Source: Chlorops oryzae (lineage: Eukaryota > Arthropoda > Insecta > Diptera > Chloropidae). From it: a stretch of 64,000 nucleotides of DNA. The position numbers and the translations under genes are program-made. Shown here piece after piece: positions 1 to 64,000 of this stretch (within the stretch, counting starts at the first letter, position 1; each line of letters begins with the position of its first letter). The DNA is taken from the NCBI GenBank assembly GCA_020466095.1, contig CM035808.1:86096779-86160778 (forward strand), in the 5' to 3' direction. The notes under the pieces were generated by a model that was not told where the DNA came from, did not search any database, and saw only the letters and a list, made by a program, of their open reading frames with translations.

Positions 1-238
1 CGATCTATCTAAAGTTAATAGTATCATAAAATGCTGTTGCGTGTTGCATAATTTGTTTAACACCCACAACAGCAATATTCCGGAACACTGGCTCGTCGAT
101 GAAATACAAACTGAGAGACCTCAGCCGGAGTACAATAACCTGAGCGGCGATAAGAATGCTTCAGCAGAAGAAATAAGACAAGCAATAGCGTTTCACTTAT
201 GTATGTATTTCCTTTTTTACTTTATATGTTTATGTTAA
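1..238 (+). CDS. Harbinger transposase, C-terminal fragment (DDE_Tnp_4 type)
   Basis: The frame is open from the first bases of the window and reads DLSKVNSIIKCCCVLHNL near its start. The CCxxHN pattern (here CCVLHN) is the conserved helix near the C-terminus of PIF/Harbinger DDE nucleases and HARBI1-like proteins. The catalytic aspartates and glutamate lie upstream, outside the window. The frame closes at 236-238. A methionine at position 41 is internal and not a real start. The gene converges on the Myb-like gene at 259-1180, the typical Harbinger arrangement. The family call is confident; activity of the copy cannot be judged. Confidence 0.8.
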   Translation, partial: DLSKVNSIIKCCCVLHNLFNTHNSNIPEHWLVDEIQTERPQPEYNNLSGDKNASAEEIRQAIAFHLCMYFLFYFICLC

Positions 239-258
239 AATTAGGTACGTTTTTTTTT

Positions 259-1180
259 TTACTTTTTGGTTAATACTTCCAATATTTGTTTGTGGAAGTC
301 TTCATTTTCCGCTTGCATTTTTTCTCGCAGCATTTCGTTGTAATAACTGATTAGATGTTTCCATTTCTTCCCTTGCCATCATATTCGATTCCTTAATTTC
401 CTGAAGGATTTCTTCTTGAAAATTGCATTTCCTTCTTTTTTTAGGTTCCGTACCACAACTGGAGCCCGATGGGGTCAAGAGTCGGAATAGCCGTCCAAAT
501 ACTCCACGGAATCATACCGGTCCAGCGATTGCAGTGAATTAGATGCTGCCGACTTGTCGAAAGCTGAAATAATTAAGAAAACAAAATATGTTTAATTATG
601 AAACACAAATAAAAGAATGTTTGAGAATGAAAAAATAATATCAAGAAGAATGCTTTTTTAAGCGGAATGTCTCCAAACGGAATTTCCAAAAATCCTATGT
701 TTTATTGAATTTATGTTGAACTTACTTGCACTTTCTTCAATCACTTCCTCCAAATTGAAGACTTTAGAAGAGCCCAAAATTGAATTCATTTGGTTATACC
801 ATTTCCACTTTGAAGGGGCACCACCCGAGGGCCCAACGCATTTTTTTTCTTCACTGTTAGGAATATAAAGTTATGCATGTAATCTGATAACCTTACTTTT
901 GTAACCTACCTATACAATCGTTTGAAGATTTTCATTTTATTTTTAACTTCTTCCGCTGATACAGTGAAGCCCCTCGATCCATCTCTTCCTGCATTTCCAA
1001 GAACACGTGGCCATTTTTGCGTGATCCTCGAAGCTCGCCAATTTTGCTCTGCCATAGGTCAATGAGTTCGGCTTCAGCAGGTTCATCCCATATAACTCGT
1101 TTTTTGCGTTTCGCTGAAATATAAGATTTATTGGCATTTGTGCCTTGTAGTTTTTTAAAATACTTACACGAAGACTCCAT
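259..1180 (-). pseudogene. Harbinger Myb/SANT-like accessory protein, four inferred exons, frameshifted
   Basis: In PIF/Harbinger elements a Myb-like second protein helps the transposase enter the nucleus and bind the ends. Exon 1 (1168-1180) starts at ATG 1180. A 54-bp GT..AG intron (1114-1167, donor GTAAGT, acceptor TTTCAG) leads to exon 2 (910-1113), which carries a SANT/MADF-like segment (RVIWDEPAEAELIDLW). After roughly residue 57 the similarity moves by one frame to VSAEEVKNKMKIFKRLYR, so there is a 1-base indel near 960-975. A second intron (854-909) and exon 3 (726-853, with GPSGGAPSKWKWYNQM) are followed by a third intron (564-725) and a last exon ending in a coiled, charged tail near 259. 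Exon borders are inferred from splice consensus and homology. Confidence 0.65.
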
Positions 1181-1479
1181 TCTTTTCGCGCTTTTACTCT
1201 TAACATGGAAACGGATGCGGTCTTCATTGATTATTTTTTTTTTTTTTTGCTTGTTTTGATATTTATTTTCTTAATTTGACATAAGAGTTGATATTTTTAG
1301 TACTTTTTGTAGCTACATTTAGTATCAACCCTGTATTTGTATCGGGATTAACTTTTAATCCCGCTTCGCCAAAGGGGTTAGCGTCAACTTTTTGTATGGA
1401 TAACCCCGTACTTAATCCTAGGATTAACGAGTTAACCCGGATAAATGAGTTAATCCCCTATGTGGAAACGTGACATAAG

Positions 1480-3070
1480 ATAAATTTATACAAGTCAATT
1501 AAATTCAATCAAAATGTGATTAGCAAGTGTTAATAGTTATTGTTCAAAGATCGAACATGCTGCGCGCGTTAAAGACCTGTCCATAGGTTTCAAGATTGTA
1601 TATTTGGGAGGAGAGCTAATTTGTGGATGGCGCGACGATGGTGCCAGCAATTGTTCTGACTATTCGCCCCAATTGCCACTTCTGCGGTGGGAGATTGTAC
1701 TCGGCAATAATTACGATATCGCTTACTTTGACGTTGCGGTACTTGGTTGTCCATTTGGACTTGGTTTGAAGCTGCAAAACGTAGTCTTTGCGGAACCACG
1801 ACCAGAACTGCGCCTTGAGATTGGATATTAGCTGCGATCGCTTGGCGTAACAAATCGTTTCGCTTGGCAGATCTGAATCGACGAGTGTTGTTCGTTTGGA
1901 TCCCGTCAACAAGTGTTGCGGGGTAAGTGCATAACCATCGTTTGGATCTGCCGATTGCGAAATTGGGCGCGAATTTAAAATCGCCTCGATTTCCGTAAGC
2001 AGCGTCGCTAGCTCTTCGAAAGTTAAATTGTCGTTGCTCATGGTTTTGTACAGAAGGCCCTTGAGAGATTTTACCACGGCCTCCCATAATCCGCCGAAAT
2101 GAGGTGCCCTGGGTGGAATGAACTTGAACTGCATGCCTTTCTCGGCGGCGAAATTGTGTAGTTGATGAATATGGTCCTTTCCGAAAAACCTGTTTGCGAA
2201 ATTCGGTCAGCTCTGCGTTGGCTCCAACGAAATTGCTGGCGTTGTCGCAGTGTTAGACATCGGGTACGCCTCGACGACTGACGAACCTTTTTAAAACCAA
2301 AAGAAAGGAATCAGTGGATAAATCGGAAGAGGGTTCTATATGCACAGCCTTTAAAGTGAAGCATACGAATACTGCTATATAAGTTTTATAAGGTGGTCTT
2401 CCACGAATCCTGTAGCTTGTGTAGATTGGCCCACAAAAGTCAACACCACACGTGGAGAATGGACGCACATCCTGCAACCTATCAGATGATAAATTGCCCA
2501 TTATTTGTGTCATAATTTTAGGCTTATATCGAAAACAATGAGAGCAATTGCGCACGACTGACTTAACCACATGCTTTGCATTTATTAACCAAATTTTTTG
2601 CCTTAATAAATTAAGCAGGCCTTTCGGACCAACATGTAAGTTAGTGATATGCAAATGGTGGACATATGAGTAGAAGAGTTTGCTGCCCTTTGGTAAGAAC
2701 AGAGGAAATTTAACATCAAAGCCAATAGGTGCGTGAAGAAGTCGGCCTCCTACCCGAAGCAATGAAAACGTGCGATGATGGTCATGGTAACTATGCATGA
2801 ATGGTGTAAGCTTTTGTATGTTTGTAGGCAATAATTTTTGCTCTGCAATTAATTTAGTTTCATGGCTATATTCAGCTTGCTGTATAATTTCTATTACTTT
2901 TAAAAATGCTAACTCAAGTTCTTTAGATGTTATGCTTAAATTTTCTTATCGAGGATTTCGGTCGATGAATCTAAATATAAATGCAACAATTCTAATATTT
3001 TGTGGAAGGACGACGAGTCATTGATTAACGTTAAAATTGGATTTGGTTGAAGCTGTTGAGTTTGCAAACA
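1480..3070 (-). mobile_element. BEL/Pao LTR retrotransposon remnant
   Basis: Only the end of pol is preserved, on the - strand, followed by a possible start of the 3' LTR near 1557 (the - strand begins TGTTCGATC, a TG start as in BEL LTRs). RT, RNase H, gag and the 5' LTR are missing. The upstream edge near 3070 abuts a + strand BEL LTR, so the piece was truncated or inserted into. Confidence 0.75.
1590..3060 (-). pseudogene. BEL/Pao integrase, degraded
   Basis: Translation of the - strand from about 3060 shows the pre-integrase region (ITSKELELAF), then the zinc-binding H2C2 domain (HHLHITNLHVGPKGLL with CSHC further on), the DDE core start (STCGVDFCGPI, first Asp), the second block ending RFVSRRGVPDV, and the conserved C-terminal part with FIPPRAPHFGGLWEAVVKS (containing the catalytic Glu) and ILNSRPIS. 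The chromodomain-like tail KLALLPNIQS is in another frame. There are breaks near 2252 to 2134, where the second catalytic Asp should be, and near 1640. It integrated retrotransposon cDNA when intact; this copy is dead. Confidence 0.85.
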
Positions 3071-3073
3071 GCA

Positions 3074-3504
3074 TGTTAAGAATTAACAAATGTATGTGCG
3101 TTTGCATATAAACTTAAACAGCCACTTAAAGGCAAATGCATATCAACATCATGCATTGCTTTCACATTTCATAAAACAAAAAGAAAACGAAAACCAAAGA
3201 AAACACAATTACCAGCACGGGAAATATGACACCAGCATTCAATGAACTCAATTATTGCAAGCTTACAAAACGTGCCTTCTTTCTTTTGTTTTCGTTTGAT
3301 GTATTGCCAAATAATTTTTTGTTTGAATAAGCAAAATGTTAGTATATAAGAAGAATATTTCCAATCAATAAACAAGTCAAAATTCGAACTTCAAAGTGTA
3401 ATTATTAATCTATATTGATTGGTTAAAGTGCCAAATCAATTTTGAATCGCAATTGGTCATAGTTTAAGTGCTATTGGCCATATCACTTAGTTGTGAAGTA
3501 TACA
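3074..3504 (+). repeat. BEL/Pao 5' LTR (431 bp) with core promoter
   Basis: The segment starts TGTTAAG and ends TACA. It is followed at once by a BEL-type primer-binding stretch (TTTTGGTGACCCCGACGTG, about 3507-3525). Inside are a TATA box (TATATAA, 3343-3349) and a polyadenylation signal (AATAAA, 3367-3372) in the right order for U3-R-U5. The outer edge is a small palindrome (TGTTAAGAATTAACA). The leader continues to 3688, where the assembly gap cuts the element, so the coding part and the 3' LTR are not visible. Confidence 0.7.
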
Positions 3505-3688
3505 TTTTTTGGTGACCCCGACGTGATATCTGTTGGTGTACCACCTATCAGATACGCAATCCTTTTATTTCGCGAAGCATTAATTCGTTTGCTAGGACGC
3601 TAACAAGGTCCTCGTGAAACAAAAGTCCGTCGCGAATTAAATATGCATTTTATTGTAAATCATTTAATCAGAGCAAGGAGCTCAACTC
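3505..3688 (+). other. BEL/Pao primer-binding site and untranslated leader
   Basis: The GGTGACCCCGACGTGA stretch directly downstream of the LTR matches the tRNA-primer region common in insect BEL elements. The remaining ~160 bp hold no clear ORF before the N block. Confidence 0.55.
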
Positions 3689-3788
3689 NNNNNNNNNNNN
3701 NNNNNNNNNNNNNNNNNNNNNNNNNNNNNNNNNNNNNNNNNNNNNNNNNNNNNNNNNNNNNNNNNNNNNNNNNNNNNNNNNNNNNNNN
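3689..3788. other. Assembly gap (100 N)
   Basis: Exactly 100 N bases, the usual placeholder for a gap of unknown size. Sequence left of it (BEL leader) and right of it (piggyBac flank) need not be neighbours in the genome. Confidence 0.99.
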
Positions 3789-4066
3789 GACCAATAATTC
3801 AATTAGTATGATGTAATAGCCAACTTAACCTTCAAATCACCCTTGTGTGGAAAACCACACAAATTGAAACATTTTTTGCCTATAAAAATAATTTTTGGTA
3901 ACGAGATATTTAAAAAGTTACGCTAATTTCCCTCGTGTGTGATTTTTCACACGTATGTAATATCTATGCATTTTGAATTCTAAAGCATATCTTATGTCTC
4001 GAAATATCAATATTTTGTATGTAAATTTGTGGATATTTAAAAAAAAAACACATGCGCTCATGTACA

Positions 4067-4235
4067 TTCATACTTTGCAAGTCCAACCACAGAGAAATTC
4101 GCCCTAAAATCGGGCATGTCCATTCATGCCTTGCAAGTCGATCGACAGAGAAATGCCTCCTAAAATCGGACAAGTCCATTCATGCCTTGCAAGTCAAACC
4201 ACTGAGAAATGCGTCCTAAAATTGGGCATGTCCAT
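4067..4235. repeat. 56-bp tandem repeats in the piggyBac 5' region
   Basis: Three units share CATTCATRCYTTGCAAGTC and an AGAGAAAT(T/G)C block with a 56-bp period (TTGCAA at 4075, 4131 and 4187). A further unit resumes at 5471 after the MITE, showing that the MITE landed inside the array. Subterminal repeats of this kind often bind transposase, which is inference here. Confidence 0.7.
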
Positions 4236-5470
4236 TAGGGGTGTCCTTATTTTTAAAAACTGGATTTTTATAAACCGCCGGGCAGATTCTTGTTCCTTTA
4301 TCTAAAAAAAAGTAAATGAAATTTGGAGTAAATCCGATCATTTTTAATGGACCCGGAAACGACTTGAAAATGTAGTGGAGAGTGGAAATATAGAGTCGAA
4401 GCCCCATAACTCCCCAGAAGTCGCCCCTGCGGACATATAATGTATGACCGACCCCCATTACTTTTTTACCCCTAACATTTTTTCTGACCAAACCTTCCCC
4501 CTATCTCCCCTACTTAAGGGGGCTCCCATACCAAACTTATATTTTTATAAACTTCCCCCACCGTCCTAACTAGCCCCAGAGTGCTCCTAGAGGAGTCAAA
4601 TATATGACCGACCCCCATTAACTTTGGCCCCCTAACATTTTCTCCGAACATACTTACCCTCTATCTCCCCTTATTAAGGGGGCTCCCATATAAAACTACC
4701 TTAATTTGAGCAACATTTCATACAAAATGGCCGTCACTACAGTCAAACCCCTCCTAGGGGGCTGATATATATGACCGACCCCCATTATTTTTTTACCCCA
4801 AACATTTTCTTCAAACACACCTACCCTCTATCTCCCCTCGTTAGGGGGGTCCCAATACAAAATTAGGCTTAAATTAAAGAAAAATGCCTCACGAACTTCA
4901 ATCTATAATATAGATGCCGTAGGAATAAGAACGAGCATGTTCAGCATGCATATTCGAAAAATTTACAAAATTACCTTTTAAACGAGCCTTATATGAAGAA
5001 TATTGGATTAGTTTTTGGTATGTTTTAATAATATGATATATTTTATTTCCTTTTTTTTAAAACTGAATTTTGGGTTCCATCCCCTAACTGGCCAAATAAT
5101 GACCCTAGTAGAAAAAAAAATAAATTTTCGAGTCAAATGCCGCAAACCTCAATCTATGACGAGTTTTTTGAGACTATAACCATTAAAATCGGTTAGTGGT
5201 TTCTATTCATAAAATTAATTCAAAACAAATATTTTTTGAAACGCATTATTCACTGTTTTTACGTTCGTTTCTTAGGTCTTTGCATGTCTCTCTCGGTCTG
5301 TACGCACGCAAAGACTCAAGAAACAAACGTAAAAACAGTGAATAATTCGTTTCAAAAAATATTTGTAAATTTCATTTACTTACTGTTTTAAGATAAAGGA
5401 ACAAGAATCTGCCCGGCGAACTGGAATCCAAACACTTTAAAACTTTCCCATACAAATAAGAACACCCCTA
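4236..5470. mobile_element. Non-autonomous hAT MITE (1,235 bp) nested in piggyBac
   Basis: Both ends read TAGGGGTGT..CTTATTT as inverted repeats, and both sides carry the 8-bp target duplication ATGTCCAT (4228-4235 and 5471-5478), as expected for hAT. No transposase is encoded. Inside are three imperfect copies (near 4440, 4605 and 4770) of a block with TATGACCGACCCCCATTA followed by CTATCTCCCC and a GGGGGCTCCCATA motif. A long near-perfect hairpin lies at 5228-5370. Relatives of these modules recur in the core of the foldback element at 20.9-22.1 kb. Confidence 0.8.
5228..5370. repeat. Long hairpin inside the hAT MITE
   Basis: The arms run from CAAATATTTTTTGAAACGCA to its complement with a short spacer around 5285-5310; each arm is about 55-60 bp. 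Transcribed, it would fold into a long hairpin RNA. A close relative is at 21158-21312. Confidence 0.8.
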
Positions 5471-5639
5471 ATGTCCATTCATGCCTTGCAGGTCGATCGA
5501 CAGCGAGGTTTCTTTGGAGTTATTAACGAAGAAGCTTATCAGTGTGAGATGTTTGCTTCGCCAGTAAGAGCTTATGGATAAGTGACTCAGAAAAAAATTT
5601 TTTACTTCAAAGTTTTTATTTGTCGTTGGTTGCGGTAAA

Positions 5640-7554
5640 ATGACTAGACCAAAATATCTTTCCAGCGAAGAACTGGAAGGTCTTTTGAATGCTTTCGATG
5701 ACGAAGACTTTTCTGACAGCGATGAAGATTACGTGCCAGAAAAAAATTATGATTCGGAAGAAAGCGAAGCAGATTCTGAGTGTAATAGTATGGAAGAAAG
5801 TGAAGATGTCGCTGCAATTGGAATCTCATCCGTAGATAAATCGGTGGATCCATTGTTTGTCTCAAAAGACAATACGGTATGGAGCTCTCAACCAATCCAA
5901 GATCGTACTGTAAGATTACGAAGTGAAAATGTCATCAATTTGCGTCCAGGCACAACAAGATATGCAACAGCGCGTATCGATGACATTAAAGATGCCTTTA
6001 TGCTATTTTTTCCACCACCTGTTGAGAATATTATTCTGAAATGGTCAAACGCATATGCAAAGGCCAAATGCGGCGACAACTTTATTGAAATCGACTCGAG
6101 CTTGTTACGTGCATATATCGGTGTTCTCATTTTGGCTGGAGTTTACAGGTATATTTTTTGTGTTTGAAATGAGTCTTAGTTATAATAGCCATAATTAAGA
6201 TCCAGGAATAAAACATAGTTGGATCTGTTCGATGGTGAATATGGACGTCCTATATTTAGAGCGATAATGCCAAAGAAAACATTTCAATACATGAATCGCG
6301 TTAATCGTTTCGATGACGTTATGAGCAGACGATCGAAAATTTCTAACGACAAATTTTCACCGATTCGTGAAGTATTTGACAAATGGTCTGAGCTATTGGC
6401 TGATTATTTCAACCCATCTGAATGTCTTACTGTTGACGAACAATTGCTTGCATTTCGGGGTAGGTGCAAATTCAGAAAATATATGCCGTCTAGGCCTGCA
6501 CGATACGGAATTAAACTTTGGCTATAAGTTTGCTCTGAAACTTGCTACGTTTGGAAGATCCAGCCGTATTTAGCTAAGCCAGTTGGTGGTATAGCTGGAA
6601 AAATTCAAGGACAGCGAGTAGTCTTGGATTTGGTTCATGGCTTAAAAGGCCATAATATAACAATGGACAACTTCTTCTCATCATACGAACTTCGCCAAAA
6701 GTTGTTATCCCGAGGGCTAACAATGGTTGGAACAATGCGCAAGAACAAAAGAAGTATCCCACCTAGACTTTTAGAATGCAAACGAGTATTGGTAGAATTG
6801 GTAGAAAGGACAATTGCGAAATACTGCAAAGCACAATGCATCATTCTAATGATGTAGACTTTTGTGGAAAAAAGCTGCCGATAATAATTAAATATTATAA
6901 TAAAACCAAAGGTTGGTTTCATACTTCTTTTCTTGATATCTGTGATCTTCAGTTTTTTAATTTTTTATACTAAAGGCGGCGTGGATACAGTTGACAAAAT
7001 GGTGTCTTGCTACAGTTCCAAAAGAAAGACGAACCGCTGGCCTTTGGCTGTTTTCTCGAATATGATCGACATCTCAGCCCTAAGCGCGGTGACTATTTTT
7101 AAAGATATTCATCCAAATTGGCAAGTAAATAAACCAATAATGCGAAGAGTTTTCTTGCGTGAGCGTGGAATATCACTTGCAAAACCGTACATGACAATTA
7201 AAAAAGGTGCGCGACGAAGCGGTGTCTTTACTTTCTGCCATAAGTCGGAGTTCACCAAGTTAATCAATGGACGAGCGCAGCATCCCCATCGAACAATCAG
7301 AGTCGTCGTTGACCCATGAACGTGCAGAACTTCGAAAAAGCTCATTAGAATCGCCTTATTTTCTCCAAAAGAGGTCCAAAATTGTTCCCCCCACTGTCGA
7401 AGGAAAATCCCGGTGTCATATTTGTTATAGCGAAAAGTCGAAAACTAAAAATTACGTTTATCAAACGATGTACTGTTTCTGCAAAAAAGGCGTTTGCAAG
7501 CGTGATCATAACCGAAATGTTTGTGTAAAATGTATTGAGGACAAATTAATTTAA
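5640..7554 (+). pseudogene. piggyBac transposase (DDE_Tnp_1_7), two introns, several lesions
   Basis: The protein would cut and paste the element at TTAA. Exon 1 (5640-6148) has an acidic N-terminus (residues ~15-60) and the start of the catalytic fold up to GVLILAGVYR. Intron 1 is 6149-6199 (51 bp, GT..AG). Exon 2 holds PIFRAIMPKKTF, the first catalytic Asp (LTVDEQLLAFRG) and the second (ITMDNFFSSYEL). Intron 2 is 6912-6975 (64 bp) and rejoins at the third Asp (GGVDTVDKM). The C-terminal cysteine-rich zinc domain (CHIC..CFCKKGVC..H..CVKC, 7410-7540) is present. Lesions: TAG at 6216-6218, TAA at 6525-6527, a frameshift near 6800, and another near 7270-7320. All three catalytic aspartates remain. 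Confidence 0.85.
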
Positions 7555-7711
7555 AAAATATATAATACAATGCACAATAATACATCAAAAATAACAATAA
7601 AATGGAAAAGATGTATGGCGGTTATCTAATGTTTATATATATGTCATAGGTGTGGAAAACCACACACAAGGGTTATCAACGTAATTTTTTTTTGGGTGAT
7701 TTGAAGGTTAA

Positions 7712-8431
7712 ATTCAAGTCGGGGAAATATGGTGAAAATCTTTCTTCTGAAAATTTCAAATAAAGTCATGTTGTGAACAATCAAGTGGGCTTAAGCATTA
7801 TTCATGTTTATATGACATAAAACATTAATTTTAATTTTGGTGAATTTTTTAAAATTGCCCAAATGCACAAGAAACCCAATAGGCAAAATTTGAATCATGC
7901 GCTGCTCTGATTGGCGAATGGATCAGCGGCGACCACGGCTGCCACTTATGGTACTTTTGTACCAAAATTTGTACTTTTTTGTATTTGGTACATTGGTACC
8001 TAACTCGTAGATTTGGTACATTTTTCAGGTGGTTGCGAATTAATTGTAAAACAATGGCTGAGATGACAGTTATCAAATGTTTATAGAGCTACAGCAGTGG
8101 CTTTTATAACAGTTTTCAGATTTTGCAACAGTGACTTAAATGACAGTTTGAGTCAAAATATCTCTAAGCATATATATTAACATATATATGGTTTTGGTTC
8201 CCTTTTTTATGGACTAGGTACAAAAAAACTTGAGGTGAATGGCAACCATGGCCACGATGGCGGCAGATTGGCTGGTTTAAGCTTTCGGCTAAGCAGGGTT
8301 GCAATAAAATACTGCAAGAAGTTTTAGAACAGGGTTGCATTTATAGTTTATAAAAGCTTTTATATGTAAAAGCTTTTTGTAAAAAACACATAGTTACATG
8401 TGGACTGAACTATTTTTTTTAAGACGGCGCA
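7712..8431. other. Non-coding flank between piggyBac and Transib
   Basis: A+T-rich sequence without a convincing ORF. It has short GGTAC-rich direct and inverted motifs around 7950-8030 (TTTTGTACCAAAATTTGTAC and relatives). I recognise no element. Confidence 0.6.
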
Positions 8432-8470
8432 CAGTGTCGTGTCTCCATACATTCTGTGGCCAAAAATAGA
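8432..8470 (+). promoter_or_regulatory. Transib left terminus resembling a 23-RSS
   Basis: Heptamer CACAGTG (8432-8438), spacer of exactly 23 bp (8439-8461), then CCAAAAATA (8462-8470) in nonamer position. The vertebrate V(D)J signal is CACAGTG, 12 or 23 bp, ACAAAAACC; the heptamer here is identical and the nonamer shares the A-rich core. Confidence 0.8.
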
Positions 8471-9144
8471 AGGAGTGGTCGCAGAGCAACGAAATTTATA
8501 GGATGTACTACTTTTTCCCAAATTAAGAAAATTTAAAAAAATCATAGAATTCCGCCCACTGACACGCCCACCTCCCATATAAAGTGATTTTCTAATTTCC
8601 ACAGCTTAAGCTCTAGAAAGACGAAATTTGGTAAGCAAGTTATTTAGGCGCAAAAATTGTGGGCCACCAAAAAATTTTTTGGTTGCCACGCCCCCTTTAT
8701 AAGTTAGGCCCCTTCAAAGTTCAGAGTTTTAAAGCTTATATCTTCATATAGAAATATTTTTCCCTAATAAAAAATTTAACAAATATTTTATGAATTTCAA
8801 ATCTGAAACTATATGTTATTAAGAATTTAAAAAAAATTTAGGTCTAACCGACGACTTACAAAAATTGCAAAGCAGTGAAAATGCATGAAAATTCAAACAA
8901 AAAATTGTAGCACTTTCGCCAGTACGCTCCTGAAAGAATCACTGCTGTTCAACAATGAATTAATTTTTGAATGAAAATTTTAGTTTTTTTTGATTAAAAA
9001 TAAATAGACTTTTAAATACTTAACTAATTTTTTCGGTATGCAAGCGGTTTTTAAAAAAACAGGCAAAAGTATGTTACCGTATGTTACCAAATATTTTATT
9101 CAAATGGATAATTCTTTTAACACAATTACACACACAATTTATTT
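8471..9144. other. Transib 3' non-coding region
   Basis: About 670 bp between the left terminus and the transposase stop. It contains CACGCCCACCTCCCATATA and GCCACGCCCCCTTTATA stretches reminiscent of dispersed fly repeats, but no ORF and no second pair of inverted ends that I could find. Confidence 0.5.
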
Positions 9145-11243
9145 TTAATCACTGTTAGAGCTTTCACTTCCTGATTCAGATGAGATGAAGTTTTCAAAAT
9201 CAATGCTCAAAGATGGCATACTATCGTCATCAAATTCATCTATTATAATGTAATGCTCTAACTCATTCTGCGCAGACTTCGTCTTTGTTGTAAGTTTTCT
9301 GTGTCTATTTATTAGTGGATCAGACGATAGCAAAAAGTGTTTCATTATGTCAATATTGGATTTTTCCCTTGAACATTTCCTTGTGCTATGCAATCGTACT
9401 TGTCTGAAGTCCTTATGTCGTGCTTCAAGAGCTTCCTCGGACATCATGCCGATTGGCAAAGAAAAGTTCTTTCCAATAAGTGCTCCATGGCACAAAACTT
9501 TGTGCAATGTCACAGGCATATTATTATTCCATGAATAATTTGTCGTATATAAATCGAAAGCATCTTTTAACAAAGGTTCGAATGTTTCAAAATTTATTTT
9601 GAATCCAGACGATAAGATTCTTAAAATGAGACCTAATTTTTGAATCAAATTGATGTCAAGACCGGTAATTTTCGCGCTTATTGAGAAGAACTTGAAAAAT
9701 TTTCTTGCGGTATTGCCATCGTTCGACGTTCCGTATCAAGTTTTCACTCTATCAACAATTAGTCCTAGCTCTTGTTTGAATTCTGTGCAAATTCTGTTTT
9801 TAGTTTCGGCAAGAACTTTCTTATCGTCTTCACTTTGTACTCTCCAGCGTTTAAATGAAAGCCTATAAGATATATGCAACAAACATTCGAAGCATTTAAT
9901 CCACGCGTGTAGTGTAGAAAGTCCGTACTTGATGTGCCGTTCTTCGATAGGCGTTATTAGTGAATTGAAAGAGTTCATAAGCTTTGGAGTAGATCCACAC
10001 AAATGGCATGAGCTCGTTGAATTTTTCTCCGAAAGAACATTTACAACAGCGCCATCCACCATAGTTAAATGGAGCAGGTACGACATATGCAATTTCTTAT
10101 TGTTTATATTGAAAGTTCTGCCATTTAACCTTTCTATTTGGCTTGATATATGTTTTTCTGTTTCCAAAATAAGGGATTTGGATTCTTTCATAAACATAAA
10201 TTTGATTGGACGACAAAATAAGGACGACGACGGTGTTTTGTTAAGCCACAATTCAGCTTTTGTGTTCGCATGGACAATTTTTAACGGAACTAAGCCTACA
10301 ACAAAGAGGAACTCATCTGTAGAGTTACTATCCCTAAAGTTTTGTTTGTACATTCCATGCCCTGAGCTTCCGTCAAATCCCCATTTGCACTCAAAAATGC
10401 AATGTGCGTCATCGTGCAATTCAACTAATTGCATTAAACTCTCCGCTGTTGAGTCAAGCAAATCTTGTAGGGGAATTTCAGCGGAGACTTCAGACGAAAT
10501 TACCGGTTTCGGTAGAAACTTCTCCATTTCTTGGCTCAAAATATGATAGCTTGGAAAGCAATCAGGGCTTACAGAATTTACAACTGTTCTCAGAGTGTAA
10601 TATTTACGAACAGACAGCTTTAAATCGAAATACAAGGCAATCACCTCTGCAATTGACAAACGGCTATGTTTAGCTGTGCCTTCTTCTTTTTTTATAGACT
10701 CTGCTGCATGCTTAATGTTTTCTGTCGAACTTGAATTTTTAAGTTCTTCTACCTTCCGGCGCTTACTTCTTTCCGACGATTCTTCGTAGGCTTTTCTTGG
10801 TCTGCCTCTACTTGTGCTAGGTTGCTAAGAAAAATTGAGAGATATTATTCGAAACATTTCCAAACTATTTAATGTAGAAAAACCCACCTCGGCGTCCGTC
10901 GGCACAACCTCTCTATGGACCTATTTTTATGTTTTCATTTCGTTATTATAGGAAATAACTAATATTATTCTGCACTTACGCTCAACTCCACTTCGAAAGA
11001 CGAACAGAGTCAATCCGAAAATTTTTTAACAAACCGTGTTTTGTTCCTAGTACAAATAGCCCACTTCCTCGAAAATTCGACGTCTAAAAAACGTATTTTT
11101 TTTCTAATAGCCTCTGTATCGAAGTGTCCATCCGTATTATTTTCTAGGTATTCAAACATAAGGTTCTCCCTTTCGGCTTCACGTTTACCCGAGCCCGCTA
11201 GCCAAACGTTAAAAAAATCTGATATTTTCAGTGCAGCGGCCAC
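9145..11243 (-). pseudogene. Transib transposase (RAG1-core relative), three exons, two TGA stops
   Basis: Exons: 11243-10980, 10920-10888 and 10824-9145, joined by introns of 59 bp (10921-10979) and 63 bp (10825-10887). Both introns are phase 0 with GT..AG borders. The total is about 658 codons, the family's normal size. Seen: N-terminal ISDFFNVWLAGSG, basic GRPRKAYEESSERSKRRK, the first catalytic Asp in WGFDGSSG (~residue 250), CRP, the second Asp in HLTMVDGAVVN (~356), a CHLCG zinc pair, YGLSTLHAWIKCFE, NDGNTARKFF, and the Glu in SEEALEARHKDF (~567), matching RAG1 D600/D708/E962. The only breaks found are TGA at 11010-11012 and 9736-9738; the rest of the frame is open. It would nick, form hairpins at flanking DNA and insert the element. 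Confidence 0.9.
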
Positions 11244-11748
11244 TATACAAAAAGTAAAATTATTATCGCGGTCGCACTCGGACGCAGCTGAATTTTTAGT
11301 ATTGTTTTGTACTTACTTTCAGAATTAAAATATATAAAAAATACGATTAGCTTATCTTCACAAACTTTTTAAAACGCTTTCAAAAATATTTTATTTAAAT
11401 TTTTTCGCTTTATTTCCTTTGTTTACCTTTTGAGGCAATATCAATCATATGTTCTTAATTTAAACAATAACAACAATTTTTAAATAAATGTTAAGGCTTA
11501 AGTTATAATTTGACATAAAAAAAATAAAGACCAAAGCACAATAGACGCAGTAAGAATTTTATAAACATAACAATTAAAACTTATAAGTTCTACATTTTAC
11601 AGCTGTTTTACGAGCAGTGTCGACTTTGACAGTCTGTTGTGACAAAACCGCTACGAATATTTGGACAAAAATTTTGATTTCTCTATTTCAATATATTCCT
11701 AACATTTACCTATCCAAATTTTTTTCAAATTCACACATCGAATTTTTG
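11244..11748. other. Transib 5' non-coding region
   Basis: About 500 bp between the transposase start and the right terminus. A+T-rich, with no ORF of note. It presumably holds the promoter; AAAATATATAAAAAATAC at 11325-11342 is a TATA-like candidate, but its role is unproven. Confidence 0.5.
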
Positions 11749-11776
11749 TATTTTTGGCCGCTCACACGACACTGTG
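11749..11776 (-). promoter_or_regulatory. Transib right terminus resembling a 12-RSS
   Basis: Read on the - strand: heptamer CACAGTG (11776-11770), spacer of exactly 12 bp (11769-11758), nonamer-like CCAAAAATA (11757-11749). The nonamer is identical to the left end; the spacer is 11 bp (one helical turn) shorter. Confidence 0.8.
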
Positions 11777-11966
11777 CGGCGCCAAACATGCGGTATTTGC
11801 CAATTTTCAAGCATCAAGTATTCGTCCGATTATTCGTATTTGTTCCATTCTTTATGGAAAATAATCGGTGTTTTGCAAGCATTTGCTCATCCACACAAGT
11901 AGATGTTCGGAATAATACGAATATTTGGTGCTTGGAAATCGGCAAATACCGCATGTTTGGCGCCGG
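11777..11966. repeat. Palindromic MITE-like repeat that received the Transib
   Basis: Inverted arms begin GGCGCCAAACATGCGGTATT and end in the complement near 11966, with a second inner hairpin around TTATTCGT/ACGAATA. Right of it, CGGCTTAATAATAAAAT resembles the inverted left Transib flank TATTTTTTTTAAGACGGCG, so the palindrome originally extended across the insertion site. The parent family is not recognised. Confidence 0.65.
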
Positions 11967-12094
11967 CTTAATAATAAAATACCATACGTCTTTAAAAGCG
12001 GTTTCAGACACGCCGATTTTTGGCCGATTTTGCTCGCCGATTTTCTTATTTCTTGACAAAGCATGAGTGACATGATAATGATGATGAATGACAT

Positions 12095-12594
12095 GATAAT
12101 TAACTTTGCATTGTCACGAATCAGATGTTTTGGTATTCGAGTATAAATTTAGCAGGGATAAAAGCTATCAAGATAATTGTGCCGACCCTACAGAAATAAT
12201 TTCGTATATTGTTCTGTTTTTCACATGCAACATCATCGAAGATAAAAATAGAATCTGATTTTGCTTTTTCTGGAGCTAGAACTTCTTCATTATCTGAGAA
12301 GGTGTAAAATCCTATTCCTTTTATTAGTTTTATAAGTTGTGGAAGATATTGATATTTCGGTTGATGCAATGACTTTGAATACAAGTGTACATTTTTAAAT
12401 CTAAGACCATTGGGACTTTCAATAAGACTCCGCATTATGTTGGTTTTTCCCCAATTCGCTGGTCCGACAATTAGTGCACGTATTGTGTTTGGTAGCAATG
12501 AACTATGACGTATTTGTGACAATTTATCATTTGAAAGCGTTTTTAGGTCTAAATTTTTCACCGAAATATTCATTTGTTGTCTTATGAAACACAT
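12095..12594 (-). pseudogene. Polinton packaging ATPase (FtsK/HerA, A32-like), truncated
   Basis: This ATPase is thought to pump genomes into Polinton capsids. Visible: the N-terminal KLSQIRHSSLLPNTIRALIV region, Walker A VGPANWGKTN (residues ~43-52), and Walker B SIFIFDDVAC (~115). After YFC the homology shifts frame to GRHNYLDSFYP and carries a stop at 12155-12157. It then continues (IYTRIPKHLIRDNA) to about 12095, where unrelated sequence begins. Length is about 160 codons of the usual ~230. It is divergently arranged with the PLA2-like gene 82 bp away. Confidence 0.82.
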
Positions 12595-12676
12595 TTTACT
12601 CTTTTAACTAACAACAATGATATAAAAGCGATTCCTTTTATACTTTTTTGCTCAGAATGCTTTTGACCGTTGATTT

Positions 12677-13105
12677 GTGTGCTATACAAACAAACAAAAA
12701 TTTATAATGCTTGTTAGCAGCAAAAACCTATTTAGTCGTAAACGTAAAGCCGTTGGACAAGGATTAATAAATAACCTTATTAAGAAACTACCAATTGAAC
12801 TTCATTTACTAGGCTATCGGTTTTGTGGACCGGGAACTAAACTCGAAAAACGTTTAGCAAAAGGAGACAAGGGTATAAATCTTTTGGATACTGCATGTAG
12901 AGAACACGATATTGACTACTCTTAATTCAAGGACTTACCTTATCGCCGCAGTGCCGATAAGATTTTAGTTGAGAGAGCTTGGGAGAGAGTAAAAGCTCCA
13001 GATTCGAGTGTGGCAGAAAAGGCAAACGCTTGGTTTGTTACAAACGCAATGAAAGGCAAACTGAAGATAGGTGGTAGTCTTGAAAAAACAATAACCGAAA
13101 ACTAA
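12677..13105 (+). pseudogene. Polinton PLA2-like (parvovirus VP1u-like) protein with one stop
   Basis: The frame contains the calcium-loop motif YRFCGPGT and the His-Asp pair ACREHDIDYS of phospholipase A2-like domains. These occur in parvovirus VP1 N-termini and in arthropod Polintons and may help membrane passage. A TAA at 12923-12925 interrupts the frame directly after DIDYS; the frame continues with LPYRRSADKILVERAWERVK to a natural stop near 13103-13105. The true start is uncertain between 12677 and 12707. Confidence 0.78.
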
Positions 13106-13110
13106 ATACT

Positions 13111-13432
13111 GTGAAGAACAAAAAGAATATATTATGTACTGAAATTTTTACTACTGCAAGAAATGCTACAAAAGTTTTAAAAATTGCAAAACCAATTGAT
13201 ATAATCGATGCTATTCAAATTGCTGAGGAATCTTTATCATCTACTCGTAAGAGGACAAATCGTAAAGTTCTACCTCGCATAATTCCTGTTCCAAAAGTGG
13301 GTAGATTTTTACCATTAATACCAATTTTAGCGGGTATTGCAAAACTTGGAGGAATAGTATCGGGAGGCATGTCGATTGCAAATATAAAAAAAAAATATAA
13401 TATCTGCAAAGGATAAAAAGCCCAAGGCACCT
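13111..13432 (+). pseudogene. Polinton minor-capsid-like protein, 5' part (continues at 20411)
   Basis: The frame (13111-13416) shows a charged N-terminus, VLPRIIPVPKVGRFLPLIPI and a glycine/alanine membrane-like segment LAGIAKLGGIVSGGMSIA, as in Polinton penton/minor capsid proteins. A frameshift lies in the A-run near 13388-13398. The Gypsy element inserted at 13433 with duplication ACCT. Across it the frame continues at 20411 with GNGLYLKPYRNGYGFYLHPY, the family's C-terminal signature. Confidence 0.7.
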
Positions 13433-13971
13433 TGTAGTCCAAAAGAGTTCGTGGCATGGATTTGAGTGTTCGAATCAGATTGATTTCTTTATTGAATATT
13501 TCTTACTTTTATACTTACAAATTGCTTACACAGCTAACTTACAATATTGATAACATTTGCAATTTCAATTAAAACAAACAAAATCGATATCAGCTAAAAT
13601 TCGGAAATCGGGGAAAGCATAGCAACAGCGTCTCAAATTAAACAACACAAGCATAAGCACGGCTGAGCTACGCAACGCTCATCAACCAAACGTATGCAGT
13701 AGCATTCTTGCCAATTCGGCAATAACGCATTTGTCCAAACGACCGAAGCTTAAACGTGGATCAATTGTTTACCACGCGCAGTAATCGGATAAGCGGTCGA
13801 AAGCAATGTTTATGTAATCATTCGACCAAGAGTCGATGAATGCTTGTATGCCCTTGAACTTGAAAATATTGGGCCGTCAGCAAAGTGCTTATCGCTAATT
13901 TTTATAACTTTTGTTGCGTGCCTGCTTGTGCGCGATATGAAGTGTTTGTGCGTTCGTCTGCTCACGCTACA
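13433..13971 (-). repeat. Gypsy-1 3' LTR (539 bp)
   Basis: Starts TGTAGTCC and ends GCTACA on the + strand, matching 19868-20406 except for C/A and A/G changes (around 13472 and 13790). The polypurine tract lies immediately beyond 13971 on the coding strand side. Confidence 0.95.
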
Positions 13972-14104
13972 CCTTCCCTCTTTTGGAAGAATGATCTTAC
14001 ACGGGATAGATCATTCTTTTTGATGAATAAAAATTTTAGTGCTTTAGTGAGTGTGAATTGATTCAATCTTACAGTATCTTATTAATACTACACAATATGA
14101 ATAT

Positions 14105-14170
14105 ATGTAATTATATATATATTTTTTTTTTTTGTTTTGTTTTGTTTTGTTTTTTTTTTTTCTTTATGTG
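14105..14170. repeat. T-rich/TTTTG microsatellite
   Basis: TATATATATATTTT followed by TTTTGTTTTGTTTTG and a T run, within the 3' untranslated region of Gypsy-1. Confidence 0.8.
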
Positions 14171-14182
14171 TATGAAAATATA

Positions 14183-15230
14183 TTAATTTAAAAGTTTTAA
14201 ACTGTTTTTGTGAACAATTAATTTTTTGTTATCATTCTTAAGATGAAAGTTATTTCTACGATCGATCTTTTCCACTACATACGGGCCCTTGTAAGTACTA
14301 TCTAATTTATGCCTAGTTTCATCCTTAACTAACACTAAGTCTCCTATTTTAATTTCAATACTATTTTTATTTTTATCATATAAGTTTTTCTGTTCAATTT
14401 TGCTCTTAAGGAGCATTCTACTTGCTCGTTCCTGTGCCATTTGAAGCCTAAACTTTACTTCTTTTTCGTATGCTTCAATATTATAAACAGGTGAAACATT
14501 ATTTTGCTCAACAAAATCGTATTTTGGTGGTTTTTTACCAAAGATTAGTTCAAATGGGCAGTAGCCATGAACAGTTGAGGGGGTAGTGTTGTAACAATAT
14601 GAAAAATATTTCAACCACTCGTCCCAATCGGATTTATCCACCGAAATGTAAGATCTAAGGTACTCGTTGAAAGTTCTGTGAACGCGTTCCACCGATCCCA
14701 ATGTCTGATGATGGTAGGGTGTCGATGTTCGGTGGTCGATCTTCAAAAGCTTACACAGTTCCTCAAATACGTTATTTTTGTATTCAGTGCCCATGTCTGT
14801 CATTATCGTTTTAATGAGACCATAAACAAGTATCACACTGTCAACAAGAGCTTTTGCTACTACTTTAGCATGTTTGCTGCGAACTGGCACCGCGATCAAG
14901 TATTTCGTCAAATTACACACAATTGTAACTGCATATTCATTTCCCGCCTCGGATCTCGGCAACGGTCCAACAGTGTCGATTTGGACGATGTCGAAAGCCG
15001 AAACCGGCGTTTCAGTGATTGTCATCGGTTCTTTTATATGCGTTGTTGTTTTGTTTTTATTACACTGTATGCATTTCTTTACGTATTGTCGAATATCTTT
15101 TGTCATGTTTTTCCATATGTATTCTTGTTTTATTTTATTTGTCATGCGATTTACGCCCGGGTGGCCACCTTGAACGGGATCGTTATGGAATTTGTGAAGT
15201 ATTTTGGTTAATTCTTTCTTTATCAGTAAC
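14183..15230 (-). pseudogene. Gypsy-1 integrase, one frameshift from RT
   Basis: Zinc-binding HH-CC domain (LHKFHND..GGHPG..CIQC), catalytic core with Asp in VQIDTVGPLP, second Asp in IMTDMGTEYKN and Glu in GSVERVHRTFNEYLR, then a C-terminal DNA-binding part (KIGDLVLVKD..YKGPYVV). The frame 14183-15145 is open; it is separated from the RT frame by an indel near 15218. It is strongly similar to the integrase of Gypsy-2 at 56583-58010, so the two elements belong to one clade. Confidence 0.9.
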
Positions 15231-17800
15231 CTGAGTGACTTTTGGTGTTAATGCAATGATCAGTTGCTTTAAAATTTTGTTGCCCTTTTCTTTGAAATCA
15301 TCTAGATGAGTATATTCAAACATTGTATCGTTTAATGATATTTGCATTTTATCGATGCCTAAACTGTCGGCTTCTTCATTTAGCCTAGAAAATAATTGTC
15401 CTAAGTCAATTTTTCCGTTAACAATCAGGTCATCGCATTTAATTATGCTACAAATCCTTTTTCCTTTTTTTAGTATTATTTTTGGAGGAAGAAAGATGAG
15501 CTGGACATGTCGTTTTACTTCTGATTTATATAGCGCTTCATATATTTTAATTTTGGGCTGTTTTATTGATTTGTTGCTCTCAGTGTTATAGATTTCGTTT
15601 TTGTTCATAGATCTTGTTGTAATAAAAATGTTAGAGGTAGTTTCAGTTGTTAATTTTTTAAGATCGTCAATATCGATACGTGAAAGTGCATCTGCAATGG
15701 AATTTTCTTTTCCTGCTATGTACTCCACCACAAAATCGTACTCCTCTAAATCCAGTCTGATACGGGTTAGTTTGGAAGATGGGGTTTTCATTGAGAATAA
15801 GTAAGTTAATGGTCGGTGGTCGGTCTTGACAATAAATTGTTTTCCGTAGACGTAGGGTCTAAAATATTTTATTGCCCAATGAATGGCAGCAAGTTCTTTT
15901 TCTATAGTGGCTTTGTTGCATTCTCCTTTTGTGAAGGAGCGCGATGCGTATGCAACAGGTAATTGCTTGTCTTCATATTGTTGGCTTAACACTGCTCCGC
16001 AGGCAAAGCCGCTAGCGTCTGTAGTAATATAAAAAGGTTTGTTGAAGTCTGGATATTGTAGAATTTTGGGACTAATTAAAGAGTCTTTTAAATACTGGAA
16101 TGATTTTTGGCATTGTTCGGACCAAATGAAGGGTATGTTTTTTCTGCAAAGTCTAGTGAGTATTCTTGAATATGTGGCAAAATTAGGTATAAATCTTCGA
16201 TAGTAGTTGCAAAAAGCGACGAATCTTTTGACATCATCGGCCTTTGTTGGGATTGGGTAGTTTTTTACAACATTGAATTTACTCTCATCAGGCAAGATGC
16301 CTTTGTCTGTACATGTGTGGCCTAAATATGTGACTTGGGTTTTAAAGAAAAGACATTTTTCAGGATGTAATTTAAAGTTATATTTTCGACACGTGGAAAA
16401 CACGTCATTCAGATTTCTAAGCATGTGTTTTTCTGAGCATCCCAGCACCACTAAATCATCCATGTAAAGGAATGCCTGTGCAGGTGATAGTCCGGAAAAT
16501 GCAAGGGTCATCATTCGCTGGAATGAATTTGGAGCAACCTTGAGACCATATGGCAATCGTTTAAATCTGTATGATCCAGTGTCGGTTGAAAAGGATGTAA
16601 GATTTCTTGATGTTTCTTTCAATTCAATTTGGTGGAATCCAGAGGTTAAATCCAAACAGGAAAAATACTTTGCTTCACCCAACTGATCTAAAATGTCGTC
16701 TATTCGTGGTAAAGGGAATTTGTCGGCTGTGAGTTTTTTATTTATTTGCCTATAGTCTACCACTAGTCTATATCGTTTGGATTCGTTACCTGGAATTGAC
16801 TTTTTAGGTACTAATAAGATTGGACTATTGTATTCCGACATTGATGGTTCAATGATATCATCTTTTATTAGTTTATTTATTTGTCGGGTGATTTCTTCTT
16901 TGTGTGCGTGAGGGATACGGTAGTTTTTGATATACACTGGTTCTTCATCCTTCAAACGCAATTCCTGTTTGTAGAAGTTATTTGTTGAAACCTGTTCTGA
17001 CTCTAAAGCAAAAATGTCAATGTATTTTGTACATAATTCGTCTAGCTGTTTAGATGCAAATGGTGAAAAATTTTTTCGTAGCTTTTCTAAGATTTTGGCT
17101 CAATTTTGAACTTTTATTGTAGGTTGAACAATTTCATAGTCATCTAGATTTTCAGTCTTGATTTTTAAATTTTGAATTGTTGTATTTTCATCTGTTGTGT
17201 TGGCAATTCTTATAAATGCCTAGTTTTGGCTAGTAATTGTATTAGCAATAAAAACTCCTTCCTGAATTTGCTGATGTGGTATTAGTACGTTGGGGTAATT
17301 GTTTTCAATTTTTATTAAACGAATGACTTCAGATCTAGCCGGGACAGATATTGAATAAATGCTTGTTGAATTTTGAATAGGAATAGCTATGTCTTCATGA
17401 TAATCATGTGGTCTCAAAATAAGCCAGTCTTGTGTTTTTTGGTAATCAATTATGCAATTGTATTTTTTTAAGAAGTCCAGCCCCAAGATTCCTGTGCATG
17501 GTATGGGGAAATCGCTGTCAACAATATGAAATGTATGTTTAATTAATAAATCTTCGCAGAGAAGGTCTGTTTCAATAGTTCCAAGTGTGCTTACTGTTCC
17601 TTGCCCTACGCCGTTTATTGAAGTTATATTTGAAGTGTCTATTTGTACCTGATTTTTTGTATGATTTATTTTAAATATTGATATATCTGCTCCTGTGTCG
17701 ATTAAAAATGTATTAAGTGTGTCACTAATTAGTGTCCTAGTTGAAATGAAGCTATTAAGATGTAAATTAAAGGAGTAAAGATGTTTTGTTATTGTACTAT
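15183..17800 (-). pseudogene. Gypsy-1 pol: protease, reverse transcriptase, RNase H
   Basis: Protease: LIDTGAD near 17690 and ILGLDFLKKYN. RT: IIEPSMSEYNSPILLVPKK, YRLVVDYRQIN, CLDLTSGFHQIELKE, the catalytic FLYMDDLVVLG (~residue 166 of the 15183-16961 frame), and YNFKLHPEKC. RNase H: ITTDASGFACGAVL, ATIEKELAAIHWAI, VKTDHRPLTYLF, ending DALSRID. Two in-frame stops (TAG at 17220-17222; TGA near 17101) and one frameshift near 15218 prevent a full polyprotein. The RT-RH block itself (592 codons) is intact. The protease-RT linker is open between these stops. Confidence 0.92.
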
Positions 17801-19029
17801 TTAATTCTGTGGTGGAGCTGTTTGGTTTTCCGATTGCTGTTCACTGTTCAGGGTTCGTACATTTCTATTATTTTGTCCCTGAGTGTAAGTGTTCTGTCTG
17901 TTCTGGTGGTTTTGTCTGTTAAAGTTGTTGTTATTGTTATAGCCATAATTTCGTCCACGTCCGCGAAAGTTTCCGCGTCCACGAAAGTTTCCTCGTCCGC
18001 GGCCACCATGACCACGCCTGTTATAGTTATAGCCATAGTTTTGGTTATAACTTTGTCGTTGTTGGTTCCTATAAAACATTATATTGCTCGGTTGGTTAAC
18101 CGCGTCATTGCTGGCCTCCATGAATTTGGAAATAGCTGATTCCAAGGATTCAAACTGTCCAGTTTTCATGACCATTTTAACTTCCGCGTTTGAAGCGTTA
18201 CTCTTAAATGCATCAACTGCTACTTGAGTTGAGTATGTGGATGCAAGACTTGACGGTACACCGTCGGAAATGTATGAGTTTTCTAACTGTTTTGTGAGTT
18301 CAATAATTTCAGTGCTGAAATCGTTTGCTGTTTTCTTTTCTTGTTTAATGTTTTTTATTCGTGACTGCAGTGCTTTTGTTGATTCGCCTTTGCATTTTAA
18401 TTTCAACTTGTCTATGATTTCACTAATTGTGGATTCGTTTGATATGATCTTACGGGAATCACCTTTCAATTTACTTTTAACCAGAATGACTGCTGTACGT
18501 TCATGTTGACCCATAATATCTTTCACAATTTCTAAGGAGTCAATAAAAGATTGTAAGTTTTGAGGTCGACCATCGAAGTCACTGACCGTAAAAACTCCTG
18601 CTGAGACATTTTAAGTTCTGTATTGATTTTTTGAATTGGAATATTTGGATTGATGCCTATAGGATTGGCTTCACTTTCAGTTTCTATCTCTTCTGTGCCA
18701 CTGCTCATTTGATTTAGGTCTACCACTATTGCTTCTGTTAAAGAATGTGAAATAGTGTCACATATGTTATGCTTGACCAAAATTCTCAATAATTTATCTC
18801 TCAGATCCCAATACGTTTTCAAAGCTAATTCTCTATGCTCCTTGCGTAATTTATCACACTGAGCACTCAAAGACTCTCTAATTTTGTTTGTAATTTCTAT
18901 GAGCTCTGTAAGATGTTTTATTAGCGTTTCTCGTTTAAAGTTTCGGTTTCTACTCAATAATTTGTAAATTCTTTTAAAATTGTCTTTTTCGCTTTCAAGA
19001 TATGTACTATAAAGTGACCATCTTTCCAT
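17801..19029 (-). pseudogene. Gypsy-1 gag, split by one frameshift
   Basis: The N-terminal part (18532-19029) is helical and charged (LESEKDNFKRIYKLLSRNRN). After a 1-base indel in a T-run near 18588 the capsid-like part continues in the 17801-18526 frame (SIISEIIDKL-like region, MVMKTGQFESLESAISKFME). The C-terminus lacks CCHC zinc knuckles and instead has an arginine-glycine box (GRGNFRGRGNFRGRGRN), then asparagine-rich sequence. Such RG boxes replace knuckles as RNA binders in several fly Gypsy lineages. It lies directly upstream of protease. Confidence 0.85.
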
Positions 19030-19031
19030 AT

Positions 19032-19244
19032 CTAAACCTTGTCCAAGTCATTTGCCCTACTAACATATTTCTTTTTAAGGCTTCTATTGTGCATTAAGTA
19101 AATTTTAAGAGCAAGTTCTAAGGATGCGATTACAATTAGAATCACAAGAAAAATCTCTATTGATCCTAGACTAGGCTGTGACACCTCTACTTCGTTGACA
19201 ACGTTTGCCTTTGGATCGCTAATCTTTGATTGCTGTCCACCCAT
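19032..19244 (-). CDS. Small N-myristoylation/transmembrane ORF before gag (Gypsy-1)
   Basis: From ATG 19244 the product is about 70 residues. It starts MGGQQSKISD (Gly2 plus downstream Ser/Lys fits N-myristoylation), has one hydrophobic helix (SIEIFLVILIVIASLELALK, ~residues 28-47) and a basic tail (RSLKKKYVSRAND). It ends 2 bp before gag begins. The second Gypsy element carries a counterpart at 55389, so the ORF is conserved in the clade. A membrane anchor for assembly or budding is inference. An upstream in-frame methionine at 19322 looks less likely. Confidence 0.7.
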   Translation of the reverse strand: MGGQQSKISDPKANVVNEVEVSQPSLGSIEIFLVILIVIASLELALKIYLMHNRSLKKKYVSRANDLDKV

Positions 19245-19391
19245 AGTGGTGGAAAAATCGATGGAAAAAATTTTTTTGAAAAATTTTACATTTTGCAAAT
19301 TTTTATTATTTTTTTTTTTCAAACAATGGTTTATTCAGGTAGCCGCGAAATTCGCGTCTTGCTACGCTAAATAATTTAACTCGATTAAATA

Positions 19392-19775
19392 TTAAAGGTG
19401 CTGTGAAGCACTCTTGCGTTGTAGCGCCGCTTCAATTTCTGCTACTCTCTTCCAGTTGGTCTTCTTTATGTTTCCATTGGTTGTGGATTCTGCTTGGCGT
19501 ATTAGTTGTGCTCTTAGCCGTCGAAGCCTGTTTTTCTCTCCTCCTCTTCGTTTAGGTGTTTTAACTGCTGGAATTGTGGTTAGTCGCTCCTCATGCTTCT
19601 TTGCACGGTGTGCTTTGCTGATATTTGCCAGTTGCCGGGCTTGGTATTCCCGAATTGAAATTGGGCGAGGACCTGCTGTTACGTCAGCTTGCAGAGCCTC
19701 TTTAAGGCTTTTCTTATCCTTGATAATTGGCATCAAGGATATTCTTGAAAGTAATATCGAGATTATTAAAGGCAT
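19392..19775 (-). CDS. Leader ORF of Gypsy-1, 127-aa basic protein of unknown function
   Basis: The ORF lies between the PBS and the small membrane ORF. After a hydrophobic start (MPLIISILLSRISLMPIIK) it is rich in Arg/Lys (RRGGEKNRLRRLRAQLIRQ) with PRPISIREYQARQ in the middle. It is not gag, and I do not recognise the family. The reading frame is undamaged although gag and pol are broken. It could be a regulatory or RNA-binding accessory protein, or a chance ORF. Confidence 0.5.
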   Translation of the reverse strand: MPLIISILLSRISLMPIIKDKKSLKEALQADVTAGPRPISIREYQARQLANISKAHRAKKHEERLTTIPAVKTPKRRGGEKNRLRRLRAQLIRQAESTTNGNIKKTNWKRVAEIEAALQRKSASQHL

Positions 19776-19867
19776 TTATATGTCCTTTATTAAAACTTTA
19801 AACTATTTAACACACTTTTTTTCTCAAATTCCAGAGGTTTCACTCTTTAGACTGGCAAGGATCGCCA

Positions 19868-20406
19868 TGTAGTCCAAAAGAGTTCGTGGCATGGATTTGA
19901 GTGTTAGAATCAGATTGATTTCTTTATTGAATATTTCTTACTTTTATACTTACAAATTGCTTACACAGCTAACTTACAATATTGATAACATTTGCAATTT
20001 CAATTAAAACAAACAAAATCGATATCAGCTAAAATTCGGAAATCGGGGAAAGCATAGCAACAGCGTCTCAAATTAAACAACACAAGCATAAGCACGGCTG
20101 AGCTACGCAACGCTCATCAACCAAACGTATGCAGTAGCATTCTTGCCAATTCGGCAATAACGCATTTGTCCAAACGACCGAAGCTTAAACGTGGATCAAT
20201 TGTTTACCACGCGCAGTGATCGGATAAGCGGTCGAAAGCAATGTTTATGTAATCATTCGACCAAGAGTCGATGAATGCTTGTATGCCCTTGAACTTGAAA
20301 ATATTGGGCCGTCAGCAAAGTGCTTATCGCTAATTTTTATAACTTTTGTTGCGTGCCTGCTTGTGCGCGATATGAAGTGTTTGTGCGTTCGTCTGCTCAC
20401 GCTACA
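19868..20406 (-). repeat. Gypsy-1 5' LTR (539 bp)
   Basis: Direct copy of 13433-13971. The adjoining internal bases 19852-19867 form the primer-binding site on the - strand. Confidence 0.95.
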
Positions 20407-20410
20407 ACCT

Positions 20411-20604
20411 GTTGCCATTGGAAATGGGCTTTATTTAAAACCCTATAGAAATGGATATGGTTTCTATCTTCATCCTTATTCAAAAAACTCAACCGCAAAC
20501 TTGAAAACTTTTAGAGAAGTTTTTATGCGAAATACTTTAACAAGACGTCCTCATAAGATTGAATGTGGAATAATTAATCTGGATTCATCAGATGGAGATG
20601 GAGA
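20411..20604 (+). pseudogene. Polinton minor-capsid tail running into adenain-like protease start
   Basis: The frame continues the capsid protein (NGLYLKPYRNGYGFYLHPY) and then reads FREVFMRNTLTRRPHKIECGIINLD. The latter resembles the N-terminal part of Polinton cysteine proteases just before their catalytic THW. The normal intervening segment appears lost, so two genes look fused by deletion. The foldback element interrupts at about 20605, and the protease resumes at 26222. Confidence 0.65.
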
Positions 20605-20745
20605 CTTAGCGGAACAAAAATTTTAAAAATATGTTTTTGGTTTCCACTTATTGCTTTATCGATGCTGTGAATTAACCGTTAATTAATCGTGAAAGAAAAA
20701 AATTTACCGCTCATCTAGTTTTTTTTTATACGATGTTTCGCTAAT
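20605..20745 (-). repeat. Single inverted monomer at the left end of the foldback
   Basis: Reads TTAGCGGAACAAAAATTTT.. and ends ..GATGTTTCGCTAA, the complement of the array monomers at 22553-26222. Confidence 0.85.
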
Positions 20746-21157
20746 GTGGCAGCGGACTAAGCAAGCATAAACAGAAGACACGACGTTTAAAACGACTTTT
20801 TGGAATTTCTTAGGTGATGTGCTCTTATTTTGTAGGGTTCCTCGAAAAACTTTATGGGCCAAACTTTTTTTTTGTAGGACGACGCTTAGACGTGCCCCAG
20901 GGGGTCAAAATTCACAAAAACCCCGCCAAATCTTACTAATGTCTCCATAACTCTATAAGGGAGGTCAGAAAGTGGGTAAAATGTGAAAGTGACCCCCATT
21001 AATTTTCCCCCCGTAACATTTTATCTGAACAAACTTTCCCACCATCTCCCCTCCTTAAGGGGGCTCCCATATAAAAGTACCCTTTTTATAAAATTGGTGC
21101 AAACCACGCACCAATGGCATAAACGGGTTAAAATGTATGACTAATCTCAACTATTCA

Positions 21158-21312
21158 AAACAAATAAGTATTTTTTGAAACGCATTATTCACTGTTTTCG
21201 CGTTCGTTTCTTGAGTCCTTTCTGTATCTCTCTCGCTCTGTATGCATGCAAAGACTGAAGACACGAACGCGAAAACAGTGAATAATGCATTTCAAAAAAT
21301 ATTTGTTTTGAA
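21158..21312. repeat. Long hairpin in the foldback core
   Basis: Arms of about 60 bp starting near AAGTATTTTTTGAAACGC with spacer CTCTCTCGCTCTGTATGC; homologous to the hairpin at 5228-5370. From 21316 to about 21905 the sequence is the inverted relative of 4740-5225 (GGGGGTCGGTC, CTCGTTCTTGTTCCTACGGC). Confidence 0.8.
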
Positions 21313-22334
21313 TTATTTTTATGAATAGAAACCACTAACTGATTTTAATGGTTATAGTCTCAAAAAATTCGTCATAGATTGGGGTTTGCGGCATTTGAGT
21401 CGAAAATTTAATTTTTTTATGCTAGGATTATTATTTGGCCAGTTAGGAAGAGGAACCCAAAATGCAGTTTTAAAAAAAGGTAATAATTATAACATATTAT
21501 TAAAACATAACAAAAACTAGTCCAGTATTCTTCATATTAGGCTCGTTTAAAAGGTAATTTTAAAAATTTTTCTAATATGCATACCGAACATGCTCGTTCT
21601 TGTTCCTACGGCATCTATATCGTAGATTGAAGTTTGTGAGGTATTTTTCTTTAATTTAAGCATAATCTTGTATGGTGACCCCCCTAAGGAGGGGAGATAG
21701 AGGGTAGGTATGTTCCAAGAAAATGTTAAGGGTAAAAAAATAATGGGGGTCGGTCAAACATATCATCTCTCTAGGAGGGTTTTGAATGTAGTGACGGCCA
21801 TTTTTAATAAAAATTTGATAAAATGAAGGTAATTTTGTATGGGGGCCCCCTAAGGAGGGGAGATAGGGGGTAAGTATATTTGGGTGAAATCTGTTAAATA
21901 AAATAATAGTTGAGACTAGTCATACATTTTAACCCATTTATGCCATTGGTGCGTGGTTTGCACCAATTTTATAAAAAGGGTACTTTTATATGGGAGCCCC
22001 CTTAAGGAGGGGAGATGGTGGGAAAGTTTGTTTAGATAAAATGTTACGGGGGAAAAATTAATGGGGGTCACTCTTACATTTTACCCACTTTCTGACCTCC
22101 CTTACAGAGTTATGGCGACACTAAGAAGATTTGGCGGGGTTTTTGTGACCTTTGACCCCCGTGGGGCACGTCTAAGCGTCGTCGAAAAAAAAAATTTTGG
22201 CCCATAAAGTTTTTCGAGGAACCCTACAAAATGAGACCACCCCACCAAAAAAATTCCAAAAAGTCGTTTTTAACGTCATGTCTACTGTTTATGCTTGCTT
22301 AGTCCGCTGCCATATTAGCGAAACATCGTATTAA

Positions 22335-22548
22335 CCCTGCTGTTAGATTAAGACCATTTGGTCCAAAATGCATAATTTAAGAGGCAAATATATCAAGGAC
22401 GATGAAAAATATGTATATACTTTCGGGCACACTTTTGTTCATAAAGAACTGAACTTCTTATATATACCTTTTTCGTATAAAAAATACACCATGGAGCCAA
22501 TATTCCGTTAGCCAAAGGTTTGTCAGTTTTTCTAATCTAACAGCAGGG
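22335..22548. mobile_element. piggyBac-type MITE (214 bp) in the foldback
   Basis: Ends are the inverted repeat CCCTGCTGTTAGATTA. TTAA flanks both sides (22331-22334 and 22549-22552). Removing it with one TTAA restores the monomer junction (ACATCG..AAAAAACTAGATGAG). The ends differ from those of the piggyBac at 3829, so another transposase mobilised it. Confidence 0.85.
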
Positions 22549-22552
22549 TTAA

Positions 22553-25500
22553 AAAAAAACTAGATGAGCGGTAAATTTTTTTCTTTCACGATTAATTAAC
22601 GGTGAATTCACAGCATCGATTAAGCTATAAGTGGAAACAAAAAACATATTTTTAAAATTTTTGTTCCGCTAAGTTCATATGAACTTAGCGAAACATCGCA
22701 TAAAAAAAACTAAATGAGCGGTAAATTTTTTTCTTTCACGATTAATTAACGATGAATTCACAGCATCGATTAAGCTCTAAGTGGAAACAAAAAACATATT
22801 TTTAAAATTTTTGTTCCGCTAAGTTCATATGAACTTAGCGAAACATCGCATAAAAAAAAACTAGATGAGCGGTAAATTTTTTTCTTTCACGATTAATTAA
22901 CGGTTAATTCACAGCATCGATTAAGCTATAAGTGGAAACAAAAAACATATTTTTAAAATTTTTGATCCGCTAAGTTCATATGAACTTAGCGAAACATCGC
23001 ATAAAAAAAACTAGATGAGCGGTAAATTTTTTTCTTTCACGATTAATTAACGATGAATTCACAGCATCGATAAAGCTCTAAGTGGAAACAAAAAACATAT
23101 TTTTAAAATTTTTATTCCGCTAAGTTCATATGAACTTAGCGAAATATCGCATAAAAAAAAAAACTAGATGAGCAGTAAATTTTTTTCTTTCACGATTAAT
23201 TAACGGTGAATTCACAGCATCGATTAAGCTATAAGTGGAAACAAAAAACATATTTTTAAAATTTTTGTTCCGCTAAGTTCATATGAACTTAGTGAAACAT
23301 CGCATAAAAAAAACTAGATGAGCGGTAAATTTTTTTCTTTCACGATTAATTAACGATGAATTCACAGCATCGATTAAGCTCTAAGTGGAAACAAAAAACA
23401 TATTTTTAAAATTTTTGTTCCGCTAAGTTCATATGAACTTAGCGAAACATCGCATAAAAAAAAACTAGATGAGCGGTAAATTTTTTTCTTTCACGATTAA
23501 TTAACGGTGAATTCACAGCATCGATTAAGCTCTAAGTGGAAACAAAAAACATATTTTTAAAATTTTTGTTCCGCTAAGTTCATATGAACTTAGCGAAACA
23601 TCGCATAAAAAAAACTAGATCAGCGGTAAATTTTTTTCTTTCACGATTAATTAACGATGAATTCACAGCATCGATTAAGCTCTAAGTGGAAACAAAAAAC
23701 ATATTTTTAAAATTTTTGTTCCGCTAAGTTCATATGAACTTAGCGAAACATCGCATAAAAAAAACTAGATCAGCGGTAAATTTTTTTCTTTCACGATTAA
23801 TTAACGATGAATTCACAGCATCGATTAAGCTCTAAGTGGAAACAAAAAACATATTTTTAAAATTTTTGTTCCGCTAAGTTCATATGAACTTAGCGAAACA
23901 TCGCATAAAAAAAACTAGATGAGCGGTAAATTTTTTTCTTTCACGATTAATTAACGATGAATTCACAGCATCGATTAAGCTCTAAGTGGAAACAAAAAAC
24001 ATATTTTTAAAATTTTTGTTCCGCTAAGTTCATATGAACTTAGCGAAACATCGCATAAAAAAAACTAGATGAGCGGTAAATTTTTTTCTTTCACGATTAA
24101 TTAACGGTGAGTTCACAGCATCGATTAAGCTATAAGTGGAAACAAAGAACATATTTTTAAAATTTTTGTTCCGCTAAGTTCATATGAACTTAGCGAAACA
24201 TCGCATAAAAAAAAACTAGATGAGCGGTAAATTTTTTTCTTTCACGATTAATTAACGGTTAATTCACAGCATCGATTAAGCTATAAGTGGAAACAAAAAA
24301 CATATTTTTAAAATTTTTGATCCGCTAAGTTCATATGAACTTAGCGAAACATCGCATAAAAAAAACTAGATGAGCGGTAAATTTTTTTCTTTCACGATTA
24401 ATTAACGATGAATTCACAGCATCGATAAAGCTCTAAGTGGAAACAAAAAACATATTTTTAAAATTTTTATTCCGCTAAGTTCATATGAACTTAGCGAAAT
24501 ATCGCATAAAAAAAAAACTAGATGAGCGGTAAATTTTTTTCTTTCACGATTAATTAACGGTGAATTCACAGCATCGATTAAGCTATAAGTGGAAACAAAA
24601 AACATATTTTTAAAATTTTTGTTCCGCTAAGTTCATATGAACTTAGCGAAACATCGCATAAAAAAAACTAGATGAGCGGTAAATTTTTTTCTTTCACGAT
24701 TAATTAACGATGAATTCACAGCATCGATTAAGCTCTAAGTGGAAACAAAAAACATATTTTTAAAATTTTTATTCCGCTAAGTTCATATGAACTTAGCGAA
24801 ATATCGCATAAAAAAAAAACTAGATGAGCGGTAAATTTTTTTCTTTCACGATTAATTAACGGTTAATTCACGGCATCGATTATAGCTCTAAGTGGAAACA
24901 AATAAACAATATTGTTTAAAATTTTTGTTCCGCTAAGTTTATATGAACTTAGCGAATACATCGCATAAAAAAAACTAGATAGCGGTAAATTTTTTTCTTT
25001 CACGATTAATTAACGTGAATTCACAGCATCGATTAAGTCTAAGTGGAAACAAAAAACATATTTTTAAAATTTTTGTTCCGCTAAGTTCATATGAACTTAG
25101 CGAAACATCGCATAAAAAAAACTAGATCAGCGGTAAATTTTTTTTTTCACGATTAATTAACGATGAATTCACAGCATCGATTAAGCTCTAAGTGGAAACA
25201 AAAAACATTTTTTAAAATTTTTGTTCCGCTAAGTTCATATGAACTTAGCGAAACATCGCATAAAAAAAACTAGATGAGCGGTAAATTTTTTTCTTTCACG
25301 ATTAATTAACGATGAATTCACAGCATCGATTAAGCTCTAAGTGGAAACAAAAAACATATTTTTAAATTTTTGTTCCGCTAAGTTCATATGAACTTAGCGA
25401 AACATCGCATAAAAAAAACTAGATGAGCGGTAAATTTTTTTCTTTCACGATTAATTAACGGTGAGTTCACAGCATCGATTAAGCTATAAGTGGAAACAAA

Positions 25501-26222
25501 AACATATTTTTAAAATTTTTGTTCCGCTAAGTTCATATGAACTTAGCGAAACATCGCATAAAAAAAAACTAGATGAGCGGTAAATTTTTTTCTTTCACGA
25601 TTAATTAACGGTTAATTCACAGCATCGATTAAGCTATAAGTGGAAACAAAAAACATATTTTTAAAATTTTTGATCCGCTAAGTTCATATGAACTTAGCGA
25701 AACATCGCATAAAAAAAACTAGATGAGCGGTAAATTTTTTTCTTTCACGATTAATTAACGATGAATTCACAGCATCGATAAAGCTCTAAGTGGAAACAAA
25801 AAACATATTTTTAAAATTTTTATTCCGCTAAGTTCATATGAACTTAGCGAAATATCGCATAAAAAAAAAACTAGATGAGCGGTAAATTTTTTTCTTTCAC
25901 GATTAATTAACGGTGAATTCACAGCATCGATTAAGCTATAAGTGGAAACAAAAAACATATTTTTAAAATTTTTGTTCCGCTAAGTTCATATGAACTTAGC
26001 GAAACATCGCATAAAAAAACTAGATGAGCGGTAAATTTTTTTCTTTCACGATTAATTAACGATGAATTCACAGCATCGATTAAGCTCTAAGTGGAAACAA
26101 AAAACATATTTTTAAAATTTTTATTCCGCTAAGTTCATATGAACTTAGCGAAATATCGCATAAAAAAAAAACTAGATGAGCGGTAAATTTTTTTCTTTCA
26201 CGATTAATTAACGGTTAATTAA
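22553..26222 (+). repeat. Tandem array of ~24 monomers of ~150 bp with a 9-monomer higher-order period
   Basis: Each monomer has CTAGATGAGCGGTAAATT, TTCACGATTAATTAACG, CAGCATCGATTAAGCT, GTGGAAACAAAAAACATA and the perfect 24-bp palindrome centred on GTTCATATGAAC within CGCTAAG..CTTAGCG. Monomer starts are spaced 150-153 bp (22561, 22711, 22862, 23012, 23165, 23315...). Diagnostic variants (GGTTAATTC with GATCCGC; ATCGATAAAG) recur every ~1,354 bp (22862, 24217, 25570), so nine monomers form a higher-order unit. Short ORFs inside are by-products. Confidence 0.9.
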
Positions 26223-26452
26223 CGGCTTATTATAGGATAGTTAAGAAATTCAAATTGAAAAAGTGTTTCGCTAAGTTTATATACATGGAATATTTTGATA
26301 GTTTTAGTAACCTTCCACCACCGAAAAAAGTTGTCAAATATCTCGGTGCAAATAATTTAAGATACAACTATAAACAACATCAGCAATACAATTCATATAA
26401 CTGTGGTCATTTGTGTTTAAAGTTTTTGTATTCACAATCATGCAAAGATTAA
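26222..26452 (+). pseudogene. Polinton adenain-like cysteine protease, C-terminal part
   Basis: The frame opens at TAYYRIV just after the array and runs through YMEYFDSFSNLPPPKKV and YNSYNCGHLCLKFL, which holds the catalytic Cys of Polinton/adenovirus-type proteases that process capsid proteins. The catalytic His (THW in the family) falls at the foldback insertion and is missing. Stop at 26450-26452. Confidence 0.8.
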
Positions 26453-26513
26453 ATAAAATATCAATTTTAAATATATAAAAAGTTTCTTTTATTTATAATT
26501 TGATAATAAAACA

Positions 26514-27889
26514 AAATCTGACGCTAACCCATCGAACGCTTTCAGTGGAAATAGAGATGCCGCTCTAAGCACAGAGCCCACTGAGACCTCTGATACATCA
26601 AAGGATGGTGGAGAAAAATCACCAAAACCGCCTCCAGTATATCTTAGAGAGCGTAGCTCCAACAATTTGGTCACGAGGCTGACCCAGTTAATTGGAAAGA
26701 AGTCCTTCCACATCATGCCTCTTACTAGAGGAAATGTTCATGAGACCAAAATTCAGGTCTATAATGTAAAAAATTACAGAATTGTCACTAAATTCCTTAA
26801 AGACAACAAAAAAAAGCTACTATACGTATCAGCTTAAAAACAGCAAAGGCCTTAGTGTAGTTATTAAAGGCATTGAATCAGATGTAGATCCTGTGGAAAT
26901 TAAACAAGCCCCAGAAGAAAAAGGCTTTAAAATTAGGAACGTAATGAACATTTTCAATAGGAATAAAACCCCACAGCCGATGTTCAAAGTAGAACTTAAG
27001 CTGCAATCATTCATGGCATAAGACGGCATAGCATAACATAGCATAATCAGCTGGTTCTATCTATTCAATACATGTTGTATGCAAGTGGTCAGTGATGGCA
27101 TAACATAACATAACAGAACAGAAGAAGCTGTAGAAAATAGATTTTTCTTATGCCGTCTTATGTAAGTTCGAGCCAGCTGATTTGAATTTGTGCTGCCAAC
27201 TCCTTCCCAAAGCTGCCACATTTGCCCTTTTTATGAAAATCTTGAAAAGCCACAATTACTAATGTTGTAATATATTAAAATAGTATTAAGCATATAATTT
27301 TTTATTAAAGCAAAATATATTTTATTACTTTTCGGCATGTTCCGAACTGATTTAAAAGCGTTTGTTAATTATTTCTTGAGAAATTGTGGAAATAATTTTT
27401 CCCCCTTTCCGCAATGTGCGCAAATTGCAACATTGCCTCTTCTGTGCTCCTATGTTTTCTTATGTCTTCACTGACTACTCAAAAAGCGCTTATGTTATTT
27501 TATGTTATGTTATGTTCTGTTATGCCGTCTTATGCCATGAATGATTGCAGCTTTAGTCCGGACAACTTAAAACTAAAAAAAATGAGACTCATCCAATCTA
27601 CGGATTACAATATCTTCTCCACCGTAGAGTTGTAATAGAAGAACCTCATAAGCGTACTGGCCCTGTCCAATGTATTAGTTGCCAAGAATATGGCCATACT
27701 AAGTCCAACTGCACCCTACGCATGGTCTGCGTCGTTTGCGGAGAATTTCACAGCTCTGCAAATTGTAATAAAAATAAAACTGACAAAAATTGCAGCAAAT
27801 GTGGTGGAGATCACACAGCAAATTATAGGGGATGTCCAGTATATAAAAAACTAAAAAATCGTATGTCAGAAAAAAAGCAAGCATGTTAG
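26514..27889 (+). pseudogene. LINE-1 ORF1 (gag-like, PRE_C2HC and zinc knuckles), MITE-interrupted
   Basis: The product binds RNA and escorts the transcript. Seen before the MITE: PPPVYLRERSSNNLV, RGNVHETKIQVYN, then (after a shift near 26815) KKSYYTYQLKNSKGL and VVIKGIESDVDPVEI. After the MITE: EEPHKRTGPVQCISCQEYGH-like sequence in shifted frames, three CCHC knuckles (CISCQEYGHTKSNC, CVVCGEFHSSANC, CSKCGGDHTANYRGC), and stop TAG 27887-27889. It is closely related to ORF1 at 34987-36792. Confidence 0.82.
26999..27552. mobile_element. Tourist/Harbinger-like MITE (554 bp) with TTA duplication
   Basis: Terminal inverted repeats of over 40 bp start AGCTGCAATCATTCATGGCA, with CATAACATA repeats inside. 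TTA is present on both sides (26996-26998 and 27553-27555). Removing the insert restores an open ORF1 frame across the junction, which supports the boundaries. A 3-bp TTA duplication is the PIF/Harbinger signature; the element lacks a transposase. Confidence 0.8.
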
Positions 27890-27995
27890 TCAGTCTGACA
27901 CAGTGTATGACACAATTTATGTCGTAAATGCAAAACACTCTCCAGGAGTTACTAAGAGCACAAAACCAGTTGCTCCAAATTTTAACTGCACAAAA

Positions 27996-30680
27996 ATGAG
28001 TTTATTTATTATATCCTCATGGAATGCAAATGGTATAAATCAGCGTAAGCTAGAATTATCACATTTCCTCTCAAAATACTCTTTTGATGTGATGCTTATT
28101 CGGAGACACATCTAACAGATAAAAATAATTTTTGGCTATCAGGCTATAAATTTTACAAAACAAACCACCCCGATGGGAAAGCACATGGAGGAACAGGAAT
28201 ATTTATTCGTAATTGAATTAAACATTTCCCTGTTGAACCTTTCGCAAAAAATTACTTCCAAGCGACTTCAGTTTCTATTGAAACATGTGGTGCAAATTTC
28301 ATTTTGTCAGCAATATATTGCCCTCCACAATTCTCAGTCAGCGAAAATCACTTTAGTGAATTTTTCAACACCCCTGGAACTAAATTTTTAGCAGCAGGCG
28401 ATTATAATGTTAAATTCACCCATTGGGGCTCTCGTCTGATCTCTCCAAGGGGTAGACAATTATATAACACACTAATAAATAGCTCCAGTACTCTAGGATT
28501 TATTTCACCCGGATATCCCACGTATTGGCCAACAGATCGAAATAAAATATCAGATCTCATAGACTTTGCCATTACAAGAGGCTTTGATAATTCGCGTATT
28601 TCAACGTCGATTTGCTACGAAATGTCCTCAGATCATTGTCCTCCTCTAATAGAAATTTCAGAAAACTTAAGAACAACATGCCCCCCTTTTAGACTTACCA
28701 CTTCAAGAACGAATTGGGTTAATTATAAAAAGTATGTTGCAACACACATACACTCCGAATATACAATATGTAATGAAAGTCAAATCGATGAAGCGACAGC
28801 AACCCTAAATTCAATATTAACTTCAGCGGCGGAGCATTCTACCCCAAAAACCTTTGAGCCTGCCGTTAGAAATTTTCATCATACTAATAATCATATTGAA
28901 AGATTATTGCGAAAAAAACGTAGATTGAGAAGAGAATGGCAACAACAAAGGTCCCCTGGCAGTAAAGCTCGACTCAATACAGCTTCAAAGCAACTTAAAA
29001 CTGCTCTTCAAAAAGACCAAGACAGGAAAAACTATAATTTCATTTCAAATCTTGCACCTAATAGCACGTCGAAAGAGTCATTATGGCGAGCTTTCAAAAT
29101 AAAAAATTCACCCATAGAACATGAATCTCCCTTAAGGAATTCAAGAGGAAACTGGGCAAGAAGTGATGAGGAAAAAGCGTCAGTCTTTGCTCAACACTTG
29201 TGCTCAGTTTTTCTACCAAACCCACCGGTAACCGGCCTTAGATTTCCCCTCTTGGCGAGGTGAACAACCAAATTATCCCTATAACATTTAATGCCAATGA
29301 AATAAAATGCATAATTAAGGAAAATTTTTGCGAGAAAAAATCTCCAGGCTATGACTATATAACCCCAAAAATGATCAAGGAATTGCCATACATTACTCTT
29401 ACGTACGCAGCACGACTTTTTAATGCTATTGTGAGCTTCTCCTACTTCCCTGTGATATGGAAAGAATCGGTCATCATAATGATACTGAAGCCCAGAAAAG
29501 ACCCGACGACAGCCAGCTCATTTTGCTTAATAAGCCTTCTCCCCTGCTTATCTAAGCTCTTTGAAAAAGCTTTTCTTATAAAAATAACGCCATACATCCA
29601 CGAGAATAACTTAATCCCTGCTCATCAATTTGGCTTTAGAAAAAAACATGGAACTATTGAACAGGTAAATCGAATCACTCGTGAAATTCGTAACGCTTTC
29701 GAAAAAAAAGAATATTGTTCTGCAATATTCCTAGATATCGCTTAAGCTTTCGATAAAGTGTGGCATGGGGGTCTTATTGCTAAAATAAAGTCTCTTCTCC
29801 CTCAAAATTTTCACGAAATTCTTATATCATACCTCCAAAATAGATTCTTTAGAGTAAGAGTTAATGAATTTATAACGGAAAAAATTGAAATTAAAGCAGG
29901 AGTCCCGCTAGGTAGTGTATTAGGCCCCTCTCTTTACCTTCTTCTAACAGCCGACATCCCCACTAGTGATAATATTGTAATGTCAACTTTTGCTGACGAC
30001 ACAGCATTATTGAGCTGCCACCGCGATCCCATGGAAGCATCAAGAATCCTACAAGAACATATGTAATTAATTGAAAATTGGCTCTCTATCTGGCGAATTA
30101 ATGTAAACGAAGAAACGAATGCAAACACATTACATTTACGCTTAGAAGAGGTATAAGCCCTGCTATTCTCCTTAAAGGAGTCTCCATCCCCCAAGTAAAT
30201 AGTGTAATCTACTTAGGAGTCCACTTAGATAAACGATTAACTTGGCGAAAGCACATCGAAGCAAAGAGGACCAATCTGAAACTTAAAGCATCAAAAATTC
30301 ACTGGCTAACTAACTATCGCTCCCCTCTTAATATGGAGTATAAAGTTCTATTATATAATAGTGTATTAAAGCCAATCTGGTCTTATGGCATTGAGTTGTG
30401 GGGAAATGCCTGCGCATCCTGTATAGAAATAATCCAAAGAGCTCAATCGAAAATTCTTAGAATCATTACAGGTGCTCCATGGTACATCCGTAACGAAAGC
30501 ATTCACCGCTATCTGCAAGTCCCACTTATTAAGGACGAAATCGTTCCCCTTAAATCATCCTACCATGAGAAGCTAAGGAATCACTCGAATCAACTGGCAA
30601 GAAGCCTTAACAATACAACACGTGGAACACGGTTAAGAAGAAAGGATCTTCCATCCGCTTCTATTATTTTGGAAACATAA
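27996..30680 (+). pseudogene. LINE-1 ORF2: AP-endonuclease and reverse transcriptase
   Basis: Endonuclease: SLFIISSWNANGINQRKLEL, a frame break near 28085, AIYCPPQFS, FLAAGDYN (catalytic GDxN), and SSDHCPPLIE (catalytic SDH). RT: KSPGYDYITPKM, FGFRKKHGTIEQV, AIFLDIA then TAA (29743-29745), AFDKVWHGGL, AGVPLGSVLGP, and the intact catalytic motif STFADDTALL. Further breaks lie near 29260, 30065 and 30195. The C-terminus (SYGIELWGNA, RILRIITGAPWY) is present. It would nick target DNA and prime reverse transcription. Confidence 0.9.
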
Positions 30681-30689
30681 CACCGATAC

Positions 30690-30990
30690 TCTGTTATCTG
30701 CACCTCGCTCGTGCATGTCAGACGTATGGCCAATTAAGGAATCATACAGATTGAGGCACCTCGCTCGTGTACGCTCAACGCTCAATGCTCCTAACTACCA
30801 TCAGAGTAGCCGTTCCAGCCAATCAATCTTACGCACCTTGCTCGTGCGCACCGTACGCTTATCCAACCAAGGATTCACTAAGCTTGACGCACCTCGCTCG
30901 TGCATGATCAAGACTCATCCTACCAACGGATTCACTAAGCTTGACGCACCTCGCTCGTGCATGATCAAGACTCATCCTAGCAACGGACGC
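30690..30990. repeat. LINE-1 3' tail repeats
   Basis: The motif CACCTCGCTCGTGCATG recurs at least five times. Two full 57-bp units with GATTCACTAAGCTTGACG stand in tandem (about 30873-30990). Confidence 0.75.
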
Positions 30991-31214
30991 GGCTTAACAG
31001 TAATAAGTCCTCAGCAGCCCAGTTTCTCAAATAGAGGCCCGTTGGAATCAAAACTATTATATCTCTGTATAAATAGTTAAGTTATATTTAAAAAATTAGA
31101 TTTGAATAATTACTGTTAGTTCCCACCCAAAGGAAGATCCATTAAAGAGAAGCAAAGTTTAAATAAAAATAAAAAAAATTATTTGATAACATCTGATAAT
31201 TATAAACCATTACA

Positions 31215-34200
31215 TATATTCCATTAATTCAATATCGTTGACAATACTCATGAGTTCGTCATCATTTACAGCAATCTTATATATATAAGTATTTTTTTAT
31301 CCTCTTTAACAAATCTTTGATCATCATTGTTACTTAAAACTAATTTCGTAAATAATTGTGTATAAATTGAATGAAATTTGAATTAAAAAAAATACATATC
31401 GCGAACATAATATTTATCTTCTAATAAATATAATTTATAATCATTAACTCTCAATTTATTGAGTACGCATCTTTTAACACCTTCGACTTTTTTATTTCTT
31501 TCGTATCTGTTATATCTAAGGAAAACATTTTGGGACGTAGACCCACAAAATCTCTAATTATTTTTCCATTAGCTTCGCCTTTTATCATTCTAATATTTTT
31601 TTATTTTTTAAAGGTAAATTATATGGATTTTTGGGAGGATATTCGGACGTATCAAAACGCAAATCAATATCGTTGGATATATCTGAATAAAAGTCATCCG
31701 GGTTTATTGTGTATATAAGGGAATCCGTATCCATATAATTTAGTAAAAGGTTTTCATTATTTTTGGGTTTCATATAGTCGTAATGGAAATCATACATTAG
31801 AAATTTCGATAACTCGAGTACGATAAAACCTAAATATAACGGTTTATCATTTATTACATGATCCCGATCTAATTGAATTACTCTCATAGAGTCACTGAAA
31901 TGTTTAATGTTCTCTTTTTGTTGATTTCAACATTGCATCCCAAGATAAGCCCGGAATAGTTATGTATTGACAAGGATCCAAATCATAGATATTTTTAGAT
32001 ATTTTTCAAAAATTTTCTAAGACATCGGTTAGGAGAAATACATCTGTTTTTAAATAGAGAATCATGTAGTCTTTCAATGATTGACAATTTAATGTATTCC
32101 ATACATTTACAGCATGACTATAGTCCCCAATAGAACACTCACTATTATTTAGTATATTAAAAATTTTTTCACGGGAAGGTAGTTGATTTCCTTAAACACG
32201 TTTAATTGAATCTAAGTATTCATAGGGAAAGACACCCTTTCTTTTAAGTAAAGAAAACTGTTCAGTGTTGGGATTCATTGATCTGAGTACGCGAAAACCT
32301 TCAGATCGCAAGTTTTGAGCTAAGCTTTCTTAGCTTGCTGTCATGAATCTATAGGAATCTACAAAACGAATTTCCATGCGTTCATTCTTGAGATTATTAC
32401 CCATTGGAATGTATTTCGATAGTGAAATGTAAAGCTCTTTATTGAGTGGAATTACTCTTGTCTCCGGGAATGGAAGTGAGTTCTTTTACAAACAAATAAC
32501 AGTCGTAGGCGGAAAAATTATGAAAGAAAACTGGAACAAATTTCGATATCTGATATTTCAAATTACATTCTGAATGTGCTGCTCCACGAAAATCTCCAGT
32601 AACATGACAGTGATCTGCAACTCGATCATTTATAAGATCTTCATTACAGATATGACATACTGAACTCTCCGCTAGGTTTTCCATTTGCTCTTTTGTAAGA
32701 GAATTCATTGGTTTACAAACACTTAAATAATTGCTATAAAGAAATTTACAGTCATTTACTAATTTCTTTATAAACACTTCAACACAATCCTCTCCCGTAT
32801 AGATCCTAAACTTATTCAAAATTTCATCAAATTTAGATTAAATAAAATAAGGGAATGCCATTGGCTTATGATGCTTAGTGCTTACAACTTTCTTCGAATC
32901 TTTAATATTTATATTTTCCAAAATGCACTCAAAATTGGCGTAAATAACAAAAGGTACATCTAGTTGCTTTTTTTGAGCACGAAACTTTAAAATTTTATTG
33001 TCCTCGTCTGGCAGCTTTGTAACGACATGATTACATACCAATTTACGAGCTTCCAATCGTTCCTTGGATAAGGTGTATTGAAGACAGCCATGACAGAGAT
33101 GTTTCATTCTGTGATTTGCAGAAAGTTGAGAGCTCATTAATCTACAAGAATAAAACAAAAAAAATAATAATAAAAATAATAAAAAATTAAATTAATAAAG
33201 AAAAATATTCTGGGTTACCAACCTTGAAATATTTTCAATCCATATATAATGCGTTTGATTGTTTTCCTTTTCGAAAAACAATAGATTTATATGCTTCTGT
33301 TCTCCTCTAGTAAAATAATACGGTCCAACGATCGCTTTACTCACCTCATTCAATCCAAAAACATTTATACTTATTTCTGGATTATTCTCCTCAAAAATTT
33401 TAATTTGATCCAATGTCAATGGAAATGATAAGTTAGAGAAATTAACCAAAGTTCCATCTGGGGTAGTAATGTGATCCATTCTATATTTAGCTTATAATTT
33501 GTGAATTTTTCCAGATATTTACCGTTTGAAAGGACGATATAACTGCCTCTTTGAAGCAGTTCTCATCTTTATTTTTAACATTTATACAAGCATGTTTTTT
33601 CTGAATCCATAATGGAAGCACTATATGACTAGATCCACTCATGGGTCTATATTGGTTAATGTTCAATTCCAAGTGAACAATTCGTAAAAGAGACCATCCA
33701 CTATCCCTTTCTTGAAAAACATTAATTTTTTTCAAAATATCTTTGCATTTCTTGGAAAAGTCCTCATTTATTTAGATTTTATGGATGTATGCTTTAGAAT
33801 TAAGTTGCTTTATGACTCCAGAACTTCTGTTTTTGCAGCTGCAAAGAACTGTTCTGGAATGAGTATACTTTTATCCTTATTCACATAAACTAGAGTTTCC
33901 ATTTTTTCGTTAAAAGCATGATTTTTCCTCTTGAGGTTTTCACTAAAGTCAACCATGCTATTCTTTTTATGGTGATTGGTTCGCAGATGATAAGACCAAT
34001 CTGTTATAATTACATCTATTTCACATGCTTCACATTTCTTCGTGACAAGGTTTTTATCAGACATGTTTTGATCTTGGATTTGTAATTCCGTATCATGAAG
34101 TGTCTCATAATGACTTTTAATAGCAAACCGGTTTTTAAATCTAATACCGCAATCTTCGCACAGAATATCAGAATCGTTTTGGTCTTGGTTTGGAAATTCC

Positions 34201-34366
34201 ATACTTTGAGTTGTCTCATAATGTCGTTTGAGAGTAAAATGAGTCTTTAAAATAACACCGCAATATTCGCATAAAAAATTGTTCTTTAAATGCATTGCCC
34301 TTTTATGGCGTTTCATCCGGTTTTCCAAGAAAACTCCTTTACACAAATTTCGCAAGCCTTATTCAT
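31215..34366 (-). pseudogene. Polinton protein-primed DNA polymerase B, many frameshifts
   Basis: Starts at ATG 34366 with C2H2 fingers (CEICVKEF, CEYCGVILKTHFTLKRHYE, CEDCGIRFKNRF). It continues through CHGCLQYTLS, the exonuclease entry FVIYANFEC (33158-32838 frame), the zinc segment CHICNEDL..ADHCHVTGDFRGAAHSEC, FVPVFFHNFSAYDCYLF, YLKTDVFLLTDVLENF, KPLYLGFIVLELSK and the catalytic YMDTDSLIY (31600-31800). Broken into at least seven frames (breaks near 33810, 33487, 33185, 32830, 32430, 31920 and 31585). The gene copies the element by protein priming. It faces the protease gene, as in other Polintons. Confidence 0.88.
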
Positions 34367-34746
34367 TTTGATTGTTAATTTTTATATTCTAGAAACAAAA
34401 AAGAAAATATGATATTAAATTCAACCTTACGTTCTCAGTAGGAAGGAAAGGAATAAATATACATATAAAATATATTACATTAAATAAAAATATTAAATGC
34501 TACGTGCACATTTCAGAAAAGGATGCAAAGGGTCACATACCTGGGGGTTTAACGGCGGAATTGTCTGCGATCGTCTTTGAGTGTAAGCTTTGATGATGGA
34601 CGTTAATCACGTTCAAAATGAGGATCACGATACGGACTGGACAAGTCCACGGGGTTTTTATACACTTAAAGACGACACTTCTTTCGAAAACGACGCTCAC
34701 GATCGATTTTTTCCTTTTTAATTTGAAGAACATACATACATAAACG
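34367..34746. other. Non-coding stretch between Polinton polymerase and LINE-2
   Basis: Upstream region of the polymerase gene; A+T-rich at first. No convincing ORF and no Polinton terminal repeat seen. Confidence 0.5.
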
Positions 34747-34765
34747 CTTGATTCGGTCGGACGAG
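34747..34765 (+). promoter_or_regulatory. Candidate internal promoter of LINE-2 (initiator/DPE type)
   Basis: TTGATTCGGTCGGACGAG at the likely 5' end resembles the TCGGTCGGACG start of several insect non-LTR elements, whose RNA polymerase II promoter lies inside the element. No TATA box is near. Confidence 0.5.
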
Positions 34766-34986
34766 TTTTTTACCTTGCTCCGCAACCTTAGTAAAAAAAA
34801 AAACAAAGCCAAAAAAAAAAACAAACAAAACATAACACAAAACAATCACAAAATTAAACATTATTAAATAAAAAAAAAATAAAAATAAATCCACTGAATT
34901 AAATCAAAATTAAATTCATAATAATTAAAATAAGAAAAAAACCCGAATAAAAAATTAGAGACAGTGACTCTTATAGTGCGCGAAAA

Positions 34987-36792
34987 GTGCATGTAAAAAA
35001 AAAGAGAAAGAAGAAGAAAAAAATTGAAAATAAAATAAGTGTTCAACGTTCGCCGCCGTGCGGCCGACGTCGCTCGCACAGTGTTACCGAATCGATCCAA
35101 CAACAAAATGCTCTGCTGAACCTGCACTTGGTGACGTCAGGCAAGCTTTCTCGCACACCGCGGCAAACAAATGCAGCAAATGCACTACCCTTTCTGCCTA
35201 CAAGCTCCAATACTCCCTGCTCGATCGCAGTAAGTACGCCAACTAATACTTTTGCTAGTCCTAAGTACACAGCTACAACGTCAACGGTTTCTGCTCTTAT
35301 TGCGAGCCTCACCTCTTCAAAAACAACAGCATCACTGCAAAACGAAGAAACAACCGACATACTGACAAACACTAAGTCAGAATAAGAATACAGCAGACAA
35401 AACGAAGCCGAAATTGCTGCTCAAACCGCTGCTCAGAGCTCAGCCGTGCGCTCTACTCAAGTGAATGCTAGCGCCGCTGCCGCTATAGCAAAAAACATTG
35501 GCGTCCACGAAAAGCAAAATGGGTCGGCAGTGCATACAGGCATGGATCGCTACGTCAACATCAAGCGGAAATTGAGTCCCCAAAAAATGCAAGGACAGAA
35601 GGCTCTAAAAGTATTGAAACCCAATGCATCAACGAGCACTGCTACTAGCCCAAGCCAAAATAGATTTGCGCTGCTTGCTAGCAAAGATGACAATAAAGCA
35701 TCTACTTCAAACCCCATCAAAAAAATTAAGCCTCCCCCAATCTACTTGCGTGAGGAATGTTCCAACGCTCTAGTAGCAACTATCGCTCGTTCCATTGGCA
35801 GCAGCAACTTTCACGTTGTTTCCATTAAAAGGGGTAACGTGAAAGAAACTAAAATACAAATTTATACGGAAATCCACTATCGTACCCTGGTGAACCACTT
35901 TGATGCACTCAAAAAAAGCTACTATACCTACCAGCTTAAAGCAAGCAAAGGTTTAGTGGTAGTAATAAAAGGCATCGAGCCCTCACTTGACCCAGCAGAG
36001 ATCAAAGGCGCTCTGCAAGCTGCAGGTTTTCCAACGAAAACCGTTTTTAATATTAAAAACAAACAAAATATTCCGCAACCCCTATATCGCATTGAGCTTG
36101 ATCCTTCAGCTAACTCCCAAAACCTAAAAAAGAACGAGGCCCACCCAATATACAATCTGCAATTTTTGCTACACCGCAAAATTACTGTCGAAGAGCCTCA
36201 TAAGCGGAAAGGACCGGTTCAATGCTCTAATTTCCAAGAATTTGGTCACACGCAAAACTATTGCACTTTGAACCCCGTGTGCGCTACATGTGGAGATCGG
36301 CGTTCTTCGTACTCTTGTCAAGTTGATCAAGACAACCCTGATGTAAGAAAATGCAGCAACTGTGGTGGTAACCACAAAGTGAGTTATCGTGGATGCCCGA
36401 TCTACATGGAAATAAAAAAAAAAGACCAACCCAAGCGGAAAACTCACGAAGAAGTTCCGAACTTCTTGCCGAGCCAGCAAGGGCCAGCATCAGCTGCTCT
36501 TCCTCCCAAAGCATTTTCATATGCTGACGCAGTAAAGCTTAACACTGCGACCCAACCTCAAGCATCTCTTGCGACAGCAGCACATCCTGTTCATACTCCT
36601 ATGACTACTTCGTATGCTGACGCTGTCAGGTCGAACACTGCGGTACACCCTCAAGGTGCCATATCAAATTTGGAATCAATGATCTCGAATTTGACTAACT
36701 GCATGATGCAGTTCACTTCAACTCAATCAATGCTGCAAGAGATGATGCGGGCTCAAAGCCAACTCATGCAAATTCTTATTGCAAAGAAATGA
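34987..36792 (+). pseudogene. LINE-2 ORF1 (nucleic-acid-binding gag-like), one in-frame stop
   Basis: The frame 35446-36792 (448 codons) is intact and in register with 34987-35385; a TAA at 35383-35385 separates them. Features: Ala/Thr-rich N-part, PPPIYLREECSNALV, PRE_C2HC-like region (KKSYYTYQLKASKG..VVIKGIEPSLDPAEI), knuckles CSNFQEFGHTQNYC, CATCGDRRSSYSC and CSNCGGNHKVSYRGC, and a low-complexity C-terminus with two SYADAV repeats and a Met/Gln-rich end. Its stop overlaps the ORF2 start as ATGA (36789-36792), which fits reinitiation. Confidence 0.88.
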
Positions 36793-37443
36793 GTGTCCTA
36801 AAAATTTGTCATTGGAATGCTAACGGCATTCGACAACACAAGCTTGAAATTCAAACATTTCTTGAATTACATTCAATTGACGTAATGCTCGTCAGTGAAA
36901 CCCACCTCACAAGCAAAAATAATTTTACTATTAAAAATTATACGTTTTATGGCACTCATCACCCAGATGGAAAGGCACACGGCGGCACCGGCGTTTTGAT
37001 CAAAACTCGAATAAAACACAATTTAATGGATGAATTTTCCCAAAATTACTTACAAGCAACGTCTATCTCATTGCATTATGGTAACAGCATTATCGCTTTA
37101 AGTGCAGTTTACTGCCCACCGAGATTTTCTGTTACTGGTACACAATTTTTAGAGTACTTCCAAAAGCGTGGCAACAAATTTATAGCAGCTGGGGACTATA
37201 ATGCTAAGCACCCACACAGGGGCTCTAGATTAATTAACCCCAAAGGGCGACAACTATATTCAATTATAATAAATAGTCGTGAAAATTATGACTGTATTTC
37301 AACAGGTCAACCCACTTACTGGCCTTCCGATTTGCAAAAAAAACCCAACCTCATTGATTTTGCAGTCAGCAAAAACTTTGATCGTAGCGAATTACATGCT
37401 GAACCCAGCTTCGATTTGTCATCCGACCATTCCCCTGTTATAA

Positions 37444-37644
37444 TTACAAGTTTCCTCCCATTACCGAAATCGTGGCATTTATGGGTTCGCAAGGCAGTCT
37501 TAAGCGTTTCTGAATACGCTCAGAAACGAAAGTGCGCTGTGAACCTTGATCGATCAAGGCACGCACTGTGAACAATTCACCTGATTGGAGAATTGTTACC
37601 AATGCCGTTGGGAGTATGACGTTACCTTGGTTTGAAGTGTGCAT
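37444..37644 (-). pseudogene. BEL/Pao aspartic protease fragment, inverted relative to the rest
   Basis: The - strand reads [19 protein letters not shown] followed by [16 protein letters not shown]; the D-x-GS pattern (DQGSQ) with TALV upstream is the BEL-type protease active site. It should precede RT on the same strand, so an inversion with deletion of RT occurred. Confidence 0.75.
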
Positions 37645-37649
37645 ACTAC

Positions 37650-39985
37650 TAACATCAGCGGTTCTAGGAATGTTGTTAGATGACTCGTTTCACTATACAG
37701 TCAAACCCATAGCTACTACCACCTCTATCACGAAAAGGCAAATGCTTTCATCGATCGCGAGTCTTTTCGACCCAGCCGGCTGGTTGACACCCTTAATAAT
37801 CCAAGCAAAAATCCTCATGCAGCAATTATGGCTCGAAGGGGATGATTGGGACACTTGTGTTAAGCCACTATCTCTGATGAAGTGGAATTCTTTCCTTTCA
37901 AATTTGTCAACTATTGACACCCTTAAAATTCCACGATGGATTGAAACACATCCTGAACATGAAATGGAAATTCATGGATTCTGCGATGCATCAGAAAAAG
38001 CCTATTGCGCTACTCTGTACATTCGGTCTAAGCTATCGAATAACGACTTTGCTACGCATCTTTTAGTTGCAAAAAGTAAAGTCGCTCCGTTGCAAACTAT
38101 CAGTTTGCCGCGATTAGAATTGTGCGCTGCTGTGTTACTTTCAAAATTGCTGAAAGCAGTCAAAGACGATCTTCACATACCCTATAAGAGAATTACTCTG
38201 TGGTCAGATTCTTCTATAGTCTTGGCCTGGCTGGAAAAGCCACCCCATCATTGGAAAACATATGTTGCCAATAGGATCTCACAAATTATCAACAACGTTG
38301 GTAATTCTACATGGAGACATGTACCCACAGCTGAGAATCCAGCCGATTTAGGCACCCGAGGCCTCAATTTGAGTGATTTGTCTGTCAGCTTGTTGTGGTG
38401 GGAAGGACCGCACTGGCTGAAAAATACTGATGAACACTGGCCAAAGAAAACCCAATCCACTGTTTCTCCACCTGAAATGAGAAAAGTGGAAACCTTCCAC
38501 ACTGACGCTGAAAATGAAGATTTTCTATCTCGTTTCTCATGTTTTTCGCGCGCTCTTCGAGTGACCGCATTTATTCTGCGATTCTGCAAGAACTGTCAAC
38601 AGAAGGATCGTATGAACGGAGAGTTAACCCAAGAGGAAATAGCACATGCAAAAACTGTGCTTATCATTCTAACACAACAAAAACACTATTCACAAGAATA
38701 TGCTGTACTACTTAACTCTCAACCCATTTCGCGCAAAAGCGCTTTGCTCTCGTTAAACCCATTTCTAGATCGACAACACGTTATGCGAGTTAACGGTCGT
38801 TTGGCTTACGCCACCCTAACTTATAACGAGAGACACCCTATAATCATTCCGTCAAATTCTTCATTTTGTACTCTATTAGTTCGCTTCACGCATAAATTAC
38901 TTCTTCACGCCGAACACTTATTAATGTTGAGAATGATTCGACAAGAATTTTATATTCCTCGACTAAAAGATCAAGTGAAGCTCTGCTTACGCCAATGTAA
39001 GGCGTGCGTTATTTACAAACAGCGCACGAGACAACAGATTATGGCGGCATTGCCACCCGAAAGAGTTGAATATTCACCACCCTTTACTGTTGTCGGAGTG
39101 GATTTTGCAGGCCCTTTTCAATTGAAGACATCGTCTTTGCGAAAAGCACCCTCCACAAAGGGCTATGTATGCGTCTTTGTCTGCTTCACGACTAAAGCCA
39201 TACATCTCGAATTATGCTCTGATTTGAGCACTCAAGCCTTTGAAGCGACTTTTGCACGGTTTGTAGGAAGGCGAGGACTCCCAAAAAAGGTTTTTTCCGA
39301 TAACGGACGCAATTTTGTTGGTGCCGATAGAGCGCTGCAAAAGGAGTTCTCCACTTTTCTGAAGGCTACTTCGGCTGAAGTTGTACCCAAATATCACAAT
39401 CAAGGAATAAAATGGTCATTTATTCCACCCAATGCTCCACATATGGGCGGCTTATGGGAAGCCGCAGTCAAAAGCTTCAAGATGCATTTTAAGAAGACTG
39501 CTGGTGCTCATAAGTTTACTTTTGAAGAATTTGCCACTCTATTAGCTCGAATTGAAGCTGTTCTCAATTCACGTCCCATCTCGCCTTTAAGTACTGATCC
39601 TTCAGATCCGTTGCCATTAACTCCAGGACATTTCCTTAGAGGCGCTCCACTTCTGGGAATCCCAGAACCCGATAAGGAAAATTTATCGCTTATCAACAGA
39701 TGGGAAAAACTTAAGGTTCTTCATCACCAATTCAGCCGACGCTGGAAAGAAGAATACTTACAAGAGCTTCAAAAACGACACAAATGGAAATCGCCTCAGA
39801 CCAACATCAAGTTAGGTGATTTTGTGCTCATACGAGACGACTTGCTTCCTCCGACTGACTGGAGAAGCGGCAGAATCACCGAAATTCACCCAGGCCGTGA
39901 TGGATACGTCCGCATCGCAACGATCCGCACGAGCAGCGGTCTTTTGACCCGCCCTATTACCAAATTAGTGGTTCTACCTCATTGA
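37650..39985 (+). CDS. BEL/Pao pol: RT tail, RNase H, integrase (long intact frame)
   Basis: Open for over 770 codons. Segments in order: RT/RH linker ([21 protein letters not shown]), RNase H ([62 protein letters not shown]), zinc-binding pre-integrase ([20 protein letters not shown]), and DDE core with Asp in [10 protein letters not shown], Asp in [12 protein letters not shown] and Glu in [13 protein letters not shown]. The tail has [18 protein letters not shown] and [11 protein letters not shown]. The upstream start (37568) is only where the frame opens. It is better preserved than any other pol here. Confidence 0.93.
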
Positions 39986-40177
39986 TCACGCCCACCCCTC
40001 TGCTATTACGTCCAAGCCAATTCGAACCGTCGACCACTACTATTTATTTATTTATGCATATACATTTACATTAGATGTACACTCATATTATATTTATGCA
40101 TACTCTATTCTTTCAGCGACTCTATAAATATGCATTTGTTTGACCGCATAACTAATTCCAACTTTTCGACGGTCTCT

Positions 40178-40834
40178 TTTCAGAACACTCCCGTGCCCTT
40201 TATGTCAGGCGGAGCACGCCCTGCGGCGTTGCCGACTTTTTATGAAGCAAAACCCCGGGCAGAGGAAGGCTACGGCAAAGAGGCTTCAATTTTGCCTCAA
40301 TTGTTTGGCGCGCTCACATCGCCTGGACAATTGCACGTCCGCGGGAAGATGCCGAGAGTGTCAGGCACCTCACCACACGCTGTTACACCCCACCTCCAAT
40401 GCGAAAGCCGCCACAACCGCCAAGGCAAAGGCTGCCCCAACCTCCAAGGCAAAGGCTGCTCCAACCGCCAAGGCAAAGGCTGCCCCAACCACCAAGGCAA
40501 AGTCGAACATCACGGCCCAGGCAAAGGCTGCCCCAACAACCAAGGCAAGAACAAGCACCACGGCCCAAGCAAAGGCCACCCCAGCACAAATGTGGCCCCT
40601 AATGATGCAAGAAACTTGATCGAAGCACGCAAAGCCAGCATCCGTTTCCGAGGGAACCCGGCAACCGACTATACAGCCCTTAAAAGGACGTCCGGGGCTC
40701 AAGAACGCCTCCGGGTGAAAAGCGCTAACCAGCAGTCTAAACCTCAGGAAGCTGACGAGCTCAAAACCGCTTCCTCTTCCCTCTTAGAGGAAATTATCCA
40801 CGGACTCACGCTACTACGCAAAAAGTTGCAATAA
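40178..40834 (+). pseudogene. Extra zinc-knuckle ORF downstream of BEL pol
   Basis: The frame starting near 40184 reads CPLCQAEHALRRCRLF, CLNCLARSHRLDNC and CRECQAPHHTLLH: three Cys/His knuckles of the type common in BEL gag. An Ala-Lys-Pro-Thr repeat tract follows to 40619. Another frame (to 40834) continues with ARKASIRFRGNPATDYTALK and a leucine-rich end (LLEEIIHGLTLLRKKLQ), so an indel lies near 40615. A candidate splice acceptor (TCTCTTTTCAG, ~40173-40183) precedes it. The position of env in retroviruses is occupied here by a gag-like zinc protein. I infer expression by splicing; function unknown. Confidence 0.65.
40399..40595 (+). repeat. 24-bp coding minisatellite in the BEL 3' ORF
   Basis: Units like AAGGCAAAGGCTGCCCCAAC (24-bp period, about seven copies) encode KAKAAPT-type heptad/octad repeats in the knuckle frame. 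Confidence 0.85.
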
Positions 40835-40851
40835 ATGCAAGGCCGGCGATA

Positions 40852-41203
40852 TGTCGACGCTCCTCGAAATAAATTATGAAATATGAATTATGAAATATGA
40901 ATTAGGAAATATGAATTATGAATTATGAGATAAATTAAATTCAACACACCCTAGTGTAAGCTCTTGCATTGTATAAATTTATCTAAGTACTCTTTCTTTG
41001 TGCGAACTCTTGCATTGTATAAACTCATTTTAAGTACTACTCTTTGCCTTATATCGACTCATTCGCATACACTCACTGTTCTTTTTCTTTGCCTTGTAAA
41101 ACCCTATAAGAAACCCTAAAACGAAGAATTAAGCACATTCGCTAATAAACCGTCCTTTGCCTAAAATCAAGCATTCATTTATCTTGAAATCATAGATTTT
41201 ACA
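40852..41203 (+). repeat. Probable BEL 3' LTR
   Basis: Begins TGTCGACGCTCCTCG after a GGCCGGCGA purine/GC stretch and ends at TTTACA before the LINE resumes. Contains ATTATGAAATATGA short repeats (40870-40930) and two copies of CTCTTGCATTGTATAAA. With no 5' partner the limits are tentative. Confidence 0.5.
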
Positions 41204-43445
41204 ATGGGCTTGCCCACATTCACCGAAAAACCCGGCAGAATTGTAACAAATAAAACCCACTGGCTTAAATACAAAAAATATAAAAGCTCGCATTTGAACG
41301 AGAACTCTATACTCCGAAGCGAATGTGATATTGATGATGCCGTAACAGAGGTTAACAATATCATGATATCGGCAGCAGTTCATGCAACCCCAAAAATAAT
41401 CAGCAAGCCAAAAGAACCTCGAAGATATACTTAAAGCGAGATCAAAACTCTTGTACGAGAAAAAAGACGCCTACGAAGAGAATGGCAGCGACAACGTTCA
41501 CCCACCGCGAAAGTTAACTTAGTGCAAGCGACTAAGCGCCTGAGAGAAGCTCTTGATAATGATCTGAAAACTAATCTAGAAAATTACACTCGAAATTTGA
41601 GCCTGACAGCGGAATCAAACTATTCTCTTTGGAAAACAAATAAAAAGATGAAGGCACCCAAAACAAACGTAGCACCACTGCGTACTAACACTGGAAGCTG
41701 GGCTAGAAAGGACGAAGAAAAAGCGCATGTATTTGCTAAATATATCGAAAACGTTTTTAAGCCCAACCCACGCACTAACGCTTTTCAATTTCCCAAAATA
41801 AACCCTCGATCAATCGAAAATATAGGCGAATTTCAGCACAAGGAGATCAAGTTTATCATTGGCGAGCTAAACACAAAAAAGGCCGCAGGCTTTGATCTTA
41901 TAACCCCACAGATGGTGCAACAACTCCCCACTGTAGCAACAAGATTAATCCTCTTCATATTCAACGCAATATTGAGGCTAGGATATTATCCTTGACCCTG
42001 GAAAATTTCGAACATAATTATGGTCCCTAGGCCAGGAAAAGACCTATCACTCCCATTATCATATCGGCCAATTAGCTTGTTGCCAGTACTCTCAAAAGTC
42101 TTTGAAAAATGTCTCTTAGTAAAAATTTTACCACCCTTACAAATATCTGGAGCTATTCCCCAGCACCAGTTTGGTTTTCGTAAAAGCCATGGCACCATTG
42201 AACAGGTAAACAGAGTTACCACCGAAATCAGAAACGCATTTGAAAAAAAGAAATACTGTTCCGCCATATTTCTGGATATCTCGCAAGCCTTTGATAAAGA
42301 ATGGCACTCTGGCTTAATGTTTAAAATTAAACATACCCTCCCCGAAAACACTCACAAAGTCCTACAATCCTACCTCTCTGAAAGGAAGTTCAAAATCAAA
42401 TATGGAACTCACACGACATATGAATATGACATTTCAGCAGGTGTACCCCAAGGTAGTGTCCTAGGGCCCCTGCTCTACCTGATTTACACGGCTGATCTGC
42501 CTGTATCCCCAGAACTCTTCACATCTACATTTGCATTTGATACAGCAATTTTGTATGCACACAGCGATCCTGTGGTCGCCTCTCGAGTTCTTAATAATCA
42601 TCTTCATACTGTTGAAGACTGGCTTGCGAACTGGAGAATAAAAGTAAATGACAGCAAATGCACCCTCATAACTTTCACGCTGCGTCGCGAGACATGCCCT
42701 CCAATTATGCTTAATAACACAAGAGTTCCACAGCCCAATGAAGTGAGATATCTAGGCATTCACTTAGATCGCCGACTCACATGGCGCAAGCACATTGAGG
42801 CAAAACGCACCCAAATGAAGCTGAGCGCCCAAAAACTGCACTGGCTACTCAACAGTAAGTCAAGATTGCGGCTCGAACACAAAGTGCTTCTTTATAACGC
42901 AACACTTAAGCCTATATGGACTTATGGCTCCCAGCTTTGGGGAAAAGCCAGCAACTCTTTATTAGACATTATACAACGCTCACAGTCCAGAATTCTTCGG
43001 ACTATAACTGGTGCTCCATGGTTTATAAAAAACGAAAACATACATAAAGACCTTTGTACCCCGATGGTCAAAAACGAGCTTATCTCATTAAGCCGCAAAT
43101 ATTGCACTCGGTTGTCCCAACATCCGAACCCACTAGCTAGAAATTTGTTGCTAACAAACAGCTCCTCAAGGCTAAAAAGGCGTGACTTGCCATCACTGTC
43201 TCACAACTAAGCCCCCTCTAAATTTTTGAAAAAACAATTTTTTTTTTTAACTTTTGTAACAAAAAAATCCTCCTGGAAACCCATCTATGGATTCGTCATA
43301 CGGAAAGGCAGCCCAGTTCACGCGTTGGCGTGGACTGAAAAGCATATAATATTAATAAATATTTTTTAGTTTTAAGATTCAATAACTTGTTGTTAGTTCA
43401 TAGGATATGAAGATGCAATAATAAAAAACCGTTAAAAAAAAAAAA

Positions 43446-44180
43446 AATTTTAAGAAAGAAAAAAAAAGACCTGGCAATTTTTTTTTTTTTAGGACTTCTC
43501 TAGTTTTCTCCAATTACTGTAATAAATTTAAACTGTTTGATTTCACTTTAAAGAATGGCAACGTCAAAGGAGAAAATCTGATTTTATACACACTTCGCTT
43601 CACAATTTTGCTCATGTTGTATAATTCTTATCCATAAATTTTTCTTAAGAAATAAACGGGATGCAACTGTGTTTTTTTCTTTTCCAAAAAATTTTAATAT
43701 TCCCCTGATTGAGCTGAACTTGAACTTGAAAAATTTTTGAATAAACATCCACTGAGGCAAGCTTCAGCTTGTTCTGGCTTAAAAATCATGTCTTATCTTC
43801 ATCTCCATGACTTCAGTAGCGATAAGCCAACTCCAGCTCTAGCCCAATGTTTTCATATTGAACTAATTGAACTACATATGCTCTCCTACCGCACAGTTTC
43901 TCACCCACACCATACTCACACATATATGTACTAATTTTTCAAAACATTCAATGCCAAAAATATCCCCCTGATTGAACTGAACTTGAACTTGAAAAATTTT
44001 TGAATAAACATCCAATGAGGCAAGCTTCAAATTGTTCTGGATAAAAAAAATCATGCCTTATCTTCATCTCAATGACCTCAGTAGCGATAAGACAACTCCA
44101 GCTCTATCCCAATGGTTACATATTGAACTAATTGAACTACATATGCTCTCCTACCGCACAGTTTCTCACCCCCTCAGCTC
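43446..44180. repeat. Non-coding region with a 263-bp direct duplication
   Basis: Two copies start CCCCTGATTGARCTGAACTT (43702 and 43965) and run to CTACCGCACAGTTTCTCACC near 43913 and 44170. They differ at scattered positions. No gene is visible. Confidence 0.75.
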
Positions 44181-44213
44181 TTCAATGATGCGCAATGCGA
44201 ACCTTCTCATATA

Positions 44214-44340
44214 AACCTCCAAAAATTTCCAAAGACCTAAATGTGTGTCATTTCATACAAACTTCCAAAAATTTCCAAAGACCTAAATGTGTGTCATTTC
44301 ATACAAACTTCCAAAAATTTTCTAGGACGTGCGTCTTTTC
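44214..44340. repeat. 46-bp tandem repeat, two and a half copies
   Basis: CCAAAAATTTCCAAAGACCT recurs at 44219, 44265 and (diverged) 44311, each followed by AAATGTGTGTCATTTCATAC. Confidence 0.8.
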
Positions 44341-44541
44341 ATACAAAAAAAGTTGAACACCCAGAACGAACATATCCTCCCTAATCACTACATCTTCTTC
44401 ATCTTCTTCCTCTACCAAGCCGATTTGCAAGAAAAGTCTGTTTTGGAGCTCTATCTTCCGACCTGTTGTCGCTAAACCTGCTTTTCGGAGTTCTTTTCTC
44501 AATTCTTTCACCTTCAAACACAAAACAGCAGGTGCTTTCAT
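44299..44541 (-). pseudogene. SAP-domain Gypsy gag, N-terminal fragment (copy 1)
   Basis: The - strand reads VKELRKELRKAGLATTGRK and IELQNRLFLQ, a SAP DNA/RNA-binding motif, then an acidic EEEDEEDV stretch; the frame then drifts into unrelated sequence. The same start occurs in copy 2 at 52245-52529, where more of gag follows. In many insect Ty3/Gypsy elements a SAP motif opens gag. This copy is 3'-truncated. Confidence 0.7.
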
Positions 44542-44904
44542 CGTGTCGGTACAATTTGTGACGTATAAAAAATTTATAATAACTTACATACCATGCTAGA
44601 AATGAACAATCTTCACATAATTTTACACAAAAATTTATATGCAGTTGTTTTTATTTTTAACCTTGGCTGTATAAGAAGAATTTTTATGGCTTAAACAAAC
44701 AATTCGTATTCTAAAAAAAGTAAATTCTTTCATTCTTGGGCTTAGAATGCAATTTTTACTAAATTTTATTTTCTCGATTTTTGTTGCTTCTTAATTAGCT
44801 TTAAGGATTTTCTTCAATTCGATTCGCATTTAAACTAAATTTTCAATATATTTGTATTTTTTCGAACAACTTTCAAACTATTTTATTTTTATTCTTTTTT
44901 ATGT

Positions 44905-45150
44905 AACTAGGATTTTTTTGATAACGTCTATTGTATCGATGATAGGACATTCGAATAGCAAAAATCTAACGCCGGTGAACTTAATGTCCTATCAACATGT
45001 TCATCGTTCAATTTACGCCACCCCCAAACACACTCAGATACACAAAAGTTCAAACCGGTTTAGAGCGAAGAGTTTGCTCTCATGAGAAATCAAATCGGCT
45101 CAATCGTCTCTCACAAGCAGAAAAGGCGAAAATATGCAAAAGGCACAGAC
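44905..45150. repeat. Repeat family R1, copy 1 (LTR-like, ~240 bp)
   Basis: TTGATAACGTCTATTRTATC, ATCGATGATAGGACA, CTAACGCCGGTGAACTTAAT, CAACATGTTCATCGTTCAAT and CAAACCGGTTTAGAGCGAAG in fixed order. Copies lie at 47125-47365, 52845-53025 and 53945-54125. Its position just upstream of the SAP-gag suggests LTR or leader of that Gypsy family (inference). Confidence 0.7.
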
Positions 45151-46220
45151 AGAGAAGCGTGAGACTGCCGAAAAACAATCAGAATGAAAAACACTTCCTT
45201 ATGTGTTGAGGCGACAAGGCCGATTGTTTGGTTCTTGCCGTGATCGTTTCAAAGAATTCCTAGCATGAGCGTTGTCTTCATATAGAACGTTGTCTTTCTT
45301 TCTTGGATTTCATACTTTCAGCGTTTGATTTAAAAATGCAACGAAGGAGTACAATATATCCTGTTTTAGCATTACAAACTGTTTGAATATGTGAACAAAC
45401 AAATTTGAAAAACAAAGGCAAAATTCTGATTTCTAAATTTTTAAGAGAAAAACAGAGCAACAAAACATGTTTATCCCTCCAGCATACTCTAACTAAATTG
45501 TTAAAATTTGTGTATCGCTGTTCGTTTGTATGAGCGTCAATCTGCAATTTTGAAGCTTTCATGTGCTTGTTGTACCTATTTCCGCAACAACAAACTACAA
45601 CAAACATATGACAGCCTACGCTTCAGGTCAAGTTTCATTATAATTGCAGCCTTGGACATCTTAATAGTTCTACACTCTTTCGGTTCATTACTTCAACTTA
45701 CAATTCTCATAAGCATTATGCGGATTAACATATAAGACGGAACAAAATTGTCCGAAAATTTTCTTGCAATTCTCCACTCTGCACGTTAAGTATATGTATA
45801 TGTGTCAATATTTATGGGATGTCGTTAAGCACCAATACTGCCAATTTTGACAACATTCTTCACAATGGGCAGCTGCCAACATATTTTTCAATAACAAATA
45901 ACATTGAAGCACATTTTTTATGCTCTCAATTATTCTAAATGATCATAAAATAACCAAAAAGTAAAAAAGGCATTAATAAGTCAAAAAAAGTGGTAGATTT
46001 TGACCTAGCGTGGTGGAGGTGGTAGATTTTGAAAACAGTGGTAGATATACCATCAAAGTAGAAGAAGTCCGAGCACTGACAGGGATCAGAAATATTTATG
46101 AAATTGATTTTGAAAACTTTACAATTAAAATTTTATTTCAAAATTGAAGTATATTTGTTATTTTCTATTTAATATTATTATTAAAAATCGCCAAAAAAAA
46201 AAAAATTATATAATGAGATT
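45150..46220. other. Non-coding region
   Basis: About 1 kb without a recognisable gene or clear terminal repeats. GTGGTAGATTTTGA recurs at 45990 and 46020. Short ORFs show no family features. Confidence 0.5.
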
Positions 46221-46224
46221 TTTT

Positions 46225-47365
46225 TTTTTACTTTTAAATTAATAACTCTTAGGAGAGGGAAATTTAAAACACGTAAAAAATTGCGTATGTGATACTTGAA
46301 TGCTCCCTTTTATGTACCCTCATATTGAGTGTATTCCTATTACGTTATCACGTAAAATTTTCGTCCGTGTATTGACTTTACAGACACCAATTTTATTTTT
46401 TAATTCTTAAAGCGAAAAAACTCAAATTTTGTTCAATCAGTTCAATTTCTTATTTAAATCGAACGAAATTGTGATTATTTGCTCTTGGTCGTTTGGCTCC
46501 TGACAGCTGTAGCTGTACACTCTTTGATCTCTCTTTTCTTCATCAAATGACTATCTTTAACTTTACTTTGCTTCACCAAATCGTTATCTTCAAGTTTACA
46601 TTTTGGTTTTCTTTTTTCTTTATAACAATACTCAGACCTCTTAAGTTTGGCGTCTAATTCGTAAAATTTTCCAACCCTCAAAATTAGTGCGCTCTTCGTG
46701 GTCTTCTTTCTCCGTTTGTTCCCTCTCTGATCACTGCTCCGTCATTTTTGTACATTCTGTAACTTATTCGCTCTCCTGGCTTTGATCTCTGTTGGGAGTC
46801 TATTGCGGTCTCCTTCACTCCTCTAGTAATCTCACTTCTGGACTCGTTGGCGTTACCTTGCGAAAGCGAATTTCGAATTTTAACGGGTCGAAATTCTGTT
46901 GCTGTTGTTATTGTTGATGCTGATTCTGGATGATGCAATATGACGACTGCAAAACCCTTTAGATGATGAAAAATCTGTATGTTTTAGCGAACATACAAAA
47001 ACAGTTGAACTTCGATTTAAGCTCAATTTTAACTTTCCTCTAAACGACTCGACTCGCATTTTAACTCAATTTTCAATATATTATATTTGTATTTTTTGAA
47101 ACAAAATTGGAACTTTTTTATATTTATTATTTTTTAATGTAACTAAGATTTTTTTGATAACGTCTATTATATCGATGATAGGACACTCGAATACCAAAAA
47201 TCTGACGCCGGTGAACTTATGGTGCTATCAACATGTTCATCGTTCAATTTACGCAACACCCAAACACACTCAAATACACAATAGTTCAAACCGGTTTAGA
47301 GCGAAGAGTTCGCTCTCATGAGAAGTCGAATCGGTTCAATCGTCTCTCACAAGAAAAGGCGAAAA
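46225..47365. repeat. Direct duplication R2, copy 1 (~1.1 kb), ending in an R1 unit
   Basis: Matches 53040-54125 in the same order: ATTGCGTATGTGATACTTGA, GTATTCCTA..ACGTTATCACGTAAAA, TGCTCTTGGTCGTTTGGCTC, TGGACTCGTTGGCGTTACCT, then an R1 unit. The - strand has two short frames (46475-46681 and 46684-46938, the latter starting MHHPESASTITTATEFRPVK), perhaps remains of a polyprotein end; no domain recognised. Confidence 0.75.
47125..47365. repeat. Repeat family R1, copy 2
   Basis: Same motif order as 44905-45150; the LINE-3 fragment begins immediately after it near 47370. Confidence 0.7.
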
Positions 47366-47439
47366 TATGGAAAAGGTACACAGCGTCCAAACACAAATTT
47401 ACGTATGCCTATGGGCGCACACACAAATGCACACATATG

Positions 47440-47872
47440 CGTCAGTGTTTAGCTGTTATGCACTGCCGAGCTACACGTTAGAGGAGTATGCAACCTTTCT
47501 TGACAGATTAGTAAGGGAAGCACGGGAAAAGTCACCGAAAATTGTACCGGGGGATTTCAATGCCTGGTCTACATTATGGGGTAGCAGAAGCAGAAATACC
47601 AGGGGAAGAATGATTTTGGAAGTGTTGGACACTATGGAGATTGTTCTGGTTAACGATCATAGATACAGCACTTTTGATAACGGGCGTTTTGTATCCACTA
47701 TTGATTTGACCTTTGCCAGTGGAACCATCACACGCAATGTGCGGTGGTGTGTATCGGACGAAGACACGCTCAGCGACCATAGAGCGATTATCTTTAAAAC
47801 TGTGGAAGTAAACCCCATAAGAAGAAGCTTTGGCACTTGTAAGGCGTGGAGAAGTGAAAAACTCGATGAGGA
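47440..47872 (+). pseudogene. LINE-3 AP-endonuclease domain
   Basis: YTLEEYATFLDRLVREARE, KIVPGDFNAWSTLWGS (catalytic GDFNAW), RGRMILEVLDTMEIVLVND, TIDLTFASGTI and LSDHRAIIF (catalytic SDH) are diagnostic for R1/LOA-type endonucleases. The N-terminal third is missing. Confidence 0.88.
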
Positions 47873-48711
47873 AATATGACATTGCTATTGTGGCAGTGGC
47901 TAAACACCTGACAGAGCTTAAAGTTAAGTTTGAAGTAACTATTAAAAATGTCCAAAAGTGGCTGCAAGGAGCAGGACTACAGCTAGCGGAGCTCAAGACG
48001 GAGCTGGTACTATTAAGCAGCCGAAAGACAGTGTAAAGAATTACCCTTAGAGAAGGAGGGCATAATATTAATTCGAGTGCGCACATTAAGTACCTGGGAA
48101 TCGTAATTGACCAACGGCTAAACTTCAAGGAGCATTTAAGGATGGCTGGGCGCAAAGTCTTAAAAATTACCAACGCTATGGCAAGGATTCTGCCAAATAC
48201 GGGAGGCCCAAAAAATATGGCGAGAAGATTGTTGGCCAACGTGTCTACATCAGTAATGATGTATGGTGCTCCGATTTGGTACGCGGCTGCAGGACACAGA
48301 TCATACCTTTGCGGAATAAGAGCAGCCTAAAGACGTTCCTCACTGAGAGTGTGCTGTGCATATGGCACGGTATCGGAATTGTCGGCCGATGTTATAGCGG
48401 GAAGGCTACCAGTAGACCTGAGGGCAAAAAGTTTGGCAGCAGTATATAGGCTTAAGCAGCTTAGTAATTTCGACAGGAACAGATTAGTTGAGGTCGAAAG
48501 AAACTTATTGGAGCAGTGGCAGTTCAGATGGGATACGTGAACAAAAGGTCGTTGGACACACCTCCTGATCCCAGACATCAATAGCTGGCTTAAGAGGAAA
48601 TACGGCGAACCAAACTTCTACGTAACACAGCTCCTCACAGGATATGGGCCTTTTAGGGAGTATCTTTACAAATACAGACTAGTGGAGCATCAGTACTGTT
48701 TGTACTGAGTC
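47873..48711 (+). pseudogene. LINE-3 reverse transcriptase C-terminal part
   Basis: The endonuclease jumps at about 47870 to the end of the RT catalytic motif (YDIAIVAVAKHL, with the Ala-Asp of YADD lost). IKYLGIVIDQRLNFKEHL, GGPKNMARRLLANV, MYGAPIWYAAA and GRWTHLLIPDINSWLKRKYG follow in three frames. Most of RT is deleted, so the copy is dead. The frame goes to QYCLY at the insertion site. Confidence 0.85.
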
Positions 48712-51094
48712 AAGCCACGTCAAGTGAGCACCCTTTTTTCAACATTGTGATAAAATAATGTTTTAATATTTTATATTAGTTGTATTTATAGCCAAATAGA
48801 ATTCTGAAGGAGGATTTTAAAAAAAATTTGTTGTAGCTGTACTTTTTTGGCATTCAAACTTTTCATTTTTCTATTAAAAATGTAAATTCCTATATTTTCA
48901 AACTGTTGTTGCGTGGAAAGTGTTTGATGAAACTAAATATTATATAATTTTGCATCCAAGTTGGGAGAAGGTTATATTTTGAAAATAAAATTACAAAAAC
49001 AACAACAAATTTTTTTCCTACTTTCTACGGAGCTTTAAAAAATACATATCAAAATTTGCAGCTCTTCTGCATAACAAATTTTTTTCATTTATTTTTTATA
49101 AATTGCACTCAATATCTCTTCAGACCTGGGGGTAGTGAACTAAATTTTCAGCCCCACTAGTTCTTTAATGAGTGAACCTTTAAAATATTCGGTTCCACTA
49201 ATTCGTAGTGAAATTGAATTCTCTTCCACTATTTTCAGTAGTAAAATAGTGAATGTAAGAAAATGTACACTAAATTCTCTGTAGTGAAAGTGAAAATGTT
49301 TCTGACTTAAGCTTTTACTAGTGGCTGTAAGAATATCCCCACTAAATTAAAAAAAAAATTTTTTTTTATTTTTTCCAAATCAAATTTTGTTGTTGAAAAA
49401 TTAGTGGCTAACAAAATATCTCCACTAAATAAGAAAAAAATATATTTTGAATATATTAAACACACATTCAATCACGAGTTTGAAAAATAATAAAACTGGC
49501 AACGGGCATGCCAGAATACACTGGCACTTTGACAATCATTCATGGTTCCTTTGATATAGCTTTTTGCACATGGGTCACTGGTCGTTTTAAAATGTTAGGA
49601 GTGCTTACTTTGTGCTCTTCTAGACTGAAGCTCGGGTCTACAACACTATCATCCGAGTCGAAAGCAAACATTTTATTTTTTTTAAACTTCTTGTGTTTAT
49701 TTGAAAATTAAAATGAATAAAGATACAAAATTCAAATTTTACTGAAAATAATTTAGTGGAACAGTTTGATTTTCCACTAGTTATTTAAATTTTGAGTGGA
49801 AAAAAATGTTTAAGCACTAATTTTATTTTAGTGGAAATTTTTCAACTTCACTACCACTAGGCTTGTAGTTGAAGTTTTGTTTCACTACCACTAAAAATAA
49901 TAGTGGAACTGACACGTCGGGTTTCTTGCACTCAAATTTTTTTTATTAAAACCCACTAGCTCCACTACCACTAGATTGGGATTTAGTTAAAAATGTGAAT
50001 CACTAAAAATCTAGTGCACTACCCCCAGGTCTGTATCTCTTTTTATGAATCTAAAAAAAAATTTCACCGATCAGCTGTAGTTTCTACGCAATAAATGTTT
50101 TTCGAACCTCTCGCAGTGCTAAACCAGTGCTTAACCATAGCACAGACAGTACTTATAGTTAAAGCACAATTACAACCACTTGGACCTCTTTGATTTTTTT
50201 TTTTTTTTTTCGAATTTTAGCTGCAGGTGTTAAGAATATATCATGTTAGCTTGAAAATGGGATCTCTATTAGTTTAGGAGGTACAAAGCATTGAACATGC
50301 GTACCCAACAATTTTCCCTCAGTAAAATTGAAGTGAGCGCATTTTTGACAAGCACAGCTTTTTCGTTCCGTTTTGAACCTTGCATATAATGCGCTCGCTT
50401 CGTTGTTACTGAGGGAAAATTGCTGGGTACGCATGTTCAATGCTTTGTACCTCCTAAACTAATAAAGATCCCATTTTCAAACTTACATGATATATTCTTA
50501 ACACCTGCAGCTAAAATTCGAAAAAAATAAAAAAAAATCAAAAAGGTCCAAGTGGTTGTAATTGTGCTTTAACTATAAATACTGTGCTATGGTTAAGCAC
50601 TGGTTTAGCACTGCGAGAGGTTCGAAAAACATTTATTGCGTAGAAACTACAGCTGATCGGTGAAATTTTTTTTTTTAATTCATAAAAAGAGATACTGAGT
50701 GCAATTTATAAAAAATAAGTGAAAAAAATTTGTTATGCAGAAGAGCTGCAAATTTTGATATGTATATTTTAAAGCTCCGTAGAAAGTAGGAAAAAAATTT
50801 GTTGTTGTTTTTGTAATTTTATTTTCAAAATATAACCTTCTCCCAACTTGGATGCAAAATTATATTTAGTTTCATCAAACACTTTCCATGCAACAACAGT
50901 TTGAAAATATAGGAATTTACATTTTTAATAGAAAAATGAAAAGTTTGAATGCCAAAAAAGTACAGTTACAACAAATTTTTTTTAAATCCTCTTTCAGAAT
51001 TCTATTTGGCTATAAATACAACTAATATAAAATATTAAAACATTATTTCATCACAATGTTGAAAAAAGGGTGCTCACTTGACGTGGCTTGACTC
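48707..51094. mobile_element. 2.4-kb inverted-repeat (foldback) element in LINE-3
   Basis: Ends are GAGTCAAGCCACGTCAAGTG and its complement. The arms match for ~720 bp on each side once the nested hAT MITE is removed, with a short loop around 50325-50400. It is flanked by ACT (48704-48706 and 51095-51097). No ORF of note. The 3-bp duplication and long arms do not fit a family I can name. Confidence 0.8.
49121..50033. mobile_element. hAT MITE (913 bp) nested in the inverted-repeat element
   Basis: Inverted ends CAGACCTGGGGGTAGTG, 8-bp duplication TATCTCTT (49113-49120 and 50034-50041). The interior is full of short CCACTA/TAGTGG motifs in both orientations. No transposase. Confidence 0.85.
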
Positions 51095-51097
51095 ACT

Positions 51098-51330
51098 GTG
51101 AAAACGCTGTCGAAAGCGTGGAGCATGTTTTCGTGGAGTGCGGGCGGTTTCTGGAAGCGCGACAAAAACTATCAATGTATTTGAACGAGCCAGTATCGTG
51201 CGAGGCGATCGTTAGAAGGATGGTGTGCTCGGAAGAAATGTGGAGTAAAATTAGCTTCGTCATCACTGAAATAATGCTACAGTTACGGCGGGAAGAAAGA
51301 AGAGACAACATGCAAAATGCTAGTCAATGA
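51098..51330 (+). pseudogene. LINE-3 C-terminal Cys/His region
   Basis: Continues from 48711: CENAVESVEHVFVECGRFLE carries the C..H...C pattern typical of the R1/LOA C-terminal knuckle, then IVRRMVCSEEMWSKI and QLRREERRDN. Natural stop at 51328-51330. A short 3' UTR follows with GAGCACGTTTCGGGAAGCGA. Confidence 0.82.
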
Positions 51331-51639
51331 AGAGGCAAAGCTCTAATCCCAGCTCTACGAAGTAATGCGTCGAGCTGACGGTACCGTAGAGCACGTTTCG
51401 GGAAGCGACACTAAGGGAGGTTAAGGTTTAGTACGTAGGTGTGTTTTCTTGTCATTCCGACAATTTCAGATGCATGCAACGGGCGTAAACCCAAAAAGGG
51501 GGTGGTTGCGGAATTCACAAATCGTGCATACTATTATATCAAGATTACTACTTTGATGGTATCTTTTAGAAGATTCCAACTTCCTCATAAAAAAAACAAA
51601 ACATATGCGTATGTATATTTACACTTAAATTTAATAATG

Positions 51640-52540
51640 TCTTTACATGGGCAATTGCCTGCAACATGATCGGTTTCCCCGCACTTGAAACATACACGAG
51701 CCCCCGACCGTAAAAGCTTTTGCTTTTCATTTGATTTATTAAAACCTTTCGAACTAGCGTTCTGAAACTGCGAGACATGGCTTCAAACTTTCTCATATAT
51801 AGAAATCACATTCTTTAATTGGGCAACACAAACCGCTTTATATATAGTTGCATTGTTTACACGACTGTCATTTATGCCATTTATGAAATACGAGATCAAA
51901 CTTTTCTCATCCAGATTTAAGGCTCAACTTATCTGTTGGAGGTATTCACGCATTGTTTCGACCAATTTGTGACGACGATTTCGCATAAGTCGGTGAATCT
52001 CTGCATCGGAGATGCTCCTTTCGTATTCGCTAACTTGCGCCGATTTTAAAGAATTCCAATCTTTAACACTAGTCTGACCATGCACGAATGATTTAGCACC
52101 TCCCCGCAGCAATTGCATCCCGTAAACATAAATTTGAAGATTATTCCAACACAACATGGAACTATTTTTCTCCAAATGTTTCACCCAACTACGAACATTT
52201 TCGGTTTCCTTTCCTCGAAAACAAGTGAAGATCTCCACAACATCTTAAAGCGTGTATAAACATTTTGTTGAATTAACCAAAATCTCCAGAGCATCTTGAA
52301 AACTATTGGCTTCACTGTGACAAGACTTTACTTCTTCTTCATCCTCTTCCTCTACCAAGCCGATTTGCAAGAGAAGACTGTTATGGAGCTCCATTTTCCA
52401 ACCTGTTGTCGCTAAACCTGCTTTTCGGAGTTCTATTCTCAATTCTTTCACCATCAAACACAAAACAGCAGGTGCTTCCATCGTGTCCGTACAATTTGTG
52501 ACGTATAAAAATTTTATAATTACTTTCATACCATGCTAGA
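51640..52540 (-). pseudogene. SAP-domain Gypsy gag (copy 2), with CCHC knuckle
   Basis: SAP motif (VKELRIELRKAGLATTGWK), acidic EEEDEEEV, a frame break near 52240, then the capsid-like part ENVRSWVKHLE, MLCWNNLQIYVYGMQLLRG, GGAKSFVHGQ and DAEIHRLMRNRRHKL. A stop lies at 51924-51926. After that come LDEKSLISYFINGIND and a CFKCGETDHVAGNC knuckle in shifted frames to about 51650. No pol follows in the window. Confidence 0.8.
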
Positions 52541-52844
52541 AATGGACAATCTTCATATGATTTTATTAAAAAAATTATATGCAGTTGTTTTTATTTTTAA
52601 CCTTGGCTGTATAAGAAGAGTTTTTTATTGCCTAAACAAACAATTCGTATTCTAAAAAAAAGAAAATTTTTTCATTCTTCGACTTAGAATGCAATTTTAA
52701 CTAAATTTTGTTTTCTCGATTTTTGTTGCTTCTTAATTAGCTTTAAGGCTTTTCTTCAATTCGACTCGCAACTAAGCTAAAATTTCAATATATTTGTTTT
52801 TTTTCGAACAAATTTGAAACTATTTTATTTTTTTTATTTTTTAA

Positions 52845-53025
52845 TGTAACTAAGATTTTTTTGATAACGTCTATTATATCGATGATAGGACACTCGAATA
52901 GCAAAAATCTGACGCCGGTGAACTTAATCTGCTATCAACATGTTCATCGTTCAATTTATGCGACACCCAAACACTCATGAGAAATCAAATCGGCTCAATC
53001 GTCTCTCACAAGCAGAAAAGGTGAA
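52845..53025. repeat. Repeat family R1, copy 3
   Basis: As 44905-45150 but with an internal deletion after CACCCAAACACTCATGAGAA. Confidence 0.7.
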
Positions 53026-53039
53026 AAAAAAATTACAAA

Positions 53040-54125
53040 ATGAGACTCTTTTTGTAACTTGAATTAATAAATCTTAGGGGAGGGAGTTCAAAAAGACGTT
53101 TAAAATTGCGTATGTGATACTTGAAAACTCGCTTTTATGTACCTACATATTGAGTGTATTCCTAAGACGTTATCACGTAAAACTTTCGCCCGTAAATTGA
53201 CTTTACAGACACCAATTTTATTTTTTAATTCTTAAAGCGAAAAAACTCAAATTTTGTTCAATCAGTTCAATTTCTTATTTAAATCAAACGAAATTGTGAT
53301 TATTTGCTCTTGGTCGTTTGGCTCCTGACAGCTGTAGCTGTACACTCTTTGATCTCTCTTTTCTTCATCAAATGACTATCTTTAACTTTACTTTGCTTCA
53401 CCAAATCGTTATCTTCAAGTTTACATTTTGGTTTTCTTTTTTCTTTATAACAATACTCAGACCTCTTAAGTTTGGCGTCTAATTCTTAAATTTTCCAACC
53501 CTCAAAATTAGTGCGCTTTTCGTGGTATTTTTTCTCCGTTTGTTCCCTCTCTGATCATTGCTCAATTACATTCTGTAACTTTTTCGTTCTCCTGGCTTTG
53601 ATCTCTGTTGGGAGTCTATTGCGGACTCCTTCACTCCTCTAGTAATCTCACTTCTGGACTCGTTGGCGTTACCTTGCACAAGCCAATTTCGAATTTTAAC
53701 GGGTCGAAATTCTGTTGCTGTTGTTATTGTTGATGCTGATTCTGGATGATGCAATATGACGACTGCAAAACCCTTTAGATAATGAAAAATCTGTATGTTT
53801 TAGGGAACATACAAAAACAGTTGAACTTCGATTTAAGCTCAATTTTAACTTTCCTTTAAACGATCGAATCGCAACTTAACTCAATTTTCAATATATTTGT
53901 ATTTTTTCGAACAAATTTGAAACTTTTTTATTTATATTATTTTTTAATGTAACTAAGATTTTTTTGATAACGGCTATTATATCGATGATAGGACACTCGA
54001 ATAGCAAAAATCTAACGCCGGTGAACTTAATGTGCTATCAACATGTTTATCGTTCAATTTACGCAACACCCAAACACACTCAAATACACAATAGTTCAAA
54101 CCGGTTTAGAGCGAAGAGTTCGCGA
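53040..54125. repeat. Direct duplication R2, copy 2, with R1 copy 4 at its end
   Basis: Partner of 46225-47365 about 6.8 kb away, same orientation. Small deletions (for example around 53560) and point changes show they are not very recent. Confidence 0.75.
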
Positions 54126-54197
54126 GAAAAGCGTTTAAACAAAAACGGATTTAAAGTTTAAGTTTTCAAGTAAAAAACAAAAACGCATCAGCAATTA

Positions 54198-54383
54198 AGT
54201 AATAAAATGATTCGGATTTTTCACTTTTATTTCAATCGCTTTATTTTGTTTCTTATTATGTATCATCCATAGAATTAGAATTCATCCTCATTAAGGCGGA
54301 AGCGAAATTGCAAAAAATAGTATAGATATATACAAAATAAAGCAATTGAAATAAAAGTGCAAATTCCGAATCATTTTATTACT
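54198..54383. mobile_element. Tc1/mariner-type MITE (186 bp), TA duplication
   Basis: Inverted arms of ~55 bp start AGTAATAAAATGATTCGGA; TA stands on both sides (54196-54197 and 54384-54385). Confidence 0.75.
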
Positions 54384-54544
54384 TAAAAGTTTTCAACGCA
54401 ACAGACTCGAAACAATATTATATCAGTACTGCTTCGGTTCTACACAACAAATGACTCCTGTTTTCTCTCTTTCTGGACTTTGGCACAAGAGCGAAATAAA
54501 AATCCTACATATTATATATACGCGCAAACTTTATAAAGTACAAG

Positions 54545-55097
54545 TGTGGTATATTTTGACACACCCTAACTCAGTCCCAACTTTGTTGCCACATTTATTC
54601 CAAACAAACCATTTCCTGCATTGCTGTAATATTTACTCTAGATAACCCATTCCATACATTGTCGCAATATATACAGAAAGAGGTCAATAAAAATATTCGG
54701 CTTTGATTGCGATTCTCTAATTCCAAAGAATCCAAACCAACGACCCACTTCAAGTACGATTACCTATTTCCAAACAGGGTAAACAATTGATACATTTAAC
54801 TCTTGCTTTTGTTTTTTCGCTTTGCTTCGGCCAAGCGAAGCCGCGGCCAAGCGAAGCCGCGCTTTGACCGTTTACATTTTCTTCCGCACGTTTCCCAACA
54901 TATGATTATACCATTCTAATCGTTTATTAGGTCATAAAATATTTTGCCTACATATGTAATAATCTTTTTCTTTTTCCAACTTCTTTTGTTTAGATTTAAG
55001 TAGTATATAAGTGACAAATTGGTTTCAATAAAGAACAGTTGAAGTTGAACACTCCTTGGGAGAATGAATTGGTGTTTTACTACTCCAAGTGTTTACA
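54545..55097 (+). repeat. Gypsy-2 5' LTR (553 bp)
   Basis: TGTGGTAT..TTTACA. Contains TATA (TATATAAG near 55010), AATAAA near 55029, and a duplicated GCCAAGCGAAGCCGCG motif near 54832-54863 that can pair into a GC hairpin. Confidence 0.93.
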
Positions 55098-55139
55098 TGG
55101 CGATCCTCGCCAGACTCGTTCGTCAAAGTTTATAGATAA

Positions 55140-55388
55140 CGTTCGTTCATCCTTCAGTTAAAAAGGACTCGCGCCCGCGGGAACAAAATTTAAAAAAAAA
55201 AATTTTTTTTTTGAAAGGACATAAATAAATTTTCTTTAAAAAAAAAGTGAAAAAGGACACAAAAATAAAAGTTAAAAAAAAAGTGAAAAAGGACACAAAA
55301 ATAAAAGTTAAAAAGGACACAAAAATAAAAATTCAAAAAGTGAAAAAAAGGACACAAAAACTGAAACTACGAAACAAAAAGGTTCTGA
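55140..55388 (+). repeat. Gypsy-2 leader with short A-rich repeats
   Basis: AAAAAGGACACAAAAATAAA recurs about four times between 55250 and 55360, upstream of the small membrane ORF. Confidence 0.7.
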
Positions 55389-55591
55389 ATGGGGAAAACC
55401 GAGAGCAAAGTGCAAGCTCCTGAAAATTCAGGACAAGTGACAAATGACATTTTAATACAGAATAAAGATGATAATATACAAATCTTGCTATATTTAATCA
55501 TTGGTTTCTCGCAATAAATTCTGGTTTTAAACTATATAAAATCTGGCACAGAAAATTAAAACGAAAATATACACTGGCGCAACCAGTGTAA
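55389..55591 (+). pseudogene. Small N-myristoylation/transmembrane ORF of Gypsy-2 (frameshifted)
   Basis: ATG 55389 opens MGKTESKVQAPENSG (Gly2 and Ser/Lys as in the Gypsy-1 ORF), followed by a hydrophobic IQILLYLIIGF. The frame then ends at 55515-55517; the next frame carries the expected basic tail (RKLKRKYT) to 55591. Same architecture and position as 19032-19244, with little sequence identity. Confidence 0.65.
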
Positions 55592-55603
55592 CCGAAACTA
55601 AAT

Positions 55604-55801
55604 ATGAAATACCAAAAAGAATTTGAAAAATTTTTATACATATATCAAAAAGACACTAACGGGATAAAAAGGAGAAACTTTAAGGACGAAATAGAATTCA
55701 CATTGGTTGCATGTTTCGGCAACTCTTTGTTTATTAATATCAAATATACAACTTTAACCTACAAGCAAATCGAACAATTAATAAAATCAAATGATAAATA
55801 A
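55604..55801 (+). pseudogene. Gypsy-2 gag N-terminal stub
   Basis: Starts MKYQKEFEKFLYIYQKD, comparable in position and charge to the Gypsy-1 gag start (LYSTYLESEKDNFKRIYK), and stops after 65 codons. The remaining gag is absent. Sequence to 56360 is non-coding with A-runs and the MITE. Confidence 0.5.
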
Positions 55802-56026
55802 TCAAAAAAAAAAAGAGAAATGACAACTCATCATTTAAAACGAAAAAAAAAAAAAAAATTGCGGCAAAGAAGTTAAATAATAAAAGAAGAGTGGTTCACT
55901 GCCGGAAGCCCAACACACCCCAACGATTCAGCATAGGGGCAGCATAAATTCAGCAGTCATCAACAAGGAGTCAATCATCATCTCCATCGTTATTCAACCA
56001 TCATCAGCATTCATCGCATCTTCCTA

Positions 56027-56158
56027 ATATGCTTTCCAGACGTACAACGAAATCTCGGGATTTCAGAACAAAATTGAAATCGCCTGGATTTCAAATGTCA
56101 AATTTCTTCGAAAATTTTCTGAAATCTCGAGATTTCGTTGTACGTCTGGAAAGCATAT
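56027..56158. repeat. 132-bp palindromic MITE
   Basis: Arms ATATGCTTTCCAGACGTACA..CGAAATCTC match their complement with about one mismatch in 45 bp. Flanks give no clear duplication beyond TA. Confidence 0.7.
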
Positions 56159-56369
56159 AAGATAAGTCAATTATTAACTTCATATCTTTTTTATGTATTA
56201 AATAAAAAAAAAAAAAAAAATTTGTTTTCTAAATGATAACCGTGAAAAAAAAGAGAAAATAACATTTTTTTTATATAACATTATAAAATTATACTATTAA
56301 TTGCAATCAATGCTTATTTATTTGTGTCTGGCAGCGGCTTAATGTCATTTATTGTCGATCTAGATATTG

Positions 56370-58012
56370 AGGAAATAAGAAAGAAATAGAATCCGTCTTG
56401 ACCTTGAAGAATATAATTTTACAGTAGAGTATATAAAAGGAAAAGAAAATTGCGGTGCCGATGCACTTTCGCGAATAAGCATAAAAGAATTCAAAGATAT
56501 AAGTCAAGGTCACGAAATAATCGCGATCACTCGTTCGAAAAATAAACAACAGAACGTAACCAATGACAATGCAAAAAGTAACGTGGAGGTAGAAAATAAA
56601 AGAAAGAAAAACACAAAAACGGCACCACGTTGCTATGAAGCATTAAATTACTCTGAAGTGAAAAAAATTCCAAAACTACAATTCTCGCTTCAAAAAGAGA
56701 GAAAAATTTTTCCGATTAGACATGGTAAAGTAAAAATCTTCGAATTAAATATTCAATCTTATGTTATCAATGGGAAAGTGACTCTAAAGGATCTATTTCC
56801 AAGGCTTGAAAGAGAAGCCTATAACGTAGGAATTGAAAAATTACAGATTAATGCAAGAGATGATATTTTTAAAGAATTATCCATGGAAAAATTTAAAGAG
56901 CTAGCAAATATATATTTAAAGCGCTTAATAATAACGATAACAGCCGAAGTAAAAACAATTGAAAATAAAGAAGAAAAGAAGAATTTATTAAAACTTTATC
57001 ATGACAACCCAATGCAAGGAGGTCACGCAGGAGTAACTAGAATGTTAAAAAGACTCAGAAATTTTTATTATTGGAAATATATGGCACGAGATGTAAAACA
57101 GTTCATTAAAAACTGCACCAAATGCACTTTAAATAAACCCAAACTTTCGACAAAAGAAAATTTAATAACCACTCCAACCCCCTTAAAAACTTTTGACACA
57201 ATTCTTGTAGACACAATAGGACCCTTACCCAAAACGGAATATGATTATGAATACGCAGTTACAATAATTTGCGATTTATCGAAATATTTGATTGCAGTTC
57301 CAATTAAAAATAAATCAGCAAAAGCTGTTGCAACAGCAATAGTCGAAAATTTTATATTGCAATTTGGCCCTATGAAAACAGTTATTACAGACAGGGGAAC
57401 CGAATACAAAAATCAATTATTTACCGAATTAAATAAAATTTTAGGAATTTCACACAATACATCCACTGCTTATCACCACCAAACACTAGGAACAATAGAA
57501 AGATCACACAGAACATTTAACGAGTACCTTAGATCATATATTTCAGTAGACAAAACAGATTGGGATAAATGGCTTAAATACTTTACATATTGCTACAATA
57601 CCACTCCATCAACGGTGGATGGTTTCTGCCCGTATGAGCTCGTTTACGGCAGTTTACCCAACAATATCGAATGTTTGAAATCTAACACAGTCGATCCAAT
57701 ATATAATTTCGAGGCATATGACAAAGAGGTTAAATATAGACTCCAAATGGCCCAAAAAAGAGCAAAAATTCTGATCGAAAAGTACAAAACACAGCAAAAG
57801 GAAATACATGATAGAAAGACAAATCCACAGAATCTCAGTATTGGAGATTTTGTTATTTTAGAAGACCCTGCCAGACACAAACTCGATCCAATTTATTCAG
57901 GTCCCTATAAAGTAAAAGATGTAGATTACAAAAATAATTGTATAATTGAAATAGGACCAGAAAAAAACATAAAAGTGCATAAGGATCGTGTAAAAATTGT
58001 AAATTCATAAAT
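56370..58012 (+). pseudogene. Gypsy-2 RNase H end and integrase (integrase frame intact)
   Basis: The RNase H terminus (RLDLEEYNFTVEYIKGKEN, ADALSRI) runs into a 475-codon open frame: linker, HH-CC zinc domain (LYHDNPMQGGHAG..CTKC), Asp in ILVDTIGPLP, Asp in VITDRGTEYKN, Glu in GTIERSHRTFNEYLRS, YCYNTTPSTVDGFCPYEL, and a C-terminal domain with LSIGDFVILEDPARHKLDP. The integrase keeps all catalytic residues although no RT is encoded, so cDNA would have to come from another copy. Confidence 0.9.
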
Positions 58013-58026
58013 TTAACCAACACATA

Positions 58027-58550
58027 TCTCTCTATTATACAAAAAAAATTTTTTTTTTCGCGTGTACTTTTATTTTTGTGTGGTGGATCCAATATGGCTG
58101 ACTTTTTTCAAAAATGGAAAGTGGGTGATTGGGACAGAGAGAGAGAGGGTGATGGGGAGAGGGAGAGAGGTAGTGAGGGAGAGAGGGAGCGAGGGAGCGA
58201 GGGAGCGAGGGAGCGAGGGAGAGAGGGAGAGAGGGAGAGAGGGAGAGAGGGAGAGAGGGAGAGAGGGAGAGAGGGAGAGAGGGAGGAGAGGGAGAGAGGG
58301 AGAGAGGGAGAGAGGGGAGAGAGGGAGAGAGAGGGGAGAGAGGGAGAGAGGGAGAGAGGGGAGAGAGGGAGAGAGGGAGAGAGGGAGAGAGGGAGAGAGG
58401 GAGAGAGGGAGAGAGGGAGAGAGGGAGAGAGGGAGAGAGGGAGAGAGGGAGAGAGGGAGAGAGGGAGAGAGGGAGAGAGGGTGATGTCGAAGCGATCGTG
58501 GGAGGGTTGGGGGTTGGTGAGCGAAGCGAACAGGGGGCGAAGCCCCCTAG
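58027..58550 (+). mobile_element. Candidate non-autonomous Helitron with a GA-rich minisatellite
   Basis: The 3' end is a GC hairpin (GGGGGCGAAGCCCCC) directly followed by CTAG and a flanking T; GAGCGAAGCGA lies just upstream, as in arthropod Helitron ends. The 5' candidate is TCTCTCTATTATAC preceded by A, giving the expected A/T insertion. No Rep/helicase. The 5' end is the weaker part of the call. Confidence 0.55.
58128..58482. repeat. (GGGAGAGA)n minisatellite, ~350 bp
   Basis: Nearly pure 8-bp units with a few GGGAGGAG and GGGGAGAG variants. The Arg-Glu-Gly-rich reading frames across it are artefacts of the repeat, not genes. Confidence 0.95.
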
Positions 58551-58709
58551 TTTTTCATTAAAGTGTAAATTTTATATCTTTCATTTTAAGCATTATATAA
58601 TTTTTTTGTACAGAATGGTGTAGGTAATTAAAATTCAAACTTCAAAAAGAATGATCCTCCAATAAATAAATAAATCCAAATTAAAGGATCATTCTCCAAA
58701 AAGGGAAGG

Positions 58710-59262
58710 TGTAGTATATTTTGACACACTCTAACTCAGTCCCAACTTTGTTGCCACATTTATTCCAAACAAACCATTTCCTGCATTGCTGTAATATTTA
58801 CTCTAGATAACCCATTCCATACATTGTCGCAATATTGACAGAAAGAGGTCAATATAAATATTCGGCTTCGATTGCGATTCTCTAATTCCAAAGAATCCAA
58901 ACCAACGACCCACTTCAAGTACGATTCCCTATTTCCAAACAGTGTAATCAATTGATCCATTTAACTCTTGCTTTTGTTCTTTCGCTTTGCTTCGGCCAAG
59001 CGAAGCCGCGGCCAAGCGAAGCCGCGCTTTGACCGTTTACATTTTCTTCCGCACGTTTCCCAACATATGATTATACCATTCTAATCGTTTATTAGGTCAT
59101 AAAATATTTTGCCTACATATGTAAAAATCTTTTTCTTTTTCCAACTTCTTTTGTTTAGATTTAAGTAGTATATAAGTGACAAATTGGTTTCAATAAAGAA
59201 CAGTTGAAGTTGAACACTCCTTGGGAGAATGAATTGGTGTTTTACTACTCCAAGTGTTTACA
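58710..59262 (+). repeat. Gypsy-2 3' LTR (553 bp)
   Basis: Direct copy of 54545-55097 (TGTAGTAT..TTTACA), preceded by the polypurine tract. Confidence 0.93.
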
Positions 59263-59650
59263 CAAGCAATAAGAACCAATTGAATAAATAACTGATGAAA
59301 AAAGTCCAAAAATCTAAGTCTTTTTAAAATTTAACAGAATGAAAGGTGGCTTGCTATAATTTCTTTCTTCTGTGATTTTTTTGTTGGCTTTTATAATGGT
59401 CCGCACTTTCGATCAGTTATGGTAATTGAAATCTTGAAGAAAAATGTTTAATATGTACATGTAAATAATTAACGAAATCATTTGGGTATAACTTTCCCAT
59501 TTTCGGTATACTCGGATTCCAAGTTACAGAGCACTGATCTTACCAAAAGCATTTTGGCGCCAGTCTTTTGAACAAATGTGAACGAAATTGCTGATTGTAT
59601 TCTAAGTCGACGACTCTGTAGAAATTTTTCTACTCTATTGGCAGAAGATT
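59263..59650. other. Non-coding spacer
   Basis: About 390 bp between Gypsy-2 and the hAT element; no ORF or repeat recognised. Confidence 0.5.
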
Positions 59651-59833
59651 ATGATAACTAGACAGCGGATAATATGCAAATGCATATCTTTAACGGATGA
59701 TCGGATTTAAATATTGTTTGCACACAAATTCGTTTCATAAGAAAATATTGCAAATGAGCCCCATTTCATTTTGCATAAATGCATATATTTGCATATTCTT
59801 GCATATTTCCAATTTGCAAAAATATGCAGGAAT

Positions 59834-60392
59834 GGTGCCATGACTTAACCCCTATGGACATATTGCCAAAATTTTTTGGGACTTAACGCCAAATTATTAT
59901 TTTATTTTCTCGGATATATTTTAACAAAGTAAGCCCTTTTTTTAAATTTTTTATATTATTCTATAAATATTATTTGTATATCTCATTTGGTTTTAAACGT
60001 GCACAAGGACTTAAAGCCTTATGCTAAGCAGTTACATTTGCAGTTACCACGGAAAAAAAGTTATTGAACTCCTTGGACAGGGATAAAAGTAACGAAAAAT
60101 TCAAATCCTCTTTCGTTTAAAGGTGCAGAAGAACTTTGGAAATGTAACTGTTTAGCATAAGGCTTTAAGTCCTTGTGCACCTTTAAACGCAAGAGGATTT
60201 CACTTTTTCCTTACCTTTGACCCTGTCTAAGGGGTCCAATTTTTTTTAATCAATCGGTCATATCGCCCATGGGAGTTATGTCCGCGAGCAGGGCGGACAT
60301 AAGGCCAAACCCGAATATTGGCCTTATGTCCGCTTTGCTCACGGACATAACGCCCATGGGCGTTAAGTCCATGGGGGTTAAGTCACGGCACC
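59834..60392. mobile_element. MITE with 9-bp duplication (Mutator-like), 559 bp
   Basis: Ends GGTGCC(A/G)TGACTTAACCCC in inverted orientation; TGCAGGAAT on both sides (59825-59833 and 60393-60401). A G-start and 9-bp duplication suggest the Mutator superfamily. Two inner palindromes: about 60000-60185 (AAGGACTTAAAGCC) and 60263-60365 (GCGGACATAAGGCC). Confidence 0.75.
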
Positions 60393-60573
60393 TGCAGGAA
60401 TATGCACGTATATGCACTAATATGCACGGAAAAACCCTTTGAAATAATTGATTTAGACTTGTCTTACGCGAAATACAACTGTTGATCTAGTAGGCAAATG
60501 CAAAACCGTTGCAAATATTTGTCATTTGAAACAAAAGTTTTAATTTTACTTCGATTTTTAAATAAACGTATAA

Positions 60574-62112
60574 GATGCCGAAGTTTGTTTCCAAAAGTGC
60601 ACAAATAAATAATTGGCTCAATGAAACGCAATCGATATGTTTTGTGTTTGATGGCAATGAAGCAATATGCGTCAGGTGCAAAAAATATGTGAGTTTTCTT
60701 AGTGAACCAAGGAATAAAGTTTGCTCAATTAATATCTTTCCTAAGTAGATAATTTGTGATTGAAAATCCCAAATTGTACAGCACATGAATACTGCTTCTC
60801 ACAAGGCTGCAGGAAAAACGTGCCGGAAGGCGATGAAGATCACGAATTTAATTTTGAGCTCTGCGAAGCATTGATAGCTGCAAATATACCACTCAAGGCA
60901 CTAAACAATGAAAAATTAAAAAAATGTTTTAATGAAATATATAAAAAAAACATGCCAGAAGAAAGCACTCTCCGTAAAAATTATCTAGATAAGTGGTACC
61001 AGAAAAGAATAGAAGAAATTTGAAATGAAATTGGAGATCATGCGATGTGGGTCTCAGTCGATGAAACCACTGATAAAAAGGACGGAATGTTGCAAATCTT
61101 ATAGTTGGTAAACTTAATGAACACGAACCTTCTTCTCCATTTTTGGTTTATTCGAAGTCACTGGGAAAAACAAATAATTTTACAATAGCTCGTTTTGTGA
61201 ATGACGGACTAAGAGAAATGTGGTCAAAGGTGTTAGAAGAAAAAGTTCTTCTTGTTACAGATGCGGCTGCGTATATGTTAAAAGCCGGAGAAAATCGCGC
61301 GATTTTTCCCAAAAATGTTACACATTGTTAACATGTTTGGCTCACAGTGTAAATAGAATAGCGGAATTAATTTAGATGTCCTTTTCGTTAGTTGATTCCC
61401 TCATTTCTTGCGGAAAAAATATATTTTTGAAAGCACCTACTGGAATTGAAAAATACAAAGAAAAATTAAATATTGAACTTCCCCCGAGCAAATAATAAGA
61501 AGGTGGGGTACTTGATAAAAGGCAGCAGTAGTTTATGCCACACACTTTGAAAAAGTAAAAGACGTAAGTAAAAAACCTTATTATACTGATTTTCTTTTAA
61601 TCTCATCTATTTTTAAGGTTATTCTATCGTTCAATCCTGAAGAAGCTTCTTCTATTCAGAAGGCCCATACAGTTCTTAAAAATCAAAAACTTCATAAAAA
61701 TTTAATTTAGATTAAGCATAATTGTGAAACGACTATAAAAATTCATACAGAATGGGAAAAAAGAAGAGCAAAATTAACAGAAGTTTTCGAGCACTTCGTC
61801 CATGTTGAACAAATTGTTTAAAATATTAAGGGACCTCTTGGTTCAAAATTGCAACAAAAATTGAAAATGGTGAAAAATCGTAGTCCAGATTTTAGTACCA
61901 TATCAAAATTGTATAGTGTATTTACTAATCCAGAGCACGAAAATTACGACAGTGGCAAAATTTTAAGTAGCGATATAGGTAAATTCAAGTTTGCTCCTTT
62001 GACATCTTGTGACGTTGAAAGAAGTCTTTCAGCATACAAAATTATTTTTTCGGAAAAACGTCTTAATTTTACGTCCGAGAATATTGAAAAAATGGTAGTT
62101 ACATATTGTTAA
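60574..62112 (+). pseudogene. hAT transposase (CGGBP1-like), many frame breaks
   Basis: MPKFVSKSAQINNWL opens a BED-type zinc finger (C..C near AICVRCKK, H..H in HMNTASH). ELCEALIAANIPLKAL, VSVDETTDKK (first catalytic Asp), SLGKTNNFTIARFVNDGL and LLVTDAAAYM (second Asp) follow. The C-terminal dimerisation part is PLTSCDVERSLSAYK..RLNFTSENIEK. Stops or shifts lie near 60690-60770, 61021, 61100, 61330, 61490, 61708 and 61819. The family cuts DNA and makes 8-bp duplications, consistent with the flanks. Confidence 0.85.
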
Positions 62113-62389
62113 ATTAATCACAATAACTAAAAATAATTTTTTCTTAATAAATAAATATCGTACAAAACAGGAACAAAAGAATATGTGAGTTTTCATATTG
62201 AACCAAAGCATAAAGTTTTCTCATGCCCAGTTTCACAGTGCACACTTTACCTTCCCTTAATGATTCAACGTTGCTAAGAGACAGAATCAATTTCATAGTA
62301 CTTTAAAAAGTACCGCTTAAGTTAAACTTAAGCCCCCAAGGTTGGCCGCTTAGGCAAAGTTTTCAATTAATAAAAAAAAAAGAAAAAAA

Positions 62390-62468
62390 AACGTGACCAG
62401 GGCGGGAATCGAACTCACATACTTCCAAATCGTAAGTTGGCATCTCACACAACTACGCCACGAAGCCT
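62390..62468 (-). ncRNA. tRNA-like SINE head or tRNA pseudogene
   Basis: The - strand starts GGCTTCGTGGCGTAGTTG, containing an A box (TGGCGTAGTTG), and has the B box GTTCGATTCCC about 45 bp later, the RNA polymerase III internal promoter pair. The acceptor stem does not pair well and there is a T-run tail and further A+T-rich body, so a SINE derived from a tRNA is more likely than a working tRNA. It sits inside the hAT element. Confidence 0.6.
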
Positions 62469-62714
62469 ATATTATCAATTTTTTTATTTTCCAAATGTCA
62501 ACGAAAATAAAATATCTCAATTTTATATACAAAATATACTGTTTTTATTCTGCATATACCTGAATATTCCTGCATATTCTTGCATATGTTTTTGCATATT
62601 TTGGATATGCAGTCTTAAATCAAAAATAGGTCTTTCAAGAAGTCCAAATTCAAAATTTTATTTCATTCTGACTTAAAACAAAAAAGTGCATAAAATCCGC
62701 TGTCTAATGATAAC

Positions 62715-64000
62715 ACAAGTAAACACGATTTTTTGGTCTGACTTCTGTATATCAGATTCCGACTTTTGTTACCTTACAAATGAAGGAAACTAACTTTTTT
62801 TAAGTTAGACTTTGTGGTCAGGAGGACGATACTTGAGTTTTTCCCGAGAACTTCTAGTTTTTTCTCAAAAACTCAGGAAGTATGGATGTGTTTTGCATTT
62901 TATGTATCTTGCTTAAAAGAATACACAACCACACAAACGCAATATACCCTCGACACAGAGTGTGTCGGGTATAACAATTGGGTTTTCAGATATGATCTGA
63001 TTTAGTGAGCTAGAAAACAACCATTATAAACCAGAAACAAAATTAAAGTTTCGTTTTGTCGACTTGCGTAATACGCCCGAATGAATTTTAGTACAGTATG
63101 AATCTTCTTTCATGAAATTTATTTGTTTGCTTGATGTTTAGATATCGGAGGCTTATGATATTGAAGTTTACATTCTGGAAGTCCTTACCAATAAAGTTAT
63201 AATTCGGGCCAATCTTGATGAGTAATTGTTATACCCATAGTTCAGTGGAATATTCGCGTTTTAAATTTCCGATGACAAAATTTCTTTTATATTGCAATTT
63301 GAAGGCACAATCCGATATAAAATCCTAGTGAACGATCGAATGTATATAATTTTAAAGCGACAAAATTGAACGTGTTTTGTGTTTTACTTTCTCAGCAAAT
63401 TCCGACATTGGTGTTGACAATCTCTAAATGACTTTTACGAAATTTTTAGCAGAACAAAATATCGTAGAGAACTTGCAGATAAATTACACAATGCAAAAAA
63501 AAATTTTTTTTATACATAACCTTTTTTGCTATTGGTTATTTTATGTCAGTTTCGGGCTTTCTCATTCCAAAAAGGGCATTGGTTTGATGGGTTAATAGGA
63601 GATATGGCTCAAAATGTGAAAAAAAGTGATTTTCACTACTTTGCCCTATATTTCAGGCCATAACTATATTACCGTATAAAATATGAGCAAAGTAGAGAAG
63701 ATTGAATTTTTCAGATTTTCGGCCATATCTCGGAAACGCAACTTAAACGCCTCGAACAATTGACCTTTTTGGAATGAGGGGGCGCTAAAGTAATACAAAA
63801 AAACCAACAGAAAAAATAGTAGAAACGCTTGAGTATTGTGTTATTTATTTTTTTTTGGAAAATGCGGTTTGTTTTTTTCATTCTGCAAACCCACTTTGTC
63901 CTTCGTCTCGCATTGCATTTCCATCCATTAGATTGAACTGGTACTGTTGTCTTGCCGACGCTATTGGATTCTTGTTTGCAGCAGACGTGAATATTGTTTG
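62715..64000. other. Terminal non-coding region
   Basis: No gene recognised. A short hairpin with arms CGACACA/TGTGTCG lies at 62950-62972. A possible MITE is bounded by inverted CTCATTCCAAAAAGG (about 63564-63578 and 63764-63778). Confidence 0.5.

Follow-up and report, generated by a model that had tools for sequence, protein, structure and literature searches.

Can a transposon that lacks RAG2 carry one end built as a 12-RSS and the other as a 23-RSS, and might it pair them as V(D)J recombination does? The question is raised by a Transib transposon of 3,347 bp, which direct reading places at 8430-11776 of the window (the whole stretch of 64,000 nucleotides analysed). An earlier note had described CACAGTG at both termini, a common nonamer, spacers of exactly 23 bp on the left and 12 bp on the right, and perfect 5-bp CGGCG duplications outside the ends. 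Direct reading bears out all four, while the positions given there, a start at 8427 and a left spacer at 8439-8461, prove to be 2-3 bp off. The ends are laid out as follows (TSD, target site duplication):

8425-8429, no strand: TSD CGGCG, left copy, read directly
8430-8436, plus strand: left heptamer CACAGTG (3' end, downstream of the transposase gene), exact in 40/40 left ends
8437-8459, plus strand: left-end spacer, 23 bp, of this length in 40/40 left ends
8460-8468, plus strand: left nonamer-like block CCAAAAATA, 8 or 9 of 9 letters retained in 40/40
11749-11757, minus strand: right nonamer-like block CCAAAAATA (5' end, upstream of the gene), read directly
11758-11769, minus strand: right-end spacer, 12 bp, the best position in 29/29 exact-TSD elements, two of them with ties
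11770-11776, minus strand: right heptamer CACAGTG, read directly
11777-11781, no strand: TSD CGGCG, right copy, read directly

The two ends share a 13-mer, CACAGTGTCGTGT, which at up to two mismatches has just two matches in the window, both exact and both at these ends; 0.56 would be expected by chance, and two matches were reached in 14 of 100 shuffles. Behind the two 13-mers lies a further common run of 11 letters (GGCCAAAAATA). Since pairs of random 60-mers from the window had a common run of at least 11 letters in 16 of 2999 cases, the likeness of the ends within one copy is only moderately surprising, and it is the other copies in the genome that settle the 12/23 layout.

Those copies were collected by left end only. 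A 101-bp left-end query run against the 442-Mb genome gave 40 scored places among 743 candidates, and the set consists of the window copy and 39 extracted stretches, hence 40 elements (in stretch L012 the nested element was counted and the outer element that it interrupts was left out). The left ends were gathered by their similarity to that of the window, so their spacing, 23 bp in every element, is partly selected; the right ends are unselected. A right end with an exact 5-bp TSD was present in 29 of the 40, and in each of the 29 the nonamer fits best at 12 bp (uniquely in 27, with ties that include 12 in two). Among the remaining stretches, four have a right end of the 12 type. In L021 and L042 the TSD beside it is off by a single letter, in L018 there is no TSD, and in L019, which falls outside the counting rule, one nonamer letter is changed and the TSD is again off by a single letter. 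The right end caught in L041 belongs to another element (best spacer 22 or 28), and within the stretches extracted for L009, L027, L043, L044, L046 and L047 no right end was found. Spacing is thus fixed per end, the check that the earlier note had proposed, and none of the outcomes that it had named as fatal (equal spacers, a difference private to this copy, an A-rich block that is not conserved) occurred among the copies of this family that were examined. Because copies within a family share descent, the fixed spacing does not amount to many independent tests.

The exact TSDs follow the consensus CGNCG (C in 25, G in 27, C in 25 and G in 21 of the 29), and the left end is conserved across the entire spacer and past the nonamer. 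Two stretches belong to the family of the window element, each with 23/12 ends and its own TSD: L011 (98.8% identical) and L010, a deletion derivative whose pieces are 94% and 99% identical. Such near-identical copies suggest that the element was recently active.

The gene between the ends runs on the minus strand:

11010-11243, minus strand: probable transposase coding exon, upstream of the main one, from a W..C.R.K.RF pattern seen by eye, with putative splice sites
9145-10824, minus strand: main transposase exon, 559 codons plus a stop at 9145-9147
10792-10806, minus strand: GRPRK motif, resembling the beginning of the nonamer-binding domain of RAG1 (translation and alignment)
10372-10374, minus strand: first catalytic Asp, exon residue 151, equivalent to D126 of HzTransib (alignment)
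10054-10056, minus strand: second catalytic Asp, exon residue 257, equivalent to D225 of HzTransib (alignment)
9736-9738, minus strand: in-frame TGA at exon codon 363, ahead of the third catalytic residue (translation)
9424-9426, minus strand: catalytic Glu, exon residue 467, equivalent to E436 of HzTransib (alignment)

The transposase is like HzTransib and RAG1, and its GRPR motif resembles the one in the nonamer-binding domain (NBD) of RAG1. HzTransib is its closest solved relative both by sequence and by fold, and the DDE triad of the Transib superfamily is present as D151, D257 and E467 (HzTransib numbering D126, D225 and E436 from PMC6941560). The single in-frame stop of the window copy precedes E467; two other copies, 97% identical, have a main exon free of stops. 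By eye, the pattern in the upstream exon resembles the N-terminal part of relatives. The GRPR region is harder to place: GRP is retained in 13 of 17 alignment rows (the window row counted), the GRPR stretch aligns with that of RAG1 at a weak 7.9 bits, the structure model of the transposase is of low confidence at residues 1-50, and the match to the solved chain of HzTransib begins only past this region. Pfam gave a weak RAG1 match for the C-terminal piece (E 0.0047, 15.5 bits, with a cut-off of 25) and none for the read-through protein. Searches of viral_contigs, genome_contigs and plasmids found no relatives. In the ORF list of the window copy no RAG2-like gene was seen, and outside the transposase exons the ORFs of at least 100 aa within the element all run antisense to the gene. 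A homologous transposase with its DDE triad, a 5-bp GC-rich TSD, CACAGTG termini and, in the ORF list, a single gene without RAG2 together support the earlier assignment to Transib.

The layout extends beyond the window family. Searching the genome by protein sequence yielded 87 matches with 36-100% identity to the window transposase, and four families, F1 (that of the window), F3, F4 and F5, whose transposases are 50-100% identical, have the 12-bp spacer at the upstream end and the 23-bp spacer at the downstream end. Both ends with an exact TSD were found for F1 in the window copy, L010 and L011, for F5 (50% transposase identity), and for F4 (55%) in one of two extracted copies. In F3 (60%) the TSD has one mismatch, and the same end sequences recur in the nested element of L012, there with an exact TSD. 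In these four families the spacer on the 12 side varies in sequence and is constant in length. The 23-bp spacer of the downstream end, with the bases past the nonamer (GAAGGAG), is largely conserved across families, including the distant F19 (36%), whose three copies with TSDs have 23 bp downstream with CAAAAAATA and a weaker CAGAAATTC at 12 bp upstream; the latter is a loose match only. Near-symmetric ends are found in F9 (42%; 23/24, both ends in one of two extracted copies), F10 (42%; about 22/24, two copies) and F12 (45%; about 22-23 at either end). Four more families stand outside this count: F2 and F8 showed the 3' (downstream) end alone, at 23 bp, F13 the 5' (upstream) end alone, CACAATG followed by 23 bp, and F15 has symmetric-looking ends without a matching TSD. 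In a tree of 26 rows, from which F2, F8 and F13 were left out, a branch (100/99) separates the five 12/23 rows (F1, F3, F4 and two of F5) from the other typed rows, and their group may also contain 16 rows whose end type is unknown. F19 lies outside it, on a long branch and with unsure placement. Judging from the tree, the 12/23 layout of the clade F1/F3/F4/F5 may go back to one event.

Across the genome the pattern CACAGTG-N{6,36}-CCAAAAAT has 1777 matches (895 + 882) versus 26 (14 + 12) for a reversed control, and with the spacer restricted to 22-24 bp it has 581 versus 0. Spacer lengths and facing pairs were counted among the first 100 matches listed for each pattern, which cover the first part of one contig only. 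Among the 100 listed for N{6,36}, the spacer is 28 bp in 31, 23 in 19, 12 in 16, 14 in 12, 21 in nine and 22 in five, and eight lengths, 24 among them, occur once each; none is 11 or 13. The 100 listed for the narrower pattern comprise 77 of 23 bp, 17 of 22 and six of 24. Convergent pairs within 5 kb among the N{6,36} matches listed include six of 12/23, six of 28/28, one of 28/27 and one of 28/25, and no exact-pattern 12/12 or 23/23 pair was found among those 100. Three further pairs among the matches listed involve 21-bp matches (21/21, 21/12 and 23/21); in each of these matches a 12-type end is followed, 9 bp past the first block, by another CCAAAAAT. One of them, C1:26665747, has a variant nonamer and, once a looser nonamer is allowed, faces the 12-type end C1:26670423, at a distance of 4.7 kb, in the one 12/12 pair; the latter end also has a 23-type partner at C1:26669045, 1.4 kb from it. 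No convergent 22-24 pair lay within 10 kb among the 100 matches listed for the narrower pattern, and so none among the 77 places of 23 type.

The description of Transib families with 12/23 ends reportedly goes back to Kapitonov and Jurka 2005. According to PMC8355894, exact 12/23 asymmetric ends (within 1 bp) occur in Transib5 of Drosophila melanogaster, and likewise in Transib2, TransibN1, TransibN2 and TransibN3 of Anopheles gambiae. Most Transib families have symmetric ends (PMC8289069), and Subgroup II Transibs have asymmetric as well as symmetric ones (PMC9435367). The earlier note could not tell whether exactly this asymmetry had been reported for its family; in these sources it has been, for other Transibs. 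The window element, its spacers fixed per end at 12 and 23 bp, is an addition to the 12/23 Transibs already described, and the layout itself is not new. Its likeness to Transib5 and the Anopheles elements lies in the same heptamer-nonamer layout, as compared by published description. The target motif differs from the CCANTGG given for hopper and transib2 of D. melanogaster in PMC3276498, the kin of the window element having CGNCG. HzTransib, from Helicoverpa zea, differs in its reported symmetric ends with little likeness to a nonamer (PMC8289069). Among the titles, openings of abstracts and passages searched, mostly outside subscription journals, none describes a Transib for which a preference for 12/23 pairs has been tested.

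The element resembles the V(D)J system in its CACAGTG, which is the consensus heptamer, in its A-rich nonamer-like block, in spacers of 12 and 23, and in the RAG1-like core and GRPR motif of its transposase. The block CCAAAAATA agrees in 6 of 9 letters with the V(D)J consensus ACAAAAACC (PMC2666730), keeping the A-rich core, and is not a consensus nonamer. In contrast to the V(D)J system, the element is mobile, has no RAG2, and has a downstream spacer of conserved sequence, unlike RSS spacers. With ProtoRAG and other RAGL elements it shares a RAG1-like transposase, a 5-bp GC-rich TSD and asymmetric bipartite ends, whereas the ProtoRAG spacings are 27/31 (PMC8289069), and the ORF list of the window copy has no RAG2-like gene next to the RAG1-like one.

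One model would account for these observations. Starting from what can be read off the DNA (the anatomy of the ends, their end-specific spacings and TSDs, the homology of the transposase and its GRPR motif), the element's lineage would have an upstream end built as a 12-RSS and a downstream end built as a 23-RSS. In a dimer of the transposase, the RAG1-like DDE core would touch the CACAGTG heptamers, while the N-terminal, NBD-like part would reach the CCAAAAATA blocks through its GRPR motif. Since the spacings differ by 11 bp, about one helical turn, a single complex could hold one 12-type and one 23-type end. Pairing of unlike ends, which the earlier note had suggested for this family, would then be preferred or even enforced, as in V(D)J recombination, and this without RAG2. 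Cutting at the heptamers, presumably through hairpins by analogy with HzTransib, would be followed by insertion into CGNCG sites with 5-bp duplications, making the element a cut-and-paste one. As a whole, this is the best explanation at hand, and we put its probability at about 55%. In its favour are the spacings constant per end within the window family and across families, the excess of the genome-wide pattern over its control, the six convergent 12/23 pairs as against no 23/23 and no exact-pattern 12/12 pair among the matches listed, the homology and fold of the transposase, and the CGNCG consensus. Against it weigh the shared descent of the copies, the partly selected left spacing, the near-symmetric families in the same genome, the 12/12 pair seen with a looser nonamer, the weak alignment of the NBD-like part and the loose 12-side nonamer of F19.

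The main rival supposes that the two ends are different end-specific binding sites descended from one ancestral element. The transposase would need one left and one right end, as do other transposons with unlike ends, such as the P element and piggyBac; the lengths 12 and 23 would go unread, and past the heptamer the resemblance to V(D)J signals would be incidental. Conservation of the whole left spacer fits plain sequence-specific binding, and the conservation of the downstream spacer and GAAGGAG as far out as F19 speaks for the same reading. Near-symmetric F9, F10 and F12 share the genome, so Transib chemistry evidently has no need of 12/23, which also suits this rival. It has more difficulty with four families that have the nonamer block at precisely 12 and 23, with the absence of 11- and 13-bp spacers among the 100 matches listed, and with a 12-side spacer that varies in sequence and keeps its length. 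We regard it as possible, and as falling short of probable.

Two other explanations are very improbable. The asymmetry could be due to chance, or to an 11-bp indel in one end of the window copy, and from this copy alone the runs shared by random 60-mer pairs would lend that some credit; the same spacings in 29/29 TSD-flanked elements and in several families lead us to reject it. Or the element could be of the RAGL/ProtoRAG type, with RAG1-like and RAG2-like genes, rather than a Transib. Against this stand the closeness of HzTransib by sequence and fold and, in the ORF list, the antisense position of every ORF of 100 aa or more outside the transposase exons; with no RAG2-like gene seen in the window copy, it too is rejected.

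A stronger form of the 12-RSS/23-RSS model would hold that this RAG2-less transposon obeys a true 12/23 rule, by which only elements with a 12 and a 23 end are mobilised. Such a rule would have held across families at 50-60% identity and have arisen or survived in a distant lineage (36%); it would be a property of the transposase, with its NBD-like part, and of the ends, and could predate the capture of RAG2. We think it unlikely.

In the literature searched, only a few named families stand behind the printed cases of 12/23 asymmetric Transib ends. The present genome has several 12/23 families, 581 matches with a 22-24 bp spacer, near-identical copies and near-symmetric families alongside, and two transposase exons of the window family are free of stops in the same genome. 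It offers a natural comparative set for asking whether a 12/23 restriction can exist without RAG2 and whether nonamer recognition lies in the GRPR/NBD part, and its many copies ease the testing of an old question, the origin of the 12/23 rule.

The Transib element in the window lies at the extreme edge of an inverted repeat (window 11777-11965; arms of 49 bp, 92% identical, at 11777-11825 and 11917-11965) that begins at the element's right target site duplication and has the appearance of a short element of the foldback or MITE type. Two further features were noted in the window:

12121-12594, minus strand: ORF with a P-loop-like motif, GPANWGKTN
5640-6167, plus strand: transposase fragment, DDE_Tnp_1_7 (Pfam E 8.8e-05, at the cut-off)

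Judged by eye, the ORF resembles the ATPases that serve packaging in viral or polinton-like elements, and its sole Pfam hit was ATPase_2 (E 0.06, below the cut-off). The fragment belongs to a piggyBac-type transposase.

A copy of the window family has itself been a target. Within it (genomic stretch L005, 64-1597, and the left part of L012) lies a 1,428-bp 12/23 Transib with ends of the type found in family F3, inserted into the first bases of its host's left end and flanked by the duplication TGTCG.

Other spacings occur among the 100 listed matches to the heptamer-nonamer pattern in the C. oryzae genome. One family, frequent and some 440-570 bp long (e.g., C1:4972680-4973133), carries CACAGTG and CCAAAAAT separated by 28 bp at both ends; six such pairs were listed, and the family is apparently a symmetric relative. 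Another family has ends of the form CACAGTG-14 bp-CCAAAAAT, which account for 12 of the 100 (e.g., C1:1827925-1827953), and no partner end for them was found among these matches.

Family F19, finally, has a downstream end (L076, L085, L087) closely similar over about 30 bp to that of families F3 and F4 (L051, L054), despite a transposase just 36% identical to that of the window element. This likeness may reflect either an exchange of ends or strong constraint.
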